Below are positions 1 through 64,000 of a DNA stretch of 64,000 nucleotides, in pieces. The stretch spans positions 5,121,703-5,185,702 of the forward strand of contig NZ_CM011002.1 in the NCBI RefSeq assembly GCF_000158095.2. Direction: 5' to 3'. Numbering within the stretch: position 1 is the first letter of the stretch; each line of letters starts with the position of its first letter. The notes beneath the pieces are model-generated. The model was given only the letters and a program-made list of their open reading frames with translations. It was not told where the DNA came from and searched no databases. Both the position numbers and the translations under genes were made by a program. This DNA is from Roseibium alexandrii DFL-11 (GTDB taxonomy: Bacteria > Pseudomonadota > Alphaproteobacteria > Rhizobiales > Stappiaceae).

Positions 1-527
1 ACCGATCCATCCGGGAGAACATTCTTTATGGGCGGCCTGAGGCGAGTGAAGACGAGCTGCGCGATGCAGCGGAGCGCGCGCACGCGCTTGAGTTCATTGA
101 AAACCTTGAAGATAAATCCGGGCGAAAAGGTTTTGACGCCTATGCCGGAGAGCGCGGAGTCAAACTGTCGGGTGGTCAACGTCAGCGAATCGCAATTGCC
201 CGGGTTCTTTTGAAAAACGCCCCAATTCTGGTGCTGGATGAAGCCACATCTGCGCTCGACTCCGAGGTGGAGGCTGCGATCCAGGAAAATCTGCAGCAAT
301 TGATGGCAGGCAAGACCGTGATCGCAATTGCGCACCGCCTTTCAACAATTGCTGCGCTGGACCGTCTGATCGTGATGGACGGCGGACAGATTGTCCAAGA
401 GGGGACCCATAACAGTCTCTTGACGAACGAAGACGGATTGTATGCGCAGCTCTGGCGGCGGCAGTCAGGTGGCTTCCTTCAGGCGGGATTGCAGACCGAT
501 GAACGGGTTAATTCGAGCGTGTCTTGA
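1..527 (+). CDS. ABC exporter, C-terminal nucleotide-binding part (5' end outside window)
   Basis: This is the last 174 residues of an ABC transporter; the reading frame is open from base 3, so the start and the membrane domain lie to the left of the window. The visible part holds the C-loop LSGGQRQ, the Walker B stretch [12 protein letters not shown] and the H-loop IAHRLST, all intact, so the ATPase half looks functional. It closely resembles the C-terminus of the complete exporter at 3400-5238, including the shared ending YAQLW-x3-QSGGFL. The two are therefore probably duplicated members of the MsbA/Atm1-like exporter class, in which the membrane and ATPase domains share one chain. The substrate cannot be told from this fragment. 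Confidence 0.93.
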
Positions 528-578
528 TCTGTATGAATGCGCGTGGCGTAGAAAGCTGGCCAACCGCCTGAGGATCTT

Positions 579-983
579 ATGGTTCATTTCATCACAGCGT
601 ATTTCACCACCGCGATCGTGTTTCTCGCGATAGACTATGTGTGGCTCACCCAAGTCGCCACGCGTTTCTATTTTGATCGCATTGGTCATTTGCTGATGGA
701 GCGCCCGAATATGGGTGCTGCAGCGGCCTTTTATCTCATCTACGTTGTCGGGATCGTTTTGTTTGCCGTAGGTCCGGCGCTAAAAAACGAGAGCTTTTCA
801 TACGCCGTGATGTACGGCGCCATGTTCGGATTCTTCACCTACGCGACGTACGACGTCACCAACTACGCAACCTTGAGAGACTGGCCGGTTATTGTTGCCG
901 TTGTCGACATTGCGTGGGGCACAGTGCTTGGTGCGGTCTCGGCTGGCGCAGGCTATCTGATAAGCCGTCAGATCCTCGGCTGA
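579..983 (+). CDS. DUF2177 family membrane protein
   Basis: The product is a 134-residue, strongly hydrophobic protein with about four membrane helices. The pattern (an early FLAIDYVWL stretch, then a central YATYDVTNYATL motif with conserved polar and aromatic residues) is typical of the DUF2177 family, whose biochemical role is not established. It starts 51 bp after the ABC fragment on the same strand and could be co-transcribed with it. ATG at 579 follows a GAGG-like site. The family call is from memory of its conserved core; function is unknown. Confidence 0.8.
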   Translation: MVHFITAYFTTAIVFLAIDYVWLTQVATRFYFDRIGHLLMERPNMGAAAAFYLIYVVGIVLFAVGPALKNESFSYAVMYGAMFGFFTYATYDVTNYATLRDWPVIVAVVDIAWGTVLGAVSAGAGYLISRQILG

Positions 984-1163
984 TAACTCGGCAGGTCTGC
1001 GAAAAACCGAAACTCCATGAACGTGACGCAGGGTACTGCATGCCTACTCTTAATTGTTGTAGTTACTGATTTTTTACAGCCTTGAGATATCAAGGGCCAA
1101 CACAGATCACTGCGCGGGCTTTCCGAGTGTACCCGCAGGATTGGGTTTGGAGCCCGGATATTC

Positions 1164-2483
1164 GTGACGCTTTCGATAAATGGCCGATTTGTTTCTATGG
1201 TGGTCACTGCAGCCGTCATAATGATGGGTGGAACAGCGTTCGCGTTCTACACGTTCCGGCAAGCAATGATTGCTCAGTTGGGAACGGCAGACAGTGCTCA
1301 GCAATTCCTTCAGGGTAATGTGGCAGAGAACCTTGATGGTCTAATCCTGGATCAGATGATCACCATCGGTCTTGTCGTATCGCCGGTCGGTCTCGCGTTT
1401 CTTGGTCTGGCAGTTGTTTTGGCATTGGGCATTGCCCGTCCGCTCGCCCGCTTGCAAGGAGCGCTTGGCAAGTTGTCTGCCGGTGATCTCGAAGTAGAAA
1501 TCGACGGTGTCGAGCGGTCCGATGAGATCGGTGCTATTGCCCGATCTGTTACAGACTTTCGTGTAAACCTTGCCGAAAGGGCACAAGATCAGGCCCGAAA
1601 AGATCTGGCGCACCAGGATGCCTTGAATGCAGAACGCTCGGCGCTGATGCAGGATGTTGCAGACGATTTTGAGAAATCCGTGCTCGGCGTCGTTTCTTCG
1701 CTGCTTGAAAAGTCTGACAGCGTTGAGAGCAACTCCAATGATCTGACCCGTGCTGTGGAGTCCTCGCTCCGCGCCGTCTCTGAAGTCAGCACTGCGTCGG
1801 CTGATGCCAATCAGTCAGTTGAGACTGTGACCGGGGCTTCCCATCGTTTGTCAGAATCTCTCTCCCGTGTTCGTGAGGATGTGGATCAGGCAACTGACAT
1901 TGCGGATGCTGCGGTCACTGAAGCACGAAAAACCGATGAAATCGTAGGGCGGCTTTCCGAGACGGGCCGGGCGATCGGCGAGATTGTCGAGTTGATAAGC
2001 CAGATTGCCAGCCAGACCAATCTCCTTGCCTTGAACGCAACGATCGAGGCCGCAAGGGCTGGAGAAGCCGGGCGCGGGTTTGCCGTTGTTGCCAGCGAGG
2101 TAAAAGCGTTGGCCGAGCAGACCACCAAGGCAACCGAAGATATTTCTGCGCAAGTTTCGGCTGTACAGGACGTCGCGCAGCAATCCGGTGTCGCCATCGC
2201 GTCGATTGCCGATACGATTGAACGCGTAAGCGCGATTTCCGCCAAGATACGGGATGCCGTGGAAGACCAGACGTCTGCAACCGGCGAGATCAACGGCAGT
2301 GCGCAGACCGCGCTGCTTAGCTCTGAGCGGGTAACCGGCAACGTCGGGACTTTGAACGATGCGATGGAAGCCAGCCGGACAGCGACAGATGGCATGCATC
2401 AAGCCTCTGCAGAACTTGGAACGTTGTCAAACACACTTCAGGCACAGGTCTCGCAGTTCCTACAAAGCGTCCGCGCTGCTTAA
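1164..2483 (+). CDS. Methyl-accepting chemotaxis protein with minimal periplasmic part
   Basis: This 439-residue chemoreceptor has a first membrane helix at about residues 10-30, a second at about 68-93, a HAMP linker to about 146 and a long coiled-coil signalling domain. The kinase-contacting hairpin tip is clear (residues about 271-320, with [20 protein letters not shown]). Only about 35 residues lie between the two helices, far too few for a Cache or four-helix sensor domain. It therefore probably senses membrane or cytoplasmic state, or relays from another protein. The chosen start is a GTG at 1164; the next in-frame ATG (1197) would truncate the first helix. No chemotaxis kinase genes are nearby, so it is an orphan receptor feeding a pathway encoded elsewhere. 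Confidence 0.93.
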
Positions 2484-2936
2484 GGCTTTGTCGCTGGTTT
2501 GTGGTGGCTAAGCTCCACTGCCTTACTGGTCCTGGGCTGAGTGAATCATTGCGACCGCTCACTCACATGCCACACATGTGGCTGATTTGTCACAGCTTTA
2601 GGTTTAGGTTGCTTTAGGCCGAAATCAGTCTTCCCTTATCCGCGATTCCAGAGTACCAAAAAGTCCTCAACTCTGACGGGTTGACATTTTCATCCCTTTG
2701 GCCGCCCGGCCAAGCAACCAGGAGGGCTTAAATGCTAAATTGTTCGACGCATCCAGCGACAGCCGTCCATTTGGTTCGCACGGGATCATCCGCACGTTTT
2801 GCTTAAAAAAACGCGCCTGAGTTCCTAACACTTTTCCGACGTCCGGCTTAAGCCGTCCATCAGTTCTGGCTGCATGTGCGTCCTTGCGCATGTCTGCGGG
2901 CGTTACTCTCAATTTCTTTCGTTTCGGAGACACATC
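2484..2936. other. Intergenic region, 453 bp
   Basis: No long gene is seen here. It holds a TTGACA hexamer near 2681 without a convincing -10 partner, and a short 24-codon reading frame at 2732-2806 behind a strong AGGAGG site (listed separately). No terminator with a T-run follows the chemoreceptor gene. Confidence 0.6.
2732..2806 (+). CDS. Possible 24-codon small ORF or leader peptide
   Basis: An ATG at 2732 sits 7 bases after AGGAGG, the strongest ribosome-binding site in this stretch, and opens a 24-codon frame ending in TAA at 2804-2806. The predicted peptide starts MLNCSTHPAT and has no recognised domain. It lies 130 bp upstream of the membrane-protein gene at 2937 and might be a leader peptide. 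The only support is the ribosome-binding site and its position, so this may be chance. Confidence 0.25.
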   Translation: MLNCSTHPATAVHLVRTGSSARFA

Positions 2937-3407
2937 ATGTCTTTCGGTGATCCCTCTGGGCCATTCCAACCCGGCATAGGTCCAGATATCGTCCAGGAGC
3001 CGCCAGTCCGGCGGCCGGACGTTTTCATTGAGCCGCACTTGCGCCCGCGTCCGCCAGTTTTATTGCGTCTGCGCAACTTGTTGAAAATTCTCGGTGTATT
3101 CGGTGGGGCGACTGGCGTTCTGACAGTTCTGTTCGCAGTGCCAGTCATAATTTCCGAATTTGCAGCGATCGAAACTGTTGGCGTCCATGGAAAGATCCTG
3201 ACCGCGCCGCAATTCGCTGACCGGCTTGAAAATCTTCTAATTGGTTCCTTTATCGTAGCTCTATCGCTGGTAAGTTTCTTTGCTTCGGCTGCGATTGTGT
3301 CTCCGCGCCTCGGCGTGCGTGATCATGAAAGGGAACCCTACAAATTCGAGTGCGGAGATGGTCATGAGACTGTCCATCCCACTCATGCAAAGGTTCGTCA
3401 TGTTTAA
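2937..3407 (+). CDS. Unknown two-helix membrane protein upstream of ABC exporter
   Basis: I do not recognise this 156-residue protein. It has a proline-rich N-terminal stretch (residues 1-45), a membrane helix at about 51-73, a short periplasmic or cytoplasmic link, a second helix at about 101-121, and a charged, histidine-containing tail. ATG at 2937 follows GGAG and gives a sensible N-terminus; a longer frame from 2874 would add a segment without features. Its stop codon overlaps the preferred start of the ABC exporter gene by 8 bases, which implies translational coupling. An accessory role to that exporter is a fair inference, not shown. Confidence 0.7.
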   Translation: MSFGDPSGPFQPGIGPDIVQEPPVRRPDVFIEPHLRPRPPVLLRLRNLLKILGVFGGATGVLTVLFAVPVIISEFAAIETVGVHGKILTAPQFADRLENLLIGSFIVALSLVSFFASAAIVSPRLGVRDHEREPYKFECGDGHETVHPTHAKVRHV

Positions 3408-5238
3408 GTGGTTTGAAAACCTGATTGATCCGTTTGAGAACACGGATCTCGATGTCCCGCCGAAAGGGTTCTGGGCGTTCTGTTGGTATTACACAAAACC
3501 CGTGTGGCCGATCCTAGCGGTCGCATCGGTTCTTGGGGCCGCCATCGCCATCCTTGAGGTGTTTATCTTTACCTTTCTCGGCGATTTGGTGAACTGGCTT
3601 GGAACCGAGAATGCGCAGTCATTCTTTGCGGACAATTGGCCACAGCTTCTGTGGATGGGCTTTGTCATCCTGATCCTCTTGCCACTGGTCGCTGCGATCT
3701 GGGAGATAGTGTTCCATCAGGGCTTGATGGGCACCTATCCCATGTCCGTACGTTGGCGGGTTCACCGGTATCTTCTCCGGCAGAGCGTGGCGTTTTATCA
3801 AAATGACTTCGCTGGGCGAATTGCGAACAAGCTGATGCAAACAGCACTCGCGGTTCGGGAGGTGGTGACCCGGATCGCGGACATCCTAGTATATGTGATT
3901 GTCTATTTTGTCGCCGCGCTGTTCATCGTTGCGGAGGCAAGCATCTATTTCGCCATTCCGTTCGTGGCATGGCTTGGCGGGTATCTGTTGACGATGCGCG
4001 TCTTTATCCCGCGTTTGAAAAACGTGTCCCGGGATCAGGCCGATGCGCGATCAGTTATGACGGGACACGTGGTAGATGCGTACACCAATATCTCGACTGT
4101 GAAACTCTTCTCCCACGCGGCGCGCGAAGAAGACTATGCGAAGAGGTCGATGCTCGACTTTCTGAAGACGGTCTTCCTTCAGATGCGGCTCGTCACGGGC
4201 ATGAACATCACCCTGACAACGCTGAACATGGCGTTGCTCTTCGCGGTCTCAGCGATGTCCATTATGCTTTGGCAGCAAGGGTTGGTGAGCACTGGCGAAA
4301 TCGCGGTGGCGGTCGCCCTTGTCCTGCGTTTCCAGGGGATGTCGCAGTGGATCCTTTGGGAAGTGTCCGGCCTGTTTGAAAACATCGGCACAGTTCAGGA
4401 CGGCATCAACACGATTTCCCGCGAACGGGATGTGGTGGATGTTCCAAACGCCAAGCATCTGGTCGTCGACAAAGGGGAGATCGAGTTCGAGCGGATCCGA
4501 TTCCACTATGGCAAGGAAGCCGGCGTCATCGAGGATCTGTCCTTGAAGATCAAGGCTGGCGAAAAAATCGGGCTGATCGGACGGTCGGGGGCAGGCAAGT
4601 CCACCTTGGTCAACCTGCTTCTGCGCTTCTATGATCTGGAAGGCGGACGGGTGCTGATCGATGGTCAGGACGTTGCCAAGGTCCTGCAGGACGACATCCG
4701 GGCTAACGTGGGTGTCGTTACCCAGGATACGTCCCTGTTGCACCGGTCTATCTTCGAGAACGTTGCGTATGGCAAACCGGACGTCAGCCGCGAGGAAGTC
4801 GAGGCAGCTCTGGAAAAAGCGCATGCAATCGAGTTCGTCCGCAGTCTCGAAGATCAAAACGGGCGTGTCGGACTAGATGCGCATGTCGGCGAGCGCGGGG
4901 TGAAACTCTCAGGCGGTCAGCGCCAGAGGATCGCGATTGCGCGGGTGCTTCTTAAAGATGCCCCGATCCTGGCCCTGGATGAGGCGACATCGGCGCTGGA
5001 TTCAGAAGTCGAGATCGCAATCCAGGAAAGCCTGTTCGATCTGATGGAAGGCAAAACCGTTATCGCGATTGCGCACCGGCTGTCCACGATTGCGGCGATG
5101 GACCGGCTCATTGTCATGGACCATGGTCGAATCATCGAGGAAGGATCGCATCAGGAGCTGTTGGACCTGAACGGTCTTTACGCTCAGCTTTGGCAGCACC
5201 AGTCCGGTGGTTTCCTGGCGCCGGTTCAGGCGGCTTGA
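3400..5238 (+). CDS. ABC exporter, fused permease and ATPase (MsbA/Atm1-like)
   Basis: This 612-residue protein carries a six-helix ABC membrane domain (about residues 28-330) followed by a nucleotide-binding domain. Walker A is GRSGAGKST near residue 395, the C-loop LSGGQRQ near 502, Walker [13 protein letters not shown] near 525, and the H-loop IAHRLST near 557. Such proteins work as dimers in the inner membrane and export lipids, peptides or conjugates; the substrate is unknown. Start choice is open: ATG 3400 follows AAGG and overlaps the upstream stop, while ATG 3364 has GGAG at 3354-3357. It is a paralogue of the fragment at the left edge, so the region may hold a duplicated exporter pair. 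Confidence 0.93.
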   Translation: MFKWFENLIDPFENTDLDVPPKGFWAFCWYYTKPVWPILAVASVLGAAIAILEVFIFTFLGDLVNWLGTENAQSFFADNWPQLLWMGFVILILLPLVAAIWEIVFHQGLMGTYPMSVRWRVHRYLLRQSVAFYQNDFAGRIANKLMQTALAVREVVTRIADILVYVIVYFVAALFIVAEASIYFAIPFVAWLGGYLLTMRVFIPRLKNVSRDQADARSVMTGHVVDAYTNISTVKLFSHAAREEDYAKRSMLDFLKTVFLQMRLVTGMNITLTTLNMALLFAVSAMSIMLWQQGLVSTGEIAVAVALVLRFQGMSQWILWEVSGLFENIGTVQDGINTISRERDVVDVPNAKHLVVDKGEIEFERIRFHYGKEAGVIEDLSLKIKAGEKIGLIGRSGAGKSTLVNLLLRFYDLEGGRVLIDGQDVAKVLQDDIRANVGVVTQDTSLLHRSIFENVAYGKPDVSREEVEAALEKAHAIEFVRSLEDQNGRVGLDAHVGERGVKLSGGQRQRIAIARVLLKDAPILALDEATSALDSEVEIAIQESLFDLMEGKTVIAIAHRLSTIAAMDRLIVMDHGRIIEEGSHQELLDLNGLYAQLWQHQSGGFLAPVQAA

Positions 5239-5543
5239 TTCCAGCCATATCGTCACGCGAGGCCGGGGAAATATATTTTCCGGCCTTGCGATTTTCCGAA
5301 AAACGGCAGAAAAACGGCGCGAGCGCAGTTTCGGCTGCGACATATGCGTTCTAAGGCGTTTGTTGAACTGGACAAGCGCTTTGAACGGTGCAAAAAGACA
5401 CACGCCTTGCCCGGTGCGGAAATCTGCCGCACCCGGCAACCGTTGAGCCCGGCACTGGTCTGCCTATCCTTGATCTCAGGGACGGGCCCGGACGTGCGAC
5501 GGGCTTTCGGTACAGAATAAACTGGTTTCGAGAGGACGCGACC
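5239..5543 (+). promoter_or_regulatory. petABC leader region with long hairpin at 5407-5439
   Basis: This 305-bp gap precedes the bc1 operon and holds no separate gene. Bases 5407-5439 form a strong hairpin: a left arm TTGCC-C-GGTGCGG pairs with CCGCACC-C-GGCAA, twelve pairs with one C-C mismatch, around a 7-base loop. It lies about 105 bases upstream of the petA TTG start, without a T-run. It could be an mRNA leader structure that affects stability or translation. The reading frame through this stretch is in phase with petA, but it is not protein-like and has no strong ribosome site. Confidence 0.45.
5260..5286 (+). terminator. Hairpin after ABC exporter gene
   Basis: A 27-base near-palindrome (AGGCCGG ... 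CCGGCCT) begins 22 bp after the exporter stop. It gives an 11-pair stem, two of the pairs G-T, and a 5-base loop. Only a weak T-rich stretch follows, so termination may be partial. Confidence 0.45.
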
Positions 5544-6104
5544 TTGGCAAATACGGATCAGGCGGAACCGACCCGCCGAGATTTCCTCTACATTGCGACC
5601 GGCGCTATGGGTGTCGTCGGCGCTGGCGCGCTGGTATGGCCATTCATCGATCAGATGAACCCGGATGCCTCCGCTTTGGCTCTGGCTTCTATTGAAGTCG
5701 ACGTCTCTGCCGTGGAAGAGGGGCAGTCTATCAGCGTGAAATGGCGTGGTAAGCCGGTCTTCATCCGCAACCGTACGGATGCGGAAGTGGAAGACGCGAA
5801 TGCTGTTGCGGTTTCGGATCTGCCGGACCCGCTCGCACGCAACGCCAACCTTCCTGCCGACGCCGAAGCGACGGACGTGAACCGCGGCATCGAGGGCAAT
5901 GAGAAGCTGCTGGTTCAAGTTGGTATCTGCACACACCTTGGCTGCGTCCCAGTGGGTGATGCTGGTGAGTACGGCGGCTGGTTCTGCCCGTGCCACGGCT
6001 CGCACTACGACACCGCCGGCCGGATCCGTAAGGGCCCGGCGCCTGAGAACCTGCTCATTCCGCCGCTTGAGATGGTCAGCGAGACCACCATCAAGATCGG
6101 CTAA
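5544..6104 (+). CDS. petA: Ubiquinol-cytochrome c reductase, Rieske iron-sulfur subunit
   Basis: This 186-residue subunit of the bc1 complex passes electrons from ubiquinol to cytochrome c1 through a 2Fe-2S centre on the periplasmic side. A twin-arginine signal-anchor begins at R11-R12 (RRDFLYIA) and runs through the single membrane helix (about 15-37). The cluster-binding boxes are CTHLGC (C129, H131, C134) and CPCHGSH (C148, C150, H151), so all four ligands and the disulfide pair are present. The start is a TTG at 5544, preceded by AGAGG at 8 bases; this puts the twin arginines at the usual distance from the N-terminus, while the upstream ATG at 5388 would add 52 unlike residues. It is the first gene of petABC. 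Confidence 0.96.
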
Positions 6105-6130
6105 CGGCACGAGTTAATCTGGAGGCAGCC

Positions 6131-7396
6131 ATGGCTGGACATTCTGAATATGTACCGCAGAGCGCTGCGGCAAAGTGGCTTGAGAGCCGTTTGCCGGTCA
6201 TATCGCTCGTACGCGGATCTTTCGTCGACTTTCCGACACCGAAGAACCTGAATTATTTCTGGACCTTCGGCGGGATCCTTTTCTTTGTGCTCATTGCGCA
6301 GATCCTGACAGGGATCGTGCTCGTGATGCACTACACGGCTAGCACAACCGCGGCATTTGACAGCGTTGAGCACATCATGCGCGATGTGAACTTCGGCTGG
6401 ATGCTGCGTTACCTGCACGCCAACGGCGCGTCGATGTTCTTCATCGCCGTATACATTCACATTTTCCGTGGATTGTATTACGGGTCATACAAGGCTCCGC
6501 GCGAAATCTCCTGGATCCTGGGTGTAATCATCTTCCTTTTGATGATGGCAACCGCATTCATGGGTTACGTTCTGCCATGGGGGCAGATGTCCTTCTGGGG
6601 CGCGACTGTTATCACCAACCTGTTCTCGGCAATCCCGGTTGTCGGTGAGAGTGTAGTGATCTGGCTGTGGGGCGGCTTTGCGGTCGACAATCCGACGCTG
6701 ACACGCTTCTTCTCGCTGCACTATCTGCTGCCGTTCATGATCTTCGGTGTTGTCCTGCTGCACGTGTGGGCGTTCCACACCACTGGCAACAACAACCCGA
6801 CAGGCGTCCAGCCGAAGACCAAACAGGACACGATCCCGTTCCATCCGTACTACACGATCAAGGACCTGTTCGCGATTGTCGTGTTCATGATCCTCTTCGC
6901 GTACTTCGTCTTCTATCTGCCGAACTACCTGGGTCACGCCGACAACTACATCGAGGCGAACCCGCTCGTCACGCCGGCGCACATCGTTCCTGAATGGTAC
7001 TTCTTGCCGTTCTACGCGATCTTGCGCGCTGTTCCGGACAAGCTCGGCGGTGTTGTTCTGATGTTTGGTGCGATTGCGGTGCTGTTCATCCTGCCGTGGC
7101 TGGACACTTCCAAGGTCCGCTCCGGTGCCTACCGTCCGCTGTTCAAGCAGTTCTTCTGGATCTTTGCAGCGAACGCTGTGGTTCTGGGCTACCTCGGCGC
7201 CATGCCGGCGGAAGGGATCTACGTGATCATGTCCCAGATCTGCACCACCATCTACTTTGCCTACTTCCTTATCGCCCTGCCGCTGTTGGGCTTCCTGGAG
7301 AAACCGAAGCCACTTCCGGCATCAATCTCCGAGTCGGTGCTCAAGGGCGGATCCGGCACACCGGTCGGCGCAGCAGCCGCACCGGAAACGAAATAA
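6131..7396 (+). CDS. petB: Cytochrome b subunit of bc1 complex
   Basis: This 421-residue, eight-helix protein is the core of the bc1 complex and holds both b-type hemes and the two quinone sites. The heme-ligand histidines appear as pairs H96/H110 and H197/H211. The Qo-site motif PEWY is at 287-290, and [13 protein letters not shown] precedes the second histidine pair. The start ATG follows a near-perfect GGAGG. It begins 26 bp after petA and is separated by 30 bp from petC, so the three genes form one operon. Its C-terminus is a short, low-complexity alanine-rich tail, which may be clade-specific. Confidence 0.97.
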
Positions 7397-7426
7397 CGCG
7401 AACCGGATCGGGAGTTATTTGAGACA

Positions 7427-8266
7427 ATGAAAACCATGATCACAATGGTTCGTTCCCTCGCAGCGGTGGCGGCTCTCGCCATCGCATCCCCGGCTTTTGC
7501 CGCTGGAGCGAAGGTTGAAATCGATTATCAGGATTGGTCCTTTGCCGGACCGTTCGGTTACTACGACCGTGCGCAGTTGCAACGTGGCTTCAAGGTCTAC
7601 GTCGAAAACTGTTCAGCCTGTCATGCATTGAGCCGTGTTGCATTCCGTAACCTGGCGGAGGACGGCGGTCCGAGCTTTACCGAAGACCAGGCCAAAGCAA
7701 TTGCTGCAGACTACACGGTTGTAGATGGCCCGGATGATTTCGGCGACATGTACGATCGTCCGGCAATCCTGGCTGACCGCTTCCCGTCGCCGTTTCCGAA
7801 TGAAAACGCGGCGCGTGCGGCCAACAATGGGGCGTATCCGCCGGACTTTTCGCTCCTCGCGAAAGCGCGCGCGCCGCAGCGCGGTTTCCCTGGGTTTGTT
7901 TTTGACATCTTCACCCAGTACCAGGAAAACGGTCCAGACTACATCTACTCATTGCTGACGGGTTACGTCGATCCGCCAGAGGGCGTGGAAGTTCCGGTTG
8001 GCCAGTACTACAACCATTCCTTCTTGGCTGGTGAGTTTATCTCGATGGCGCCGCCTCTTTTCGAGGAAGCCGTTGAGTACACCGATGGCACACCGATGAC
8101 TGTTGAGAATTATGCGCGCGACGTTTCTGCGTTCATGATGTGGGCCGCTGAGCCGCATTTGGAAGACCGCAAGAAGATCGGCTTCCGAGTGATGCTGTTC
8201 CTCATCGTTTTCGCTGGCATGCTTTACTTCACCAAGAAGAAGATCTGGCGCGACGTCGAGCACTAA
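7427..8266 (+). CDS. petC: Cytochrome c1 of bc1 complex
   Basis: This 279-residue protein is the heme c1 subunit that accepts electrons from the Rieske protein. A Sec signal peptide ends near residue 26. The covalent heme site is CSACH (C62, C65, H66), and the axial methionine is probably M207 in FISMAPPLF. A single C-terminal membrane anchor with a lysine-rich stop follows (about 255-275). It is a stand-alone c1, unlike the fused cytochrome b/c1 found in some Bradyrhizobium relatives. ATG 7427 has GGAG about 12 bases upstream; ATG 7436 is possible. A strong terminator at 8292 closes the operon. Confidence 0.96.
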   Translation: MKTMITMVRSLAAVAALAIASPAFAAGAKVEIDYQDWSFAGPFGYYDRAQLQRGFKVYVENCSACHALSRVAFRNLAEDGGPSFTEDQAKAIAADYTVVDGPDDFGDMYDRPAILADRFPSPFPNENAARAANNGAYPPDFSLLAKARAPQRGFPGFVFDIFTQYQENGPDYIYSLLTGYVDPPEGVEVPVGQYYNHSFLAGEFISMAPPLFEEAVEYTDGTPMTVENYARDVSAFMMWAAEPHLEDRKKIGFRVMLFLIVFAGMLYFTKKKIWRDVEH

Positions 8267-8291
8267 GCTCCAAGCATAAAGAAGCACTCGG

Positions 8292-8321
8292 AAAAAGGCG
8301 GGCATTGAGCCCGCCTTTTTT
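8292..8321 (+). terminator. Rho-independent terminator of petABC
   Basis: A 7-bp GC stem GGCGGGC/GCCCGCC around loop ATTGA is flanked by AAAAA before and six T after. It starts 26 bases after the petC stop. Confidence 0.93.
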
Positions 8322-8397
8322 CATTTGCCCGCTGTTCATTGCTGGCTCGGGTTGTTAAGCAAAACGGTAATTCAGGAACTCATCCAGCGAGGGCAAA

Positions 8398-9276
8398 ATG
8401 AGCGACGCAGTTCTGGGGATTATTGGCGGATCCGGGATCTATGACCTTCCTGGTCTTGAGGATGCGCAATGGATCAGCGTCGAAAGTCCATGGGGCACGC
8501 CGTCGGATCAGGTTCGGATCGGGACGATTGACGGTCTCAAGATAGTATTCCTGCCGCGCCACGGCCGGGGGCATGTCTATTCGCCGACGACGATCAATTA
8601 CCGCGCCAATATTGACGTCATGAAGCGGTGCGGTGTAACGGATCTTCTATCCGTCTCTGCGTGCGGCTCTTTAAAAGAAGAGCATGAACCGGGCATGTTT
8701 GTGCTGGTCGATCAGTTCATCGATCGTACAATCGCACGTGAAAAGAGCTTCTTCGGGACCGGATGTGTGGCCCATGTCTCCATGGCAACTCCAGTCAGCC
8801 CGAAACTGGTTGACGCCGTTGCCGCAGCGGCGGAAGCGGAAGGCCTGAAATACCATAAGGGCGGGACCTATCTCGCTATGGAAGGTCCGCAGTTTTCGTC
8901 GCTTGCGGAAAGTGAACTTTACCGGACCTGGAATTGCGATGTTATTGGCATGACGAACATGCCGGAGGCCAAGCTCGCGCGGGAAGCGGAAATCTCCTAT
9001 GCGACCGTTGCCATGGTGACCGACTATGACAGCTGGCATCCGGACCATGGTGAAGTCGACATTCAGGCAATTTTGAAAGTCCTGCATGACAATGCGGCCA
9101 ATGCGCAAAGACTGGTCGCCCGTGTTGCTAAAGACCTTCCCAGAGAGCATCAATCCTGTCCGGCCGGCTCCGACACTGCTCTTGAATTTGCCCTGATGAC
9201 TGCGCCGGAAAAGCGCGATCCGGAATTAGTCGCCAAACTCGATGCGGTTGCAGGGCGTGTCTTGAATCGCAGCTGA
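8398..9276 (+). CDS. mtnP: S-methyl-5'-thioadenosine phosphorylase
   Basis: This 292-residue enzyme of the PNP/UDP phosphorylase family 2 cleaves methylthioadenosine, the by-product of polyamine and autoinducer synthesis, to adenine and methylthioribose phosphate. Diagnostic stretches are GGSGIYDLPGL at the start, the phosphate-site LPRHGRGH, AMEGPQFSS, and IGMTNMPEAKLAREAE with the base-binding residues; DYD follows in the VTDYDSWH segment. It precedes apt by 121 bp. The pair makes sense together, because the adenine released here is reclaimed by Apt. ATG 8398 follows GAGGGC. Confidence 0.94.
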   Translation: MSDAVLGIIGGSGIYDLPGLEDAQWISVESPWGTPSDQVRIGTIDGLKIVFLPRHGRGHVYSPTTINYRANIDVMKRCGVTDLLSVSACGSLKEEHEPGMFVLVDQFIDRTIAREKSFFGTGCVAHVSMATPVSPKLVDAVAAAAEAEGLKYHKGGTYLAMEGPQFSSLAESELYRTWNCDVIGMTNMPEAKLAREAEISYATVAMVTDYDSWHPDHGEVDIQAILKVLHDNAANAQRLVARVAKDLPREHQSCPAGSDTALEFALMTAPEKRDPELVAKLDAVAGRVLNRS

Positions 9277-9397
9277 CACCTACATCTCATAACCATCAAA
9301 AGACTTCGACCGGCGCGGTAATCTTGATATAAGCGTCGGTCGGGGCTGTGCAGCGGATTGTGTTGCGCGACATTGTTTTTGCAGGAAAGAGAGCAAA

Positions 9398-9946
9398 ATG
9401 ACCGATCAGACAATTCGTGATGAACTGATCAGTGCCGTTAGAACAATCAAGGACTATCCCAAAGAGGGCATCCTTTTTCGCGACATCACCACTCTGCTCG
9501 GCAATGCTCGGGCATTCCGGCGCGCAGTCGATGCGCTGGTTCAGCCTTGGGCCGGGTCCAAGGTTGATCAGATTGCCGGGATAGAAGCTCGCGGTTTCAT
9601 TCTGGGTGGGGCGGTTGCCCACCAGTTGTCTGCAGGTTTTGTGCCCATCCGCAAGAAGGGCAAGCTGCCGCACGAAACCGTGCGCATTGCCTATTCCCTG
9701 GAATATGGCCTGGATGAAATGGAAATGCACAAGGATGCAATCCAGCCAGGCGACCGGGTGATCCTGGTCGACGATCTCATTGCGACTGGTGGCACTGCGG
9801 AAGCGGCCTGCAAACTCTTGAGATCCATGGGGGCAAATATTGAAGCTGCATGTTTCATCGTTGATCTTCCCGATCTTGGCGGCCGGAAAAAGCTGGAAGA
9901 ATTGAGTGTCCCCGTCCGGACCCTGGTTGAGTTCCCAGGGCACTGA
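9398..9946 (+). CDS. apt: Adenine phosphoribosyltransferase
   Basis: This 182-residue enzyme makes AMP from adenine and PRPP in purine salvage. The PRPP-binding loop [13 protein letters not shown] is at about residues 122-134, and the base and catalytic-loop segment [10 protein letters not shown] and [10 protein letters not shown] are typical. Length matches the family. A good AGGAAAGAG site precedes the ATG. Its stop codon lies 6 bases before the start of bluB, so the two are probably translated from one message. Confidence 0.95.
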
Positions 9947-9952
9947 TTGCGG

Positions 9953-10615
9953 ATGGCGGCGAGCGGATCTGGAGAAACCGATAAACCGGCGTTTTCGGAC
10001 GAATTTCGATCTGAGTTTGAGAGTCTGTTAAGATGGCGGCGGGACGTGCGCCGCTTCCGGACGGACCCGATCGATCCTGATAAGCTTAAGCATCTCCTTG
10101 AGCTGGCAGATCTGGCGCCCTCAGTTGGGAACAGCCAACCCTGGCGCATCGTGACTGTGCAGAGTGCGGAGAAGCGGGCGAGCGTCGTTGCGAGTTTCGA
10201 GGCGGAAAATGCTTACGCTGCTTCTGCCTACGAGGACGAAAAGGCAGCACTTTACCGCCAGCTTAAATTGGCTGGGTTGAAAGAAGCGCCCGTCCATCTG
10301 GCGGTCTTCAGCGAGCCAAATCCGGGCCAGGGTCATGGACTTGGGCGGGCGACGATGCCCGAAACGCTGGCCTATTCCACCGTCAGCATGATCCACACCT
10401 TTTGGCTTGCAGCTCGCACCGAGGGTGTCGGGGTTGGTTGGGTGTCAATTCTGGACCCGGAGAAGATCGGCGAAATTCTAAAAGTTGACCCAAACTGGCA
10501 TTTCGTGGCGTATCTCTGTGTCGGATACCCGGAAGAAGAACACATCGCCCCCGAACTTGAGCGCGCCCGTTGGCAATCGCGAAGCCCATTGGACGAGCGC
10601 TTGTTTCGCCGCTAG
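9953..10615 (+). CDS. bluB: 5,6-dimethylbenzimidazole synthase (BluB)
   Basis: BluB is a flavin-destructase that breaks reduced FMN to form the lower ligand of vitamin B12. The 220-residue protein shows the nitroreductase-like fold motifs RRDVRRFR, LAPSVGNSQPWR, GRATMPETLAYST and the characteristic GVGWVSILDP. These separate BluB from ordinary nitroreductases. ATG 9953 is preferred over the TTG at 9947 that directly abuts the apt stop. Its position right behind apt rather than among cob genes is notable; no cobalamin riboswitch is visible upstream. The AMP or adenine link to B12 is not obvious, so the pairing may just be shared expression. Confidence 0.9.
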   Translation: MAASGSGETDKPAFSDEFRSEFESLLRWRRDVRRFRTDPIDPDKLKHLLELADLAPSVGNSQPWRIVTVQSAEKRASVVASFEAENAYAASAYEDEKAALYRQLKLAGLKEAPVHLAVFSEPNPGQGHGLGRATMPETLAYSTVSMIHTFWLAARTEGVGVGWVSILDPEKIGEILKVDPNWHFVAYLCVGYPEEEHIAPELERARWQSRSPLDERLFRR

Positions 10616-10675
10616 CATACCTGCCGCTTTGAGGGACTGCCGCTGACCGCGTGTTGTTTGTAGTTAGGAACCATC

Positions 10676-11155
10676 ATGTCTGTGACCATTCATGCAACGA
10701 CAGCCGAAGATCATGCAGATGTCCTGCAGCTGTTGAATGACCGGTGGACTTCGCCGGATATGATCATCGAAAACGAAACCATCGATGCGTCGCGGCTGCC
10801 CGGCTACACAGCCCGCGCGGACGGCGAGCTTGTCGGACTGGTGACCTTGATCAAGCGGCCGGAGGAGTGGGAAATCCTGACGCTCGACTCTTTTAACCGT
10901 TGGGACGGTGTTGGCAGCCGTTTGCTTCAGGCCGTGGTGGAAGAGGCGAAAGCGAGCCACATCCACCGCTTGACGGTTCGGACATCCAACGACAATCTGG
11001 ATGCGTTCCGGTTCTACCAGCGGCGTGGGTTCCGATTGGAGCGCATCGGGTTCGGCGTGATCGATGCCGAGCGTGAGAAGAATCCCGGTATTCCGCTGAC
11101 CGGGGATTACGGCATTGAAATCCACGATGAAGTGTTTTTCGCCCGAAGCCTATAG
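10676..11155 (+). CDS. GNAT-family N-acetyltransferase
   Basis: This 159-residue protein has the GNAT fold: the acetyl-CoA loop is the GVGSRLLQAVVEEA region, followed by the LTVRTSNDNLDAFRFYQRRGFR segment, which marks the last helix and strand of the domain. The substrate is not predictable. It starts 60 bp after bluB on the same strand. The C-terminal GIPLTGDYGIEIHDEVFF resembles the many uncharacterised 'GNAT family' proteins of alphaproteobacteria. Confidence 0.85.
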   Translation: MSVTIHATTAEDHADVLQLLNDRWTSPDMIIENETIDASRLPGYTARADGELVGLVTLIKRPEEWEILTLDSFNRWDGVGSRLLQAVVEEAKASHIHRLTVRTSNDNLDAFRFYQRRGFRLERIGFGVIDAEREKNPGIPLTGDYGIEIHDEVFFARSL

Positions 11156-11328
11156 CCGTTAGCGGCGCCGAACTTCCCGAAAGTAGATGGGTTTCCCTGT
11201 AATGCAGTCCATGCCGGGAACGCATTTGCTTTGCGTTGCACAATAGTTATAATTCCCAAGTCTCAAGTTTTGATGTTTTTTGGTTCGTCAAGTCGTTGAT
11301 TTTCGGCTTCGACGATGGAGGTAAAAAA

Positions 11329-12351
11329 TTGTCTGCTGCCAAGTGTTTAGAATCCGCGGAAGATATTTCAGATATCGCCTTTGGTTTTATGGGATCCAAG
11401 GCGCTCTTTTCTGCGCTCAACTCTGATGTTTTCTCATTATTGTCGGAAAAAACCTTGCTTCCTTCTGAAGTTGCTGAGGGTTCTAATCTGGATACCGAGC
11501 GTGCAACGACACTCTTGACAGCCTTAACGGCGCTTGGGCTTGTGCGTCGCGATGGAGATGGGTTTACAAATTCACCCGCTGCCGAAGCCTTTCTGGTGAA
11601 AGGGAAAAAGTACGATTTTGGAGACTATCTAAGGTTTCAGATAGACCGTCAGATGTACCCGTTTATGACTCAGTTAAACGATGCTCTTGAGGGGACTCTG
11701 GAAGAAGAGCAGGTCGCATCCTACGAAGAATGGTTCAGTGACGCGCAAGAGGCTGAACTTTACTCCCAATCCCAGCATGCTGGCTCGCTAGGACCAGGGC
11801 GCAGCCTTGCCAAGTTGGTCGATCTTTCAAGCGTTAGAAAACTTCTCGATATAGGGGGGGGAACAGGCGCGTTTTCCATTTCGCTTTGCAAAGCCTATCC
11901 CGGGCTGCGTTCTACAATTTTGGACTTTCCGAACGTTGCTGAGGTCGGAAAAGGTTTTATTGAAGCAGAAGGCTTGGAAAACCGGATCACGTATCAACCT
12001 GGAAATGCACTAAAGGACACTTGGCCCGCACAAGCGGATGCGGTTCTGATGTCCTATCTATTCTCTGGTGTCCCCGGTGCGTCCATCCCAGGTCTGGTTC
12101 GGAAGTCGATGGACACCTTGACGCCCGGCGGCACCTATATGGTGCATGATTTCATGGTCGATGAAAGCCGCGAAGGGCCGAAACTTGCCGCTTTGTGGCA
12201 GCTTCAACACACCGCATTCAACCCGGAAGCCAAGTCCATTACGAGCACATACGTCTCGGGTCTTATGGAAGCAGCGGGGTTCAAGGACGTCACTATCAAG
12301 GAGATGATCCCGGGCATGACATCTTTGGTCTTTGGGCGCAAGCCAGCATGA
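11329..12351 (+). CDS. SAM-dependent O-methyltransferase (Methyltransf_2 / CrtF-HIOMT-like)
   Basis: The 340-residue protein has an N-terminal winged-helix dimerisation domain (about residues 25-100, with the LGLVRRDGDGFTNSP wing) and a C-terminal Rossmann domain. The SAM-binding motif LLDIGGGTGAFS is at about residues 170-182. This architecture is shared by acetylserotonin, carotenoid (CrtF) and polyketide O-methyltransferases, so the natural substrate is open. I chose the TTG at 11329 because GGAGGT lies 7 bases before it and the protein then begins at a normal position; the longer frame from 11236 has no ribosome site. The first half is visibly richer in A and T than its neighbours, a possible sign of transfer. 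No carotenoid genes are nearby. Confidence 0.85.
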   Translation: MSAAKCLESAEDISDIAFGFMGSKALFSALNSDVFSLLSEKTLLPSEVAEGSNLDTERATTLLTALTALGLVRRDGDGFTNSPAAEAFLVKGKKYDFGDYLRFQIDRQMYPFMTQLNDALEGTLEEEQVASYEEWFSDAQEAELYSQSQHAGSLGPGRSLAKLVDLSSVRKLLDIGGGTGAFSISLCKAYPGLRSTILDFPNVAEVGKGFIEAEGLENRITYQPGNALKDTWPAQADAVLMSYLFSGVPGASIPGLVRKSMDTLTPGGTYMVHDFMVDESREGPKLAALWQLQHTAFNPEAKSITSTYVSGLMEAAGFKDVTIKEMIPGMTSLVFGRKPA

Positions 12352-12375
12352 TTTCCGCATAGGGAAGCGGCCGTA

Positions 12376-12855
12376 TCAGTCCCTGCGCCGCTCCACGAAG
12401 ACGTTTGCTTTGAAAGAGAATACCGGTTCGTCATTCTGATTGCGTGCGACCATGTCGGAATGGACGATGCCCCACTCCGGCCGGCTGCGGCTTTCAGTCT
12501 TGCCCGTGACGACGCGTTGATAGGTCAGCGTATCACCAGCAAATACCGGTTTGATCCACCTCAGTTTTTCAAAACCCGGAGACGGACCCACACGGGCGGG
12601 CACGCGCCCTTCACTTTGAGCCGCTTCAATCAAACGTTTGTTGGTTGCCACCAGCAGCTTCATGAAGACGGACGCCGTATGCCAGCCGGAGGCGCACAAT
12701 CGGCCGAAATGCGTTTTGGCCGCCCCTTCTTCGCTGAGGTGAAAGGGCTGAGGGTCGTATTTTTCAGCGAAGCGGATGATGTCGTCGGCTTTAAATGTGT
12801 GCATGCCCAACTCGATCTTTTCACCGACTTCAATCTCCTCGAAATACTTGGTCAT
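12376..12855 (-). CDS. MaoC-family hot-dog dehydratase (second of pair)
   Basis: This 159-residue hot-dog protein belongs to the MaoC/(R)-specific enoyl hydratase family, which adds water across acyl-CoA double bonds. The hydratase motif is EKYDPQPFHL with the Asp and His used in catalysis, followed by CASGWHT. The ATG at 12855 overlaps the stop of the upstream paralogue (ATGA), so translation is coupled. The pair probably forms a heteromer, as seen in some tandem MaoC sets (inference). The gene converges on the methyltransferase with a 24-bp gap. Confidence 0.9.
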   Translation of the reverse strand: MTKYFEEIEVGEKIELGMHTFKADDIIRFAEKYDPQPFHLSEEGAAKTHFGRLCASGWHTASVFMKLLVATNKRLIEAAQSEGRVPARVGPSPGFEKLRWIKPVFAGDTLTYQRVVTGKTESRSRPEWGIVHSDMVARNQNDEPVFSFKANVFVERRRD

Positions 12856-13310
12856 TGAGCGGCCCCCCGCTTCAGGAACAGAATGGGATTTTCCCAAAAC
12901 ATCACCTGTTTCTGATCTTGATTGGTCGCCGTGATGCGAAATGTCACGATCCCCAGGTCGGGCTTGGATCGTAGCTCCTTGCTCGCCAGAACCTCAGCTT
13001 TTGCCGTGAGTGTGTCTCCTGGATAGACCGGGCTTTGCCACTTCAGTTCATCTATGCCGGGCGAGCCTTGCCCGGTGGAGTTGTTCAAGAGATTGGTGGC
13101 GAGCAAACGCATCACCATCGACCCGGTGTGCCAGCCGGATGCTGCCAGCCCGCCGAGCATGGAGGCTTTCCCGGCCTCTTCATCGAGATGAAACGGTTGC
13201 GGGTCGAACTCTTCGGCGAACTCGATAATCTCGTCTTTGCTTGCGGTCACGCTGCCCAGTTCAAAAACCTGTCCGGGCTCGAAGTCTTCAAAATGATATA
13301 TGTCTGGCAT
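12852..13310 (-). CDS. MaoC-family hot-dog dehydratase (first of pair)
   Basis: This 152-residue paralogue of the downstream gene has the same layout: EFDPQPFHLDEEAG with the catalytic Asp and His, then AASGWHTGSMVMRL, and a C-terminal strand region with PVYPGDTLTAKAEV. ATG at 13310 is preferred to the TTG one codon earlier. Its stop overlaps the next start by 4 bases. A strong hairpin without a T-run (13334-13357) lies between it and the small secreted protein gene upstream, so the transcript may be shared or separated there. Acyl-CoA substrate is unknown. Confidence 0.9.
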   Translation of the reverse strand: MPDIYHFEDFEPGQVFELGSVTASKDEIIEFAEEFDPQPFHLDEEAGKASMLGGLAASGWHTGSMVMRLLATNLLNNSTGQGSPGIDELKWQSPVYPGDTLTAKAEVLASKELRSKPDLGIVTFRITATNQDQKQVMFWENPILFLKRGAAQ

Positions 13311-13333
13311 CAATAGCTGTGTAATTAGAGAGG

Positions 13334-13357
13334 CATAGCGCGGCAGGCCGCGCTATG
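13334..13357 (-). terminator. Strong hairpin between secreted-protein gene and MaoC pair
   Basis: The 24-base near-perfect palindrome CATAGCGCGG ... CCGCGCTATG forms a 10-bp stem with a 4-base loop. No T-run follows on the minus strand, so it may act as a processing or stabilising hairpin rather than as a simple terminator. Confidence 0.5.
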
Positions 13358-13381
13358 AGGATGCGCAATCTTACCGATTGT

Positions 13382-13744
13382 TCAGTCGTAGTAAATCTCA
13401 TTGTCATCGAGATAGACATTGCTGGCTGCGCAAATGTCGATGGCAATCGGCTCGTCGAGCACTTCGCTGTCGTCAGCGCCGAGCCATCCGATCTGGAAGA
13501 CCTGATCGCAATTACCGGTATCTGCATTGAACGCTGCTTGGGCGTTTTGACCGGGCATCAAGGCATCGCCCAGCCAGTTATCGCTCCAGCCATCACCGCC
13601 ATTTGTGTAGAAACCGACGGCAATGTTGCCCTCAGTGTTGTTGTAAACTTGGAAATAGCCTTCCGAGCCCGTGCCTTGCGCAAAGGCAAAACTCGCGGTT
13701 AATGCAAAGCCTACGCCTGCAGCAGCAGATAAGAAATACTTCAT
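13382..13744 (-). CDS. Small secreted protein of unknown function
   Basis: I do not recognise this 120-residue protein. It has a clear Sec signal peptide (MKYFLSAAAGVGFALTASFAFA) ending near residue 22, giving a mature acidic protein of about 98 residues. The mature part is rich in Gly, Asn, Asp and aromatic residues (YFQVYNNTEGNIAVGFYTNGG region, split here by position) and has two cysteines that could form one disulfide. ATG 13744 follows a GGGGGA site; the longer frame from 13789 would place a charged segment before the signal. It lies upstream of the MaoC pair on the same strand but has no evident link to acyl-CoA chemistry. Confidence 0.75.
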   Translation of the reverse strand: MKYFLSAAAGVGFALTASFAFAQGTGSEGYFQVYNNTEGNIAVGFYTNGGDGWSDNWLGDALMPGQNAQAAFNADTGNCDQVFQIGWLGADDSEVLDEPIAIDICAASNVYLDDNEIYYD

Positions 13745-14048
13745 GGTGTCCCCCTGATATGCCGGACTTTTTTTACCTGACGCATGCATAACACGTTACT
13801 TTTGGCGGGTTCTCAAGAGAAAATGGGATTTTTACTGACAGACAGGACGTCTCACCAGAGCCGCCCATGACCGAGCTGTTGTTGGCCTGCAGTCATCAGC
13901 TTGACGAAAGGAAACTCCCCGCACACTGTGGGACATAACCGGACTTCGATTTTTGAGAACAGCCGGGTTGGTATCACTTGAAGTAGTCAGACCCTCCAAT
14001 CTAATCGCATTCCCATGTTCCCCTGCCAAGAGGTTTACTCAGACCGAT
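13745..14048. other. Divergent intergenic region, 304 bp
   Basis: This region separates the small secreted gene (minus) from the MHS transporter (plus). An 8-bp inverted pair GTTCTCAA (near 13811) and TTGAGAAC (near 13953) is spaced about 140 bp apart, with little to support a function. No gene, tRNA or convincing promoter is seen. Confidence 0.5.
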
Positions 14049-15332
14049 ATGACCACACAGATAAAGCAAAGCCGTGGCCGGTCCATTTTGGCCGCGGCCA
14101 GCGGAAATGTTCTGGAGTGGTACGACTTCACTGTTTACGGCTTCATGGCCTCCACAATTGCTGTTCTGTTCTTTCCTTCCGAGGACAAAGTCGCTTCGCT
14201 GTTGTCAGCATTCGCGGTGCTGGCAGTCGGATATGCAGCGAGGCCGGTAGGCAGCCTGCTGTTTGGGCATATCGGTGACCGGTTCGGCCGTAAACCTGTT
14301 CTGATCGCTTCAGTGATGACGATGGGTTTGGGATCAGTCGCCATTGCGGCATTACCGACTTATGACCAGATTGGCATTACAGCTGCTGTTCTCCTCGTCC
14401 TGATCCGGATCGCCCAGGGTATATCAGTTGCGGGCGAATACACGACATCTGGCGTGCTCATCGTCGAACAAGCTCCTGCAGACCGCCGGGCATTGACCGG
14501 CTCCTGGATTGCGTTTGCGATGATGTGGGGCTGTGTTCTGGGGTCTGCCGTGCCAACGCTGATCAGCAACGTTTTGACCGATGAACAGATGCACAGCTGG
14601 GGCTGGCGGATCCCGTTCGTTGTTGGAGGTTTGATTGCTTTTTTGAGCACCGTCCTCCGGCGGCATCTGACCGAAGCCGCTCCCAAAGCCCAAGAGTGGG
14701 AATTGGGCTCACCGGTGTTGCACACCTTGAAGCGGTTTCCCGGTCTCATTTTCGAGATGGTGGTGCTCGTGATCCCGGTATCCGTGATCTATTTTGTGAT
14801 CTTCGTCTACGCCGTGACCTACATCGGCAGTGAACCCGGCTTCACATCCGCCGAAGCGCTGGACATCACGACTGTAAATCTCGTCATCATGGCCTTGTTT
14901 GTGCCGGTCTGCGGGTACCTTGCTGACAAGGTCGGCCTCAGAGCCGCTATGATGGGCGCAGCCATCAGCGCGATCGTTCTGGCATTGCCCTGCTGGTGGC
15001 TGATGCTGTCCACCAAGCTGGAACTGGTCTTTATCGGTCAGTTGGGACTTACGCTTGCCAGTACAGCCGGGTGGGCACTGTCGATTACCGCATTAACACA
15101 AATGGCGCCGCAGCACCTGCGATGCAGTACAGTAGCTATTGGCTACAATATCTGCCTGGCGGTGTTCGGGGGCACAACGCCTTTTGTGGCAACCTACCTT
15201 GTGCACGAAACCGGCGACACGTTTGCACCAGCCTACTACATCGTGCTCGTTTCGATCCTGTCTGCAATCGTGATCTGGCGGATCCCGAAACACATCGCGC
15301 GGGCAGGGCCCATGTCTGTTGAGCCCGAGTAA
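14049..15332 (+). CDS. MFS transporter, metabolite:H+ symporter (MHS) type
   Basis: This 427-residue protein has twelve predicted membrane helices and the MHS-subfamily signatures NVLEWYDFTVYGF near the N-terminus and GHIGDRFGRKP in the first cytoplasmic loop. Members import organic acids or osmolytes such as citrate, shikimate or proline/betaine; the substrate is not decided by sequence here. ATG 14049 is chosen because it gives the usual short N-terminus before RSILAAASGNVLEWYDF, although the ribosome site is poor. It converges with the SLC13 permease gene 13 bp away. Confidence 0.87.
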   Translation: MTTQIKQSRGRSILAAASGNVLEWYDFTVYGFMASTIAVLFFPSEDKVASLLSAFAVLAVGYAARPVGSLLFGHIGDRFGRKPVLIASVMTMGLGSVAIAALPTYDQIGITAAVLLVLIRIAQGISVAGEYTTSGVLIVEQAPADRRALTGSWIAFAMMWGCVLGSAVPTLISNVLTDEQMHSWGWRIPFVVGGLIAFLSTVLRRHLTEAAPKAQEWELGSPVLHTLKRFPGLIFEMVVLVIPVSVIYFVIFVYAVTYIGSEPGFTSAEALDITTVNLVIMALFVPVCGYLADKVGLRAAMMGAAISAIVLALPCWWLMLSTKLELVFIGQLGLTLASTAGWALSITALTQMAPQHLRCSTVAIGYNICLAVFGGTTPFVATYLVHETGDTFAPAYYIVLVSILSAIVIWRIPKHIARAGPMSVEPE

Positions 15333-15344
15333 GGGCTCCCTGCT

Positions 15345-17120
15345 CTAAAGCGGCCAGAACACCAGGATCGCCGGAATGCCAACAGCCAAAACCAGCACTT
15401 CCAGCGGAAGGCCGATGCGCCAGTAATCGCCGAAGCGGTATCCGCCGGGTCCCATGATGATCGTGTTATTCTTGTGCCCAATTGGGGTCAGAAAGGCACA
15501 GGAACCGGCAACCGCGACCGCCATCAAAAACGGGTCGGGATTGACACCAAGACTGTTTGCGATCTGAACCGAGATAGGGGCTGCGATCAGGCACGTCGCG
15601 ACGTTATTCAGGAAATCGGACAAGGTCATGGTGACGGCCATCAAAACCGCCAACGTCACCCAGGCTGGTGCTCCGGCCGTCAGGGCCAGAATTCCATCGG
15701 CGATGATCTGAGCATTGCCTGCCGCTTCAAACGCCTTTCCGAGAGGGATCAGCGAGCCGAGAAGCACGATCACTTTCCATTCGACGGCTGTGTAGACATC
15801 CGAACCGCTGACGAGGCCGGTCGCTGCATAAAGGACGACGCAGGCAGCGAGCGCGACCGGAAGGTAAGCGAACCCTGCGACAGCTGCTGCGATCGCAAGA
15901 ACGAAGCCCAATATGGCCAGCCGAGCCTTGTTGCGCTGGATCATTCCGGTGGTCCTGCCTTCCAGCGGAAACACGCCAAGCCATTGAACTGCCATCTCCA
16001 ATCGATCGGATGAACCAAGCAGCAAGAGGACATCACCTGGCCGGATCGTTTCATGCCGGACACGGTTTTGGATCCGGCGCCCCGCACGGGAAATCCCCAG
16101 CAGCGTCACGCCATGACCGTAGAGAAGCCTGAGCTGAAAGGCCGACGAGCCATTGATGCGCGCCGTATCTGGAACAATAGCCTCGGTGAGGCTCAAAGCG
16201 CCTCCCGTCAAACCGCCTTTGTGGCGTTCGGATCCGGCGAACTCCAGTTTTGCCGCTCCCATGAAGGTTTCGATGGCCTTCGGATCGCCTTCTACGAGAA
16301 TGAAGTCGTTCTCCTTGATCAGTTCCCGGCGGGCAAACCCTCTGATGCGGCTGCCATGGCGCACCAGTCCGATGATCGCGACATCTTTTTCGTCCGCGAC
16401 CGGATAAAGATCGCCAAGCGTGAGGTCCTTGTCTTCGGGCAGTTTGCCGACCTTCAATTCCGCGCTGTAGAGCCCCTCGGCCATGCTGTCGGTTTCGGGC
16501 GCCTGCCGGAATCGCGCCGGCAACAGCCGCCAGCCGATCAACGTCACAAAGGCGATGCCGCTGATCGCGACAACAAGGCCGACTGGGGCGAAATCGAACA
16601 TGGAAAACGGCGACCCGAGCGCGTCTGACCGGTACTGGGCAATCACAATATTGGGCGGTGTTCCGATCAATGTGATCATGCCGCCAAGGATCGTTGCGAA
16701 GGAAAGAGGCATCAACGACAGGCCAGGAGACCGCGCAGCTTTCTTGGCGGCTTCCAGATCCAGCGGCATCAGAAGCGCGAGAGCTGCCACATTGTTGATA
16801 ATGCCGGACAGTCCGGCACCAACGATGGCCATGATGCCGATATGACCAGACAGGCTGCGGGATGCAGAGAACAGGTACTTGGCAACCAGTTCCACGGCCC
16901 CGGAATTCATCAGTCCGCGCGACACGATCAACACAAGGGCGATGATGATGACCGCAGGGTGACCGAAGCCGGAAAAGACTTGATCCGAAGGGACAAGGTC
17001 CAGGAATGCTGCGAGGATCAGGGCGGCAAAGGCGACCAGGTCGAAGCGGATTTTGCCCCAAATCAGCAGGGCGAAGACGACTGCGAAGAGTGAAAACAGC
17101 AGTATCTGATCGAGCGTCAC
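15345..17120 (-). CDS. SLC13-family permease with two RCK_C (TrkA-C) domains
   Basis: The 591-residue protein is a DASS/SLC13-like anion permease. It has N- and C-terminal blocks of membrane helices with the family motifs (GTPPNIVIAQY in the first half, FLNNVATCLIAAP in the second). Two cytosolic RCK_C-type domains lie between the blocks, at about residues 222-290 and 315-385. Proteins with this layout usually import sulfate, phosphate-like anions or dicarboxylates, and the RCK_C domains may bind a regulating ligand. The start is a GTG at 17120 with GGAG 9 bases upstream. No sulfur-metabolism genes lie next to it. Confidence 0.87.
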   Translation of the reverse strand: MTLDQILLFSLFAVVFALLIWGKIRFDLVAFAALILAAFLDLVPSDQVFSGFGHPAVIIIALVLIVSRGLMNSGAVELVAKYLFSASRSLSGHIGIMAIVGAGLSGIINNVAALALLMPLDLEAAKKAARSPGLSLMPLSFATILGGMITLIGTPPNIVIAQYRSDALGSPFSMFDFAPVGLVVAISGIAFVTLIGWRLLPARFRQAPETDSMAEGLYSAELKVGKLPEDKDLTLGDLYPVADEKDVAIIGLVRHGSRIRGFARRELIKENDFILVEGDPKAIETFMGAAKLEFAGSERHKGGLTGGALSLTEAIVPDTARINGSSAFQLRLLYGHGVTLLGISRAGRRIQNRVRHETIRPGDVLLLLGSSDRLEMAVQWLGVFPLEGRTTGMIQRNKARLAILGFVLAIAAAVAGFAYLPVALAACVVLYAATGLVSGSDVYTAVEWKVIVLLGSLIPLGKAFEAAGNAQIIADGILALTAGAPAWVTLAVLMAVTMTLSDFLNNVATCLIAAPISVQIANSLGVNPDPFLMAVAVAGSCAFLTPIGHKNNTIIMGPGGYRFGDYWRIGLPLEVLVLAVGIPAILVFWPL

Positions 17121-17343
17121 CTTGGAATTCTCCGATCCGTTCGCGTCGCCTAGAAGGTGCTGAAACTTAGGCCGGATTGGCGTTCAGCGTCGAGCGGTTT
17201 TTCGGAATGCTCCGTATGGCACGCAAATCAATATGCTGAGTGCGGAATTTAGGAACCCGTAATGTTCTGAACATCTATCGGACACATTCAAACACCACAT
17301 GCTTTTCCAGGCAGGAACAGACCAACTGGAAAGGAAAACAGAA

Positions 17344-17505
17344 ATGAGCAAAGTGTCAAAAACGACCATCCGCTGCGAAGCCAACGACTACTACGACCGC
17401 ATTGAATATTATGCAAAGTCTCGGCACCATCGTTTGGTGCCCCGGAAGTGGCGCGATGAAGCCGGTCCGAACCCCTTGGTTATGCAGGGTTTGAATGTAA
17501 GTTGA
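17344..17505 (+). CDS. 53-residue orphan small protein
   Basis: The frame starts with ATG at 17344 after AAGGA and ends just 1 base before a strong terminator at 17507. The tight fit makes a monocistronic small gene likely. The product is basic (many Arg, Lys and His, with the RHHRLVPRKWRDEAG stretch), has one cysteine and no signal peptide or membrane helix. I do not recognise a family. A 13-base odd palindrome, ATGTTCTGAACAT at 17262-17274, lies 70 bp upstream and could be an operator. Coding potential has not been computed. Confidence 0.6.
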   Translation: MSKVSKTTIRCEANDYYDRIEYYAKSRHHRLVPRKWRDEAGPNPLVMQGLNVS

Positions 17506-17506
17506 G

Positions 17507-17544
17507 AGATCCCCCGGGCTCAGGATGTTCCGGGGGATCTTTTT
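17507..17544 (+). terminator. Terminator of small gene
   Basis: A perfect 11-bp stem AGATCCCCCGG/CCGGGGGATCT with a 12-base loop is followed by TTTT. It begins one base after the TGA stop of the 53-codon gene. Confidence 0.93.
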
Positions 17545-17572
17545 GTCCGGACTTGAGCAGGCGCTATCTGCT

Positions 17573-18259
17573 TTAAATCACAGTGACTTCCAGGGTAGGC
17601 AATCCCTCTACTGACCCAACCAGCTTGTCGCCGCGCACAACCGGCCCAACGCCTGCAGGCGTGCCGGTTTGGATGACATCTCCTGGCGACAGCTCGAAAT
17701 ACTCCGAAAGATAGGAGATCATTTCCGGGACCTTCCAGATCATTTGGTTGAGATCGCCTTCTTGGCGCAGATCGCCGTTTACCGTGAGCTGGATCTTGCC
17801 TTCGGAAAGATGACCACAATCGGCTGCCGGGACAATTGGCGTGATGGGGGCGGACTGCTCAAACGCCTTTCCGATCTCCCAGGGGCGGCCCATCTTCTTT
17901 GCGTTTCCTTGAAGATCGCGCCGTGTCATGTCGAGCGAAACGGCATACCCGAATAAATGATCCAGCGCCTTGTTGACCGGAATGTTGCGCCCGCCTGATT
18001 TCAAAGCGACAGCCAGTTCGATCTCGTGATGTACGTCGTCAGATTTTGGCGGATAAGGAAAGGTGCCGGAGGTGTTGAGATTGTCCGGATTTTTCTGAAA
18101 GAAGAACGGCGGTTCCTTGTCCGGGTCGTGCCCCATCTCCACGGCGTGGGCGGCGTAATTCCGGCCAATGCAGTAGACGCGGCGGACCGGGAAGAGGTCG
18201 CTGGTGCCGTCAACGGGAACTGCAGGCACGGCAGGAGGAGCAAAAACGAAAGTCCGCAT
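17573..18259 (-). CDS. Fumarylacetoacetate hydrolase (FAH) family protein
   Basis: This 228-residue protein has the FAH catalytic fold with the metal-binding pattern VYCIGRNYAAHAVEMG at the start, then DDVHHEIELAV with the acidic metal ligands, and SLDMTRRDLQ and GDVIQTGTPAGVGPV near the end. Members hydrolyse C-C bonds of aromatic breakdown products such as fumarylpyruvate or acylpyruvate, or decarboxylate oxaloacetate; which one applies is unknown. It is closest in layout to fumarylpyruvate hydrolase-type proteins. It is transcribed away from ychF after a terminator, so it is likely monocistronic. Confidence 0.88.
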   Translation of the reverse strand: MRTFVFAPPAVPAVPVDGTSDLFPVRRVYCIGRNYAAHAVEMGHDPDKEPPFFFQKNPDNLNTSGTFPYPPKSDDVHHEIELAVALKSGGRNIPVNKALDHLFGYAVSLDMTRRDLQGNAKKMGRPWEIGKAFEQSAPITPIVPAADCGHLSEGKIQLTVNGDLRQEGDLNQMIWKVPEMISYLSEYFELSPGDVIQTGTPAGVGPVVRGDKLVGSVEGLPTLEVTVI

Positions 18260-18327
18260 GGTCGAAGGCTCTACCTGGAGTGTCGAGTTTGGGTGAGCGC
18301 GATTGGGGAAGTCTCACAGCCGCTAAG

Positions 18328-18354
18328 AAAAAAGCCCGGGCAGGCGCCCGGGCT
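18328..18354 (-). terminator. Terminator of ychF
   Basis: On the minus strand, the 9-bp stem AGCCCGGGC/GCCCGGGCT with a 4-base loop is followed by a run of T (plus-strand AAAAAA at 18328-18333). It starts 12 bases after the ychF stop. Confidence 0.9.
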
Positions 18355-18365
18355 GTGACTTCATA

Positions 18366-19466
18366 TCAAGTGTTGAACTTGAAGAGGAGAACGTCACCGT
18401 CCTTGACGATGTACTCCTTGCCTTCGTCGCGGGCCTTTCCGGCTTCCTTTGCAGCGCTCTCGCCGCCGAGCGACGTGTAATCGTCATAGGCAATGGTCTG
18501 TGCACGAATGAAACCGCGTTCAAAGTCCGTGTGAATGACGCCGGCGGCACCCGGTGCCTTGGTGCCGTCGGTGATGGTCCAGGCGCGGGTTTCTTTTGGC
18601 CCAGCCGTGAAATAGGTGATCAGGCCGAGCAGCTCGTAGCCGGCCCGGATCATCCGGTCGAGGCCAGGTTCTTCCAGTCCGATGGTCTCCAGGAATTCTT
18701 CCTGTTCCTCCTTGTCGAGCTGAGAGATTTCAGCTTCGATCGCAGCGGAAATCACAACAGCAACTGCACCTTCCGCGGCCGCCTTTTCTGCGACTTTCCG
18801 GGACAGTTCGTTGCCTTCGCCTGCGGACGCCTCATCAACGTTGCAGACATAAAGAACCGGCTTGGATGTCAGAAGATTGAGGCCCTGCAGCATCTTCGCT
18901 TCTTCCGCGTCCGCTGTTTCCAGCATGCGGGCAGGTTTGCCGTCCTGCAGCAACGCCAGTGCGCCTTCCATGATCGGCAGGACTGCCTTTGCTTCCTTGT
19001 CGCCACCAGTTGCTTTTTTCTTCAGCGGCGCGATGCGCTTTTCCAGGCTTTCCATGTCGGAGACCATGAGTTCGGTCTCGACCGTATCGGCATCGGCGAT
19101 CGGGTCGATCGCACCATCCACGTGGGTGATGTCATCGTCTTCAAAACACCGCAAAACGTGCGCGATGGCATCGACTTCGCGGATGTTCGCCAGGAACTGG
19201 TTGCCGAGACCCTCACCCTTGGAAGCACCGCGCACAAGGCCTGCAATGTCCACGAAGGTAATACGCGTCGGGATCACTTCCTTGGATTGCGCAATATCGC
19301 GAATTGCATAGAGGCGCGGATCCGGCACGGCAACTTCGCCGGTGTTCGGCTCGATTGTGCAGAACGGATAGTTTGCGGCCTGTGCCGCAGCTGTCTTGGT
19401 CAGCGCATTAAAAAGCGTGGACTTGCCGACATTCGGCAGTCCGACAATGCCGCACTGGAAACCCAT
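18366..19466 (-). CDS. ychF: Redox-responsive ATPase YchF
   Basis: This 366-residue Obg-related P-loop protein has the G1 motif GLPNVGKSTLFNALT, the Switch/G3 region VDIAGLVRGASKGEGLGNQF, and the NxxE-type G4 (YVCNVDE) that confers ATP over GTP binding. A coiled-coil insert (about residues 135-175) and a C-terminal TGS domain complete the usual layout. YchF associates with ribosomes and is tied to the oxidative-stress response. The N-terminal MGFQCGIVGLPNVGKS is canonical. It heads a minus-strand run that also includes pth and rplY upstream, a common translation-linked neighbourhood. Confidence 0.96.
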   Translation of the reverse strand: MGFQCGIVGLPNVGKSTLFNALTKTAAAQAANYPFCTIEPNTGEVAVPDPRLYAIRDIAQSKEVIPTRITFVDIAGLVRGASKGEGLGNQFLANIREVDAIAHVLRCFEDDDITHVDGAIDPIADADTVETELMVSDMESLEKRIAPLKKKATGGDKEAKAVLPIMEGALALLQDGKPARMLETADAEEAKMLQGLNLLTSKPVLYVCNVDEASAGEGNELSRKVAEKAAAEGAVAVVISAAIEAEISQLDKEEQEEFLETIGLEEPGLDRMIRAGYELLGLITYFTAGPKETRAWTITDGTKAPGAAGVIHTDFERGFIRAQTIAYDDYTSLGGESAAKEAGKARDEGKEYIVKDGDVLLFKFNT

Positions 19467-19668
19467 TGGAGTTCGCTTTCGGTTTGTGTCTGAAACTGTT
19501 GCCGCGCTTCATGCCCGAGGGGACCGGCAAGGTCAAGGGTTTGGCGGTTCCAAGCTGCTTGCGAACACCATGGAAGTGCTGAAAGAAGGAGCAGTTTAGA
19601 GTGCGGGCGCTTGATTTACTTCTACCGGATCCGCTCTGACCCCGCCGGACGACGGAAGCCTTGTCTGC

Positions 19669-20685
19669 TTATTGCAGCCCGGTCGGATCGATCAGTCCGT
19701 CAGTGCAGCCCATCCCAGTTTCGTTTGCGGCGAGCATAAGTTCGCCCAGATCCGAAGTAGGGGTGATCTGGCCTTTCAGACTGAGCCAAATCTCGTTGAT
19801 CAACGTCCGGCCGCCATCGTTTGTACACTTGATCAGGACCCGTGCGCCTGTGCCAACACCGAAGGCGTCATCAAAGGCGGCCCGAATTTGGGCGCCGGAA
19901 ACTTGACGGCCGACATTGTTGAAGAACAAGTCGCCGACGGCTGAATCGTTTACAAGCCCGGTCAAATAAAGGGTGTCGTCATAATACTCGTCCGCGCCGC
20001 CGTCACCAAAGTAGCAGGTGCCGTGTTTGATCCACTCGTGATAATGCAGGAAGCTTGCAAAACCGGGCATGGACGCGGCGAGTGCGTCGGCCGTTTCGGT
20101 GTCAATCTCAGGCGCGGGGAGGAGGTGCCAGTTGCCCGGTTTGTCGAGGTTTCGAACAGACGCTGACACACCGCAATAGTCGTTGCCTTTCGGTTGCGGC
20201 CAGAGCCCGTGAATGGATAGCTGCCGGGTTGTGTGCGGCAGATTACCTGAATTCAGATCCTGGCACTCCTGCTTGCCGGGCCGGATTTCACAAAAGGCAG
20301 GCTGCCAGCTGAGGGTCAGCAGATTGTCTGTGGATTCCTGTCCACCTGTAACAGGCGTGATCCCAGTGTCGACGACAGGATCGACAGTCACCGTGCCTGC
20401 GTCCATCACATGCACACCGCAAGATGTGCTGACCCAGCGGAGCTGCGTAACCGGAGCATCGTCAACCTGGATCTGGAAATAATCGCCGCCTTGTTTGTTG
20501 ATGCCCTTGATGTCGTAGGCAATCCGCGGTGACGTTAAGACGTTGCCGGGGTTGGTCTGCCTGTTCTTGCTTTGGTACGCTTCGCAGGCTTGTTCGGCGA
20601 TAAAGTAGCCTTCAAGTTTCTTGAAGGCAGCCGCAGGCGTTAGTGTGAGCCCCAGAACAACGCATGCAAAAACAATGCGGCGCAT
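19669..20685 (-). CDS. Secreted RNase T2 family ribonuclease with N-terminal extension
   Basis: The 338-residue protein has a Sec signal peptide (ending near residue 20), then an extension of about 130 residues, and a C-terminal RNase T2 domain. The two active-site segments are SIHGLWPQ (H159) and HEWIKHGTC (H216, E217, K220, H221), with the catalytic His and Glu present. RNase T2 enzymes cut single-stranded RNA in the periplasm or outside the cell. Several cysteines could form the family's disulfides. The start ATG 20685 follows GGGGGA. The gene sits between ychF and pth on the same strand and is probably expressed on its own. A second paralogue is at 49542. Confidence 0.9.
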   Translation of the reverse strand: MRRIVFACVVLGLTLTPAAAFKKLEGYFIAEQACEAYQSKNRQTNPGNVLTSPRIAYDIKGINKQGGDYFQIQVDDAPVTQLRWVSTSCGVHVMDAGTVTVDPVVDTGITPVTGGQESTDNLLTLSWQPAFCEIRPGKQECQDLNSGNLPHTTRQLSIHGLWPQPKGNDYCGVSASVRNLDKPGNWHLLPAPEIDTETADALAASMPGFASFLHYHEWIKHGTCYFGDGGADEYYDDTLYLTGLVNDSAVGDLFFNNVGRQVSGAQIRAAFDDAFGVGTGARVLIKCTNDGGRTLINEIWLSLKGQITPTSDLGELMLAANETGMGCTDGLIDPTGLQ

Positions 20686-20779
20686 GATTTCCCCCTTTAT
20701 CAAGCTTGGGGCCATTATCCTGATGCAGATTACCACAGTATGACGTGCGGTCGCGTGATTTAAAATCCCTAATTGTGTT

Positions 20780-21526
20780 TTATGTGTTGTCGCCACCGCC
20801 CAAAAGCTTTTTCAGCATGTCCGCCATCGGGCCTGACTTGGGCAATTTCGCGGCGGGTTTGTTCTGGCGGGCCTGACGAATATGGCTCTGCTGTTTGGGC
20901 TTGGGGGCCTTTTCCGGTTTTTGGGAGGCCGCCTTGTTGCCGCGCTGAGCTTTTTCCGGTTCGAGCGCCAATGTCATCTTGTTGGCAAACTGGCTGTCCT
21001 TTGCTTCCGCCAAAAGGCCAGCCTGATCAGCAACTTCTGCAAGCAGCGGGTTCAGCCAGTCTTGGTCCGCCTTGGAAAAGTCGCCGAGGACATAGTTGGA
21101 GACGAGTTTTTTATCGCCCGGATGGCCGATCCCAAGCCGCAAACGCCGGTACTCCTGGCCAATATGCGCCGATATTGACCGCAGACCGTTATGGCCGCCA
21201 TGGCCACCGCCCTTCTTCATCCGGAATTTGGCAGGTGGGAGATCCAGTTCATCGTAGATGACGACAATGTCTTCCGGCTCGATTTTGAAAAAGCGCATGG
21301 CTTCGCCAACAGCGCGGCCGGATTCATTCATGTAGGTGGAGGGCTTGAGCAACAGCACTTTTTCGCTGCCCAGCCGTCCTTCGGAGACTTGACCCTGGAA
21401 CCGAGCGCGCCAAGGTTGGAAACCGGAATTACGGCGGTGGATCTCATCAAGTGCCATAAAACCAATGTTATGGCGGTTGCGGGCGTATTTACCGCCGGGA
21501 TTTCCAAGGCCGACAATCAGTCTCAT
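20780..21526 (-). CDS. pth: Peptidyl-tRNA hydrolase
   Basis: This protein releases tRNA from dropped-off peptidyl-tRNAs. It shows [24 protein letters not shown] (His of the active site within), the NESGRAV segment, [13 protein letters not shown] and [11 protein letters not shown], so the catalytic and tRNA-binding residues are in place. At 248 residues it is about 50 longer than the E. coli enzyme. The extra C-terminus is basic and low-complexity ([13 protein letters not shown] and following), as seen in several Rhizobiales. It is downstream of rplY on the same strand, separated by terminators. Confidence 0.95.
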
Positions 21527-21564
21527 GATCTGTCCCTGTGCGTTCTTTGAAAATCAGGGTGCTG

Positions 21565-21623
21565 AAACGAAAAGGCAGCCGAAAACGGCTGCCGTAAGTG
21601 CAGAAGGCGATGCCGCCTTCTGC
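21565..21623 (-). terminator. Double hairpin terminator after rplY
   Basis: Two stems follow the rplY stop on the minus strand. The first is GCAGAAGGCG/CGCCTTCTGC (21600-21623, 4-base loop). The second is GGCAGCCG/CGGCTGCC (21574-21593, TTTT loop as RNA), followed by TTTTCGTTT. The second looks like the actual terminator. Confidence 0.85.
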
Positions 21624-21644
21624 AAATTTATCGAAGGATCAAGC

Positions 21645-22268
21645 TTATTCGCTTGTCTCTTCTTCACCACCTTCGGCTTCTCCGTCGTCGTCCTGTACAC
21701 CGCCGCCAGGAGCAGCAAGTGTTGCGACGGTGAAGTCACGATCGGTGATGGTCGGCTGCGCGCCTTCCGGCAGGGTGGTTGCCGAGATGTGCAGCGTGTC
21801 GCCGATGTCCACTTTCGCGAGGTCGAAGACCAGTGTTTCCGGGATGGCATTCGCCGGAACGATCAGTTCGACAGTATGACGAACGACGTTCAGCATGCCG
21901 CCTTTTTTCAGGCCCGGGCAGGTTTCTTCGTTGATGAAAGTCACCGGGATATCGACCGTTAGGGTCGTGTTGCCGGACACACGCAGGAAATCAACGTGGA
22001 GAACATCGTCGCGCACTGGGTGCAGCTGGAAGTCCTTGGCGATGACCTGGTGCTTTTCACCGTCAACGTCGATGGTTCCGATGTGTGTCAGGAAACCGCC
22101 CTTGTGCAGGGTGAGGGTGGTTTCTTTCACCGGAATGGTGATCGGCAAAGCCGGTTTCTTGTCGCCGTAGATCACGGCAGGTAGAAGGCCTTCGCGACGC
22201 AGTGACCGTGCAGCCCCCTTGCCCACACGGTCCCGTGCCGACGCCTTCAGCTCATAGCTGGAAGCCAT
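21645..22268 (-). CDS. rplY: 50S ribosomal protein L25, long (Ctc/TL5) form
   Basis: This 207-residue protein is the two-domain form of L25 that binds 5S rRNA in the large subunit. The N-terminal part (AARSLRREGLLPAVIYG) holds the 5S rRNA contacts. The C-terminal beta domain (VNTTLTVDIPVTF-type stretches) is the Ctc extension linked to stress in other bacteria. The tail is very acidic (DDDGEAEGGEEETSE). A candidate promoter with a leader of about 100 bases lies upstream at 22386-22414. Confidence 0.95.
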   Translation of the reverse strand: MASSYELKASARDRVGKGAARSLRREGLLPAVIYGDKKPALPITIPVKETTLTLHKGGFLTHIGTIDVDGEKHQVIAKDFQLHPVRDDVLHVDFLRVSGNTTLTVDIPVTFINEETCPGLKKGGMLNVVRHTVELIVPANAIPETLVFDLAKVDIGDTLHISATTLPEGAQPTITDRDFTVATLAAPGGGVQDDDGEAEGGEEETSE

Positions 22269-22636
22269 GGCAAACTCCTATAGGTATATGTAACGGACCG
22301 GCGAACAGGGTCACCGAATGATGTTCGATCAGTTGTCCGGGATCGGTCCTACGAGCGCCTCCTCCAGGGGTGCAGGCGCGTGCGCGATATAGCTGAAACC
22401 CATTTGAAAAGCAAGCGGCTCCGATGGGCGCACGACTATCGTCAATTCTGCTAGTTCTCAAAAGTAAAAATAATCAACCATCGAGTGTTATTTGGTTTGT
22501 GTAGATTATTGGTTTTACAATACATCTTTTTGGTTGAAGTTAAAAGTAATTCAATCAATAAGCATAAGCGACTATGCATATGTGATTAAGGTTTGCCGCG
22601 TTGAATGTCGTTACGGAACTCAACGGAGAGCGATCC
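22269..22636. other. Divergent intergenic region with AT-rich core, 368 bp
   Basis: This gap separates rplY (minus) from the PDC-type gene (plus). Bases about 22450-22590 are much richer in A and T than the rest of the window. A possible plus-strand promoter is TTGGTT at 22492, an 18-base spacer and TACAAT at 22516. No gene is seen. Confidence 0.5.
22386..22414 (-). promoter_or_regulatory. Candidate rplY promoter
   Basis: On the minus strand, TTGCTT is followed after 17 bases by TATATC. It would leave a leader of about 100 bases before the rplY ATG. Placement is plausible but not tested. Confidence 0.35.
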
Positions 22637-23206
22637 ATGAAAACGTTTTTGAAGTCCGCGGTATTTGTGCTCCTTGCAACCGGTGCCGCCAACGCGAATG
22701 AATTTAAGGCCGAGCTGGAAGAACTGGCGAACGGCCAAATCGCCGAAATCGCGTCCTCTTCTGAAGTGATTGCAGCTGTAAAGGCACAGAACACACAAAC
22801 TGCCGGTCACGATCAGGCCAAAATCGACGAGCTCGACAAGACCTGGCGCGCTGAAGCAGAAGCAGTTGATCAGCCGATGATCGATGCCGTGCTTGAAAAC
22901 GATCTGTCCGGATATCTGGCCGATCTGCAAGACGGCAGCGATGGTCTCTTTACCGAAATCTTCGTGATGGATGCCAAGGGCCTCAATGTTGGTCAGAGCG
23001 ATGTGACCTCTGACTACTGGCAAGGCGATGAAGCCAAATGGCAAGACACCTATGGCGCGGGTTCGGGCTCTGTGCACATCAGTGATCTTGAAGAAGATGA
23101 CAGCACTCAGCTTCTGCAGAGCCAGGTCAGTGTGCCGGTTGTTGATCCGGATAGTGATGAGCCAATCGGTGCCGTCACGTTCGGTGTGAACGTCGAAAAT
23201 CTATAA
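22637..23206 (+). CDS. Secreted protein with PDC/Cache-like sensor domain
   Basis: The 189-residue product has a Sec signal peptide (MKTFLKSAVFVLLATGAANA) and an acidic, alpha/beta mature part. The stretch IFVMDAKGLNVGQS followed by SDYWQGDEAKW and ending PIGAVTFGVNVENL matches the layout of PDC (Cache) ligand-binding domains. Unlike sensor kinases and chemoreceptors, it has no membrane anchor or signalling domain, so it would be free in the periplasm. ATG 22637 follows GGAG. A chemoreceptor gene begins 54 bp downstream, separated by a stable hairpin. A role as a soluble ligand-binding partner for that receptor is an inference from order. Confidence 0.7.
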   Translation: MKTFLKSAVFVLLATGAANANEFKAELEELANGQIAEIASSSEVIAAVKAQNTQTAGHDQAKIDELDKTWRAEAEAVDQPMIDAVLENDLSGYLADLQDGSDGLFTEIFVMDAKGLNVGQSDVTSDYWQGDEAKWQDTYGAGSGSVHISDLEEDDSTQLLQSQVSVPVVDPDSDEPIGAVTFGVNVENL

Positions 23207-23215
23207 TATTTCAAC

Positions 23216-23237
23216 GGGCAAGGCGGGAGCCTTGCCC
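23216..23237 (+). promoter_or_regulatory. Intercistronic hairpin with GGGA loop
   Basis: A perfect 9-bp stem GGGCAAGGC/GCCTTGCCC closes a GGGA tetraloop between the PDC gene and the chemoreceptor gene, ending 23 bases before the receptor TTG. No T-run follows. It could stabilise the upstream message or reduce read-through, giving more secreted protein than receptor. Confidence 0.6.
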
Positions 23238-23260
23238 ATGTCCTTTGCGGAGCAAAGCCA

Positions 23261-25387
23261 TTGAAAGTCTCTCAGAAACTTCCCGCCATCATGGTCGGGA
23301 TTGCATTGTTCTGTTCAGCTGGTGTCGGTATTGCGAGCTACATGTCCGGAGCACAATCTGTTCGGGATCTGGCTCAAGAAAAGCTCATGGGCCTCGCTGA
23401 AAGCCGCAAGGACGCCCTGACAGATTATTTGTCTTCTAAACAGGCTCTTGTAACAGATCACGCATCCGGCAAGGGACTGAGGGCTGCCTATTCCGATTTC
23501 GATAAAAACTGGGCGAAATACGGAGACAAGGCGCAGGCGACTCTGACCAAGGTGTATGTCACGGACAATCCGCATCCGGCGGATCAACGCGCTGATTTGG
23601 TCAAGGCCGGCCGCAAGCCCTATGACCGGGCACACACCAAGCATCATCCTGCAATGCGGGCATTCGCCGAATCCAACAGCTTTGACGAGATCCTTCTGAT
23701 TAATCTGGATGGTGACGTCGTTTACAGCGTTCAGAAAAATTCTGATTTTGCCCAAAATCTAAAGTCAACCGAATGGACCGGTTCGGCAGCAGCCAAGGCT
23801 TATGAGGCGGCCTTGGCAGGCGCTCCGGATCAGGCGCATGTTTTCGATGTAGAGCACTATCCCGGACCCACAGACAAGCCTGTTGGTTTCTTGTCAGTGC
23901 CGATTTCGGTCGGATCAAAGGTCATCGGTGTTGCTATCTATGAGACCGCTGTCTCCCGTGTCAGCAACATGCTTGGCAAGTATGCCGGCCTTGGTGAGAC
24001 AGGGAATGTGTTTTTGGTCAACGCTCACGGTATCATTCAAAACGACAGTGTTCGGACACCCGATGTCGACGAAGTGACGAGCGATTTGCTTCAGGGCAGT
24101 CCAATTCTTAATGCGCTGGGCGGCGCGCCGGAATTCCAGGTTTTGGACGATCTGCAGGGACAAGAATCATTCGCAGCGGCAGTGCCGTTTGAATATCTCG
24201 GCAAAGACTATGCTCTTGTCGTCGTGCAGAGCGCGGCTGAAGTCCTCGCTCCGCTCGCGAAGCTGCGGAATTGGACGGTGGCGATCGCGGTGATCTGCGC
24301 ACTTGGCGCCGGGGTACTCGGCCTTTGGGTGTCTGTTCAGTTGTCTCGCCGGATCAATGGATTGGCGGGTGTCATGGGCGCACTAGCAAAAGGCGATACG
24401 GCAGTAAATGTCCCCAAGCAAACTTCCGATGATGAGATCAAGGAAATCGCCGACACGGTCGCTGTCTTCCGGGAGAATGCTTTGGAGCGTGAACGGTTGG
24501 AGGCAGAGCAGAGCGCTAACCAGCAAGCTCAACAAGAACAAGCCCATCGGGTCAGTTCCTTGATCGAAACCTTCCGCGATGAAGTCGAACAAATGCTTGA
24601 TACGGTTGTTCATAACAACAACCAGATGCAGGCGGCCGCCGAGGGCCTGAACGGAATTGCGGATGAAACATCCGGCGAGGCGACGAACGCATCAGCTGCC
24701 TCCGAGCAGGCGTCTGCAAATGTTCAGACCGTGGCCTCTGCCTCTGAAGAGCTGTCTGCATCCATTCAGGAGATTGGCCGGCAAGTTGACAGCACCACGG
24801 AGATTATCCGGGCAGCACTTGGTTCAGCTCAGGAAACCAACGAGCGGATTGGCGGGCTGGCGCAGCTTGCCCAGAGCATCGGCGACGTTGTGAACCTGAT
24901 CTCTGATATTGCCGAGCAGACCAACCTTCTGGCTCTCAATGCGACGATTGAGGCTGCACGCGCCGGAGAGGCGGGCCGCGGCTTTGCGGTTGTTGCGTCC
25001 GAAGTCAAGGAATTGGCGACACAAACGGCCAAGGCAACTGAGCAGATTGAGGCGCAAGTGTCTGAAGTTCAGACGGCAACGAAAGAAGCCGTTTCGGCGA
25101 TCGGAACAATCGCGGAAACCATGGCAACGGTGGACAATTACACCGGAAACATCGCGTCAGCAGTTCAGGAGCAGGGACAGGCGACAACCGAGATTTCTGC
25201 GAACGTCCAGGAAGCTGCTCAAGGAACGCGGTCGGTCGCGGGATCGATGGTGGCAATCAGCGAAAAGTCGCAGATGACAAGCTCGTCCGCTGGCGACGTC
25301 TTGCGGGCGTCCAATGACGTGGCCGACAAAACCGAAGACCTTCGCGGGACGGTGGACCGTTTCCTCAAAGCTGTTGAAGCTGCTTAG
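23261..25387 (+). CDS. Methyl-accepting chemotaxis protein with large periplasmic sensor
   Basis: This 708-residue receptor has membrane helices at about residues 9-30 and 338-360, with a periplasmic domain of about 300 residues between them. The central [17 protein letters not shown] and [13 protein letters not shown] segments suggest a double Cache (dCache) fold. A HAMP region follows ([13 protein letters not shown]), then the signalling domain with the tip [18 protein letters not shown] near 547-565. The start is TTG at 23261, preceded by GGAG at 9 bases. It is likely co-transcribed with the PDC gene upstream. Small-molecule ligands such as amino or organic acids are typical for dCache, but the ligand here is unknown. 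Confidence 0.93.
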
Positions 25388-25408
25388 GGTTCGCATGCTC
25401 GATAGCGT

Positions 25409-26095
25409 CTAGCTTCCCGGTAGCCGTCGTGATGTATCTTCCACAAAATCCGGGTCGACCTTCTTTGCGAAGGCGGCCCGCCATGGGTCGGCAAGTACGG
25501 CCAGGTTGGCAAGTGCGGACGCCGTGCTGCTCTCCAACTTTGGGTTGAACCGGGCAAAGATCACGTCTTTCAGGTTCCAATCCGGACAGGGCCGGTCGAT
25601 CAAGGTCATACTGTCGCCTGCCTTGAAAACGCCGGTTTCCAGAACCCGGTAGTACCAGCCCGTTTTGCCAGTTTTCTGAAAATGCGCCGCAAGGGCAGGG
25701 TTCTGGGTGTGCATGTTAAGCTTCCAGCATGGCTGCCGGCCCTGGCAGATTTGAAGACGGGCGGTGCCGGCGGCAAAAACATCGCCTATGCAAAGGTCTT
25801 CTTCGGTAAAGCCGGACGACGAGATGTTTTCGCCAAATGTCCCGGGTTCGTATGCGAACAGGGAAGTGCCAAAACGCTCCGCCCAATTGGCGTAGTGTTC
25901 CGAAGGATAGTGGTGCAGCGCTTTCTCAGGACCGCCATGGACGGCAAGATCCGCCTGCTGGTCTTCCGCGATCCCGGTTTCTGTAAGCTGGACAGCTCCC
26001 TTTATCAGAGATTTGCGGATCGAAGAGGGTGCTTTCCCTCCCCATCTGTCCTCAGGTTTTCCGGCATATACGCCCAAGATCTGTGCGGTTCTCAT
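25409..26095 (-). CDS. MOSC domain protein (YiiM-like)
   Basis: The 228-residue protein has the MOSC core, with DLAVHGGPEKALHHYPSEHY early and the conserved-cysteine segment QICQGRQPCWKLN later. YiiM-like C-terminal residues follow. MOSC domains bind or transfer sulfur to molybdenum cofactor; YiiM reduces N-hydroxylated bases. Which activity applies is not clear. Its ATG lies 9 bp after the MarR stop, so the two form an operon. It converges with the chemoreceptor gene across 21 bp without a terminator. Confidence 0.85.
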   Translation of the reverse strand: MRTAQILGVYAGKPEDRWGGKAPSSIRKSLIKGAVQLTETGIAEDQQADLAVHGGPEKALHHYPSEHYANWAERFGTSLFAYEPGTFGENISSSGFTEEDLCIGDVFAAGTARLQICQGRQPCWKLNMHTQNPALAAHFQKTGKTGWYYRVLETGVFKAGDSMTLIDRPCPDWNLKDVIFARFNPKLESSTASALANLAVLADPWRAAFAKKVDPDFVEDTSRRLPGS

Positions 26096-26104
26096 CTTTG
26101 AAAA

Positions 26105-26665
26105 TCATCCTGTGGTGGGAGTGTGCTCATGGCAAATCTGTTCGGTTTCTTGCAGCTTCAACGGAACGTCCAGAAGGTGGCAGTACCCACCGGATTCCGT
26201 TGATTGATGGTGCCGGCATTCTTTGCAAAGACCGAAGGACTTCGCACCGCGTTGTTCCAGAAGCTTCATAACCAGCGCCGTCAGCCCGTCCTTTAGCGCT
26301 GCAGCGTTCGGAGCCTCAAGTGCCGAAATCGCGGACGACATTGCAGATTGCGCGGCCAGCAACGCGCGCCCGTCAGTTGTCACGTCATAACGAATGCTGC
26401 GCTTGTCTTCTTCAAGTCGCGATTCGGCAATTAGCTCTTTCCGGGCCAGCGCTTTCAAGGTTTGAGATGCTGTGCCTCTGGTGGTTGCCAGGTAGTCGGC
26501 CACATGAGACGGCGCCCGTGAAAACCTGTTTGCCCGGGCGAGATAGGACAGTGCAGCGAATTGTGACGGGTTGAGCGGTCCGTTCCATTCTTCGGCCGCG
26601 TTTAGTCTGCCGAGGCGGTCAATCAGATCTGAGATGAAACGGGGGTGTTCGCGGTCGTTGGTCAT
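26105..26665 (-). CDS. MarR-family regulator with four-cysteine C-terminal tail
   Basis: This 186-residue protein has a MarR winged helix (about residues 25-135, with TTRGTASQTLKALARKELI as the recognition region). After it comes a tail with the spacing C-x2-C-x11-C-x15-C and several His residues (CKECRHHQ, GGYCHLL, QICHEH). Such tails are known in some MarR relatives and could bind zinc or an iron-sulfur cluster; this is inference. It heads an operon with the MOSC gene and is divergent from a secreted-protein gene. Its promoter -10 hexamer ends only 5 bases before the ATG, so the message may have no leader and no ribosome-binding site. Autoregulation through the repeats at 26678 and 26706 is likely. 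Confidence 0.87.
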   Translation of the reverse strand: MTNDREHPRFISDLIDRLGRLNAAEEWNGPLNPSQFAALSYLARANRFSRAPSHVADYLATTRGTASQTLKALARKELIAESRLEEDKRSIRYDVTTDGRALLAAQSAMSSAISALEAPNAAALKDGLTALVMKLLEQRGAKSFGLCKECRHHQSTESGGYCHLLDVPLKLQETEQICHEHTPTTG

Positions 26666-26752
26666 GCCTTTTTATAGCGAGTCGAAATTAAACTTGCAAT
26701 AGTATCGAGTCGCTATTAATTAGGAGGTGTCTTTTTGAAAAGGAGAACACCC
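26666..26752. promoter_or_regulatory. Compact divergent promoter with operator repeats
   Basis: The minus strand has TTGCAA (26694-26699), a 17-base spacer and TATAAA (26671-26676) for marR. TTGCAA is its own complement, so it can also serve as the -35 for the plus strand, where TAATTA at 26717 is a possible -10. Two direct repeats CGAGTCG-NN-ATTAA lie at 26678-26691 and 26706-26719, 28 bp apart, one in each promoter spacer. The odd palindrome CGA-G-TCG inside each repeat fits a dimeric MarR site. Confidence 0.65.
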
Positions 26753-27511
26753 ATGTTGAAGACACTAGCTGGAAGCCTTGTCCTTGCTGCCTTGCCGATT
26801 GCCGCCTTGGCAGGCGGGTCACACAGCGATCATGCCATTCATCAAAAGGGCGCAGTGCTGTCGCCCGAGAATGCCGAAATAGACCAGAACTACGATATTC
26901 TGGCCGCGCACGTGCACCGGTCAGGCCGCGCCGTGACCTTTCACATGACACTCAAGGGAATAGCCGGGGCCACGACGCCTGAACCGGTCGGTCAACTCGC
27001 CGGCGCTCCGGTTGAAGCCTATGTTTGGCCGACGTCATTGAAGCCGGACGCTGTCGGTTTTGAAAGCGAAGACGGGATCCTGGCGCTGGTTGCGACGTCT
27101 CACCCGGATTTTGACGATACGCCCTTGTTTGATGAAGATGGGGACGCGGATCTCACAAATGACGGCGCCAAATGGCATTCGCATTGGGTCGTTTTGACAC
27201 CCAATGAAGCCTGCGGGTCGGGGGCTCTGTCAGTGAAGGATATCCCGGATGGGGCCTCGCCCAAAATGCCGGCGACTTGGCCGGGACTGCCGATTTACAT
27301 CGACAGTCCGGGTTTCTCTCCGGTGCTCAAAAGCAAAGAGATCACGATCAATGTCAGTTTTGATGATCCAGCAGTAGCTGATGGTATGTCCTACGACGGC
27401 GTGACGTCGGCACTGCGCGTCAATCAGAACATCCACGCCCCGCTGCTGTGCGTCGTCGACGTATTCGATGTGGCTTCTGGAGACCTCAGTCTGCCCGGTA
27501 AACTCAACTGA
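26753..27511 (+). CDS. Secreted histidine-containing protein divergent from marR
   Basis: I do not recognise a named family for this 252-residue protein. A Sec signal peptide (ending near residue 20 at ALAGGSHSDH) is followed by a mature region with many His and acidic residues. Examples are GGSHSDHAIHQ at the start, AAHVHRSG, DEDGDADLTNDG (calcium- or metal-like loop) and KWHSHWVVL in the middle. This suggests metal binding but does not prove it. Two conserved-looking cysteines (NEACGSG and LLCVVD) may pair. ATG 26753 follows AAGGAG at 7 bases; the TTG at 26735 precedes that site and is rejected. Control by the divergent MarR is inferred. Confidence 0.75.
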   Translation: MLKTLAGSLVLAALPIAALAGGSHSDHAIHQKGAVLSPENAEIDQNYDILAAHVHRSGRAVTFHMTLKGIAGATTPEPVGQLAGAPVEAYVWPTSLKPDAVGFESEDGILALVATSHPDFDDTPLFDEDGDADLTNDGAKWHSHWVVLTPNEACGSGALSVKDIPDGASPKMPATWPGLPIYIDSPGFSPVLKSKEITINVSFDDPAVADGMSYDGVTSALRVNQNIHAPLLCVVDVFDVASGDLSLPGKLN

Positions 27512-27533
27512 TCGGATATGGTTTCATTCAAAC

Positions 27534-27560
27534 AAAAAAGCGCCGGCAAAACCGGCGCTT
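27534..27560 (-). terminator. Terminator of prs
   Basis: A 9-bp stem AAGCGCCGG/CCGGCGCTT with a 5-base loop has plus-strand AAAAAA on its left, which is the U-run for minus-strand transcription. It lies 21 bp past the prs stop and may also slow the convergent gene. Confidence 0.88.
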
Positions 27561-27581
27561 TCAAACAGTCTATGGGACCAA

Positions 27582-28514
27582 TCAGTTAAACAAGCTGGAA
27601 ACCGATTTTTCCAAGGCTGTCCGGTTGATTGCTTCGCCCATCAGCGGAGCAATCGAGATCGCGCGAATGTTCGGCGCGGCAGTGATTGCAGCCGTCGGCT
27701 CGATGGAGTTGGTGATCACCAGTTCCTTCAGCTTGGAGGAGGTCACACGGGCAACAGCACCGCCGGACAAAACACCGTGGGTGATATAGGCGGTAACAGA
27801 TTTGGCACCCTTGGCGAGGAGCGCATCTGCTGCATTGCAGAGCGTGCCACCACTGTCGACGATGTCATCAACCAGGATGCAGTCACAGCCATTCACATCA
27901 CCAATGATGTTCATGACTTCCGATTCTCCAGGTTTGTCGCGGCGTTTGTCGACGATGGACAGCGGAGCTTCAATGCGCTTTGCAAGGGCACGGGCACGAA
28001 CCACACCGCCGACATCCGGCGAGACGACCATGACATTGTCGGTCGCATAGCGTTCCTTGATGTCGCGGGTCATGACAGGTGCGGCGAAGAGGTTGTCCGT
28101 CGGAATATCGAAGAAACCCTGGATTTGGCCGGCGTGCAGATCCAGTGTCAGGACGCGGTCAGCACCGGCTTCCGTGATCAAGTTGGCAACAAGCTTGGCC
28201 GAGACGGGTGTCCGGCCGGAGGCGCGGCGGTCCTGGCGGGCATATCCGAAGTAAGGGATAACGGCAGTGATTCTGCGGGCAGATGACCGGCGCAGCGCAT
28301 CGATTATGATGAGCAGCTCCATAAGGTGGTCATTGGCCGGGTAGCTGGTCGGCTGGACGACAAAGACGTCCTCACCGCGCACATTCTCCTGGATTTCGAC
28401 GAAGATTTCCTGGTCGGCGAAGCGCCGGACCTGACATTTGGCCAATGGAACATCCAAATATTGGGAGATTTCCTCGGCCAGGGCTCGGTTGGAATTGCCC
28501 GCGACGATCTTCAT
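27582..28514 (-). CDS. prs: Ribose-phosphate pyrophosphokinase
   Basis: The 310-residue enzyme makes PRPP from ribose 5-phosphate and ATP, feeding purine, pyrimidine, His, Trp and NAD synthesis. Motifs are [21 protein letters not shown], the metal-binding [17 protein letters not shown], and the PRPP loop [15 protein letters not shown] 28514 ([13 protein letters not shown]) follows AAGGA and matches the family start; an upstream in-frame extension of 56 residues is not supported. It is a likely single gene with a terminator, and it supplies the PRPP used by apt in this window. Confidence 0.96.
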
Positions 28515-28757
28515 AAGCCGCAAGTCCTTCTGGTGCGGAGCCGGGTTTGTAGGGCCAAGATCGGCCAAGCAAACACGCGGTTGGGGCGTTAAGTCGTTCA
28601 AGGTGCCGATTGCCCAAAGCCTTCTAGGGGGAAAACCTTCGGCAGGCGGCGGCGTTGTAACAACCAACCGGACAGACGACAACCGCGCTGAGGGTGTCAG
28701 ATGCGGTTTTTTTAGTTTTTATGACGCCGGTTTTGATTTATCCGGTTAAAGTTGACC

Positions 28758-29279
28758 TTATCGGTTGAGCCAGGCAGAAATTTCAACCACAGACCGTTCT
28801 GCGATGCGGGTCAGAACCGTGGACGTTGCTCCGGTCCAGGGGTCGCCAGTAGAGCCTCCGGTTTCCTCTGCACCCGAAATGCGTTTCAGGCGACGTCCTG
28901 ATCGGTCAACGATGTCGAAAACATAAAACACCGTACCTTTGCCAGGTTGGCCCGTCGCTGAGAGATATCCGTTCACCCGGTAGGTCGCGTCAGCACCGAC
29001 GCGCCGCACGAGCGTGAGGCCGCGCAGGGCAGCCTGTTGACCAATTTCATTGGACAGCTCATCGGCAATGTTGCCGGGAGCACCCGTGAAGGGCTCAAAG
29101 GCAAAGGTCGTGCCCTGTTGTTCATCAATCGGTTGGATGAAGCTTGGTGCGACCGGTGTCGTGTTGATCGCCGCTGGCGGAGGATTTGCGCCCTGACAGG
29201 CAGCAAGGCCCCCTATCAGCAGGAGTCCTCCAACGACTTTGAGGATCCGTAAAATAGGGAATTCGGTTTTATGGGGCAT
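28758..29279 (-). CDS. Lipoprotein of unknown function
   Basis: This 173-residue protein starts with a lipoprotein signal (LLIGGLAAC, lipid cysteine C28), so it should be membrane-anchored. The mature part has no family I can name, although the layout (a proline-rich linker, then a segment with ADELSNEIGQQAALRGLTLV) resembles small outer-membrane accessory lipoproteins. The ending VLTRIAERSVVEISAWLN looks like an amphipathic helix. It is 243 bp upstream of prs on the same strand and 228 bp from the pgeF stop. The region 29280-29507 holds no gene. Confidence 0.78.
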   Translation of the reverse strand: MPHKTEFPILRILKVVGGLLLIGGLAACQGANPPPAAINTTPVAPSFIQPIDEQQGTTFAFEPFTGAPGNIADELSNEIGQQAALRGLTLVRRVGADATYRVNGYLSATGQPGKGTVFYVFDIVDRSGRRLKRISGAEETGGSTGDPWTGATSTVLTRIAERSVVEISAWLNR

Positions 29280-29507
29280 TTAGACGGCTGGCCTGAATTC
29301 TCTCAAATGGCGTTTGGGCCAGATCCCGGCAATTGCCGAACCCCACCCCGATTTGGTTTCTGGTTTAGCCCGACTTGTCCGGTAGGTCGAGAGGCTTGGT
29401 GCAGAACCGGTGCAGCTAACCACCGTTACGGTCCTATTAACTGCGAAATAGGCAGGTTACTCCAGTATTTTCGATCCAGAACGGCCCGCTTCTAGCCGGA
29501 GTTGTCC

Positions 29508-30275
29508 TTACGCACCGATCATGATGGCACTGATTTGGCGCCCGTAATCCGGTTCCTTGCGATGCGTTGTTCGCCGATAAGAAAAAAAACGGTTCTCGTC
29601 CACATAGGTACAGACATCGATTGAAGCGACCTTTGCAAGGCCGAGGTCCTTCAGGCGGTTCGTAATGAAGACAGGCAGATCGAACATGTAATGTTCCGCG
29701 CGCGACGAAGGTATGAAATATCTCTCATTCGCCTGCGACATATCTGCAAACCGTTCGAAGAACTCCTGTCCGACCTCATAGGAGTTCTGTGAGATCGTCG
29801 GTCCGAGTACAGCGCGGATGTTGTGTTTGTTCGCGCCGAGCTTTTCCATGGCCTCAACGGTGTTTTCCATGACACCTGAGATCGCCCCCTTCCATCCGGA
29901 ATGCGCTGCACCAATAACCTTGGCTTCCGGATCGGCAAAGAGAATCGGTCCGCAGTCCGCGGTCGCTACCCCGAGAGCCACATTCGGGGTTTTTGTTACC
30001 AGCGCATCAGCTTTGCGATCTGCGCCTTCTGCCCAAGGGCCTTCGACCGTGATCACATCCGGAGAATGGATCTGGTAAGGCGAGACAAGGTACTCCGGCG
30101 CGATGCCTAATGTCTCTGCAATCCGCTTCCGATTTTCAAGGACCAGAGGCCGTTCGTCATCAGAGCCCAGCCCGATGTTCAAGCTCTCGTAAAAGCCTCT
30201 GGATACACCGCCGTTGCGCGTGAAAAAACCGTGCGTGACCCCATCGCAATTGAGCTCGTTTGCCTCGATTTTCAT
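29508..30275 (-). CDS. pgeF: Peptidoglycan editing factor PgeF (YfiH, laccase-like domain)
   Basis: The 255-residue Cu-oxidase_4 family protein shows the signature metal-site stretches VATADCGPILF, GAAHSGWKGAISGVM and DVCTYVDENRFFSYRR. Recent work on E. coli YfiH shows that it removes wrongly inserted amino acids from murein precursors; earlier annotations call it polyphenol oxidase. ATG 30275 has GGAG at 5 bases; the GTG at 30296 is an alternative. It follows the MidA gene by 42 bp and lgt further up, so the three may form an operon. Confidence 0.9.
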   Translation of the reverse strand: MKIEANELNCDGVTHGFFTRNGGVSRGFYESLNIGLGSDDERPLVLENRKRIAETLGIAPEYLVSPYQIHSPDVITVEGPWAEGADRKADALVTKTPNVALGVATADCGPILFADPEAKVIGAAHSGWKGAISGVMENTVEAMEKLGANKHNIRAVLGPTISQNSYEVGQEFFERFADMSQANERYFIPSSRAEHYMFDLPVFITNRLKDLGLAKVASIDVCTYVDENRFFSYRRTTHRKEPDYGRQISAIMIGA

Positions 30276-30317
30276 TCGGTCTCCATCGTGTATCACCGCA
30301 AGGTCTTGCGGGCGCCT

Positions 30318-31406
30318 CTAACTTGCCGGTTCGAAAGGAGCAAAGACATGTCCCTTGGGCGCTATCGCTAGAACTTTGAAAAGGTCGCCCATCTGGTCCG
30401 GAGCGGCAAGCCGTTCGACCGCATCCCGGATTGCATCCTGTTCTGCTGGTGATTTTCCGGCGCCAAGAGCGCCAGCGCGTTCCAAAAGCCCTGACTGAAG
30501 CAAAAATGTGCCTTGAGAGAGGAGTGGAAGCGGTACTGCACCCGCCCTCCTTGCCGCAGTTGCGAGTGCCTCGAAATTCACATGTGCGGTGAGATCTGCC
30601 TCGCCGGGATGTGCTAGAACATCATTATAAGCATGCCGGTAGAGGGCTTGCAGGGTATCGCCTGGCGCCGTTTGGGCGTAGCCGTAATCAATGAAAAGCG
30701 CAAAACCGCCATGCTCCACAATACGCGTGGCAATTTCTTCAGCGACTGCATTGGCCGCGGGCTGCGTCTCCAGAATGCTCCCCTCCGGAGCTTTCATTGC
30801 GGCAGGGGGAATAGCGTCAGTTGGCAGCTGTGCAGGGCCCACGCCAAATTCCAGTCTACCTGACGCATCAAGTCCGACCATGCGTTCGTTCCAACCATTC
30901 ACTGTCTTGACGAACTGGTGGATCGGGAGCGCGTCAAAAAACTCGTTTGCAATCACGATTAACGGGCCATCCGGCACATCCTGAAATGTGTTCCGGAAGT
31001 TAGGCGGAAGCTGAGTGTTCCGAAGTGTCTGCGTTTGAACCTGCCGCAACCTCGGGCTTATCTCAACGAGATTAAGTGTGGCTGCCTCCAAGAACTCCGG
31101 TCGATGAAACGCCACACGTAGAAAGTCGGCCATGAGCGTTCCGCGGCCTGGGCCGAGCTCCACCAACTGGAAATTGCTCGGAGCGCCCAGCGTTTCATAA
31201 GCTTTGAGGCAGACTGCGCCGATGAGTTCGCCAAACATCTGGCTGACTTCCGGCGCCGTAATGAAGTCGCCTTTCCGTCCGAACGGCTCCCGGGTGGTAT
31301 AGTACCCATACTCCGGATCGCCGAGGCAGCGGGCCATATAGGTGGCGACAGTAATAGGACCTTCGGCTGCGATCTGTTGGCGCAGCTTCTCTTTGAGTTC
31401 GGTCAC
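30318..31406 (-). CDS. SAM-dependent methyltransferase, MidA/NDUFAF7 family
   Basis: This 362-residue protein has the PF02636 core with GRKGDFITAPEVSQMFGEL followed by QLVELGPGRGTLMADFLR, the SAM site. NDUFAF7, its mitochondrial relative, methylates an arginine on complex I subunit NDUFS2; the bacterial role is probably similar but untested. The ATG overlaps the lgt stop by 4 bases (ATGA), so the two are coupled. The next gene, pgeF, lies 42 bp downstream. Confidence 0.9.
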   Translation of the reverse strand: MTELKEKLRQQIAAEGPITVATYMARCLGDPEYGYYTTREPFGRKGDFITAPEVSQMFGELIGAVCLKAYETLGAPSNFQLVELGPGRGTLMADFLRVAFHRPEFLEAATLNLVEISPRLRQVQTQTLRNTQLPPNFRNTFQDVPDGPLIVIANEFFDALPIHQFVKTVNGWNERMVGLDASGRLEFGVGPAQLPTDAIPPAAMKAPEGSILETQPAANAVAEEIATRIVEHGGFALFIDYGYAQTAPGDTLQALYRHAYNDVLAHPGEADLTAHVNFEALATAARRAGAVPLPLLSQGTFLLQSGLLERAGALGAGKSPAEQDAIRDAVERLAAPDQMGDLFKVLAIAPKGHVFAPFEPAS

Positions 31407-32236
31407 TGATCAGCTGCCCGCGGAGTTCGTTTCACAGACCAGACCATCAACGCGATCCCGGCAAGGATCATCGGAAGTGACAAGAGCATTCCCATCGTCA
31501 GGAACCCGCTCAAATATCCAATATGGGCATCAGGGACCCGATACAGCTCGACGATCGAGCGTCCAACGCCGTAGCCGCAAGCGAAAGCGCCGGCAAGAAA
31601 GCCTGGCCGCTGTAGCAGTTTGAAGCGATGGCTCAAGAGACGGAGCACCAGAAACAGAATCACGCCTTCCAGAGCGGCTTCATAAAGCTGGCTCGGGTGG
31701 CGCGGTTCAGGTCCGGCGTTTGGAAAGACAACGGCCCATGGGACATCTGTCGGACGTCCCCATAGCTCGCTGTTGATGAAATTCGCCATCCGGCCGAAGA
31801 AAATGCCGATGGGCGCAGCACAGCCGGCAAGGTCAAACAGGGTCCACAACGAGAGCCCGCGTTTCCAGGCAAACAGCATCATGGCAATAACCGTCCCGGC
31901 AAAGCCGCCGTGAAACGACATGCCACCTGACCAGATAGCCAGAATTTCCCCCGGGTTCGCGAGGTAATATGCGGGATTGTAGAAAAGGACATATCCAAGA
32001 CGTCCGCCCAGAATAATGCCCAGTGTCCCCCACAGGACAAAGTCGTCCAAGTCGACCGGGGTGGGACGGTTTCGTGGTCCCCAGAGAGTATCGTTGAGCA
32101 CAAGGGCTCTCATGTACCGCCACGCCAAAACAATGCCGACGATGTAGGCCAACGCATACCAGCGCAGGGCAAACGGACCTATTTCGACGATAACTGGATC
32201 AATCGCTGGAAACGGAATGGCGAGAAGCGGTGGCAA
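31403..32236 (-). CDS. lgt: Prolipoprotein diacylglyceryl transferase
   Basis: Lgt moves a diacylglyceryl group from phosphatidylglycerol to the lipobox cysteine, the first step in lipoprotein maturation. Its 277 residues include about seven membrane helices, the catalytic-site HGGFAGTV, and the signature GRMANFINSELWGR. The TTG at 32236 is preferred because it gives the family's usual start (PPLLAIPFPAIDP); GAGGGTCC precedes it. An ATG at 32296 would add 20 residues. It is first in a probable lgt-midA-pgeF operon. The lipoprotein at 28758 would be one substrate. Confidence 0.92.
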   Translation of the reverse strand: MPPLLAIPFPAIDPVIVEIGPFALRWYALAYIVGIVLAWRYMRALVLNDTLWGPRNRPTPVDLDDFVLWGTLGIILGGRLGYVLFYNPAYYLANPGEILAIWSGGMSFHGGFAGTVIAMMLFAWKRGLSLWTLFDLAGCAAPIGIFFGRMANFINSELWGRPTDVPWAVVFPNAGPEPRHPSQLYEAALEGVILFLVLRLLSHRFKLLQRPGFLAGAFACGYGVGRSIVELYRVPDAHIGYLSGFLTMGMLLSLPMILAGIALMVWSVKRTPRAADQ

Positions 32237-32445
32237 GCTGGGACCCTCGGTTTCGGAGTAAATGCCGATGTGGGCAACGCATGCGCGATCTCGCATCGGC
32301 CGTCAAGCCACCGTGCATCACGTCTTCGGGGTGCAAACTGATATATCGTTCGTATTGGCAGATGTTCACTGATCTAAGCGCTTGAAGTTCACCTTAAACC
32401 CTCATACCTGTCGGGTAGACATTTAATACTTGAAAGGAGCAGGGC

Positions 32446-32712
32446 ATGACCCAAGGCCCAAATCGCCTGCTGGATGATTTCGCAAAGCTGATGACCGATG
32501 CTGCCGGTGTTGCCCAAGGCGCGCGCCGCGAGGTTGAGACAGCATTTCGCGCCCAGGCGGAGCGCTTTCTTTCCGACATGGATCTTGTTTCGCGTGAAGA
32601 GCATGAGGCCGTGAAAGAGATGGCAGTCCGCGCTCTTGATCGCCTTGATGAAGTGGAAGAACGACTCGCTGCACTCGAAGGAACCGGTGAAAAGGCCCCC
32701 GATAAGAGTTAA
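32446..32712 (+). CDS. ubiK: UbiK/BMFP-type ubiquinone accessory factor
   Basis: This 88-residue protein has an amphipathic N-terminal segment (RLLDDFAKLMTDAAG) and a C-terminal coiled coil (VSREEHEAVKEMAVRALDRLDEVEERLAALE). That is the standard form of UbiK (YqiC, BMFP), a trimeric factor that helps ubiquinone synthesis in proteobacteria. ATG 32446 follows AAAGGAG. It is divergent from lgt. It fits the respiratory theme of the petABC region, but it is monocistronic here. Confidence 0.85.
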   Translation: MTQGPNRLLDDFAKLMTDAAGVAQGARREVETAFRAQAERFLSDMDLVSREEHEAVKEMAVRALDRLDEVEERLAALEGTGEKAPDKS

Positions 32713-33055
32713 GCGGTCGTTATACGACTGTTCTCGGCCGATTTCTGTTAATCAATGATGTCAGTGATGTAACAGTCAAACCCGGCGGAATTGCAGTGTT
32801 TTTGGGCAGGAAGGCTAAACTTTCTGCTCACTCGTCCACAAGTTTCGGCTTTCTGCTCGAAATTGGTAGGTAGGCCTTAAGTCCTTCCTGCACCTATACT
32901 CAAAGCTAACAGGGATTCGTCGGAGCAAGGCGGAACCGGTCTAACGATTGGGCCAGATAAGGACGCGCGTTGCTCCTCGGCTTGGGACTTACCCCGGCGG
33001 CCCACCCGGTTATCCTAATCGGGTATTCGGCCCCGGCTGGAAGGGGAGAGTGCAT
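32713..33055. other. Intergenic region, 343 bp
   Basis: No gene is seen between ubiK and the YbjN gene. A 10-base direct repeat CTTTCTGCTC occurs at 32820 and 32849 (29 bp apart), and TATACT near 32894 could be a -10. No -35 of good quality was found. Confidence 0.5.
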
Positions 33056-33556
33056 ATGAGCCTCATCGAGATCGACTTCGAGCGACCTGAGAATCCCGTG
33101 GATACCATCGAAACTGTTGCAGCCTTGAACGACTGGACGTTCGAGCGCTCAGATGACGATGAGATCACAATTTCGATTGCTGGAAATTGGTGTGATTACC
33201 ACGTCTCCTTTTCCTGGATGGAAGATGTTGAGGCGCTCCATCTGGCGTGCGCCTTCGACTTGAAGGTGACGGAGCTCAGAAAGACCGAGGTTGTCCGGCT
33301 CTTGGCGCTCGTCAATGAACAACTCTGGGCGGGCCACTTCGATCTCTGGAGCAAGGAAGGCGTGGTCATGTTCCGCCAATCCCTTCTGCTCGCAGGCGGG
33401 GCGGAGCCGACTTCGGCGCAAATCGAGGCCATGCTGGCCAATGCGCTTGAGAACTGCGAGCGGTTCTATCAAGCCTTCCAGTTTGTGGTCTGGGCTGGCC
33501 ACTCCGCGTCGGAGGCCCTCAGTACAGCCCTTTTTGAAACTGCAGGAGAAGCATGA
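33056..33556 (+). CDS. YbjN domain protein
   Basis: The 166-residue cytosolic protein has the YbjN fold features: an N-terminal WTFERSDDDEITISIAG strand region, then WMEDVEALHLACAFDLKV and helices ending WAGHFDLWSKEGVVMFRQ. YbjN relatives affect motility, stress and colony form; the molecular role is not settled. ATG 33056 follows GGGGAG. Its stop overlaps the proC ATG by 4 bases, so the two are coupled. The same YbjN-proC pair occurs in many Rhizobiales. Confidence 0.85.
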   Translation: MSLIEIDFERPENPVDTIETVAALNDWTFERSDDDEITISIAGNWCDYHVSFSWMEDVEALHLACAFDLKVTELRKTEVVRLLALVNEQLWAGHFDLWSKEGVVMFRQSLLLAGGAEPTSAQIEAMLANALENCERFYQAFQFVVWAGHSASEALSTALFETAGEA

Positions 33557-34371
33557 CGTTTTCCAAAGAGCGCCCCTTTGTTCTTGTCGGCGCTGGCAAG
33601 ATGGGTGGAGCGATGTTGTCTGGATGGATGGCGGAGGGAATTGATCCGGCATCCATCCTCATTGTTGACCCCTTTTTATCGCCGGAAATCGGTGCGCTTT
33701 TGAAAAAACATGGCATAGGTCATGCCGCACAGATGCCGGATGATGTGGTCTCCGGAATCATCCTGGTGGCCGTTAAACCCCAGATGATGGATGATGTGCT
33801 GCCGGGTTTGGTGTCCGCCTGCGACGCAAGCACGCTTATTCTCTCCGTCGCCGCCGGAACGCCTGTGCGCAAGTTTCAGAAGTTTTTCGGAGACATCCCA
33901 ACGGCACGGTGCATGCCGAACACGCCTGCCATGGTGAAACGCGGCATTACCGCAGTTTACCCAACCGAAAAGGTTACCGACGAGCAAAAGAACACGATCT
34001 CCCAGCTGCTTTCTGCCGTTGGCAAGGTCGTTTGGCTGGACAGCGAGGACCAGATTGACCTCGTAACCGGCGTTAGCGGTTCGGGGCCAGCCTATGTTTT
34101 TTACATGACAGAAACGCTGAAAGAAGCTGGAACAGCTGCAGGCTTGCCGGAAGAACTTGCGGAGCAGCTGGCCATTGCCACGGTCTGCGGAGCCGGTGAA
34201 TTGATGCACCAGTCTGGCGAGGACCCGGCGATTTTGCGTAAGAACGTTACCAGCCCGAACGGAACGACCGCTGCCGCTTTGGATGTTCTGATGTCTGAAC
34301 GTGGAATCCAGCCCATCATGACCGAGGCAGTCGCCGCGGCTGTGAAACGGGCAAAGGAACTGGCGGGCTAA
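33553..34371 (+). CDS. proC: Pyrroline-5-carboxylate reductase
   Basis: The 272-residue enzyme makes proline from pyrroline-5-carboxylate with NAD(P)H. It shows the Rossmann start VLVGAGKMGGAMLSGW, the VKPQMMDDVL segment, RCMPNTPAMV and the signature GSGPAYVFYMTETL followed by NVTSPNGTTAAALDVL. The gene is translationally coupled to YbjN. Length matches the family. A TetR gene follows at 84 bp. Confidence 0.95.
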   Translation: MTFSKERPFVLVGAGKMGGAMLSGWMAEGIDPASILIVDPFLSPEIGALLKKHGIGHAAQMPDDVVSGIILVAVKPQMMDDVLPGLVSACDASTLILSVAAGTPVRKFQKFFGDIPTARCMPNTPAMVKRGITAVYPTEKVTDEQKNTISQLLSAVGKVVWLDSEDQIDLVTGVSGSGPAYVFYMTETLKEAGTAAGLPEELAEQLAIATVCGAGELMHQSGEDPAILRKNVTSPNGTTAAALDVLMSERGIQPIMTEAVAAAVKRAKELAG

Positions 34372-34454
34372 AACCGGAATGGGTGCGGCGAGATACCCCT
34401 TTTCGCCGCATCGCTGGTCTCCTATCTTCGAAGAATGAAACAGGAGACCAGAGC

Positions 34455-35159
34455 ATGGCAACTGCGAAAACAAAGCAGAAGATCCTCACCGTTTTTCTGG
34501 AGTTGCTTGAAAAGCATCCCTACGAGGAAGTCTCGCTTCAGCTGATTGCCGAGACCGCCAAAGTCAAATTGTCGGACCTGCGGCGCGCGTACACGTCCAA
34601 ACTCGCTCTGGTCGAAGCATTTGCGGAGAGCATTGACGCAGCGGTTTTGGACGAGCGCGACGAGGGTATGGATGATCAACCTGCGCGGGACCGTCTGTTC
34701 GATATCCTGATGACCCGCATCGATGCTCTGGCAGATCATAAGGAGGCCGTCCGGGCTCTCAAAACCGCAGCCGATGAAGACCCGGGCCTGGCACTTGAAT
34801 TCAATCGCATTGCCATACGCTCGCAGAAATGGATGCTTGTGGCCGCGGGGATAGATCTGTCTGGAGCGAAAGGCACAGTGGTTGCCCAAGGGCTTGTAAT
34901 GGCGTTTGCAAAGGTCGTAGCCACCTGGTTGGACGAACCGGATGAAGGCATGCCGCGGACCATGTCGCGCCTCGATAAAGAACTCGACAATGGCGTGTCC
35001 TTCATGAAGCGTCTGAACCGGTTGGAAGGAATGGCAAAGGGTTTGCGCAAATTCATCAAGTCCGCGTCCAGGCGCGGCCAGAGCCGCAACAGGGCCCGGG
35101 ACGAAGATGATTTTGCTGCCGACACCGAAACGCCGATGCCGTCTGAGCAGGGTGCTTGA
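34455..35159 (+). CDS. TetR-family regulator
   Basis: This 234-residue protein has a TetR helix-turn-helix at about residues 8-50 (KILTVFLELLEKHPYEEVSLQLIAETAKVKLSDL, cut here by its key parts). A helical ligand domain and a charged, disordered C-terminus rich in Arg and acidic residues follow. ATG 34455 follows AGGAG at 8 bases. The target is unknown. A regulator next to proC and csaA is common, but not informative. Confidence 0.82.
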   Translation: MATAKTKQKILTVFLELLEKHPYEEVSLQLIAETAKVKLSDLRRAYTSKLALVEAFAESIDAAVLDERDEGMDDQPARDRLFDILMTRIDALADHKEAVRALKTAADEDPGLALEFNRIAIRSQKWMLVAAGIDLSGAKGTVVAQGLVMAFAKVVATWLDEPDEGMPRTMSRLDKELDNGVSFMKRLNRLEGMAKGLRKFIKSASRRGQSRNRARDEDDFAADTETPMPSEQGA

Positions 35160-35218
35160 TCTCCGGGGTTTACTCCTGCTGGTTTAGCGATCATGGTCGC
35201 TCAAAAATGGAGTGAACC

Positions 35219-35560
35219 GTGAGTGACCAAATAAGTTTTGATGATTTTTTGAAAGTTGACGTCCGAGTGGGTCGCGTTGTTGAGGCCGAGGAGTTTCCCG
35301 AAGCGCGGAAACCTGCCTATAAACTCAGAATCGATTTCGGACCCGACATCGGGATCAAGAAAACCTCTGCCCAGATCACGAAAAACTACACAACGGATAC
35401 GCTTGTTGGCCGCTTGGTCATGGCGGTGGTCAACTTCCCACCGCGCCAGATTGGACCTGTCAGGTCTGAGGTCCTGACGCTCGGTGTCCCAGACGCGGAT
35501 GGGGGAGTTGTCCTGATGACCCCCGACAAGGACGTGCCGATCGGCGGGCGGCTATATTAG
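35219..35560 (+). CDS. csaA: CsaA-type tRNA-binding/export chaperone protein
   Basis: The 113-residue protein is a stand-alone OB-fold tRNA-binding domain, related to the C-terminal part of methionyl-tRNA synthetase. The motifs KVDVRVGRVVEAEEFPEARKPAYKL (key parts) and MAVVNFPPRQIGPVRSEVLTLG mark the CsaA branch. In Bacillus, CsaA acts as a secretion chaperone; in this lineage the role is unproven. The start is GTG 35219 with GGAG 6-8 bases upstream. It converges with the kinase gene across 31 bp. Confidence 0.9.
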   Translation: MSDQISFDDFLKVDVRVGRVVEAEEFPEARKPAYKLRIDFGPDIGIKKTSAQITKNYTTDTLVGRLVMAVVNFPPRQIGPVRSEVLTLGVPDADGGVVLMTPDKDVPIGGRLY

Positions 35561-35591
35561 GTCCTCAGGCCCTAAAAAATCTCATTGTTAC

Positions 35592-36986
35592 TTAAGCCGG
35601 GATTCTGAGGCGGGCTCGAAGTCCGCCAATCGGGCTATCTTCCAGGTAGAGATCGCCGCCGTGTGACCGAGTGATGTCGCGCGCGATAGCAAGGCCAAGG
35701 CCGCTTCCGGTCTTGTCCTGGTTGCGTGCCAGATCAAGCCGGTGAAAAGCGCGAAACGCCATATCGCGCTGATCTTCGGGAATGCCGGGTCCGTCATCAT
35801 CGACGGTGATGATCAACCAGTCATGCTCAATAGTTCCATTGAGCTCCACGCTCTGCCCGTATTTGCAGCCGTTGGTCACAAGGTTTGAGAGGCACCGTTT
35901 CATTGAGTTCCGGCGAAGCAAAACTTCAGAGGGGCCATCGAAACTGGCTTTGACGTCGTTGCCGGAAATCTCGCTTTCTTCTTCAAGCTCTTCGAAAAGA
36001 AGGGCTACATCGGTTTCTTGCGGTTCCTCATCGCCATCGCCTTTGGCAAACGCCAGATAGTCCTCCAGCATGTTGCTCATTTCATCCACGTCCTTGCGCA
36101 TGGCTTCGCTTTCCGGCGTGTCGCCAAGAAACGCAAGCTGCAACCGCATACGGGTCAGGATGGTACGCAGGTCATGGCTCACACCGGCCAGCATAGTTGT
36201 CCGCTGGTCGATCTGCCGTTCGATCCGCCGGCGCATGTCCGCAAAGGCGACCCCTGCGCGCCGGACTTCCAGAGCTCCGCTTGCCTTGTAATCGCCGACC
36301 GGGCGGCCCTTACCGAAAGCCTCGGCCGCGTTTGCAAGACGGATGATCGGGCGCATTTGATTGCGCAAAAACAAGAGCGCAATGATGATCAGAACAAGGG
36401 CCGTTGAAAACATCCACACAAGGAAAATGTGGGAGTTTGATGCAAAGGTCTGGCTGCGGCGCGTAAAGACCCGCAAGACTTCGTTTTGCAGCTGAATACG
36501 GATTTCGACAAACCGCGACCGGCCGACGGTATCGATCCAAAATGGCCGGCCGATCCGTTGGCTGATCGCCTTACTGAGCTCCTGATCAATGACATCGAAA
36601 AACGGTTTTGGAGCCGGAGGCGGAAGGGGCTCCAGCGGCAGGATCGACATGGACATGCCAAGCGCCCGGGCGCCGAGTTCTTCGATCTTGGTATGCTCAG
36701 GATCTTGCGGGTAGTTCTCCAGAACATAGACCACGGCAGCGATCTCACGAACCACGGCTTCGGACATGCGTCGCGACACAAGTTGGTAGTGCCGCTCCAT
36801 AAAGACGAAGGCGATCACCGATTGCAGTATGACAACCGGGATCACGATGATTAGAAAGGTTCGGGTGTAAAGGCCTTTCGGCATGACCCGGTAAAGAAAC
36901 CGGGAGACGCGGCGATAGCCGCGATGAACAGCCTTGACGGGCAGAAAAGCTGCATACCGCTGAAGAAAGCTTTCAATACTCGCCAT
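35592..36986 (-). CDS. EnvZ-like sensor histidine kinase
   Basis: This 464-residue kinase has membrane helices at about residues 40-64 and 190-212, a periplasmic loop of about 125 residues, a HAMP segment (FLRNQMRPIIRLANAAEAFGKG), and a DHp helix with the phosphorylated H271 (GVSHDLRTILTRM). The ATPase domain has the N-box SNLVTNGCKYG, the G1 box VDDDGPGIPED and the G2 box SGLGLAIARD. The layout is EnvZ-like, typical of osmotic or envelope sensing. The response regulator gene lies 10 bp upstream, so they form a pair. Confidence 0.93.
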   Translation of the reverse strand: MASIESFLQRYAAFLPVKAVHRGYRRVSRFLYRVMPKGLYTRTFLIIVIPVVILQSVIAFVFMERHYQLVSRRMSEAVVREIAAVVYVLENYPQDPEHTKIEELGARALGMSMSILPLEPLPPPAPKPFFDVIDQELSKAISQRIGRPFWIDTVGRSRFVEIRIQLQNEVLRVFTRRSQTFASNSHIFLVWMFSTALVLIIIALLFLRNQMRPIIRLANAAEAFGKGRPVGDYKASGALEVRRAGVAFADMRRRIERQIDQRTTMLAGVSHDLRTILTRMRLQLAFLGDTPESEAMRKDVDEMSNMLEDYLAFAKGDGDEEPQETDVALLFEELEEESEISGNDVKASFDGPSEVLLRRNSMKRCLSNLVTNGCKYGQSVELNGTIEHDWLIITVDDDGPGIPEDQRDMAFRAFHRLDLARNQDKTGSGLGLAIARDITRSHGGDLYLEDSPIGGLRARLRIPA

Positions 36987-36996
36987 TCAACAGGCC

Positions 36997-37695
36997 CTAG
37001 TCACACGCAAGCCGGTAGCCGATGCCCCGAACTGTTTGCAGGTAGACCGGGTTGCCTGGATCGTCTTCGATTTTTCGGCGTAACCTGTTGATCTGGACGT
37101 CGACCGTGCGTTCACCAAGGCCACTGTCATCGCCGACAATCTTGTGCCGCGGAACGGTGGCGCCGGGTTGTTCTGCGAATATCGACAGGATCTGTTTCTC
37201 GCGGTCGGTCAGGCGGATCGAGCTGTCGCCGTTTTTGAGTTCCCCCCGGGACGTGTTGTAGCAAAACGGCCCGAAGCGGATTTCGGTCACCGTCGTCGGC
37301 GGCTGGTATTGGCCTCGGCGCAGAATGGCACCGATGCGGAGCAACAATTCTTTCGGTTCAAACGGCTTGCCGAGGTAATCGTCGACACCGGCCTCCAGGC
37401 CGGCGATCCTGTCGGGAGCATCAGTTCTTGCCGTCAGCATCAGGATTGGAACCTGTGACGTTTCCCGGAGTGAAGTTGCCAGTTCCGTTCCGGTCTCACC
37501 CGGCATCATGACGTCGAGAATGATCAGATCAAACTCCAACCCGGACAGGCAAATCCGGGCTTCGGCCGCATTCGCAGCGGCAGACACGCGATATCCATTG
37601 TCTTTCAACAGCCGTCCAAGAAGATCCCGGATCCGGCTGTCGTCATCGACCAGTAGGAGATGAGGAGCGTTGTCATCAGGAGCGGTCACAGTCAT
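36997..37695 (-). CDS. OmpR-family response regulator
   Basis: The 232-residue protein has a receiver domain with acid pocket (LLLVDDDSRIRDLL) and D61 in IILDVMMPGETG. The switch residues are LMLTA, with K in YLGKPFEP. A winged-helix output domain (about residues 130-230) ends in RTVRGIGYRLA, as in OmpR and ChvI. ATG 37695 is preferred. It is transcribed with the kinase and separated from the MarR gene by 44 bp. Confidence 0.94.
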   Translation of the reverse strand: MTVTAPDDNAPHLLLVDDDSRIRDLLGRLLKDNGYRVSAAANAAEARICLSGLEFDLIILDVMMPGETGTELATSLRETSQVPILMLTARTDAPDRIAGLEAGVDDYLGKPFEPKELLLRIGAILRRGQYQPPTTVTEIRFGPFCYNTSRGELKNGDSSIRLTDREKQILSIFAEQPGATVPRHKIVGDDSGLGERTVDVQINRLRRKIEDDPGNPVYLQTVRGIGYRLACD

Positions 37696-37739
37696 CGGCG
37701 CTTTTGTCCTTCCCAACGATGAACCCGGCGGAGGCCAGA

Positions 37740-38297
37740 TCAGTCTTTCAATTCATATGAACTGCGGATCAGCCCGAGAATGTCGTTCCTGGCTTCAGGA
37801 TCAATGACTTGCAACAAGAATTGCCGGACAATCACATCGGCTCCATCTGGCAGTCCAATTAGGGCGCGTTCAAGGCGTTTTTGCTGCAGGCGGGCAAGGT
37901 CGTCCGCAAGCACCTGGCCACGTTCAGTCGTGTACAAGAGGCGCTGGCGGCGGTCGTGTGGCCCCTCACGCTGCTCGATGATGTCTGCGTCGACCAGTTG
38001 TTTCAGTACCCGTCCGAGGCTTTGTTTGGTGATCCTCAAAATGCCCAGCAGGTCGGTCACCATGATCCCCGGATTGCGTTCCACAAAATGTAGAACGCGG
38101 TGATGGGCACGGCCGAAATCATACTCTGCCAGAACATCATCCGGATCGCCGGTAAAATCGCGATAGGCAAAAAACAAAAGTTCGATCAGATCGTAGGGAA
38201 CTGCATTTGCGGTTCCGTCATTGTCTCCTGCCGGTTCGGATTGGCTCACAAGCTTGGATTTGGTGGGCAGGGACGCTTTGAAATTTATGTCAGTCAT
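37740..38297 (-). CDS. MarR-family regulator (185 aa)
   Basis: This MarR-type protein has an N-terminal 30-residue polar extension, a helix-turn-helix in MVTDLLGILRITKQSLGRVLKQL, and a wing REGPHDRRQRLLYTTERG. It is divergent from the aminotransferase gene (248 bp gap) and reads into the regulator-kinase pair, so an operon of three regulators is possible. The ligand is unknown. No cysteine-rich tail is present, unlike the MarR at 26105. Confidence 0.85.
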   Translation of the reverse strand: MTDINFKASLPTKSKLVSQSEPAGDNDGTANAVPYDLIELLFFAYRDFTGDPDDVLAEYDFGRAHHRVLHFVERNPGIMVTDLLGILRITKQSLGRVLKQLVDADIIEQREGPHDRRQRLLYTTERGQVLADDLARLQQKRLERALIGLPDGADVIVRQFLLQVIDPEARNDILGLIRSSYELKD

Positions 38298-38545
38298 ATT
38301 GACTTATTTAGGACCGATTGTTACTTGTTGACCACGGTGTGCGAAATGATTGGTCGTTTTGTTGCTTTTTTGAGCATTTAACGACAAACGAATCCAATCA
38401 GGAACGGCGCGCTTCTCAAGATACCGATAGTTGGCGTGCTGTGCAAAAGATACAGCCATTCAATGGGCCGTTGTACGCCTGAGCCGATTGAAAACGCGAC
38501 TGAAAAATGAAAACACGCTCAGGAGAGCGGGCGGGAGTTTAAGAC

Positions 38546-39451
38546 ATGGCTGCACAGCCCTTTGATCAGCTGACGGGTGATATCTGGTATGATGGCGCGT
38601 TTGTGCCCTGGTCCGATGCCAAGCTGCATGTGTTGAGCCACGGGTTGCACTACGGAAGCAGCGTGTTCGAAGGTGAACGCGCCTATGGCGGACGTATCTT
38701 CAAGTCCGAAGAGCATACCGAGCGTCTGCTGGCATCTGCCCGTGAGCTTGGGTTTGAAATTCCCTGGACGGCGCAGCAGATCAATTCTGCCAAGGAAGAA
38801 ACCCTTGCACGTATGAACCTCGCGGATGCCTATATTCGCCCCGTCGCTTGGCGCGGCAGTGAAATGATGGGCATTTCCGCTCAGAAGAACACCATTCACC
38901 TTGCGATCGCCGCATGGGAATGGCCGAGCTATTTTGCGCCCGAAGAGCGTTTGAAAGGTATTCGGCTTGATATGGCGGATTATCGCCGTCCGGATCCGAG
39001 AACGGCTCCGTTCAAGGCCAAGGCTGCCGGTCTTTACATGATCTGCACGATTTCCAAACATGCCGCCGAAGCGAAGGGCTACACGGATGCTCTCATGCTC
39101 GACTGGCGCGGCCAGGTTGCCGAGGCAACTGGTGCAAACGTGTTTTTCGTAAAAGATGGCGAGATCCATACGCCGACGCCAGATTGCTTCCTGAACGGGA
39201 TTACCCGCCAGACGGTGATCGGTCTTGCCAGGGACCGCGGCATTGAGGTGGTTGAACGGGTGATCATGCCGGAAGAGCTTTCAAGCTTCGAGCAGTGTTT
39301 TGTCACCGGGACAGCTGCCGAGGTGACGCCGGTGTCTGAAATCGCCGGAAACAGCTATGTCGTTGGTGACATCATCAAGACGCTGATGGAGGACTATGAC
39401 GCGGCCGTCCGTCCGCAAGTTGGCGAGATGAAAACTGCAGCGACCGGCTGA
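38546..39451 (+). CDS. ilvE: Branched-chain amino acid aminotransferase family enzyme
   Basis: This 301-residue PLP enzyme of fold type IV has the family pattern FVPWSDAKLHVLSHGLHYGSSVFEGERAYG, the PLP lysine in the FKAKAAGLYM segment, and VAEATGANVFFVKDGEIHTPTPDCFLNGITR. Branched-chain amino acid transamination is most likely; the D-amino acid aminotransferase branch of the same fold is less so, because motifs such as ITRQTVIGLA match IlvE. A GGGAG site precedes ATG 38546. A strong terminator follows. Confidence 0.9.
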   Translation: MAAQPFDQLTGDIWYDGAFVPWSDAKLHVLSHGLHYGSSVFEGERAYGGRIFKSEEHTERLLASARELGFEIPWTAQQINSAKEETLARMNLADAYIRPVAWRGSEMMGISAQKNTIHLAIAAWEWPSYFAPEERLKGIRLDMADYRRPDPRTAPFKAKAAGLYMICTISKHAAEAKGYTDALMLDWRGQVAEATGANVFFVKDGEIHTPTPDCFLNGITRQTVIGLARDRGIEVVERVIMPEELSSFEQCFVTGTAAEVTPVSEIAGNSYVVGDIIKTLMEDYDAAVRPQVGEMKTAATG

Positions 39452-39507
39452 TTGCTCCCAAAGAGATCGAGTTCGGCGAGTTCAGCCGCGGAATGTGCAA
39501 CAAAGAA

Positions 39508-39538
39508 AACCCGGCGCGCCTGCGCCGGGTTTTCTTTT
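39508..39538. terminator. Bidirectional terminator between ilvE and outer-membrane barrel gene
   Basis: A 10-bp stem AACCCGGCGC/GCGCCGGGTT with a 4-base loop is followed by TTCTTTT and preceded by AAAGAAA. It can act on both strands of this convergent pair. Confidence 0.88.
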
Positions 39539-39559
39539 GGGTTGGCCTGAATTCCAGGT

Positions 39560-40225
39560 TTAGAACTTGTAGGCAATACCGGCCCGAACCTGGTGGTCAT
39601 TGAACTCGGTGCTGACACCGGTTCCACCGAGGTTGAAGTCCTGATCGCCGAAATCCTGGTAGCTGTAGTCGAAGCGGGCAACGACATTTTGCGTGATCGC
39701 GGCTTCAGCACCAGCGCCCAACGTCCAGCCGAGAGCAGTTTTGCTGTCGGAGACGCCATTGGCTGTTGCTTCCAGGTCGGCAATTGCCAAACCACCCGCA
39801 CCATAGATCATGTAGCGGTCAAACGCGTAGCCAAGACGGCCACGGAAGTTTGCGTTCCAGTCAGAGCTGGATTTGAGGGACAGACCGTTAACGGTTCCGC
39901 TCTTTTCCAGATCAGTCAGGCTGAAATCGGATTCCAGACCGACGACAACGTTCGGAGTGACTTGAAAATTGTATCCGGCATAAGCGCCGCCACCGACACC
40001 ATTGTTGCTAAAGCTGCTGCTTGCGCCGCCGGTGCTGTTGTCGAAGTTACCGAAAGCCCAGCCAAGCTGAGTACCAACGTAAAATCCGGTCCAGTCGATA
40101 CTTTGCTGCCCTGCCGGGACGGCATCATATGCCGGCGCCGGTGCAGGTGACTGCGGCAGGTCGGCAGCCAGTGCTCCTGCAGCGCTAGCGGTGAGGGCAA
40201 AACCTGCAAGTGCAAGACGGTTCAT
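39560..40225 (-). CDS. Outer-membrane beta-barrel protein (Omp25/31-like)
   Basis: The 221-residue protein has a Sec signal ending AGALAADLP and alternating beta strands (WTGFYVGTQLGWAFGNF, VGGGAYAGYNFQV, FRGLGYAFDRYMIYGAGGLAIA-like segments). A final strand ends in a terminal phenylalanine (HQVRAGIAYKF), the usual signal for barrel assembly. Brucella and Bartonella Omp25/31-type barrels share this plan. It probably forms an eight-strand porin-like structure. Its promoter must lie in the 323-bp region upstream. Confidence 0.9.
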   Translation of the reverse strand: MNRLALAGFALTASAAGALAADLPQSPAPAPAYDAVPAGQQSIDWTGFYVGTQLGWAFGNFDNSTGGASSSFSNNGVGGGAYAGYNFQVTPNVVVGLESDFSLTDLEKSGTVNGLSLKSSSDWNANFRGRLGYAFDRYMIYGAGGLAIADLEATANGVSDSKTALGWTLGAGAEAAITQNVVARFDYSYQDFGDQDFNLGGTGVSTEFNDHQVRAGIAYKF

Positions 40226-40548
40226 TGAAAATACTCCAGATCCACACTAACTCATTCAATTCAAGACGGGCGTCATGCCGCGTCCACACCTTCCCCCTGA
40301 TTGGAGATATGGCGATTGTTTGTGGCGGATCGGGTCAGACATTGTGGAGTTTTGATGACTATTGGTGGCGAATTTCTGTCAGTGTGAACCGAAGATTAAG
40401 GCCGTTGCGATTTGCAGTGACTGGACAAGAAAGATCCTTGTTCCACGCTTTCCCCGCACCAATCTATTGCGTATAACGCGCCCAGTCGGAAGAACGGCGA
40501 TCCCAAATCTGCCGTATTTCAACCCTCAGACCCGAACCGGAACTCAGA
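40226..40548. other. Divergent intergenic region, 323 bp
   Basis: This gap separates the barrel gene (minus) from the antiporter (plus). I see no gene, tRNA or well-formed promoter. A TATAAC hexamer at about 40472 lacks a suitable -35. Confidence 0.5.
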
Positions 40549-41553
40549 ATGCTGTTTGACTATTTAAGCCTGGCAGGTGGATTGGTTGCACTCATCATTG
40601 CCGGCGATGTCTTGGTCAGAGGCTCTGTCGGGGTCGCGCAGAGGCTTGGCATTCCCAACCTCGTCATTGGTCTGACGATTGTTGCTTTCGGTACATCAGC
40701 TCCGGAACTGGTCATCTCGCTGAAGGCAGCGCTCGACAATGCCAGCGGGATTGCAATCGGTAATGTGGTTGGGTCCAACATCGCTAATGTCCTTCTGGTT
40801 TTGGGCTTGCCGGCGCTGATTGCCGTAACACCGTGCGGTGAACAGGGGGCCACCCGGACTGCTATCTTCATGGTCGCGGTGACGCTTGTTTTCATTGCGC
40901 TTTGTTTTTTTACTCCGATCGGATTGTGGGACGGCGTTCTTCTTTTGGCATTGTTGGCCGTGTTTCTTGGTGGCTCTACGATTGCAGCCAGGCGCCATCG
41001 GAAAGATCTAAAAGCTGCGGCTGCCGGCGCGGACGTTACCGCAGAGGCCATGGAAACTGGTGATGAACTGGAGGACGTCGATGACGTCCCTGATTCCATC
41101 TGGGTCGCGCTCATCTACATTGGCCTGGGTCTTGTCGGTTTGCCGCTTGGTGCGCATTTTACAATCAGCGGAGCAACCACCATCGCATCGGCTTGGGGCG
41201 TGAGCGATGCGGTGATCGGTCTGACTGTGATTGCGCTTGGAACCTCCCTTCCTGAATTGGCAACAACTGTTATGGCCGCGATCCGGCAGCATGGGGCGGT
41301 GGCGATCGGCAATGTCATCGGGTCGAATATCTTCAACCTTCTCGCAATTATCGGGATCACGGCCGTCGTTGTTCAATCGATGTCCCGCAAGAAGGTACTA
41401 AAGCTCGACATCTGGGTGATGCTCGCCTGTGCGGTGCTGCTGACGGCGCTGGCGGGGTTCAAGGTCTGTCTTGGCCGGATTTCAGGATTCGTCATGACAG
41501 CCGCATATGGCCTTTACATCGCCAGCGTTTACATGCTGGGCTATGCCGGCTGA
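40549..41553 (+). CDS. Calcium/sodium antiporter (CaCA family, YrbG-like)
   Basis: The 334-residue protein has ten predicted helices and two inverted alpha repeats. They carry [14 protein letters not shown] with [16 protein letters not shown], and [14 protein letters not shown] with [16 protein letters not shown]. The GTS-PE and GSNI motifs hold the acidic and asparagine ligands for cations. A central acidic linker ([14 protein letters not shown]) may be regulatory. It exchanges Ca2+ for Na+ or H+ at the inner membrane. uvrC follows 67 bp downstream. Confidence 0.92.
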
Positions 41554-41620
41554 GTCAGGCGAACCACGCCTTTCAGATGACTTCAGACCAATACTCTCCG
41601 ATCCTCACAAAAGGACCAGC

Positions 41621-43591
41621 ATGGGCGACGTGTCCGAAACCGATACTTCAACAGAAAACTCGAAAGGCGCTGAGGATGCGCTGGTTCTGAAGGGTGTTGA
41701 AGTCATCGCCCGCGAGGTCAAGCGTCTGCCCAACGGGCCAGGTGTTTACCGCATGCTCGATGAAAACGGAGAGGTTCTCTACGTCGGCAAGGCGCGAAGC
41801 CTGAAGAAACGGGTGACCAGTTACACCCGCCTCCAGGGGCAATCGAACCGGATCATGCGCATGATCCTTGTGACGACCGCGATGGAATTTGTCGTCACCA
41901 ACACCGAACCGGAAGCCCTGCTGCTTGAAGCCAACCTGATCAAAAGGTTCAGGCCGCGCTTCAATGTGCTTTTGCGGGACGACAAGTCATTCCCCTACAT
42001 TCTAGTCACCGGTGATCATGAATCTGCGGCCATCGTCAAACACCGGGGGGCTCGCAAGCGCAAGGGCGACTATTTCGGCCCGTTCGCGTCGGCTGGGGCC
42101 GTCGACCGGACGATCAATGCCCTGCAAAAGGCCTTTTTGATCCGGACCTGTTCGGACAGCTATTATGAAAACCGGACACGGCCTTGCCTCCAATACCAGA
42201 TCAAGCGCTGCGCCGGACCGTGTACGGGGGAAATCGCGCCGGAAGACTATGCGGGCCTCGTCTCAGAAGCCAAAGCGTTCTTGTCCGGGCGCAGCCAACT
42301 GATCAAGGAACAGTTGGCTTCCCAAATGGAAACCGCTTCTGCTGATTTGGAATTCGAGCGGGCGGCGATCTACCGGGATCGTTTGGCAGCACTTTCCCAT
42401 GTTCAGGCGCATCAGGGCATCAATCCTCAGACGGTGGACGAAGCAGATGTCTTTGCAATCCATCAGGAGGGCGGGCAGTCTTGTGTTCAGGTGTTCTTTT
42501 TCCGTACAGGACAGAACTGGGGCAACCGGGCCTATTTTCCGAAGGCCGACAAGTCCTGGGACGAGGCTGACATTCTGGAAAGCTTCCTGGCCCAGTTCTA
42601 CGACGACAAGCCAGCGCCCAAACAGATCCTGTTGTCCCATCCGCTTGGTGAGCAAGAGCTTTTGGGAGAAGCCTTGAGTGAGCGTATGAGTCGCAAGGTC
42701 GAGGTGACGGTTCCCAAGCGCGGCGAGAAGAAAGAACTCGTCCTGCACGCCATGACGAACGCGCGCGAAGCTTTGGGGCGGCGGCTTGCGGAAACCTCAA
42801 GTCAGGCAAGGTTGCTCAAAGGTGTGGCGGAAGCTTTCGACCTGGCAACCCCTCCGCGCCGTATCGAAGTGTACGACAACTCGCACATCATGGGGACCAA
42901 TGCTGTTGGCGGCATGATCGTTGCGGGCCCTGAAGGATTTGCAAAAGCGCACTACCGGAAGTTCAACATAAAATCGGAAGATCTGGTTCCCGGCGACGAC
43001 TACGGCATGATGCGGGAAGTCCTGACGCGCCGGTTTTCACGGCTTATGAAAGAGCATGCCCGGCCAGAGGGCAGTAAAACGTCCAAACCCACAGATACAC
43101 CGGAAGCGGAAGAGGCCGATGCACCGGTCAACACGGATGTGCCAGCTTGGCCGGATCTGGTCTTGATAGATGGCGGGCAGGGACAGCTCACGGCTGCGCG
43201 GGAGACACTTGAAGAGCTTGGCCTGACCGATGTGCCGCTTGTCGGTATTGCAAAAGGGCCGGACCGGGACGCGGGCCGGGAGAAGTTTTTCATCACTGGC
43301 AAACCGTCGTTTATGCTGCCGGAGCGGGATCCTGTCCTTTATTTCGTTCAGCGCCTTCGGGATGAAGCGCACCGGTTTGCAATCGGTTCCCACAGGGCCC
43401 GCCGTAAAAAGGACATCGCTAAGAACCCGCTAGACGAGATTGCCGGTGTTGGACCCACCCGAAAGAAGGCGTTGCTCTCTCATTTCGGGACCGCAAAAGC
43501 GGTCTCCAAAGCCGGGGTCGATGATCTTGCTGCCGTGCCAGGGATCTCCGAAGCCATCGCCCGTCTGGTCTACGACCACTTTCATGAGTAA
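41621..43591 (+). CDS. uvrC: Excinuclease ABC subunit C
   Basis: This 656-residue enzyme makes both cuts around a DNA lesion in nucleotide-excision repair. It has the GIY-YIG domain ([22 protein letters not shown], in parts), a UVR segment ([27 protein letters not shown]), the RNase H-like endonuclease core ([18 protein letters not shown] ... [10 protein letters not shown]), and C-terminal helix-hairpin-helix motifs ([19 protein letters not shown]). An extra acidic insert ([18 protein letters not shown]) sits in the core, before LVLIDGG. ATG 41621 follows AAGGA; longer upstream frames overlap the antiporter gene and are not needed. Confidence 0.96.
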
Positions 43592-43765
43592 TTTATCCGC
43601 CAAATGGCATATAAGTCCCGGCAGAGTGGTTCGGCAAAACGGTTGAACTGGCTGGTGCTTTGACGGTGAAGTCTGTAAATGGCAAAGGCACGCTTCGTTC
43701 TTGAGAAGGCATAACCGTATTGCGCGTCCAGCAGAACCAACACAGCTCAAAAAGCCGGATCACTG

Positions 43766-44863
43766 ATGTTTGAGAGGGTGGTGAAATTTGGCCGCCCGCT
43801 CCTCGTTCTGGCGGCTTGGTGCTGCGGTCTGGGCGCGGTGTTCGCCGCGTCTCTTGGTTTGTCGTCATTTTTTGCGCCGGACTACTGGTTGTCCGACAAC
43901 ATGAGCTTTTTCCTCTGGCAGTTTTTATATGGAGGGATTGGCGGTACGCTCTGTGCGTTTGCCGGCTTTTGGTTTGTCCGGAGTTTCCGCGGGGTTTACC
44001 GGTTGCTGGTCGTGATTGCGGCCGTTGCCACCACAGCCTTGGCAGTCCTGACCGGTTTGCGGACTGTTGAAAATACGGTGCCGTTGCTCACTTCTTCCGG
44101 AGATACTCGGGAAATCAAGATTGTCTCAATCAACCTGGAAGCTCTGTTTCTCGGAGATCTGGTGCTGACCGGTTACCTAAAGGAAGCCGATCCCGACATC
44201 ATCGTGTTTCAGGAAACGCTCTGGAACCTTCAAAAGTGGCGGTGGCATCAGCGTGGTTTGCCGATCGGCGGACCAAATACCAGTGTTTATCCGGAGCATC
44301 TGCTGGTTGGCGACCTTGGAGAGCTGGTGATCTTTTCCCGCTTTCCAATTGAAGACACTTCTTCACTGGTCATCCCGGGTGTGACGCCACCAGGCGCAAG
44401 CGTCCATTACAACGCAGATCGCGAAATCCTATCATTCTCGATAAACATTGAAGGCCAGACCGTGGACCTGGTTTCTGTCCATTCTGACAGTCCGCGCACA
44501 GCTCGTCGCTGGCAAAACAAGCGCGCTTATTTTGATAAGATGGACGCGGTGATTGCCGAACGGCTTGAAAGTGATGCCACACCGCTGATCGCCATTGGTG
44601 ATTGGAACAGTGCTCCGTGGTCGGCGAGGTTCCAAAGGTCACTGGAAGCCAATGACCTTGCCACGGCCTATCCAGACGGTATCCCACAGGTGACGCGATA
44701 CTTCTTTGACTATCGCTTGCGCTGGATCCTGGGCTCCCCGGTCGATCAGGTCGCTGTCTCAAAGGATATTGGCATCGTCGATGTGTCCCTAGGGCCGCAC
44801 ATCGGGTCAGATCACCGGCCGCTTCTGGTTACGCTTCAACTCCCTGAGCAGGCTAAAAACTAA
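43766..44863 (+). CDS. EEP-family phosphodiesterase with N-terminal membrane helices
   Basis: This 365-residue protein has three N-terminal membrane helices (about residues 8-100) and an endonuclease/exonuclease/phosphatase domain that should face the periplasm. Metal and catalytic motifs are present: IVSINLEA, DIIVFQETLW, VSVHSDSPR, IAIGDWNSAPWS and GSDHRPLLV. The fold includes nucleases, sphingomyelinases and lipid phosphatases, so the substrate is unknown. Its position between uvrC and tdk hints at nucleotide turnover, but this is weak. No signal for secretion beyond the membrane anchors is seen. Confidence 0.85.
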   Translation: MFERVVKFGRPLLVLAAWCCGLGAVFAASLGLSSFFAPDYWLSDNMSFFLWQFLYGGIGGTLCAFAGFWFVRSFRGVYRLLVVIAAVATTALAVLTGLRTVENTVPLLTSSGDTREIKIVSINLEALFLGDLVLTGYLKEADPDIIVFQETLWNLQKWRWHQRGLPIGGPNTSVYPEHLLVGDLGELVIFSRFPIEDTSSLVIPGVTPPGASVHYNADREILSFSINIEGQTVDLVSVHSDSPRTARRWQNKRAYFDKMDAVIAERLESDATPLIAIGDWNSAPWSARFQRSLEANDLATAYPDGIPQVTRYFFDYRLRWILGSPVDQVAVSKDIGIVDVSLGPHIGSDHRPLLVTLQLPEQAKN

Positions 44864-44977
44864 TCTCCGCACAACAGGGCGGGGATAGCCTGCGCGGCGG
44901 GTCAGAAAACAATTGAGCTCAGGCATCGGATTGGAAAGACTGCGGCAACCTTTTGACCGATTCCTGAAGAAAGCCCG

Positions 44978-45565
44978 ATGGCCAAACTCTATTTCAACTA
45001 CTCGTCCATGAACGCGGGCAAATCCACGTCTTTGCTGCAAGCTGCTTACAACTATGAAGAACGTGGCATGAACACGCTGTTGCTGATCGCGGCTTTGGAT
45101 GACCGGGCAGGCAAGGGACGGATCGCATCCAGAATCGGGCTGGCCGCCGCTGCGGATATTTTTTCCTCCGCCGATGACGTTTACGCGCATGTGGATGCTG
45201 TTCGAAAAGAGCGCGAGATCCACGCGGTATTGGTCGATGAGGCCCAGTTCCTGACCGAGGAACAGGTTTGGCAACTGGCACGCGTTGCAGATGGCCTTCG
45301 CATACCGGTGATGTGTTTCGGCTTGCGGACTGATTTTCAGGGCAAACTATTTCCGGGAAGTGCTGCTTTGCTGGCGATCTCCGACAATCTTAAGGAGATC
45401 AAGACGATCTGCTGGTGCGGCCGCAAGGCGACGATGGTTGCCCGGTTGGACGGGGACGGCAATATCGTCGATGAAGGGGATCAGGTTGTCATAGGCGGAA
45501 ATGATAAATACATCTCCCTTTGCCGCCGCCACTGGTCGGGCCGTGATCTTGGAAACAAGCAATAA
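44978..45565 (+). CDS. tdk: Thymidine kinase
   Basis: The 195-residue type II thymidine kinase has a P-loop SSMNAGKSTSLLQ, the Walker B/lid region VLVDEAQFLTEEQVWQLA, and GLRTDFQGKLFPGSAAL. Zinc-binding cysteines sit in CWCGRKATM and the C-terminal LCRRHW. It phosphorylates thymidine for salvage. The zinc set is near complete (Cys-x-Cys plus a downstream Cys and His). It precedes hlyU by 98 bp. Confidence 0.95.
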   Translation: MAKLYFNYSSMNAGKSTSLLQAAYNYEERGMNTLLLIAALDDRAGKGRIASRIGLAAAADIFSSADDVYAHVDAVRKEREIHAVLVDEAQFLTEEQVWQLARVADGLRIPVMCFGLRTDFQGKLFPGSAALLAISDNLKEIKTICWCGRKATMVARLDGDGNIVDEGDQVVIGGNDKYISLCRRHWSGRDLGNKQ

Positions 45566-45663
45566 GTTTCATGTTCCTGAGCGAACTCTACCGATCCGCA
45601 CCTTGAAGGTCCCGCGTGACCGGCCTAAAAGAACGGCATCTACTTCTTGAGAAGGATGGCCAG

Positions 45664-45951
45664 ATGTTCGGCAAGGTGTTGAAGTCATTGTTCGGCGGAT
45701 CAGATGCTCCGCAAAAGCCCGGCAACAGCGTGTCGGTCGAGTATGACAGCTACACAATCATCGCTGAGCCTCAGCAAAATGGGGGGCAGTGGCAGGTTCG
45801 GGGGCGGATTGAAAAGCAGGACGGTGAAGAGCTGAAAAGCCATGTGTTCATCCGGGCAGACACCTTGCCGGGGGAAACAGAAGCCGCGAATGAAATGATC
45901 CGGAAAGCCAAGATGATGATCGACCAGCAGGGCGACAGCATTTTCAGCTGA
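45664..45951 (+). CDS. HlyU-family protein
   Basis: This 95-residue protein has the HlyU family core VSVEYDSYTIIAEPQQNGGQWQVRGRI (key parts) and HVFIRADTLP with the acidic helix ANEMIRKAKMMIDQQGDSIF at the end. In Vibrio, HlyU is an ArsR-type regulator, but these short alphaproteobacterial proteins are a different, poorly characterised family of the same name. ATG 45664 follows AAGGA at 8 bases and is preferred over the GTG at 45616. It lies between tdk and pgsA on the plus strand. Confidence 0.78.
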   Translation: MFGKVLKSLFGGSDAPQKPGNSVSVEYDSYTIIAEPQQNGGQWQVRGRIEKQDGEELKSHVFIRADTLPGETEAANEMIRKAKMMIDQQGDSIFS

Positions 45952-46089
45952 TCCTTCCATTTGACCGCTTGACGGGATATGGCCTTCTGGATCAGCGTTG
46001 TGTCGACATCCTCGTGGGCCTGAGACGTTAAGAGGTCCTGGGCCGCGGGCCTTATGTGCCGGATACAGACGGTGAACCAGAAAGCCAAC

Positions 46090-46662
46090 ATGAAAAACAA
46101 CGTCGCCTTCAGTCTGCCGAATATCTTGACCTACGGCCGGATCCTGGCCGTACCGGCTGTTGCGTTTTGTTTTTATTTCGAGGGAACAACGCCGCGCTGG
46201 ATTGCGGTGGGACTGTTTGTTCTCGCAGCGATCACCGATTTCTTTGATGGGTATCTGGCGCGTGCCTGGCAGCAGCAATCTGCTCTTGGCCGGATGCTAG
46301 ACCCGATTGCCGATAAGCTGCTGGTATCTGTATGTCTTTTGATGCTTGCCGCGGATGGGACGATCGGCGGCTGGTCTATCATTGCCGCGTTGATCATCTT
46401 GTGCCGCGAAATCCTGGTGTCCGGTCTGCGCGAGTTTCTCGCAGAGCTGCAGGTCAGTGTGCCAGTGACCCAACTGGCGAAGTGGAAAACCACGGTCCAG
46501 ATGGTTGCGATTGGCCTTCTTCTCGCGGGGCCGGCCGGCGATCTGATCTTCACGTACACGTCCTTGCTTGGTTTGACTGCACTTTGGGTGGCGGCCGTTT
46601 TGACCCTATATACGGGGTACGATTACTTCCGTGCAGGGATAGGGCACCTCATAACGGAATAA
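46090..46662 (+). CDS. pgsA: CDP-diacylglycerol-glycerol-3-phosphate 3-phosphatidyltransferase
   Basis: The 190-residue membrane enzyme makes phosphatidylglycerol phosphate. It has the CDP-alcohol phosphotransferase motif D-x2-DG-x2-AR-x8-G-x3-D-x3-D, read as DFFDGYLARAWQQQSALG then RMLDPIADK, and four to six helices. N-terminal SLPNILTYGRI is typical. ATG 46090 gives the standard start. The product supports lipoprotein maturation by Lgt, which uses phosphatidylglycerol. moaD follows at 31 bp, a frequent uvrC-pgsA-moaD-moaE order in Rhizobiales. Confidence 0.95.
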   Translation: MKNNVAFSLPNILTYGRILAVPAVAFCFYFEGTTPRWIAVGLFVLAAITDFFDGYLARAWQQQSALGRMLDPIADKLLVSVCLLMLAADGTIGGWSIIAALIILCREILVSGLREFLAELQVSVPVTQLAKWKTTVQMVAIGLLLAGPAGDLIFTYTSLLGLTALWVAAVLTLYTGYDYFRAGIGHLITE

Positions 46663-46693
46663 TGGGATGAACCGGTCAACGGTCGAGGGAACA

Positions 46694-46945
46694 ATGAACA
46701 TTCGTTATTTTGCTTGGGTGCGCGAGCGCGTTGGGGTTGAAGAAGAGACGATTGAATTGCCGCCAAGTGTCGTGACCGTGGCGGACCTGATCGGTCATCT
46801 CAAGACTATTGATGACAATCACGCTTTTGCATTTGAAGACGAGGAGGCCATCCGCGTGGCCCTGGATCAGATGCATGTGGAAGCCGACGCGGAGCTCGGT
46901 GATGCCAAGGAAGCGGCTTTTTTTCCGCCGATGACAGGGGGCTAA
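46694..46945 (+). CDS. moaD: Molybdopterin synthase small subunit
   Basis: This 83-residue ubiquitin-fold protein ends in the required MTGG. It carries the sulfur used to build molybdopterin after its C-terminal glycine is activated. ATG 46694 follows GAGGGA. moaE starts 3 bases after the stop. The two proteins form a heterotetramer. Confidence 0.92.
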   Translation: MNIRYFAWVRERVGVEEETIELPPSVVTVADLIGHLKTIDDNHAFAFEDEEAIRVALDQMHVEADAELGDAKEAAFFPPMTGG

Positions 46946-46948
46946 GCC

Positions 46949-47416
46949 GTGGCGGTGGAGGCAACGGTCCGGGTTCAGGCTGAGGACTTCAGTGCGCAAT
47001 CCGAAATGGACACCCTGACAGCTGGGCGGCAGGATGTAGGCGCCCTTGTTTCCTTCACAGGGTTATGCCGCAATGAGGCCGGAACGCTTGCGGCGCTGGA
47101 ACTCGAACACTATCCTGGTATGGCCGAAGCCGAATTGGAACGGATCGCCAGCGACGCCCTGAAACGGTGGCCACTAACTGGTCTGACAGTGGTGCATCGG
47201 TATGGGAAGATACAACCGGGTGAACAGATTGTGCTTGTTGTCGCCGCGTCTGCCCACCGCCGTGCCGCCTTTGAGGCGGCTGACTTTTTGATGGATTTTC
47301 TTAAGACCCGCGCACCGTTCTGGAAAAAAGAACACTTCGTGTCCGGGAAATCTGAAACTTGGGTGGCTGCCAAAGCCGATGACGATGCGGATGCCGAGAG
47401 GTGGATCGCATCCTAA
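46949..47416 (+). CDS. moaE: Molybdopterin synthase catalytic subunit
   Basis: The 155-residue subunit transfers sulfur from MoaD to precursor Z. It has the patterns VGALVSFTGLCRNE, LELEHYPGMAEAELE and HRYGKIQPGEQIVLV, and the active-site lysines in LKTRAPFWKKEHF. The start is a GTG at 46949 right behind moaD. A weak hairpin GCTACC/GGTGGC follows near 47423-47439, with T residues about 9 bases further down; termination is uncertain. The MOSC protein at 25409 would use the final cofactor. Confidence 0.93.
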   Translation: MAVEATVRVQAEDFSAQSEMDTLTAGRQDVGALVSFTGLCRNEAGTLAALELEHYPGMAEAELERIASDALKRWPLTGLTVVHRYGKIQPGEQIVLVVAASAHRRAAFEAADFLMDFLKTRAPFWKKEHFVSGKSETWVAAKADDDADAERWIAS

Positions 47417-47508
47417 CGGTTTGCTACCTCTGAGGTGGCCCGCCAAATTTTTTGTGCTCTGCCGGTCAATGGGCCGGGAGAGCTCTTTGTGTTTGATCGG
47501 AATACCCA

Positions 47509-48810
47509 GTGAAAGAAAACGATACGTCCGCTGATTACGGCTCTTCGGCCGGCCGGCCACAGTCCTCAGCCCGAGCTGCAAAACCGGAGATCCTTCGGGA
47601 GCCGGGCATTCCCTTTGCCGAATTTGTAACAATTATCGCTCTGCTAATGGCGCTGAATGCGCTTGCAATTGACGTCATGCTGCCCGCTCTCCCGGCAATT
47701 GGGGAGGCGCTCAATATTCAGGAAGAGAACAACCGCCAAACTGTTTTGTTGCTCTATCTGGTAGGGTTCGGCGGCGGCCAGTTGTTCTTCGGCCCGATCG
47801 CCGATTCCCTCGGCCGACGCAAGGTTCTGATCGGCGGCTTGGTGCTTTATAGCCTTGCCAGTATTGCGGCGATTATCACGAATGACCTCACGCAGTTTCT
47901 GGCGGCACGTGTGCTGCAGGGGATTGGCTGCGCTGCGGCACGGGTGACGGCCCTTTCAATCGTGCGGGACTGCTTTACCGGGCGGCGCATGGCGAAGGTC
48001 ATGTCTCTCGTCATGATGGTGTTCATGGCGGTGCCAATCATCGCGCCGTCTGTCGGGCAGGCGATCCTGTTCGTTGCCGGCTGGCACTGGATCTTCACCA
48101 TGTTGCTGGCAGCGGGTGTCGGGATGCTGGTCTGGACCTGGATGCGCTTGCCGGAAACTCTGGCTCCGGAACACCGCAGGCCAATGGTCATGTCAAACAT
48201 CGCAGGAGCCTACTGGAAGGCGCTCACGACCCGCGTGACGCTCGGATATACGATCGGGCTGTCCTTCATTTTCGGCGGCTTGTTCGCGTTCCTGGCCATG
48301 TCGCAGCAGATTTTTGTCGATGTCTTCGGGCTGGGTGCGTACTTCCCTGTGGTTTTTGCCGGGATTGCCATAGCGATGGCTATCTCATCCTTCATGAACT
48401 CACGTCTGGTGGAAGCCATCGGTATGCGGCGCTTGTCTCATACCGCCGCGCTGATCTTCACAGGGTTGGGGGCACTCTTGGCAGCCGTTGCCGCGTTGGG
48501 ATTTGAAAGCCTGTGGCTCTTCCTCATCCTGACGACCCTGATCATGACGACTTTCGGGTTTTTGGGCGCGAATTTCAACACGATGGCGATGGAACCGCTC
48601 GGCGATATCGCGGGCACCGCATCTTCAGTGATTGGGTTTGTGAGCACGCTGGGCGGGGCTATTCTGGGTTATGTGATGGGCCAGCTCTTTGACGGGTCGA
48701 CAATGCCGCTTGGGCTTGCATTTGCCTGTTATGGCTTAAGTGCAATTGCCTGCATCTTGTTTGCTGAAGGTGGCCGTATGTTCCACGCATTGGAGCGCGG
48801 CGACCAATAA
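47509..48810 (+). CDS. Bcr/CflA-type multidrug efflux MFS transporter
   Basis: This 433-residue protein has twelve predicted helices and the Bcr/CflA signature NALAIDVMLPALPAIGEALN near the first helix, then GFGGGQLFFGPIADSLGRRKV in loop A. A GTG at 47509 starts a polar N-terminal tail of about 40 residues. Members export bicyclomycin, chloramphenicol-like drugs or sulfonamides; the substrate here is unknown. It converges with the GST gene and shares a terminator. Confidence 0.87.
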   Translation: MKENDTSADYGSSAGRPQSSARAAKPEILREPGIPFAEFVTIIALLMALNALAIDVMLPALPAIGEALNIQEENNRQTVLLLYLVGFGGGQLFFGPIADSLGRRKVLIGGLVLYSLASIAAIITNDLTQFLAARVLQGIGCAAARVTALSIVRDCFTGRRMAKVMSLVMMVFMAVPIIAPSVGQAILFVAGWHWIFTMLLAAGVGMLVWTWMRLPETLAPEHRRPMVMSNIAGAYWKALTTRVTLGYTIGLSFIFGGLFAFLAMSQQIFVDVFGLGAYFPVVFAGIAIAMAISSFMNSRLVEAIGMRRLSHTAALIFTGLGALLAAVAALGFESLWLFLILTTLIMTTFGFLGANFNTMAMEPLGDIAGTASSVIGFVSTLGGAILGYVMGQLFDGSTMPLGLAFACYGLSAIACILFAEGGRMFHALERGDQ

Positions 48811-48821
48811 TACACTGAAAG

Positions 48822-48850
48822 AAAAAAGCCGGGCGGGTACCCGGCTTCTT
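48822..48850. terminator. Terminator between efflux gene and GST
   Basis: An 8-bp stem AAGCCGGG/CCCGGCTT has AAAAAA on its left (U-run for the minus strand) and TTCTT on its right. It is best placed for the minus-strand GST gene, and is weakly bidirectional. Confidence 0.85.
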
Positions 48851-48853
48851 GCA

Positions 48854-49504
48854 TCAGCGCAGGGGCGCCGGATCGTTGTCCGGAACCGGAGCTGCAGGCA
48901 TTTTGGTGTCCGCAAATGCAGGGACGGCTGTTTCGAAAGCGTCCAGCCAGGCCACCAACTTTGGATGATCAGATCGCCAGTCGCCATTGTAGCGAATGTC
49001 CAGATATCCGAGAGCGCAAGCCAGTGTGAGCGTACCCGCATCAATATCGTCAGCCGATTTCGGAGCAGCTGGAGCATTGGCTTCGAAATGCGCCAGGGTG
49101 CGGTCCATCTTCGCAGCCTGATAGGTGTCCCAGGCCGGATCGCGGAATTTGGGCTCCTTGAAACGTTTCTCGTAGACCCTCAGGATCGCCGCATCCATCA
49201 TTCCGTTTGCAAGGGCTTGATCCCGAAGGACCAGATAACGTGCTTCGCCTTGCGGAAACAGCTTGCCGCCACCCGCCAGGAAATCGAGATACTCCAGGAT
49301 AACCGAACTGTCGTAAATGACGTCGCCGTTTTCCAAAACGAGCGCCGGGATCTTTCCGAGTGGGTTTTGGCTGCGCAGATCATCCGAGGGATCGGCCGTG
49401 TTCGCCTCGACAATTTCGATCCGGTCTTTGAGACCCAGAATTGCCATAGCCAGTTTGACTTTGCGTCCAAACGGTGATGGCGGGGACGAGCGCAATTTCA
49501 TCAT
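48854..49504 (-). CDS. Glutathione S-transferase family protein
   Basis: This 216-residue protein has an N-terminal thioredoxin fold with SSPPSPFGRKVKLAM (Ser-Pro in the glutathione-contact turn), NPLGKIPALVLENGDVIYDSSVILEYLD, and an all-helical C-terminal domain. ATG 49504 follows GGAG; a longer frame to 49678 overlaps the RNase gene in another frame. The class (beta/theta-like) and substrate are not settled. It is the last gene of a minus-strand run. Confidence 0.87.
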   Translation of the reverse strand: MMKLRSSPPSPFGRKVKLAMAILGLKDRIEIVEANTADPSDDLRSQNPLGKIPALVLENGDVIYDSSVILEYLDFLAGGGKLFPQGEARYLVLRDQALANGMMDAAILRVYEKRFKEPKFRDPAWDTYQAAKMDRTLAHFEANAPAAPKSADDIDAGTLTLACALGYLDIRYNGDWRSDHPKLVAWLDAFETAVPAFADTKMPAAPVPDNDPAPLR

Positions 49505-49541
49505 GGTGAAACTCCTTACATGAAGACGGGAATGAATGATG

Positions 49542-50201
49542 CTATCGGGCGAGCGGCGGGACGACGGTGAGCGTACCGGAGCGGCAGCCGTTTCGATCGA
49601 CAGAAGGACAGGAGCGGAATTCCAGATCCTTCGACATGCAGATACGGACTTCTTGAAGTTCGCCGCGTTCGCAAACAACCGCGATGCCGTCCTTGGAAAG
49701 TCCCGGATTGACGCTTGAGAATGCCGCTTCGATCTTGGAGGGGGCAGCCTGTCCGCGTTTGTTGATCGTCCGGAAGGCTTTGGGGATCTGGACCTTTTCG
49801 AATGCGTCGCGGGTCAGATCAAAATAATCCTCAGGTGTCAGTCCCGAGCAAGTGCCGTGTTTGCGCCATTGATGAAAAATCAGGCCGTGACTCGGCATGA
49901 TGTCGTCCATATCAAAGGCGATCTGCCGATCAATGCGGCGTTGGCTCGTATCGCAGCTTTCCGGATAGCCGCGGTCGTATTGTGGCCAAAGACCATGAAC
50001 AATAAAGCGGAACGGTGTCCGCGCATCACACTGGTGGGGACTGGCATTCGGTCCAGCTTCCCGGCAGTAGGCGGGGGACCAGGACAGTGCCAGGACATAG
50101 AAGTCAAAATCACCGGGTGTGTCGGCTTGGACAGTTGGCGAAAATCCAAAGGCAACGATGGCCGCCACAGCAACGTGCTGTAGAAATTTCGCCAATCTCA
50201 T
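49542..50201 (-). CDS. RNase T2 family ribonuclease, short form
   Basis: This 219-residue protein has a Sec signal (ending near residue 27) and an RNase T2 domain. The first active-site segment is FIVHGLWPQ (H69). The second is FHQWRKHGTC (H110, K114, H115), with Gln111 where the first paralogue and most family members have Glu. Six or more cysteines fit the family's disulfides. It lies 23 bp downstream of a small secreted-protein gene, so the two form an operon. The Glu-to-Gln change could lower or alter RNA cleavage; this is inference from the known catalytic role of that Glu in fungal enzymes. Confidence 0.88.
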   Translation of the reverse strand: MRLAKFLQHVAVAAIVAFGFSPTVQADTPGDFDFYVLALSWSPAYCREAGPNASPHQCDARTPFRFIVHGLWPQYDRGYPESCDTSQRRIDRQIAFDMDDIMPSHGLIFHQWRKHGTCSGLTPEDYFDLTRDAFEKVQIPKAFRTINKRGQAAPSKIEAAFSSVNPGLSKDGIAVVCERGELQEVRICMSKDLEFRSCPSVDRNGCRSGTLTVVPPLAR

Positions 50202-50224
50202 GATTTGATCTATCCGAGTGTAAA

Positions 50225-50668
50225 TTATTGCGCTGTTAGCGTACGGCATGAGCCGCCATAAACATACCACTTATCGCGATGATTCAGGCATGTCTCGACA
50301 TTCCAGCTGATCCCGAATGCGCCCGCGTGGGCTTCCAGCAGATATTTGACCGCGACCCTGCTGCCGTCAGACAGGCTTGCAGTCCCACTGCAATACCGGC
50401 GGGTCACAGCGCTGGAGATACTTGATCGATACGTTGTGTCCCGGATTTTGTCGAGCTGGATGATGCGGACCCCATTGAAGTAGCTCGGTGCGCGGCTCAC
50501 CGTATTCTGCACGGCGCGTTGAACAGAGGAGGCGTCGCAGCCAGGCAGCTGATTGGACCGCTCACTGGAGAAATAAAGCCGGTGATCGTCAGCTGCAGCA
50601 GTGGCTGTCATAAAACCGGACAGGGCCAGCACAGGAAGGGCAAAGCGGGCAACACGAAACAAACTCAT
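50225..50668 (-). CDS. Small secreted protein in operon with RNase T2
   Basis: I do not recognise this 147-residue protein. It has a Sec signal peptide (MSLFRVARFALPVLALSGFM, cleavage near ATAAA) and a mature part with about four cysteines (PGCDAS, RRYCSGT, VETCLNH, GSCRTL) that may make two disulfides. GGAGG precedes ATG 50668. It starts the two-gene unit with the RNase T2. It could be a partner, inhibitor or delivery factor of the nuclease, but no sequence feature proves this. Confidence 0.72.
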   Translation of the reverse strand: MSLFRVARFALPVLALSGFMTATAAADDHRLYFSSERSNQLPGCDASSVQRAVQNTVSRAPSYFNGVRIIQLDKIRDTTYRSSISSAVTRRYCSGTASLSDGSRVAVKYLLEAHAGAFGISWNVETCLNHRDKWYVYGGSCRTLTAQ

Positions 50669-50755
50669 AGCCGAACCTCCAAAAACGCTTGGCTCTGACG
50701 ATGGGGGACATCCAGGAGCAGGTCAAGCAGGGATCGTTAAAATCGGCTCATGGGC

Positions 50756-51604
50756 TCATTCGCCGACAATCTGATGAACATTCCAATCGGCTCCCGGCCC
50801 TTGCCGAACCGTTTCACAGAGCCACGGAAGCACTACATTCATTTCGCTTGAAAGGGTAAAGGGCGGGTTAACCATAGTCATGCCTGAACCCAACATACGG
50901 GTATCCGGGCCGCTTTTGCCCGCATTTAGTTCCAGTGCCAGGATGTCGCGCAGCCCTGCCTCCTCGAAGTCCTTGTGCATTCGTGAAATGGCCCGTGCAT
51001 CCTTCATCGGATACCAAAGGGCAAAGGTGCCTGTTTGCCATTTCCGCCAGCTTTTGATGACCGCTGTGGTCATGTCGCCGAATTCGCTCGTTTTTTCAAA
51101 GGCCGGGTCAATCAGGACAAGCCCGCGTTTTTCCTTGGGTGGAAGGAAACTGCCAAGCGCCAGCCAGCCGTCCAGATGGATCGTTTTCACCTGATGATCG
51201 CCTGCGAACAGATTTGAAAGGGTTTCAAAATCCGCCGGATGAAGCTCGGTAAGGGTCAACCTGTCCTGTTTTCGCAGCATGCGCCGGGCAAGCAGTGGAG
51301 AGCCTGGGTACGTTTTCAGCGTGCTGTCGCCATTTTCACCGCGCACGACATCAAGCCAGGGAGCCAGAAGCTCCGAAACACTCTCCGGTATATCACTGGC
51401 GAGCACCTTACCGATGCCCTGTTGCCACTCTCCCGTCTTTTGGGTTTCTTCCGACATCAGATCGTAGCGCCCGATGCCCGCATGGGTATCGATGATCCGG
51501 AAACCCTTTTCCTTGCGCTGGAAATACTTGATCAGACGCGCCAAAACGGCATGCTTCAGAACGTCACCAATGTTGCCAGCGTGGTAGGCGTGCCGATAGT
51601 TCAT
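50756..51604 (-). CDS. rlmJ: 23S rRNA (adenine2030-N6)-methyltransferase
   Basis: The 282-residue enzyme methylates A2030 of 23S rRNA. It begins with the diagnostic MNYRHAYHAGNIGDVLKHAVL, and has the SAM-site region IIDTHAGIGRYDL and catalytic VLIDPAFE (DPxF-type). C-terminal GSGMTMVNPPFTL is family-specific. Its ATG overlaps the stop of the GNAT gene by 4 bases, so the two are coupled. Confidence 0.95.
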   Translation of the reverse strand: MNYRHAYHAGNIGDVLKHAVLARLIKYFQRKEKGFRIIDTHAGIGRYDLMSEETQKTGEWQQGIGKVLASDIPESVSELLAPWLDVVRGENGDSTLKTYPGSPLLARRMLRKQDRLTLTELHPADFETLSNLFAGDHQVKTIHLDGWLALGSFLPPKEKRGLVLIDPAFEKTSEFGDMTTAVIKSWRKWQTGTFALWYPMKDARAISRMHKDFEEAGLRDILALELNAGKSGPDTRMLGSGMTMVNPPFTLSSEMNVVLPWLCETVRQGPGADWNVHQIVGE

Positions 51605-52116
51605 TCCGCAACGCCCAGTGGGTCTTTGCGTAGGAAAACAACGGCTTTTTCGCCGTGATCCGCCGTGCCGATTTCTTCAAAGCCGAGCCGCTGATGGAAC
51701 CTCAAAGAGCCTGGGTTTGGTGGCCTCGAGTTCACCTCGCAGACGAAGCTGCGGCCTGTGTCTTTCAGGTGATCGAACAGCGCCTTGTAGAGTTTCTCGC
51801 CAATTCTCAAACCGCGCCGAGTTTCATCGACACAAATGCGGTCTGTATAGGAAAAGTTGGAGACGTTTTTGCTCAGCCAGCGATAATTCGCGCTGGCATA
51901 ATCCGCACCGTCGCTGATCGACAATAGAAAACCCACGGGCTCCTCGTCGATCTCCGCAACCAGGCAAACAAGCGATTGGCCGATCAGATCCAGAAGTTCT
52001 TCTGCAGACAACTCGTTCACAGCCGGCACGGCAGCGTTGTTCAGGGGCAGCAAGCAGCTCAAATCCCCTGGGCGGAACGGCCGGACATTTGCGGTCGGAT
52101 TTGAAGTTGTCGTCAT
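51601..52116 (-). CDS. GNAT-family N-acetyltransferase upstream of rlmJ
   Basis: The 171-residue GNAT protein has the acetyl-CoA loop RRGLRIGEKLYKALFDHL and the NPGSLRFHQRLGFEEIG final motif. The start region FRPGDLSCLLPLNNAAVPAVNEL is shared with bacterial GNAT proteins of unknown substrate. Coupled translation with rlmJ suggests a ribosome-related target, but this is speculative. ATG 52116 follows AGAAAGG. Confidence 0.85.
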   Translation of the reverse strand: MTTTSNPTANVRPFRPGDLSCLLPLNNAAVPAVNELSAEELLDLIGQSLVCLVAEIDEEPVGFLLSISDGADYASANYRWLSKNVSNFSYTDRICVDETRRGLRIGEKLYKALFDHLKDTGRSFVCEVNSRPPNPGSLRFHQRLGFEEIGTADHGEKAVVFLRKDPLGVAE

Positions 52117-52191
52117 CTGCTGCCTTTCTCATGCGCATGATGGCAGCCTTATAGTGCGTGGCGTGCGGCAATAAAAGCAGGCTGGATACCT

Positions 52192-52259
52192 AAAACAACG
52201 GGCGCACCAGTGATGCGCCCGGAATTGTGTGATGCAGGGCTTCCGGCCGAGGCCGGAAG
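52192..52259 (-). terminator. Double hairpin after cold-shock gene
   Basis: Two perfect stems follow the minus-strand stop: CTTCCGGCC/GGCCGGAAG (52240-52259) and GGGCGCA/TGCGCCC (52200-52220). The second is followed by GTTGTTTT and is the likely terminator. Confidence 0.7.
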
Positions 52260-52267
52260 AGTGCAGC

Positions 52268-53191
52268 TTATTCGTAATCTGGCTGCTCGCCTGTGCCGTC
52301 GTTGACCGGCTGGTCGTCAGCGCCGCCGCTCGAACCGTCTTCTTCGAGCATTTGCAGGTTCACCGCTTTTGGGCCCTTGCCCCGGCGATCCGGTTCGGTC
52401 TCGAAAGAAATGCGTTGCCCGCTGTCCAAGGAGGCGAGTCCTGACCGCTCAACTGCAGAAATATGGACGAAAACATCTGTCTCGCCATCATCCGGGGTAA
52501 TAAATCCGAAGCCTTTGTCGGACTTGAAGAATTTCACAACACCGGATTGGCGTGGCCCACGTTCGACCGGCGGATAGTCCCGCCGTGGAGGACGATCTCC
52601 CCCTTCACGGTTTCCACCGCCGAATCCGCCCCGGCCGCCACCGCCGCCGCCGTAACCACCGTCACGACCACCGCCACCGCCGCCGTAACCACCGCGGTCT
52701 CCGCCGCCATAGCCACCTTCACGACTACCGCCGCCGCCATAACCGCCACGGCCACCACCGCCGTATCCGCCGCCATCACGGCCGCCACCGCCGCCGCCGC
52801 CGCCGTAACCACCGCGGTCTCCGCCGCCATAGCCACCTTCACGACCACCGCCGCCGCCATAGCCGCCACGGCCACCACCGCCGTATCCGCCGCCATCACG
52901 GCCGCCACCGCCGCCGCCGTAACCACCGCGGTCTCCGCCGCCATAGCCACCATCACGGCCGCCGCCGTAACCACCGCGGTCGCCGCCACCGCCGCCACCA
53001 TAACCGCCACGGCCACTGCCGCCGCCAAAGTCATTATCGCGCCCACCCCGGTGACCGCCATCACGGCCGCCGCCATAATCACCACCGAAGTCGCTTCCGC
53101 CAAAGTCACTGCCGAAGTCTTGCGGACCGCCAAACTCGCGCTTGCCGCCGCGCCGACCACGCGACCGCCGGTCCGAATCCCCATCGTGCAT
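52268..53191 (-). CDS. Cold-shock-domain protein with long Gly/Arg/Tyr-rich N-terminus
   Basis: This 307-residue protein is a fusion. Residues about 20-205 are low-complexity, built from GGYGGGDRGG and GGYGGGGRGG units with repeated arginines and tyrosines. Residues about 216-284 form a single cold-shock domain with RNP1 KGFGFI and RNP2 VFVHIS, both intact. The tail is acidic (DGTGEQPDYE). Typical bacterial Csp proteins have only the 70-residue domain. Glycine-rich RGG/GGY regions mediate RNA binding and phase separation in eukaryotic proteins, and plant GRP2-type proteins join a cold-shock domain to a Gly-rich tail, but in the opposite order. ATG 53191 follows AAGG. Residues 1-20 are basic. 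Confidence 0.9.
   Translation of the reverse strand: MHDGDSDRRSRGRRGGKREFGGPQDFGSDFGGSDFGGDYGGGRDGGHRGGRDNDFGGGSGRGGYGGGGGGDRGGYGGGRDGGYGGGDRGGYGGGGGGRDGGGYGGGGRGGYGGGGGREGGYGGGDRGGYGGGGGGGGRDGGGYGGGGRGGYGGGGSREGGYGGGDRGGYGGGGGGRDGGYGGGGGGRGGFGGGNREGGDRPPRRDYPPVERGPRQSGVVKFFKSDKGFGFITPDDGETDVFVHISAVERSGLASLDSGQRISFETEPDRRGKGPKAVNLQMLEEDGSSGGADDQPVNDGTGEQPDYE
52689..53040 (-). repeat. In-frame tandem DNA repeats in Gly-rich coding region
   Basis: Blocks beginning ACCGCGGTCTCCGCCGCC occur at 52691, 52811 and 52925, spaced 120 and 114 bp, so the unit codes for about 40 or 38 residues. The first two copies are nearly identical over about 110 bases. Gaps between units are in multiples of three, as selection for the frame would require. 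Copy number may vary between strains. Confidence 0.85.
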
Positions 53192-53403
53192 TACGTAATC
53201 ACCTTAATTTCCGTGCCGTTCCGGCACTAACGCCAATTCTCACCCGCCTTTTCGGCCGAGCCTAAATCGGAGAGCACATCGAGATGCACTCACCAAACTC
53301 AAGGATCGGGGTGAAGTAGAGCTGCCGCACCCCATTCCATCCGCTGCGGAAACATCATAAGGGCGCGATTGTGAAAATCGCAAGAAAATCCTTAGGGGAA
53401 AGG

Positions 53404-54501
53404 TTATTTAGACGCGTTTTTTAGAGGCCAAGTGTTTGACCATTTGGACAAGTCTGGCTCCGTGTTGTCACACGTTTTGCGCGAAGCTTCCTCGAGTAAC
53501 ACCAATCCGGTGCCGTTCCAGACCCATCTGTTCCACAGTCCGCATTCGCCAACGCCGGACCCTTTAAAGTAGCTGATCAACTGACGATCGGCTGGCACCC
53601 AACGGGCATTGTAAATCAAATCGGTGGCGATTGGACCGCTTTCAGACATCCTTGCGACATGAACCTGACGTGCAGCCCCATCCTTGCCCGCATAAATCGC
53701 GACATAAGGGCTGTTGTAGGCCGTCGGAGCACCACACGGCACGATATAAAGGGATGCGCCGTCCTCCAGCGGAACGCGAACTGCATTCAGGCTGGCAAAA
53801 ATGGTCGGGTCGATCGAAGAACACAGGCGGTTGGCGTGCCAAATCGCGGAAACTTCGGCTGGGAGCTCCTCCGGAGCCAGAATGGGAAGCGCATGCGGTG
53901 CGTTGATCGGAGGCTCAGATCCGGGCGAGACAATGGCCGAGGCCGTTCCTGTCCTGTTTTGCCGGTTGTCCAGCCAGAGAAGGCCCGACTTCAAACCCTG
54001 TAGAGGAATGGAAACGGATACTGTTTCCGCACTGCCTTCTCTGGGCATGTGCACGGTCAGTTCTTGCCCTGTTTGCAGTGCCGTAAGCAGTGTGGATGTG
54101 ACTGCACCCGTTGGGTACCAGAAGCCTTCGCCGCCCAGCGGCCGGAAACCGGGTGGTGATGTAACTGCAGCCTGAATTTCCCGCAATTGTTCGATGGGCA
54201 GGGATTCTATCGTTGTCCCGTCGACATCGAAGCGCAGTGTGCCGGTCTGGGGGAGGACAGTGTTTGTGGTCAGCCGCAGCAGCGGTTGGGCATCCGCACG
54301 CCAATCCCGGACAATCCGCAAATCAACCCAGACGGACTGGTTCCGGGTGAAAGATGAGGAGAAGCAGGCCCCGGTGCTTGCGCAATCGACAAGCCAAGTA
54401 TCGAACACCGGCGCTGTGCGCCCTGGCTGAGCTTGGGCGCTTCCGGCAATTCCAAGGGCCAGAAGAGTTGCCGTGACAGCGCTGAACAGTCGTAACGTCA
54501 T
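53404..54501 (-). CDS. DUF1176 domain protein, secreted
   Basis: The 365-residue protein has a Sec signal (ending GSAQA near residue 24). A beta-rich N-terminal half includes a possible disulfide pair in DCASTGACFSS, and a C-terminal DUF1176 region ends with CGLWNRWVWNGTGLVLLEEA and RKTCDNTEP. DUF1176 proteins occur in many alphaproteobacteria without a defined role. It is convergent-free, reading away from the MBL gene, with 212 bp separating it from the cold-shock gene. Confidence 0.82.
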   Translation of the reverse strand: MTLRLFSAVTATLLALGIAGSAQAQPGRTAPVFDTWLVDCASTGACFSSSFTRNQSVWVDLRIVRDWRADAQPLLRLTTNTVLPQTGTLRFDVDGTTIESLPIEQLREIQAAVTSPPGFRPLGGEGFWYPTGAVTSTLLTALQTGQELTVHMPREGSAETVSVSIPLQGLKSGLLWLDNRQNRTGTASAIVSPGSEPPINAPHALPILAPEELPAEVSAIWHANRLCSSIDPTIFASLNAVRVPLEDGASLYIVPCGAPTAYNSPYVAIYAGKDGAARQVHVARMSESGPIATDLIYNARWVPADRQLISYFKGSGVGECGLWNRWVWNGTGLVLLEEASRKTCDNTEPDLSKWSNTWPLKNASK

Positions 54502-54665
54502 TCGGTGCCGAACCTGATTTCTTTAGCTCTTCCAACAAGAGCCTCTCACCTTTTACGAAATCAACGCCGCAAGGTGAACCCATGGACCATTACAAACATG
54601 CAGCTCTGGCGATTTGTCCCGTATTTGTTACAAGGGGCAGGATAACTTTCATCCAGGAGATAACA

Positions 54666-55364
54666 GTGGCGCAAGACATGTCGAATTCGGATTCCGGGGC
54701 AGGAGAGACTGGCCAGGGTGAGGAGATGCCGCCGATCCAGATCATGATTGTGCCTGTCACGGGGTTCCAGCAGAACTGCTCCGTGATCTGGAACCCGGCG
54801 ACCATGGTGGGCGCCGTCGTTGATCCGGGCGGCGATGTCGACACCATCATGGCCGCAGTCAAAGAGAAAGGCGTGAAAGTCGAGAAGATTGTTCTGACCC
54901 ACGGCCACATAGATCACATCGGCGGCGCTGCTGATCTTGCCGAACGCCTTTCAGTTCCTGTCGAGGGACCGCATGAGGCCGATCAACCCCTGATCGACCG
55001 GGTTGCCGACCAGGCGGCCCAGTTTGGAATGGGGGAAGCCAAGCCGGTGTCACCCGACAAATGGATGCAAGAAGGGGACGTCCTGACAATGGCGGGGCGT
55101 GAATTCGACGTCCTCCATTGCCCAGGCCATTCACCAGGCCATCTGGTTTTCATCGACAAGGAGTTGCGGCTGGCGATTTCAGGTGATGTTCTCTTTGCCG
55201 GGTCCATAGGACGGACCGATCTACCGGGGGGAAGTCACGAGACGCTGATCAAGTCGATCACTGAAAAGCTTCTTCCGCTTGGAGACGATATCTCGTTCTT
55301 GCCAGGGCATGGGCCGGCATCGACGTTCGGCCACGAGCGCCAGACCAATCCATTCTTGACCTGA
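54666..55364 (+). CDS. MBL-fold metallo-hydrolase (glyoxalase II-like)
   Basis: This 232-residue enzyme has the metallo-beta-lactamase motif THGHIDHIGGA, then CPGHSPGH, SGDVLFAGSIGRTD and a final LPGHGPAS, which together supply the ligands for two metals. The form is like YcbL/glyoxalase II, acting on thioesters such as S-lactoylglutathione. The GTG at 54666 has GGAG 8 bases upstream and is my choice; the ATG at 54678 lacks a site. An earlier ATG at 54582 adds 28 residues with no match to the family. Confidence 0.87.
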   Translation: MAQDMSNSDSGAGETGQGEEMPPIQIMIVPVTGFQQNCSVIWNPATMVGAVVDPGGDVDTIMAAVKEKGVKVEKIVLTHGHIDHIGGAADLAERLSVPVEGPHEADQPLIDRVADQAAQFGMGEAKPVSPDKWMQEGDVLTMAGREFDVLHCPGHSPGHLVFIDKELRLAISGDVLFAGSIGRTDLPGGSHETLIKSITEKLLPLGDDISFLPGHGPASTFGHERQTNPFLT

Positions 55365-55381
55365 GCATCCGGCCGGATCGA

Positions 55382-56386
55382 TCAGAGCAATGATTCCAGC
55401 TCATCGATCCGGTCATTCACCAGCCAGCCATAATAGTTTTCGCGCGGCCACGAGTTGCCGCTGCGGCGGAACTTGGCGGCACGGCTCCATGGGTCCCCGA
55501 GATTGTAGAGCGTTGCGGTCAATCCGGGGTTTTTTGAAATGTCCACTTTGCCGACAGACTTGTAGGCGTCGATTGCGTCCCGGATGATCGCGGCCATGTA
55601 GTGCAAAGACTGATTTGGATCCATGGTCGCCTTGTAGACGCCTTCCGGATTTGTGGACTTCAACTTGCGGAAATTGCTGGTGCGTGCCACCCGATCGGTC
55701 ATCTTCAGAACCGTCAGCGGGCTCAGCTGACCGAGACCGAAGCTTTGGCCTGCATAGAGCGGTTGGAAGAACGCCTCGTTGAAGTTCTTCCGGGGATAGC
55801 GGACGCCATCGACGCTTTTGCCGCGAAAGCGGCTGTTCCAGACCTGTTCGTAACAGGACCAGCGCCGGTCGCTCGCTTTTTGCACGTGCTCCTTGCGGCA
55901 CCTGTCAAATTGCGGGCGCTCCACAAAAGTTTCGACTTGCTCGCCATTGAGCTCAAAGTCGAACCGGATGCCGGCGTAAGCCATCGCCTTCACGTAGTAG
56001 GACTGTGCGCTGTCGAGAGTGTCATAGTTGTAGGTATGTTCGCCGACGATCGCCCCGACAATGTGAATCGGATCAATGCCATACCGGCTCGCGACGCGTT
56101 TGATGGATGACATGAGCCGCCGGTCACGCCTTAAAACGCTTAGCACCTTTTCGAATTTGGCGTCGTATGACGAATTGGAGGCTGAGGTCCTGCGGGATGA
56201 GGCGAAGGGGATCTTCGGTTGAGAGCGGTACCGGTTGCCTTCCGGGACCACCCGCACCGATTGGGCATGAGCGGAAGTTGTTAGCCCATGGTTACTACCG
56301 ATCGGTAGTAAATGCCCCAGGCAGAAAAACACTGCGAACATGGCAATGGGAGCGGTGACCCTATGGACGACAGTGGTGCGTTTCAT
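55382..56386 (-). CDS. DUF1402 family protein, lysozyme-like
   Basis: The 334-residue protein has an N-terminal signal or anchor (about residues 8-35), a polar linker, and a globular part with a likely lysozyme-like fold. A glutamate in HIVGAIVGEHTYNYD and the FGLGQLSPLTVLKM segment resemble lytic transglycosylases, so it may act on peptidoglycan. DUF1402 is almost confined to Rhizobiales and relatives. ATG 56386 is preferred to the TTG at 56404. It converges with the MBL gene. Confidence 0.83.
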   Translation of the reverse strand: MKRTTVVHRVTAPIAMFAVFFCLGHLLPIGSNHGLTTSAHAQSVRVVPEGNRYRSQPKIPFASSRRTSASNSSYDAKFEKVLSVLRRDRRLMSSIKRVASRYGIDPIHIVGAIVGEHTYNYDTLDSAQSYYVKAMAYAGIRFDFELNGEQVETFVERPQFDRCRKEHVQKASDRRWSCYEQVWNSRFRGKSVDGVRYPRKNFNEAFFQPLYAGQSFGLGQLSPLTVLKMTDRVARTSNFRKLKSTNPEGVYKATMDPNQSLHYMAAIIRDAIDAYKSVGKVDISKNPGLTATLYNLGDPWSRAAKFRRSGNSWPRENYYGWLVNDRIDELESLL

Positions 56387-56638
56387 GTTTTTGCTCGGGG
56401 CCAACGCTCTTAATGTATCGCACCCTCGAATTGCGGGTGGTGGATTTCAATGGTCCGTAACCGTGTATATTACGCAACGTTACAAAGCGGCATATTATTT
56501 TGTTTTATGGCTGCGAAAAAAACACTCTTCCCGGCGTGATGCAACTCTGCGAACCTCATACATCCAAGCCATCAACAAGGAAGTGATACAAATCACAAAG
56601 GCTTGTCCGCCCCCGTACGTAATGCATGCGCCGCCGCC

Positions 56639-56983
56639 TCAAGACCCTTTGCGAATGTTTGGTCCCATGTGTAACCGGACATCAGGCGGAACGCACAGTT
56701 CATCATAATAAGCCCTGCTGTTCCTCAATCCACACATCTCCCGTTGTATCGAGACATACCAGAGCGCCTCGCACGCTTCGGCAAGGTGGGGAGAGATTGT
56801 TTCCTCTGTGGATTCTGCGTCCGCCCTTGCGGCGTCGAGCTTTCGTAAGGCAGTCTCGAGCCGCTTCTGCAGCCGGAACAGCGTTGCGGCTTTCTCGTTG
56901 AGAATCTCGTTCTGTAGGGCCTGTGACAGCGGATCTTCATCATTCTTCGGTTTGTGAAGGATCTGCGGTGGCCGTACGGACAT
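56639..56983 (-). CDS. Small conserved protein (DUF6665-like)
   Basis: This 114-residue protein begins MSVRPPQILHKP and has a central helix pair (ALQNEILNEKAATLFRLQKRLETALRKLDAA) with the ending REMCGLRNSRAYYDELCVPPDVRLHMG. I believe it matches the DUF6665 family, found in alphaproteobacteria, but this is from memory of its start and ending and is not certain. No function is known. It is encoded between the DUF1402 gene and a GPH transporter. Confidence 0.65.
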   Translation of the reverse strand: MSVRPPQILHKPKNDEDPLSQALQNEILNEKAATLFRLQKRLETALRKLDAARADAESTEETISPHLAEACEALWYVSIQREMCGLRNSRAYYDELCVPPDVRLHMGPNIRKGS

Positions 56984-57016
56984 GTTTCAATCCTGAGAGC
57001 AGGGGCAAGGAACGGT

Positions 57017-58360
57017 TCAAGACACAGCGGACTTGTTTTTTGTCAGTATGTCCTGTGCCCAAATTAAACCCCCGAGGGCAGCCAGTTTCAAGGCGCAGGG
57101 GAGGGCTGCATATGTGAGGCTTAGGACCCAATCCAGTCTCGGCGTCATGTCTCCCCCCGGTACATAGCCTAAAACACCAAGGATCGGCAGGGCCAATCCA
57201 GTCGCAGCCGCAAGAGACGTCTTGGAAAGCAGCGCCATCAGTGAAAAGAGGCGCGATGCATCAGTCTGGCGGTCATCAGCGTCGATGTGGTCTGCAAGAA
57301 TGGCAGGTGGCAAGGCCAGGTCTGCCCCGAGAGCCAGGCCCGACAGCGTGCACACAATCGCATAGGCGGCAATATCTCCGCGACCAAGAAAAACGGCCCA
57401 TATGAACGTAACGATCGCGAGCCCGAGCGAGAGTTGCCAAGCTCGGATTTTCCCAAACTTCGATGCCAATTTGATCCAAAGCGGCATGGATGCGGTGCCG
57501 GACAGGAAATAGATTAGCAAAAACAGTCCTGTATAAGGCTCCGCGCCGAGCCGGTCCCGCACATAAAAGAGAACAAGAACCGCGGGAATTGCGCTGGCGA
57601 AGGTATTCAAAAGAACGAGGGAAAAGAATACTGACCGCCAGCGGTCCTTCAGAAGGCTCAGCCAGTTTGGCCGGTGATGCGCTTGCTTGGGGGCGGAGAG
57701 CTCAGCCGACTTCATCCATGAAAGCAGAAGCAACAAGCCGACAACAAGAAGCGGCAAGTAAGCGACCGTTAGGTAATGAAACGCCTGTTCCTGCCCGGCC
57801 CATTGTGTCAGCAGGGTTGGTGTGATGGCGGCTGCAAGCAATCCAAGAAGACCAAGGGCCTCGCGCCCGCCGGTGATCCGTGTACGGTCTTGAGGGCGCG
57901 ACTCCCATAAGCCACCCAGGGTTTGAAGGTTGATCGTGACGATCGAAAATCCGGTGGTGCAGATAAGAACCGATAACGCAAACCATGGGAGTGGTGCAGA
58001 GGTTAGTGGATGAAACAGCATCCAGAAACCAATGCCCAACATTACAGTTCCCACAGCCAGGATTTTTGGCCGGTGCGAGTGGAGCCGGTCACTTATGCTG
58101 CCGATGAACGGATCTTGAAACGCGTCAATCAACCGTAGGGCCAGGAGGACGACGCCAAGGCTTGCAAGGGACTGACCCAGTGTGACGGCATAGAAGTCAG
58201 GCGCATGCAGATAAATCGGCAGACCGGCGAAGGACAGAGGGAATGCCAATGCGCCATAGACCAGGATGGACCGCGTCGTAATCCGGCCAGAAGTCTGTCC
58301 GCTAGTCGCCAGGTTCACAGTTCGCCCGGTCTCGGTTGCTGTCTGCTCGGAGATCGTCAA
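57017..58360 (-). CDS. GPH-type (MFS_2) sugar:cation symporter family transporter
   Basis: The 447-residue protein has twelve predicted helices and the GPH signature region LRLIDAFQDPFIGSISDRLHSHR with the acidic cation-site residues. Members move melibiose-like sugars or, in other branches, lysolipids (MFSD2A-like). The TTG at 58360 overlaps the stop of the chalcone-isomerase-like gene (TTGA), so I chose it as the coupled start; a longer frame runs to 58420. GPH plus this isomerase-like protein also occurs in the ChrR/sigma-E singlet-oxygen gene sets of other proteobacteria. That link is known elsewhere and inferred here. Confidence 0.82.
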   Translation of the reverse strand: MTISEQTATETGRTVNLATSGQTSGRITTRSILVYGALAFPLSFAGLPIYLHAPDFYAVTLGQSLASLGVVLLALRLIDAFQDPFIGSISDRLHSHRPKILAVGTVMLGIGFWMLFHPLTSAPLPWFALSVLICTTGFSIVTINLQTLGGLWESRPQDRTRITGGREALGLLGLLAAAITPTLLTQWAGQEQAFHYLTVAYLPLLVVGLLLLLSWMKSAELSAPKQAHHRPNWLSLLKDRWRSVFFSLVLLNTFASAIPAVLVLFYVRDRLGAEPYTGLFLLIYFLSGTASMPLWIKLASKFGKIRAWQLSLGLAIVTFIWAVFLGRGDIAAYAIVCTLSGLALGADLALPPAILADHIDADDRQTDASRLFSLMALLSKTSLAAATGLALPILGVLGYVPGGDMTPRLDWVLSLTYAALPCALKLAALGGLIWAQDILTKNKSAVS

Positions 58361-58917
58361 GAGCCGGCGCCGACCAATTTCGCGCGCAACCGCGGGTTTT
58401 GGGTGTTGCTGCCAAGCCAAATGTCAAAAAAATGTTTTGTGAAAGCTGGGTCCGCGATTGTGCCGATCTCTTTGTTGCCGAGATAGAAAACACTGCTTCC
58501 AGACGCGGTGCGGACCCCAGTTATGGACTGACCGGAAGACACATTGGGGAAAATCGCTGTCATCTGCTTGGTCCAGCCGTCCAGTTGAGCCTTGGAAACC
58601 CCCTGTTTGGCCATTTCCTCTGCGGATTTTTCGGCAATTGCTTTGCCTTTGAAATTGCGCAGATAGGTGAGCCGCAGAGCAAATGGATTGGACGAAGAAT
58701 ACACCCCGTTTGGTGCGTAAAGCTCAGCATCGAAGACGTTGAAGCCAAGAAACTTCATGCGGCCTTCTCCAACTAGGCTCGCCGAAGGGACAGACCTTGC
58801 GGCAGCGCCCAAATCTGCATGAGCTGGGCCCGAACCGAAGGAAAACATGATTGCGGTACACAAAGCCACCGCAATAAGGATACGTTTGGTCCAGGGATAT
58901 CTTTGCTGAATTTGCAC
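58357..58917 (-). CDS. Chalcone-isomerase-like secreted protein
   Basis: This 186-residue protein has a Sec signal (ending GPAHADLG near residue 35) and the chalcone-isomerase-like fold: RMKFLGFNVFDAELYAPN, LRLTYLRNFKGKAIAEKSAEEM and GSSVFYLGNKEIGTIADPAF. Bacterial members of this family are not known to make flavonoids; some are thought to bind fatty acids. The GTG at 58917 has GGAGG at 5 bases and fits the signal. The transporter gene is coupled downstream. A candidate ECF-sigma promoter was looked for upstream and not found. Confidence 0.82.
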   Translation of the reverse strand: MQIQQRYPWTKRILIAVALCTAIMFSFGSGPAHADLGAAARSVPSASLVGEGRMKFLGFNVFDAELYAPNGVYSSSNPFALRLTYLRNFKGKAIAEKSAEEMAKQGVSKAQLDGWTKQMTAIFPNVSSGQSITGVRTASGSSVFYLGNKEIGTIADPAFTKHFFDIWLGSNTQNPRLRAKLVGAGS

Positions 58918-59201
58918 ACCGGCCTCCTTGTTGGATCCCCCGGTGTACGAAGTACGTAGGATTATGGATTGCCGGCCGCTGCCGGCTATTCGCTGAAATT
59001 GGCTGGGTGATTGCTGAAGTGACCGTAGTTTTGATCCGTTAGCTTTTTCTTCAGAACAATACAATGTCCACCAATACCCTTGCATATTTTCCCAATATTC
59101 GCAGGAGTTTTGTCTTGTTGAAGGAGTGTTTGGCTGCGTTCGATTAAGAGAAAATTTGCAGTCTTCCGTTATATCTCTTCCGAACCTTATAGGGGAAGAT
59201 T

Positions 59202-60836
59202 ATGAAGTTCTGGCAATCAGTGAAATTCACCACGACTGTACCAATCGTGGCCGTGGTAGCGGTGGCGTTTATCGCCTTCGCCTACATCACATCCTCTCAA
59301 CGTGTTGCAGCTGTGCAGCAAGCTTTTGAACAGCAAATCAGCATGAGTGCCAACCTGACCAACCAGGCTCTGGGCAATGCGATTTGGGATTTTGATCAGG
59401 ACCTCGCCAATACGCTGCTTTCGCCTTTCCTCGATAATCCGAATTTTTCCTGGGCTATTGTGCAGGAAAAAAATGGCGACGTTTTTGCCTCACTGATCCG
59501 AGATGAGAAGGCGGTCAATGAAGAACTGATTGGTCTCATCCCTGAGGAACTGCGTGGTGAAGACGCGGCAGCAACGACAACTTTCTTCTCCGACTACAAC
59601 TATGAAATAGGTATCAAGCCGATTACGCGCGGAGATGGTGATTCCGTCGAAAAGCTCGGTATGATGTACGTGGCGTTCGACATCTCTGCGATCAACACTG
59701 CACGCAGCGAAGCGTTGATGACAGCGCTGGTTATTACAGTGATTGCGATCCTTGCTGTGTCCTTGGTGCTGGTTGCTTTGATTCGCCGGATTACCGGTCA
59801 GATTGGAACTTTGTCCGACACAATGGGAACGCTTTCGAGCGGCAACTACGATATTGCCATCCCCTATGTCGAGCGTGTCGATGAAATGGGTCAGATGGCC
59901 CGTACGGTCGAGATTTTCCGGGATAACGGCCTTCGTCAGCGCGAGCTGGAACAGGAGCAGCAACTGAACATCGAGAATGAGCGCCGCCGCCAGACCGCGC
60001 TCGATGAGATGATTTCAAGCTTCCGTGACGACAGTCAGCGCCTGTTGGAGCCCGTCTCGCATTCCACCGACAGCATGGCCAATATTTCCGGGATTTTGAT
60101 GGACCTTTCGACCACCAATACCGAACGGACAGCTTCAGTCGCTGCGGCAACCGAACAGGCTTACGCGAGTGTTCAAACGGTCGCATCGGCTTCCGAAGAA
60201 CTGTCCGCCTCCATCGGGGAGATTTCCCGGCAGATCGGCGAGACGAGCGAAGTTGTCTCGACGGCCAATGACAAAGCGACTTCTGCCAATGAGCAGGTTG
60301 CAAGTCTTGCGGCGTCGGCCCAGAAAATTGGCGCGGTTTTGCAGCTGATCCAGGAAATTGCTGAACAGACAAACCTTCTGGCATTGAATGCTACCATTGA
60401 GGCAGCACGTGCAGGTGAAGCGGGCAAGGGCTTCGCAGTCGTTGCGGCCGAAGTCAAAGAGCTGGCAACGCAGACCTCGAAAGCGACGGAAGAAATCTCT
60501 GCTCAGATCAACGCTATCCAGGGCGCATCGGCAGACTCGGTAGCAGCAATTGAAGAGATTGCGACCATCATGGAGCGTGTGAACGAATTTACCAACTCCA
60601 TCACCGAAGCATTGGAACAGCAGGGGGCTGCGACTGAAGAAATTAGCAGTTCGATCCAGGAAGTTGCTTCCGGCACCAGGGAAATCAGTGAAAACATGAC
60701 TGGTGTGAAAGCTGCCGTTGACGATACCACCGAGTCGGCATCTGAGGTGTCTGTTACATCTTCTGAGGTTGCTGAAAATACACGCCAATTGGCGACCCGG
60801 ATTGACGATTTTCTGAAAACAGTGGCAGCAGCCTAA
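59202..60836 (+). CDS. Methyl-accepting chemotaxis protein with 145-residue periplasmic domain
   Basis: The 544-residue receptor has helices at about residues 10-30 and 172-195, with a periplasmic domain between them. Its [27 protein letters not shown] segment suggests a single Cache-like (sCache) fold. HAMP is at about 195-250, and the signalling tip [18 protein letters not shown] is near 387-404. ATG 59202 has a plausible upstream GGGGAAG. It is divergent from the isomerase-like gene across 284 bp. A clear terminator follows. Confidence 0.93.
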
Positions 60837-60861
60837 AGGTCGCCAACCAGACCAGAGGCAA

Positions 60862-60893
60862 GGGTCCCACGTGGTTCGCGTGGGGCCCTTTTT
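60862..60893 (+). terminator. Terminator of chemoreceptor gene
   Basis: A 10-pair stem GGGTCCCACG/CGTGGGGCCC (one G-T pair) with a 7-base loop is followed by TTTTTCTTT, 25 bases after the stop. Confidence 0.93.
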
Positions 60894-61127
60894 CTTTGGT
60901 GGCCTGATTGCTGGGTTCGGCTTCACAATTGTTTTTTGCAAGTACTGTTCTATAGTGCTTGGACAGCAAAAAACGCGACTGTTGACAGTTTGTGGAATGC
61001 GGTGTGTTGGGCACGCAGCAGTTCCAGATTTTGGTCTTCCGTGCACACGGGCGAGATCATGCCTTCTGCCTGGACTGGTCTGACGGTCATATGATGCGGT
61101 GGTGGACACTATCCAAAAGGTAATTTC

Positions 61128-61430
61128 ATGAGTGACTCTGATGTGAAGTTGCGCCTTAGCAAGCGGACCAAAACAGAGAAGCCGAAGCTCTATAAAGTGG
61201 TCTTGCTGAATGACGACTACACCCCCCGTGAGTTTGTTGTGCTCATCTTGAAAGGTGAATTCCGGTTGGACAGCGCCCAGGCGGATGTCGTCATGCTGAC
61301 AGCGCATCAGAAAGGCGCGTGTGTCGTGTCAGTTTATCCAAAAGACGTGGCCGAAACAAAAGCCACCCGTGCGATCGACGCTGCTGGCCGTCTTGGATAT
61401 CCCCTACAGTTTAGCGTTGAACCCGAGTAA
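61128..61430 (+). CDS. clpS: ClpS adaptor, second (ClpS2-like) type
   Basis: The 100-residue adaptor brings N-degron proteins to ClpAP. It has the core KLYKVVLLNDDYTPREFVV (binding-site Asn-Asp-Asp and Thr), MLTAHQKGACVVSVYPKDVAETKA and a short N-terminus. The FVVLILKGEF and KATRAIDAAGRLGYPLQFSVEPE segments resemble the ClpS2 form described in alphaproteobacteria, which accepts a narrower set of N-terminal residues. No clpA is nearby, so it is transcribed alone. It ends at a shared terminator with the coiled-coil gene. Confidence 0.9.
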   Translation: MSDSDVKLRLSKRTKTEKPKLYKVVLLNDDYTPREFVVLILKGEFRLDSAQADVVMLTAHQKGACVVSVYPKDVAETKATRAIDAAGRLGYPLQFSVEPE

Positions 61431-61472
61431 AGTGCTTCGGCAAGATCGCTGGGTTGCTTCAAATAAATCAAC

Positions 61473-61500
61473 AAAAAACCCGGCTCAATGCCGGGTTTTT
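61473..61500. terminator. Bidirectional terminator between clpS and coiled-coil gene
   Basis: A perfect 11-bp stem AAAAACCCGGC/GCCGGGTTTTT with a 5-base loop TCAAT lies between the convergent genes. It has A-runs and T-runs on both sides, so it works in both directions. Confidence 0.92.
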
Positions 61501-61518
61501 CGATAGTAGTCTTGTTTA

Positions 61519-62991
61519 TCAGTCCCGTAGCTTAACAACCTTGTCGTTGCCGCCGCTCGGGCCGTCGTCATCGGGATTCCCGTCGTCCGGTTTTGCAGCA
61601 CTTTCAAGGAGGTCATCGTCCTCATCCGTGACGGGAAGCGGGTCGGTAATTCCAAGGTCGGCTGCAGGGTCAAAACTCTCGGTCAAACCAAGTTCTTCAG
61701 CTGGCCCGCGGCCCTCCATCGCCATCTGGTAGTTGGCAATAACGGTCTTCAGCTGCGCGATCTGTTCATTGGCCGTGTCGACCTGTATCTTGTACCGCTG
61801 CAGGCGTTTATTTTCATCGACCAGATCTTCCAGATTGTCGGCGAATTTCTGGTTCTGGTTCCGCTGGTGGTTCAAATCGGTCAGCGTGGAGTTGTAGCGC
61901 AGGTTGACCTCACGCAGCTTGGCTGTTGTCGCCATAAGCTCGTTGCGGTCCTTTTCGTGGTTTTTCTGAGCACTGTCGAGTAGGTGCTCGATCTCCTGCA
62001 TCCGCTTGACGAGTTCGCGGTTGCGCTCCTTGATTGTCGAATTCTCGCGGGCCATTTCCTGCAAGGACTGGGCGCCAATCCGGCGCTGCGAGGAGAGGTT
62101 CTCAATCTCGGCGTTCAGTGCGTAGACTTCATTGTCGTGTTTGCGCTGTTCTTCTTCCAAACGGGACTTGGCGTAGACAAGCTCCTGATTGGCGACATCA
62201 AGATGCGACTTCAGATCTATGTTGTCGTTTCGGAAGTCAATCAGTTCGCGCTTGGCAGCTTCAAGTTCGCTGGATGCCTGGTTGTTTTTGCGGATTTCCT
62301 CTTCCAACAGCTTGGCGCTCTCGGAGAGATTCTGCTGCAGTTCCTTCTCGCGGTGCTTGACGGCCTCAAGATCCGAACTCAGGCTTTCCGAGTGCTTCTC
62401 CAGGGTCTCAAACTTGGCTTTGAGATCGTTCAGCTTGCCAGAGAGGTCCGCAATTTGAGCATTGGCGTCGACCAGTTTCGCGCTCTGCTGGCGGTACTCT
62501 TCGTTGATCTTTTTGTTGTTGTCACGGATCGTGACGATGTCGTTCCGAGCCGTTTCCAGCGCCGTGCGGGTCTCCGTCGAGCGCTTGCGCAGCGAGTGGA
62601 CCTCCGCCTGTGCGTCCTCCAGCTGGGTGGTGAGCGTCTTCACCTTGTGCTCAGCGTCCAGAAGGTCGGTAGAAATTTTGGCGTTTTCGGATTTCAGCCG
62701 GACCTCGGTCTCAACGCTGGCGCGTGAGCTCTCGATGTATTCAGCCATCATGCGGATGCTGGTCTGGCTTTCCGCAGCGAACGCGGCCATCTGGTCAAAG
62801 GTCTGGGTGAGCCCGCCAACACGGCCTTTCAGGCCATCCAGCTGGTTCATCTTTTCCTGCATTCTCAAGGCGAACGGCGACAGCTGTTCCACGTTGGAAG
62901 ACGTGTCCTGCTCCGATATCTGTTCCGTTACGGTCTCGATCTTCTGGTCCAGGCCTTCGCCGGGGCGCGAGGATTTCGAGAAAATGCCCAT
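61519..62991 (-). CDS. Long coiled-coil protein, crescentin-like filament candidate
   Basis: This 490-residue protein starts MGIFSKSSRPGEG and is almost entirely coiled coil from about residue 90 to 410, with regular heptads and very few prolines. The first 60-80 residues are a non-coiled head, and the last 75 form an acidic disordered tail (DEDDDLLESAAKPDDGN) with a short basic end. Head, long rod and tail are the layout of crescentin (CreS) and other intermediate-filament-like proteins of alphaproteobacteria; the start resembles CreS only loosely. ATG 62991 follows AGGAG. No membrane helix or signal is present, so it is cytoplasmic. A cell-shape or polar scaffold role is inferred. Confidence 0.72.
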   Translation of the reverse strand: MGIFSKSSRPGEGLDQKIETVTEQISEQDTSSNVEQLSPFALRMQEKMNQLDGLKGRVGGLTQTFDQMAAFAAESQTSIRMMAEYIESSRASVETEVRLKSENAKISTDLLDAEHKVKTLTTQLEDAQAEVHSLRKRSTETRTALETARNDIVTIRDNNKKINEEYRQQSAKLVDANAQIADLSGKLNDLKAKFETLEKHSESLSSDLEAVKHREKELQQNLSESAKLLEEEIRKNNQASSELEAAKRELIDFRNDNIDLKSHLDVANQELVYAKSRLEEEQRKHDNEVYALNAEIENLSSQRRIGAQSLQEMARENSTIKERNRELVKRMQEIEHLLDSAQKNHEKDRNELMATTAKLREVNLRYNSTLTDLNHQRNQNQKFADNLEDLVDENKRLQRYKIQVDTANEQIAQLKTVIANYQMAMEGRGPAEELGLTESFDPAADLGITDPLPVTDEDDDLLESAAKPDDGNPDDDGPSGGNDKVVKLRD

Positions 62992-63269
62992 TCCGTGCTC
63001 CTGAAGTGCCGCGAACGTCATTGGTCTCGCGGGATACGCAATACATTAAGCCTTTTTTAACCCAATTGGAGGGGCCGTACAACGACTCAGACGGTGAAGC
63101 CCACATTACACCGGTCAGTGTTACCTTAAAAAGAAGGATATCCCCGGCATTTTAGCCAAAGTTCTCGAATGGTTAACATGCGAACGCACAAGGCTGCGCC
63201 TTGCATTTCGGGCGAAAAGCGCGAGAGGCCACCGCCAAAATAAAGGAGAGTTACATAGGCCGCCGATCG

Positions 63270-64000
63270 TCAGGCAATGTCGACGTAGTAGGCGATGCCT
63301 TCGTAACTGAACTGACCCATCGTCTGGACGCTGTCTCTTTCTGCATCAACCGCAGTGTAGAAATGGTTGCCGGTCTCGGTGTTGAAGAACCGGTACAGCG
63401 CAGTGCTGCTTGCCGTATCACCAGCATAGGCCTGATATGCAATTCCCTCGTAGACAAAGGCTGCATTATTGTTGGTGACGTCTTCCCGTTCGGCTTCGCT
63501 CGATGTGTAAAAGTGCGTTCCGGTCTGGGTGTTGTAAAAGCGGTAGACGTTTACAAGGCTGGACAGGTCCGTGCTGGAGTTTGCGGACAGAAATGCCACC
63601 CCTTCGTAAGAGAAGGAGGACGCGTTGGCGATGACAGTATCCCGTTCCGCTGAGCTGGCGGTATAGAAATGCGTCCCGGTGTCTGTGTTAAAAAATCGGT
63701 AGATTGCATTCTCAACGGTGGTCACGACCGGCGTCGTTGTCGTCGTTGTGTCCATGTAAACGTCGTTGCTGGCGATGTTGGATGTCAGCCAGTTTTCGTG
63801 CCCGGCAACCGACGCCGCGGCCGCGCTGGTCGAGACAATGCCGACCACACTGACGTCGCTGCCGCTGCCGGTGAAGATCGGACCGCCACTGTTGCCTGAA
63901 TTGATTTCCAGGAAACCGGTGTCGACATAGTTGTCGACGACATCCTTGTAGGCATAGCCGCTGTCGAAGGTCAGGTTGTTATCGTAGCGCCCCGGAAATC
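63270..64000 (-). CDS. Trypsin-like serine protease with three DUF5648-type repeats (N-terminal part outside window)
   Basis: The frame is open to the right edge, so the gene starts outside the window. The leftmost visible coding part, reading inward from base 64000, includes INSGNSGGPIF, the GxSGGP-type motif around the nucleophile serine of S1 proteases; the His and Asp of the triad must lie beyond the edge. A Thr-rich linker (TTTTTTPVV) follows, and then three repeats of about 45 residues with YRFFNTDTGTHFYTASSAE, YRFYNTQTGTHFYTSSEAE and YRFFNTETGNHFYTAVDAE, each followed by FSYEGIAY-like endings. These match my memory of DUF5648, an aromatic repeat in secreted hydrolases that may bind carbohydrate. 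It is probably secreted. Confidence 0.85.
   Translation of the reverse strand, partial: FPGRYDNNLTFDSGYAYKDVVDNYVDTGFLEINSGNSGGPIFTGSGSDVSVVGIVSTSAAAASVAGHENWLTSNIASNDVYMDTTTTTTPVVTTVENAIYRFFNTDTGTHFYTASSAERDTVIANASSFSYEGVAFLSANSSTDLSSLVNVYRFYNTQTGTHFYTSSEAEREDVTNNNAAFVYEGIAYQAYAGDTASSTALYRFFNTETGNHFYTAVDAERDSVQTMGQFSYEGIAYYVDIA

Follow-up and report, generated by a model that had tools for sequence, protein, structure and literature searches.

The cold-shock domain (CSD) family binds single-stranded RNA, and RNase E provides the scaffold of the best known RNA condensates in bacteria. To our knowledge, the arginine methylation seen in eukaryotic RGG proteins is generally missing from bacteria. 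Among described proteins that join a CSD to a glycine-rich region, the plant protein AtGRP2 has an N-terminal CSD followed by two CCHC zinc knuckles set among Gly-rich regions (PMC11602973), and forms droplets in vitro under crowding, which the C-terminal region drives while the N-terminal part alone forms none (PMC13261584). In the latter report, removal of arginines or of the zinc fingers abolishes the droplets, removal of the Gly-rich part raises the saturation concentration, removal of tyrosines lowers it, and RNA disrupts the droplets (PMC13261584); the zinc-finger, Gly-rich and tyrosine deletions imply that GGY richness by itself is at best a weak predictor of droplets. Nucleic-acid domains with Gly-rich disordered regions also occur in E. 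coli SSB, which phase-separates (PMC9312465), and in Burkholderia Hfq2, with its repetitive Gly-rich C-terminus (PMC7074383); both share this pairing with the protein described here and differ from it in the C-terminal position of the region and in protein family.

The combination of a CSD with a Gly-rich region is thus already known, and the form described here, a family of single-CSD proteins with the arm placed first, is a variant of it. The locus lies in a window of 64,000 nucleotides from Roseibium alexandrii DFL-11 (Stappiaceae), and its features, in window positions, are as follows.

53354..53383, minus strand: predicted sigma-70-like promoter, TTGCGA-18-TATGAT (scan; TATGAT kept in an alignment of 46 relatives)
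53192..53347, minus strand: predicted leader, about 155 nt long (start site placed by the promoter prediction)
52268..53191, minus strand: arm-CSD gene, 307 aa (open reading frame; Pfam CSD; orthologues in 85 of 87 family genomes)
53084..53191, minus strand: N-terminal cap, residues 1-36 (short core near the N-terminus in 79 of 79 scored family proteins)
52571..53083, minus strand: Gly/Arg/Tyr/Asp repeat arm, residues 37-207 (minisatellite; composition; pLDDT below 50 at residues 32-198)
52544..52570, minus strand: linker PVERGPRQS at the arm-to-CSD junction, residues 208-216 (ERGPRQ in 79 of 79)
52352..52546, minus strand: cold-shock domain, residues 216-280 (Pfam PF00313, E 2.7e-21; pLDDT 91-94)
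52268..52348, minus strand: acidic tail at the C-terminus (net charge -9), with the stop codon (tail negative in 79 of 79 orthologues)
52199..52221, minus strand: terminator-like hairpin with a T-rich tail, just 3' of the gene (scan)

The reading frame runs from an ATG at 53191 to a stop at 52268 (exact coordinates), with AAGGTGA 5' of the start codon as read on the minus strand, and its product passes from a 207-residue Gly/Arg/Tyr arm through the linker PVERGPRQ to the CSD and an acidic tail, the final serine of PVERGPRQS doubling as the first residue of the domain. The CSD is the sole Pfam match (75.6 bits against a cut-off of 27), which places the protein among CSD proteins; it matches solved CspA (e.g. 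PDB 1mjc), the best PDB match having E 2.7e-20, and the KGFGFI and VFVHI motifs, which we take to be RNP1-like and RNP2-like, are intact. The protein thus shares a complete CSD with CspA-type proteins and differs from them in about 207 additional N-terminal residues and an acidic C-terminal tail. At 307 aa it falls outside the classical single-domain Csps (CspA/C/D/E, about 65-75 aa and CSD only), and all ten NCBIfam Csp models that matched it scored below their cut-offs. Six further CSD matches occur in the source genome, two of them in one 217-aa frame.

With AtGRP2 the protein shares a CSD joined to a disordered Gly-rich region bearing arginine and tyrosine, both of which matter in AtGRP2 (PMC13261584). 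It is not a GRP2-type protein, since the CSD is C-terminal and zinc fingers are absent, the 307-aa translation holding no cysteine. The sequence-only reading had proposed precisely this architecture, a repeat arm ahead of a normal CSD in the reverse order to plant GRP2, and both points were borne out; its estimate of about 185 residues for the arm needs correction to the measured 207.

Residues 1-207 comprise 118 Gly, 27 Arg, 15 Tyr, 6 Phe, 20 Asp, 4 Glu and 1 Lys, with 10 RGG and 13 GGY motifs and a net charge of +4, and the whole protein is acidic (pI 5.4; tail net -9). Within the arm DNA, Tandem Repeats Finder rows span 52626-53026, the top-scoring row covering 52671-52967 with a 120-bp unit (40 residues) in 2.5 copies at 93% match. 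Antisense and other-frame open reading frames over the repeat were considered and set aside, as they look like products of repeat composition. In an AlphaFold2 model built from 33 sequences, the CSD reaches pLDDT 91-94 per block of ten residues, with OB-fold-like strands and one short helix, and residues 32-198 stay below 50, which is consistent with a disordered arm without being proof of it.

Upstream of the gene, the promoter scan found 3 sites against 0.3 expected, and TATGAT is conserved at 90% or more in the alignment of 46 relatives. In the predicted leader, the sequence just 3' of the promoter forms a conserved block, and a GTGCC-GGCAC hairpin precedes the ribosome-binding site, whose region is itself conserved among the relatives. 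A stem of at least 5 pairs at the hairpin site, with pairs plus G-C pairs of at least 9, was found in 40 of the 46 (a count made without a shuffled control), and the changes in the alignment are mostly one-sided. Cold-shock mRNAs have long leaders, and the predicted leader of about 155 nt resembles them. The Rfam scan gave sub-threshold matches only, the cspA model reaching 19.6 bits against 78 and lying inside the coding region. Terminator-like hairpins numbered 2 against 1.5 expected in shuffles, and the one 3' of the gene is therefore weak on its own.

The arm is a family trait, reaching beyond a single gene. A search with the linker-CSD part of the protein returned orthologues in 85 of 87 family genomes (E at or below 3.2e-36), the next among the matches listed starting at 4.7e-24. 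Of the two remaining genomes, G071 has a contig, C2, that begins inside the GNAT gene, on the expected csp side, so that a contig end is more likely than natural gene loss; G076 is 85% complete, with a best E of 4.0e-20. An arm is present in all 80 family orthologues with a readable N-terminus, which answers the question, raised in the sequence-only reading as a possible refutation, of whether it would be missing in close relatives. Arm statistics cover 79 of the 85 family loci: L071, L110 and L115 run into a contig end, L010 lies near a contig start and has a frame that switches to other sequence partway through the arm, L027 holds N, and L101, the eightieth armed orthologue, has cap and arm that the scoring pattern missed.

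Across these 79 proteins, arm length ranges from 71 to 220 residues (median 178), glycine from 16 to 57%, arginine from 10 to 19%, tyrosine plus phenylalanine from 7 to 23 residues and RGG from 0 to 12, with a median net charge of +4. Glycine makes up at least 40% of the arm in 49 and less than 35% in 23, and tyrosine falls below 2.5% in 9; all 46 proteins that start with MHDGDSDR, as the 307-aa protein does, have at least 42% Gly. The ERGPRQ linker is found in 79 of 79, the C-terminal tail is net negative in 79 of 79 (median -8), and a cap core (RGGKR[EDQ]F, RGGSK[DEG][FY] or GRGS[KR][EDG]F) lies near the N-terminus in 79 of 79, a count that is partly by construction because starts were picked with a related pattern. 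Judged from these sequences, arginine, aromatic residues, near-balanced charge, the N-terminal cap and the acidic tail are steadier than RGG. The likeness to eukaryotic RGG regions suggested in the sequence-only reading was put too strongly and holds only in part, RGG not being the conserved feature; given the RGG range, the 23 arms below 35% Gly, the near charge balance and the pI of 5.4, the parallel with basic RGG boxes of eukaryotes is a loose one.

Composition is held while length moves. Across the 79 arms, arginine and acidic counts correlate at r 0.95 (0.85 with length held), and the aromatic count correlates with arm length at r 0.89. Seven database proteins share a 66-residue CSD stretch and the first 36 residues identically with the 307-aa protein and measure 208, 223, 241, 245, 265, 280 and 290 aa; since the same ends occur in proteins of 208-307 aa, arm length changes faster than the protein ends, and part of this variation may be short-read collapse of the 120-bp repeats. 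In eight ungapped pairs of equal arm length, with arms identical at 80% or more of positions, pN/pS was 0.07-0.37 for the arm after the cap and 0-0.06 for the CSD, and the arm is therefore under selection; some pairs share a member, and in six of the eight the arms are short, poor in Gly and from a single genus (g6). Long Gly-rich arms are represented by the other two pairs, with values of 0.10 and 0.07 that derive from 1 and 5.5 differences changing an amino acid.

The explanation we favour, with confidence somewhat better than even, is that a plain csp acquired a long, disordered arm at its N-terminus, giving an RNA-binding protein of the cold-shock type that would act as a multivalent RNA chaperone. 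It builds on the computed architecture, family conservation, arm selection, disorder-like pLDDT, variable length and conserved promoter and leader. The CSD would bind single-stranded RNA via KGFGFI and VFVHI; the spaced arginines and aromatic residues of the arm could make many weak contacts with RNA, other arms or partners; the acidic tail may compete for basic patches and so limit unspecific binding; expression would probably be set by the structured leader; and repeat number may tune contact strength. Overall, the multivalent protein would draw RNA together, with condensates possible at high level, and droplet or granule formation is plausible by analogy with AtGRP2. The sequence-only reading, which had suggested an RNA-granule former for cold or stress, was right in expecting a function, and its granule proposal is plausible. 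Against this explanation count the RGG number of 0-12, the 23 of 79 arms with less than 35% Gly, two armless genomes of family f13 and the AtGRP2 deletions, in which droplets depended on zinc fingers as well as on arginine, whereas the present protein has arginine and lacks zinc fingers; simple electrostatic RNA binding is weakened by the near charge-neutral arm and the acidity of the protein.

Three other explanations have to be weighed against the same evidence. An unlikely one takes the arm as a tether: the cap (core RGRRGGKREFG) docks one partner, such as RNase E, a helicase or the ribosome, while the repeats serve only as a flexible, length-tolerant spacer. The cap core and ERGPRQ in 79 of 79 proteins (the cap partly by construction), free repeat number at identical CSD (208-307 aa), Gly below 35% in 23 of 79 arms and the similar cap RRPRRGGxREFG of family f29 all agree with it; however, a mere spacer needs neither proportionate arginine and aromatics nor near-balanced charge nor pN/pS of 0.07-0.37, and the N-terminus of family f28 differs (MRDRGFGG...). 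It is improbable that the protein has ordinary Csp function and that the arm serves as a solubility, abundance or translation-initiation device, not as an RNA or condensate element: the canonical CSD, the six further CSD matches in the genome and the conserved ribosome-binding region would fit, but it is the make-up of the arm, beyond its mere presence, that is kept. Neutral slippage, the in-frame growth of a GC-rich minisatellite ahead of a csp that has no function and is merely put up with by the cell, would account for tandem 120-bp units, strong length variation and the two armless f13 genomes, yet is already disfavoured and very improbable, given the arm in 80 of 80 readable family orthologues, pN/pS well below 1 (long Gly-rich arms making up two of the eight pairs), and the scarcity of Ala (0.93%) and Val (0.05%) among the residues of 44 arms, although both are one base away from Gly codons.

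A bolder extension of the multivalent RNA chaperone can be offered tentatively, and we regard it as doubtful: the protein would be a bacterial counterpart of eukaryotic CSD/RGG granule proteins, with arms gained independently in Stappiaceae and sphingomonads and with minisatellite length as the dial by which evolution adjusts the threshold of RNA-protein condensation in cold or stress. What makes the family of interest is an RNA-chaperone domain fused, in marine bacteria, to a conserved, selected, near charge-balanced arm of freely varying length. The natural length series on an identical CSD, the armless relatives, the low-Gly arms and the sphingomonad parallel make it a clean system for relating sticker number to RNA assembly in bacteria, for which the armless L051 and L052 would be useful controls. 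These two loci (genomes G145 and G181, f13) carry the CSD and ERGPRQ linker with about 26 residues before the domain and are rlmJ-linked.

Another line of evidence concerns gene neighbourhood and origin. In the window, the downstream neighbours at 49542-52116 on the minus strand are RNA-related and encode a GNAT acetyltransferase, the rRNA methyltransferase RlmJ, a small protein that matches nothing in Pfam and a ribonuclease T2; in G071 and G244, too, RlmJ follows, as does, by eye, a frame resembling RNase T2. Family loci have rlmJ in 82 of 85, GNAT in 63, DUF1176 in 43 and a metallo-beta-lactamase-fold gene in 35. The order's other families contributed 16 loci, of which 9 have rlmJ (six f28, two f13 and G244) and 5 have the metallo-beta-lactamase-fold gene; in the armed f13 genome G098, the 11 kb around the locus matched the latter gene and not rlmJ, and the f29 loci matched none of the neighbour genes searched. 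A further 62 named loci (L150-L213 without L168 and L197), of which 61 were seen as plain csp and L188 was left unjudged, have rlmJ nearby in 15 and the metallo-beta-lactamase-fold gene in 27, in differing order and orientation. As the family shares these neighbours with plain csp loci of other alphaproteobacteria, the setting of the armed gene is probably an ancient csp neighbourhood.

A tree of 109 CSDs (scored family proteins thinned to one in three, named plain Csps to roughly the same share, plant proteins left out) places the family among the Csps of the order, many forks staying open on only 65 columns. In a sample of 199 genomes of the order, 20 are armed (7 f1, 6 f28, 6 f29, 1 f13), with G244 as a suspect addition; as the survey took matches at E up to 1e-24 and, where a match had no locus, frames of at least 139 aa (20 such frames, all judged but L255), shorter or more distant arms could be missed. 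A single origin of the arm, with f1, f13, f28 and f29 grouped as one clade, is not rejected (p-AU 0.47), the 65 columns being too few to decide.

One candidate source of the arm was rejected. In G244 (L062/L244), a single frame at L244 2965-3690 joins an RRM, a Gly-rich arm, a CSD and an acidic tail, and is probably an assembly chimera: the RRM part is 99% identical to P0124, a protein named from a Dehalococcoidia MAG, the right flank holds rlmJ and, by eye, genes that resemble RNase T2 and GST, which the window has as well, the join falls in GGYRGGG repeats common to both parts, and the genome is 58% complete. RRMs were absent from the source genome and present in 11 of the 199 genomes of the order, G244 included. 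This case is a warning for metagenome matches of the RRM-arm-CSD kind, and the RRM-CSD proteins P0122, P0125 and P0130, on contigs of about 1 kb, were left unused.

Among the open-access titles and abstract openings listed, the range searched (subscription papers and preprints lying outside it), none describes the present bacterial protein. Armed forms of another kind are found in sphingomonads and their kin, where 'cold-shock proteins' (L133, L215, L221, L222 and L224) resemble the present protein in that their N-terminus is an arm that starts basic and carries repeats of the DRGGFGGG type (e.g. MSFDRGRRGGRG), and differ from it in having two CSDs, which form two separate clades away from the family. 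By the tree they appear to be a separate design, though joining the armed rows with the CSD2 clade is not rejected (p-AU 0.29). The generalisation that bacterial Csps usually consist of the domain alone was thus overstated.

Further arrangements were seen in passing. L197, from a Hyphomonadaceae MAG, is a Csp whose long arm, at the N-terminus, consists of GGGGFGDRPPRRDF-type repeats; it has an rlmJ match nearby and a long tree branch; L247 (G243) is a Csp frame ending in a repeated EESEESEES acidic tail; and P0021 (Klenkia), P0025 (a metagenome protein) and P0089 (Geodermatophilus) carry several CSDs spaced by Gly/Arg-rich linkers.
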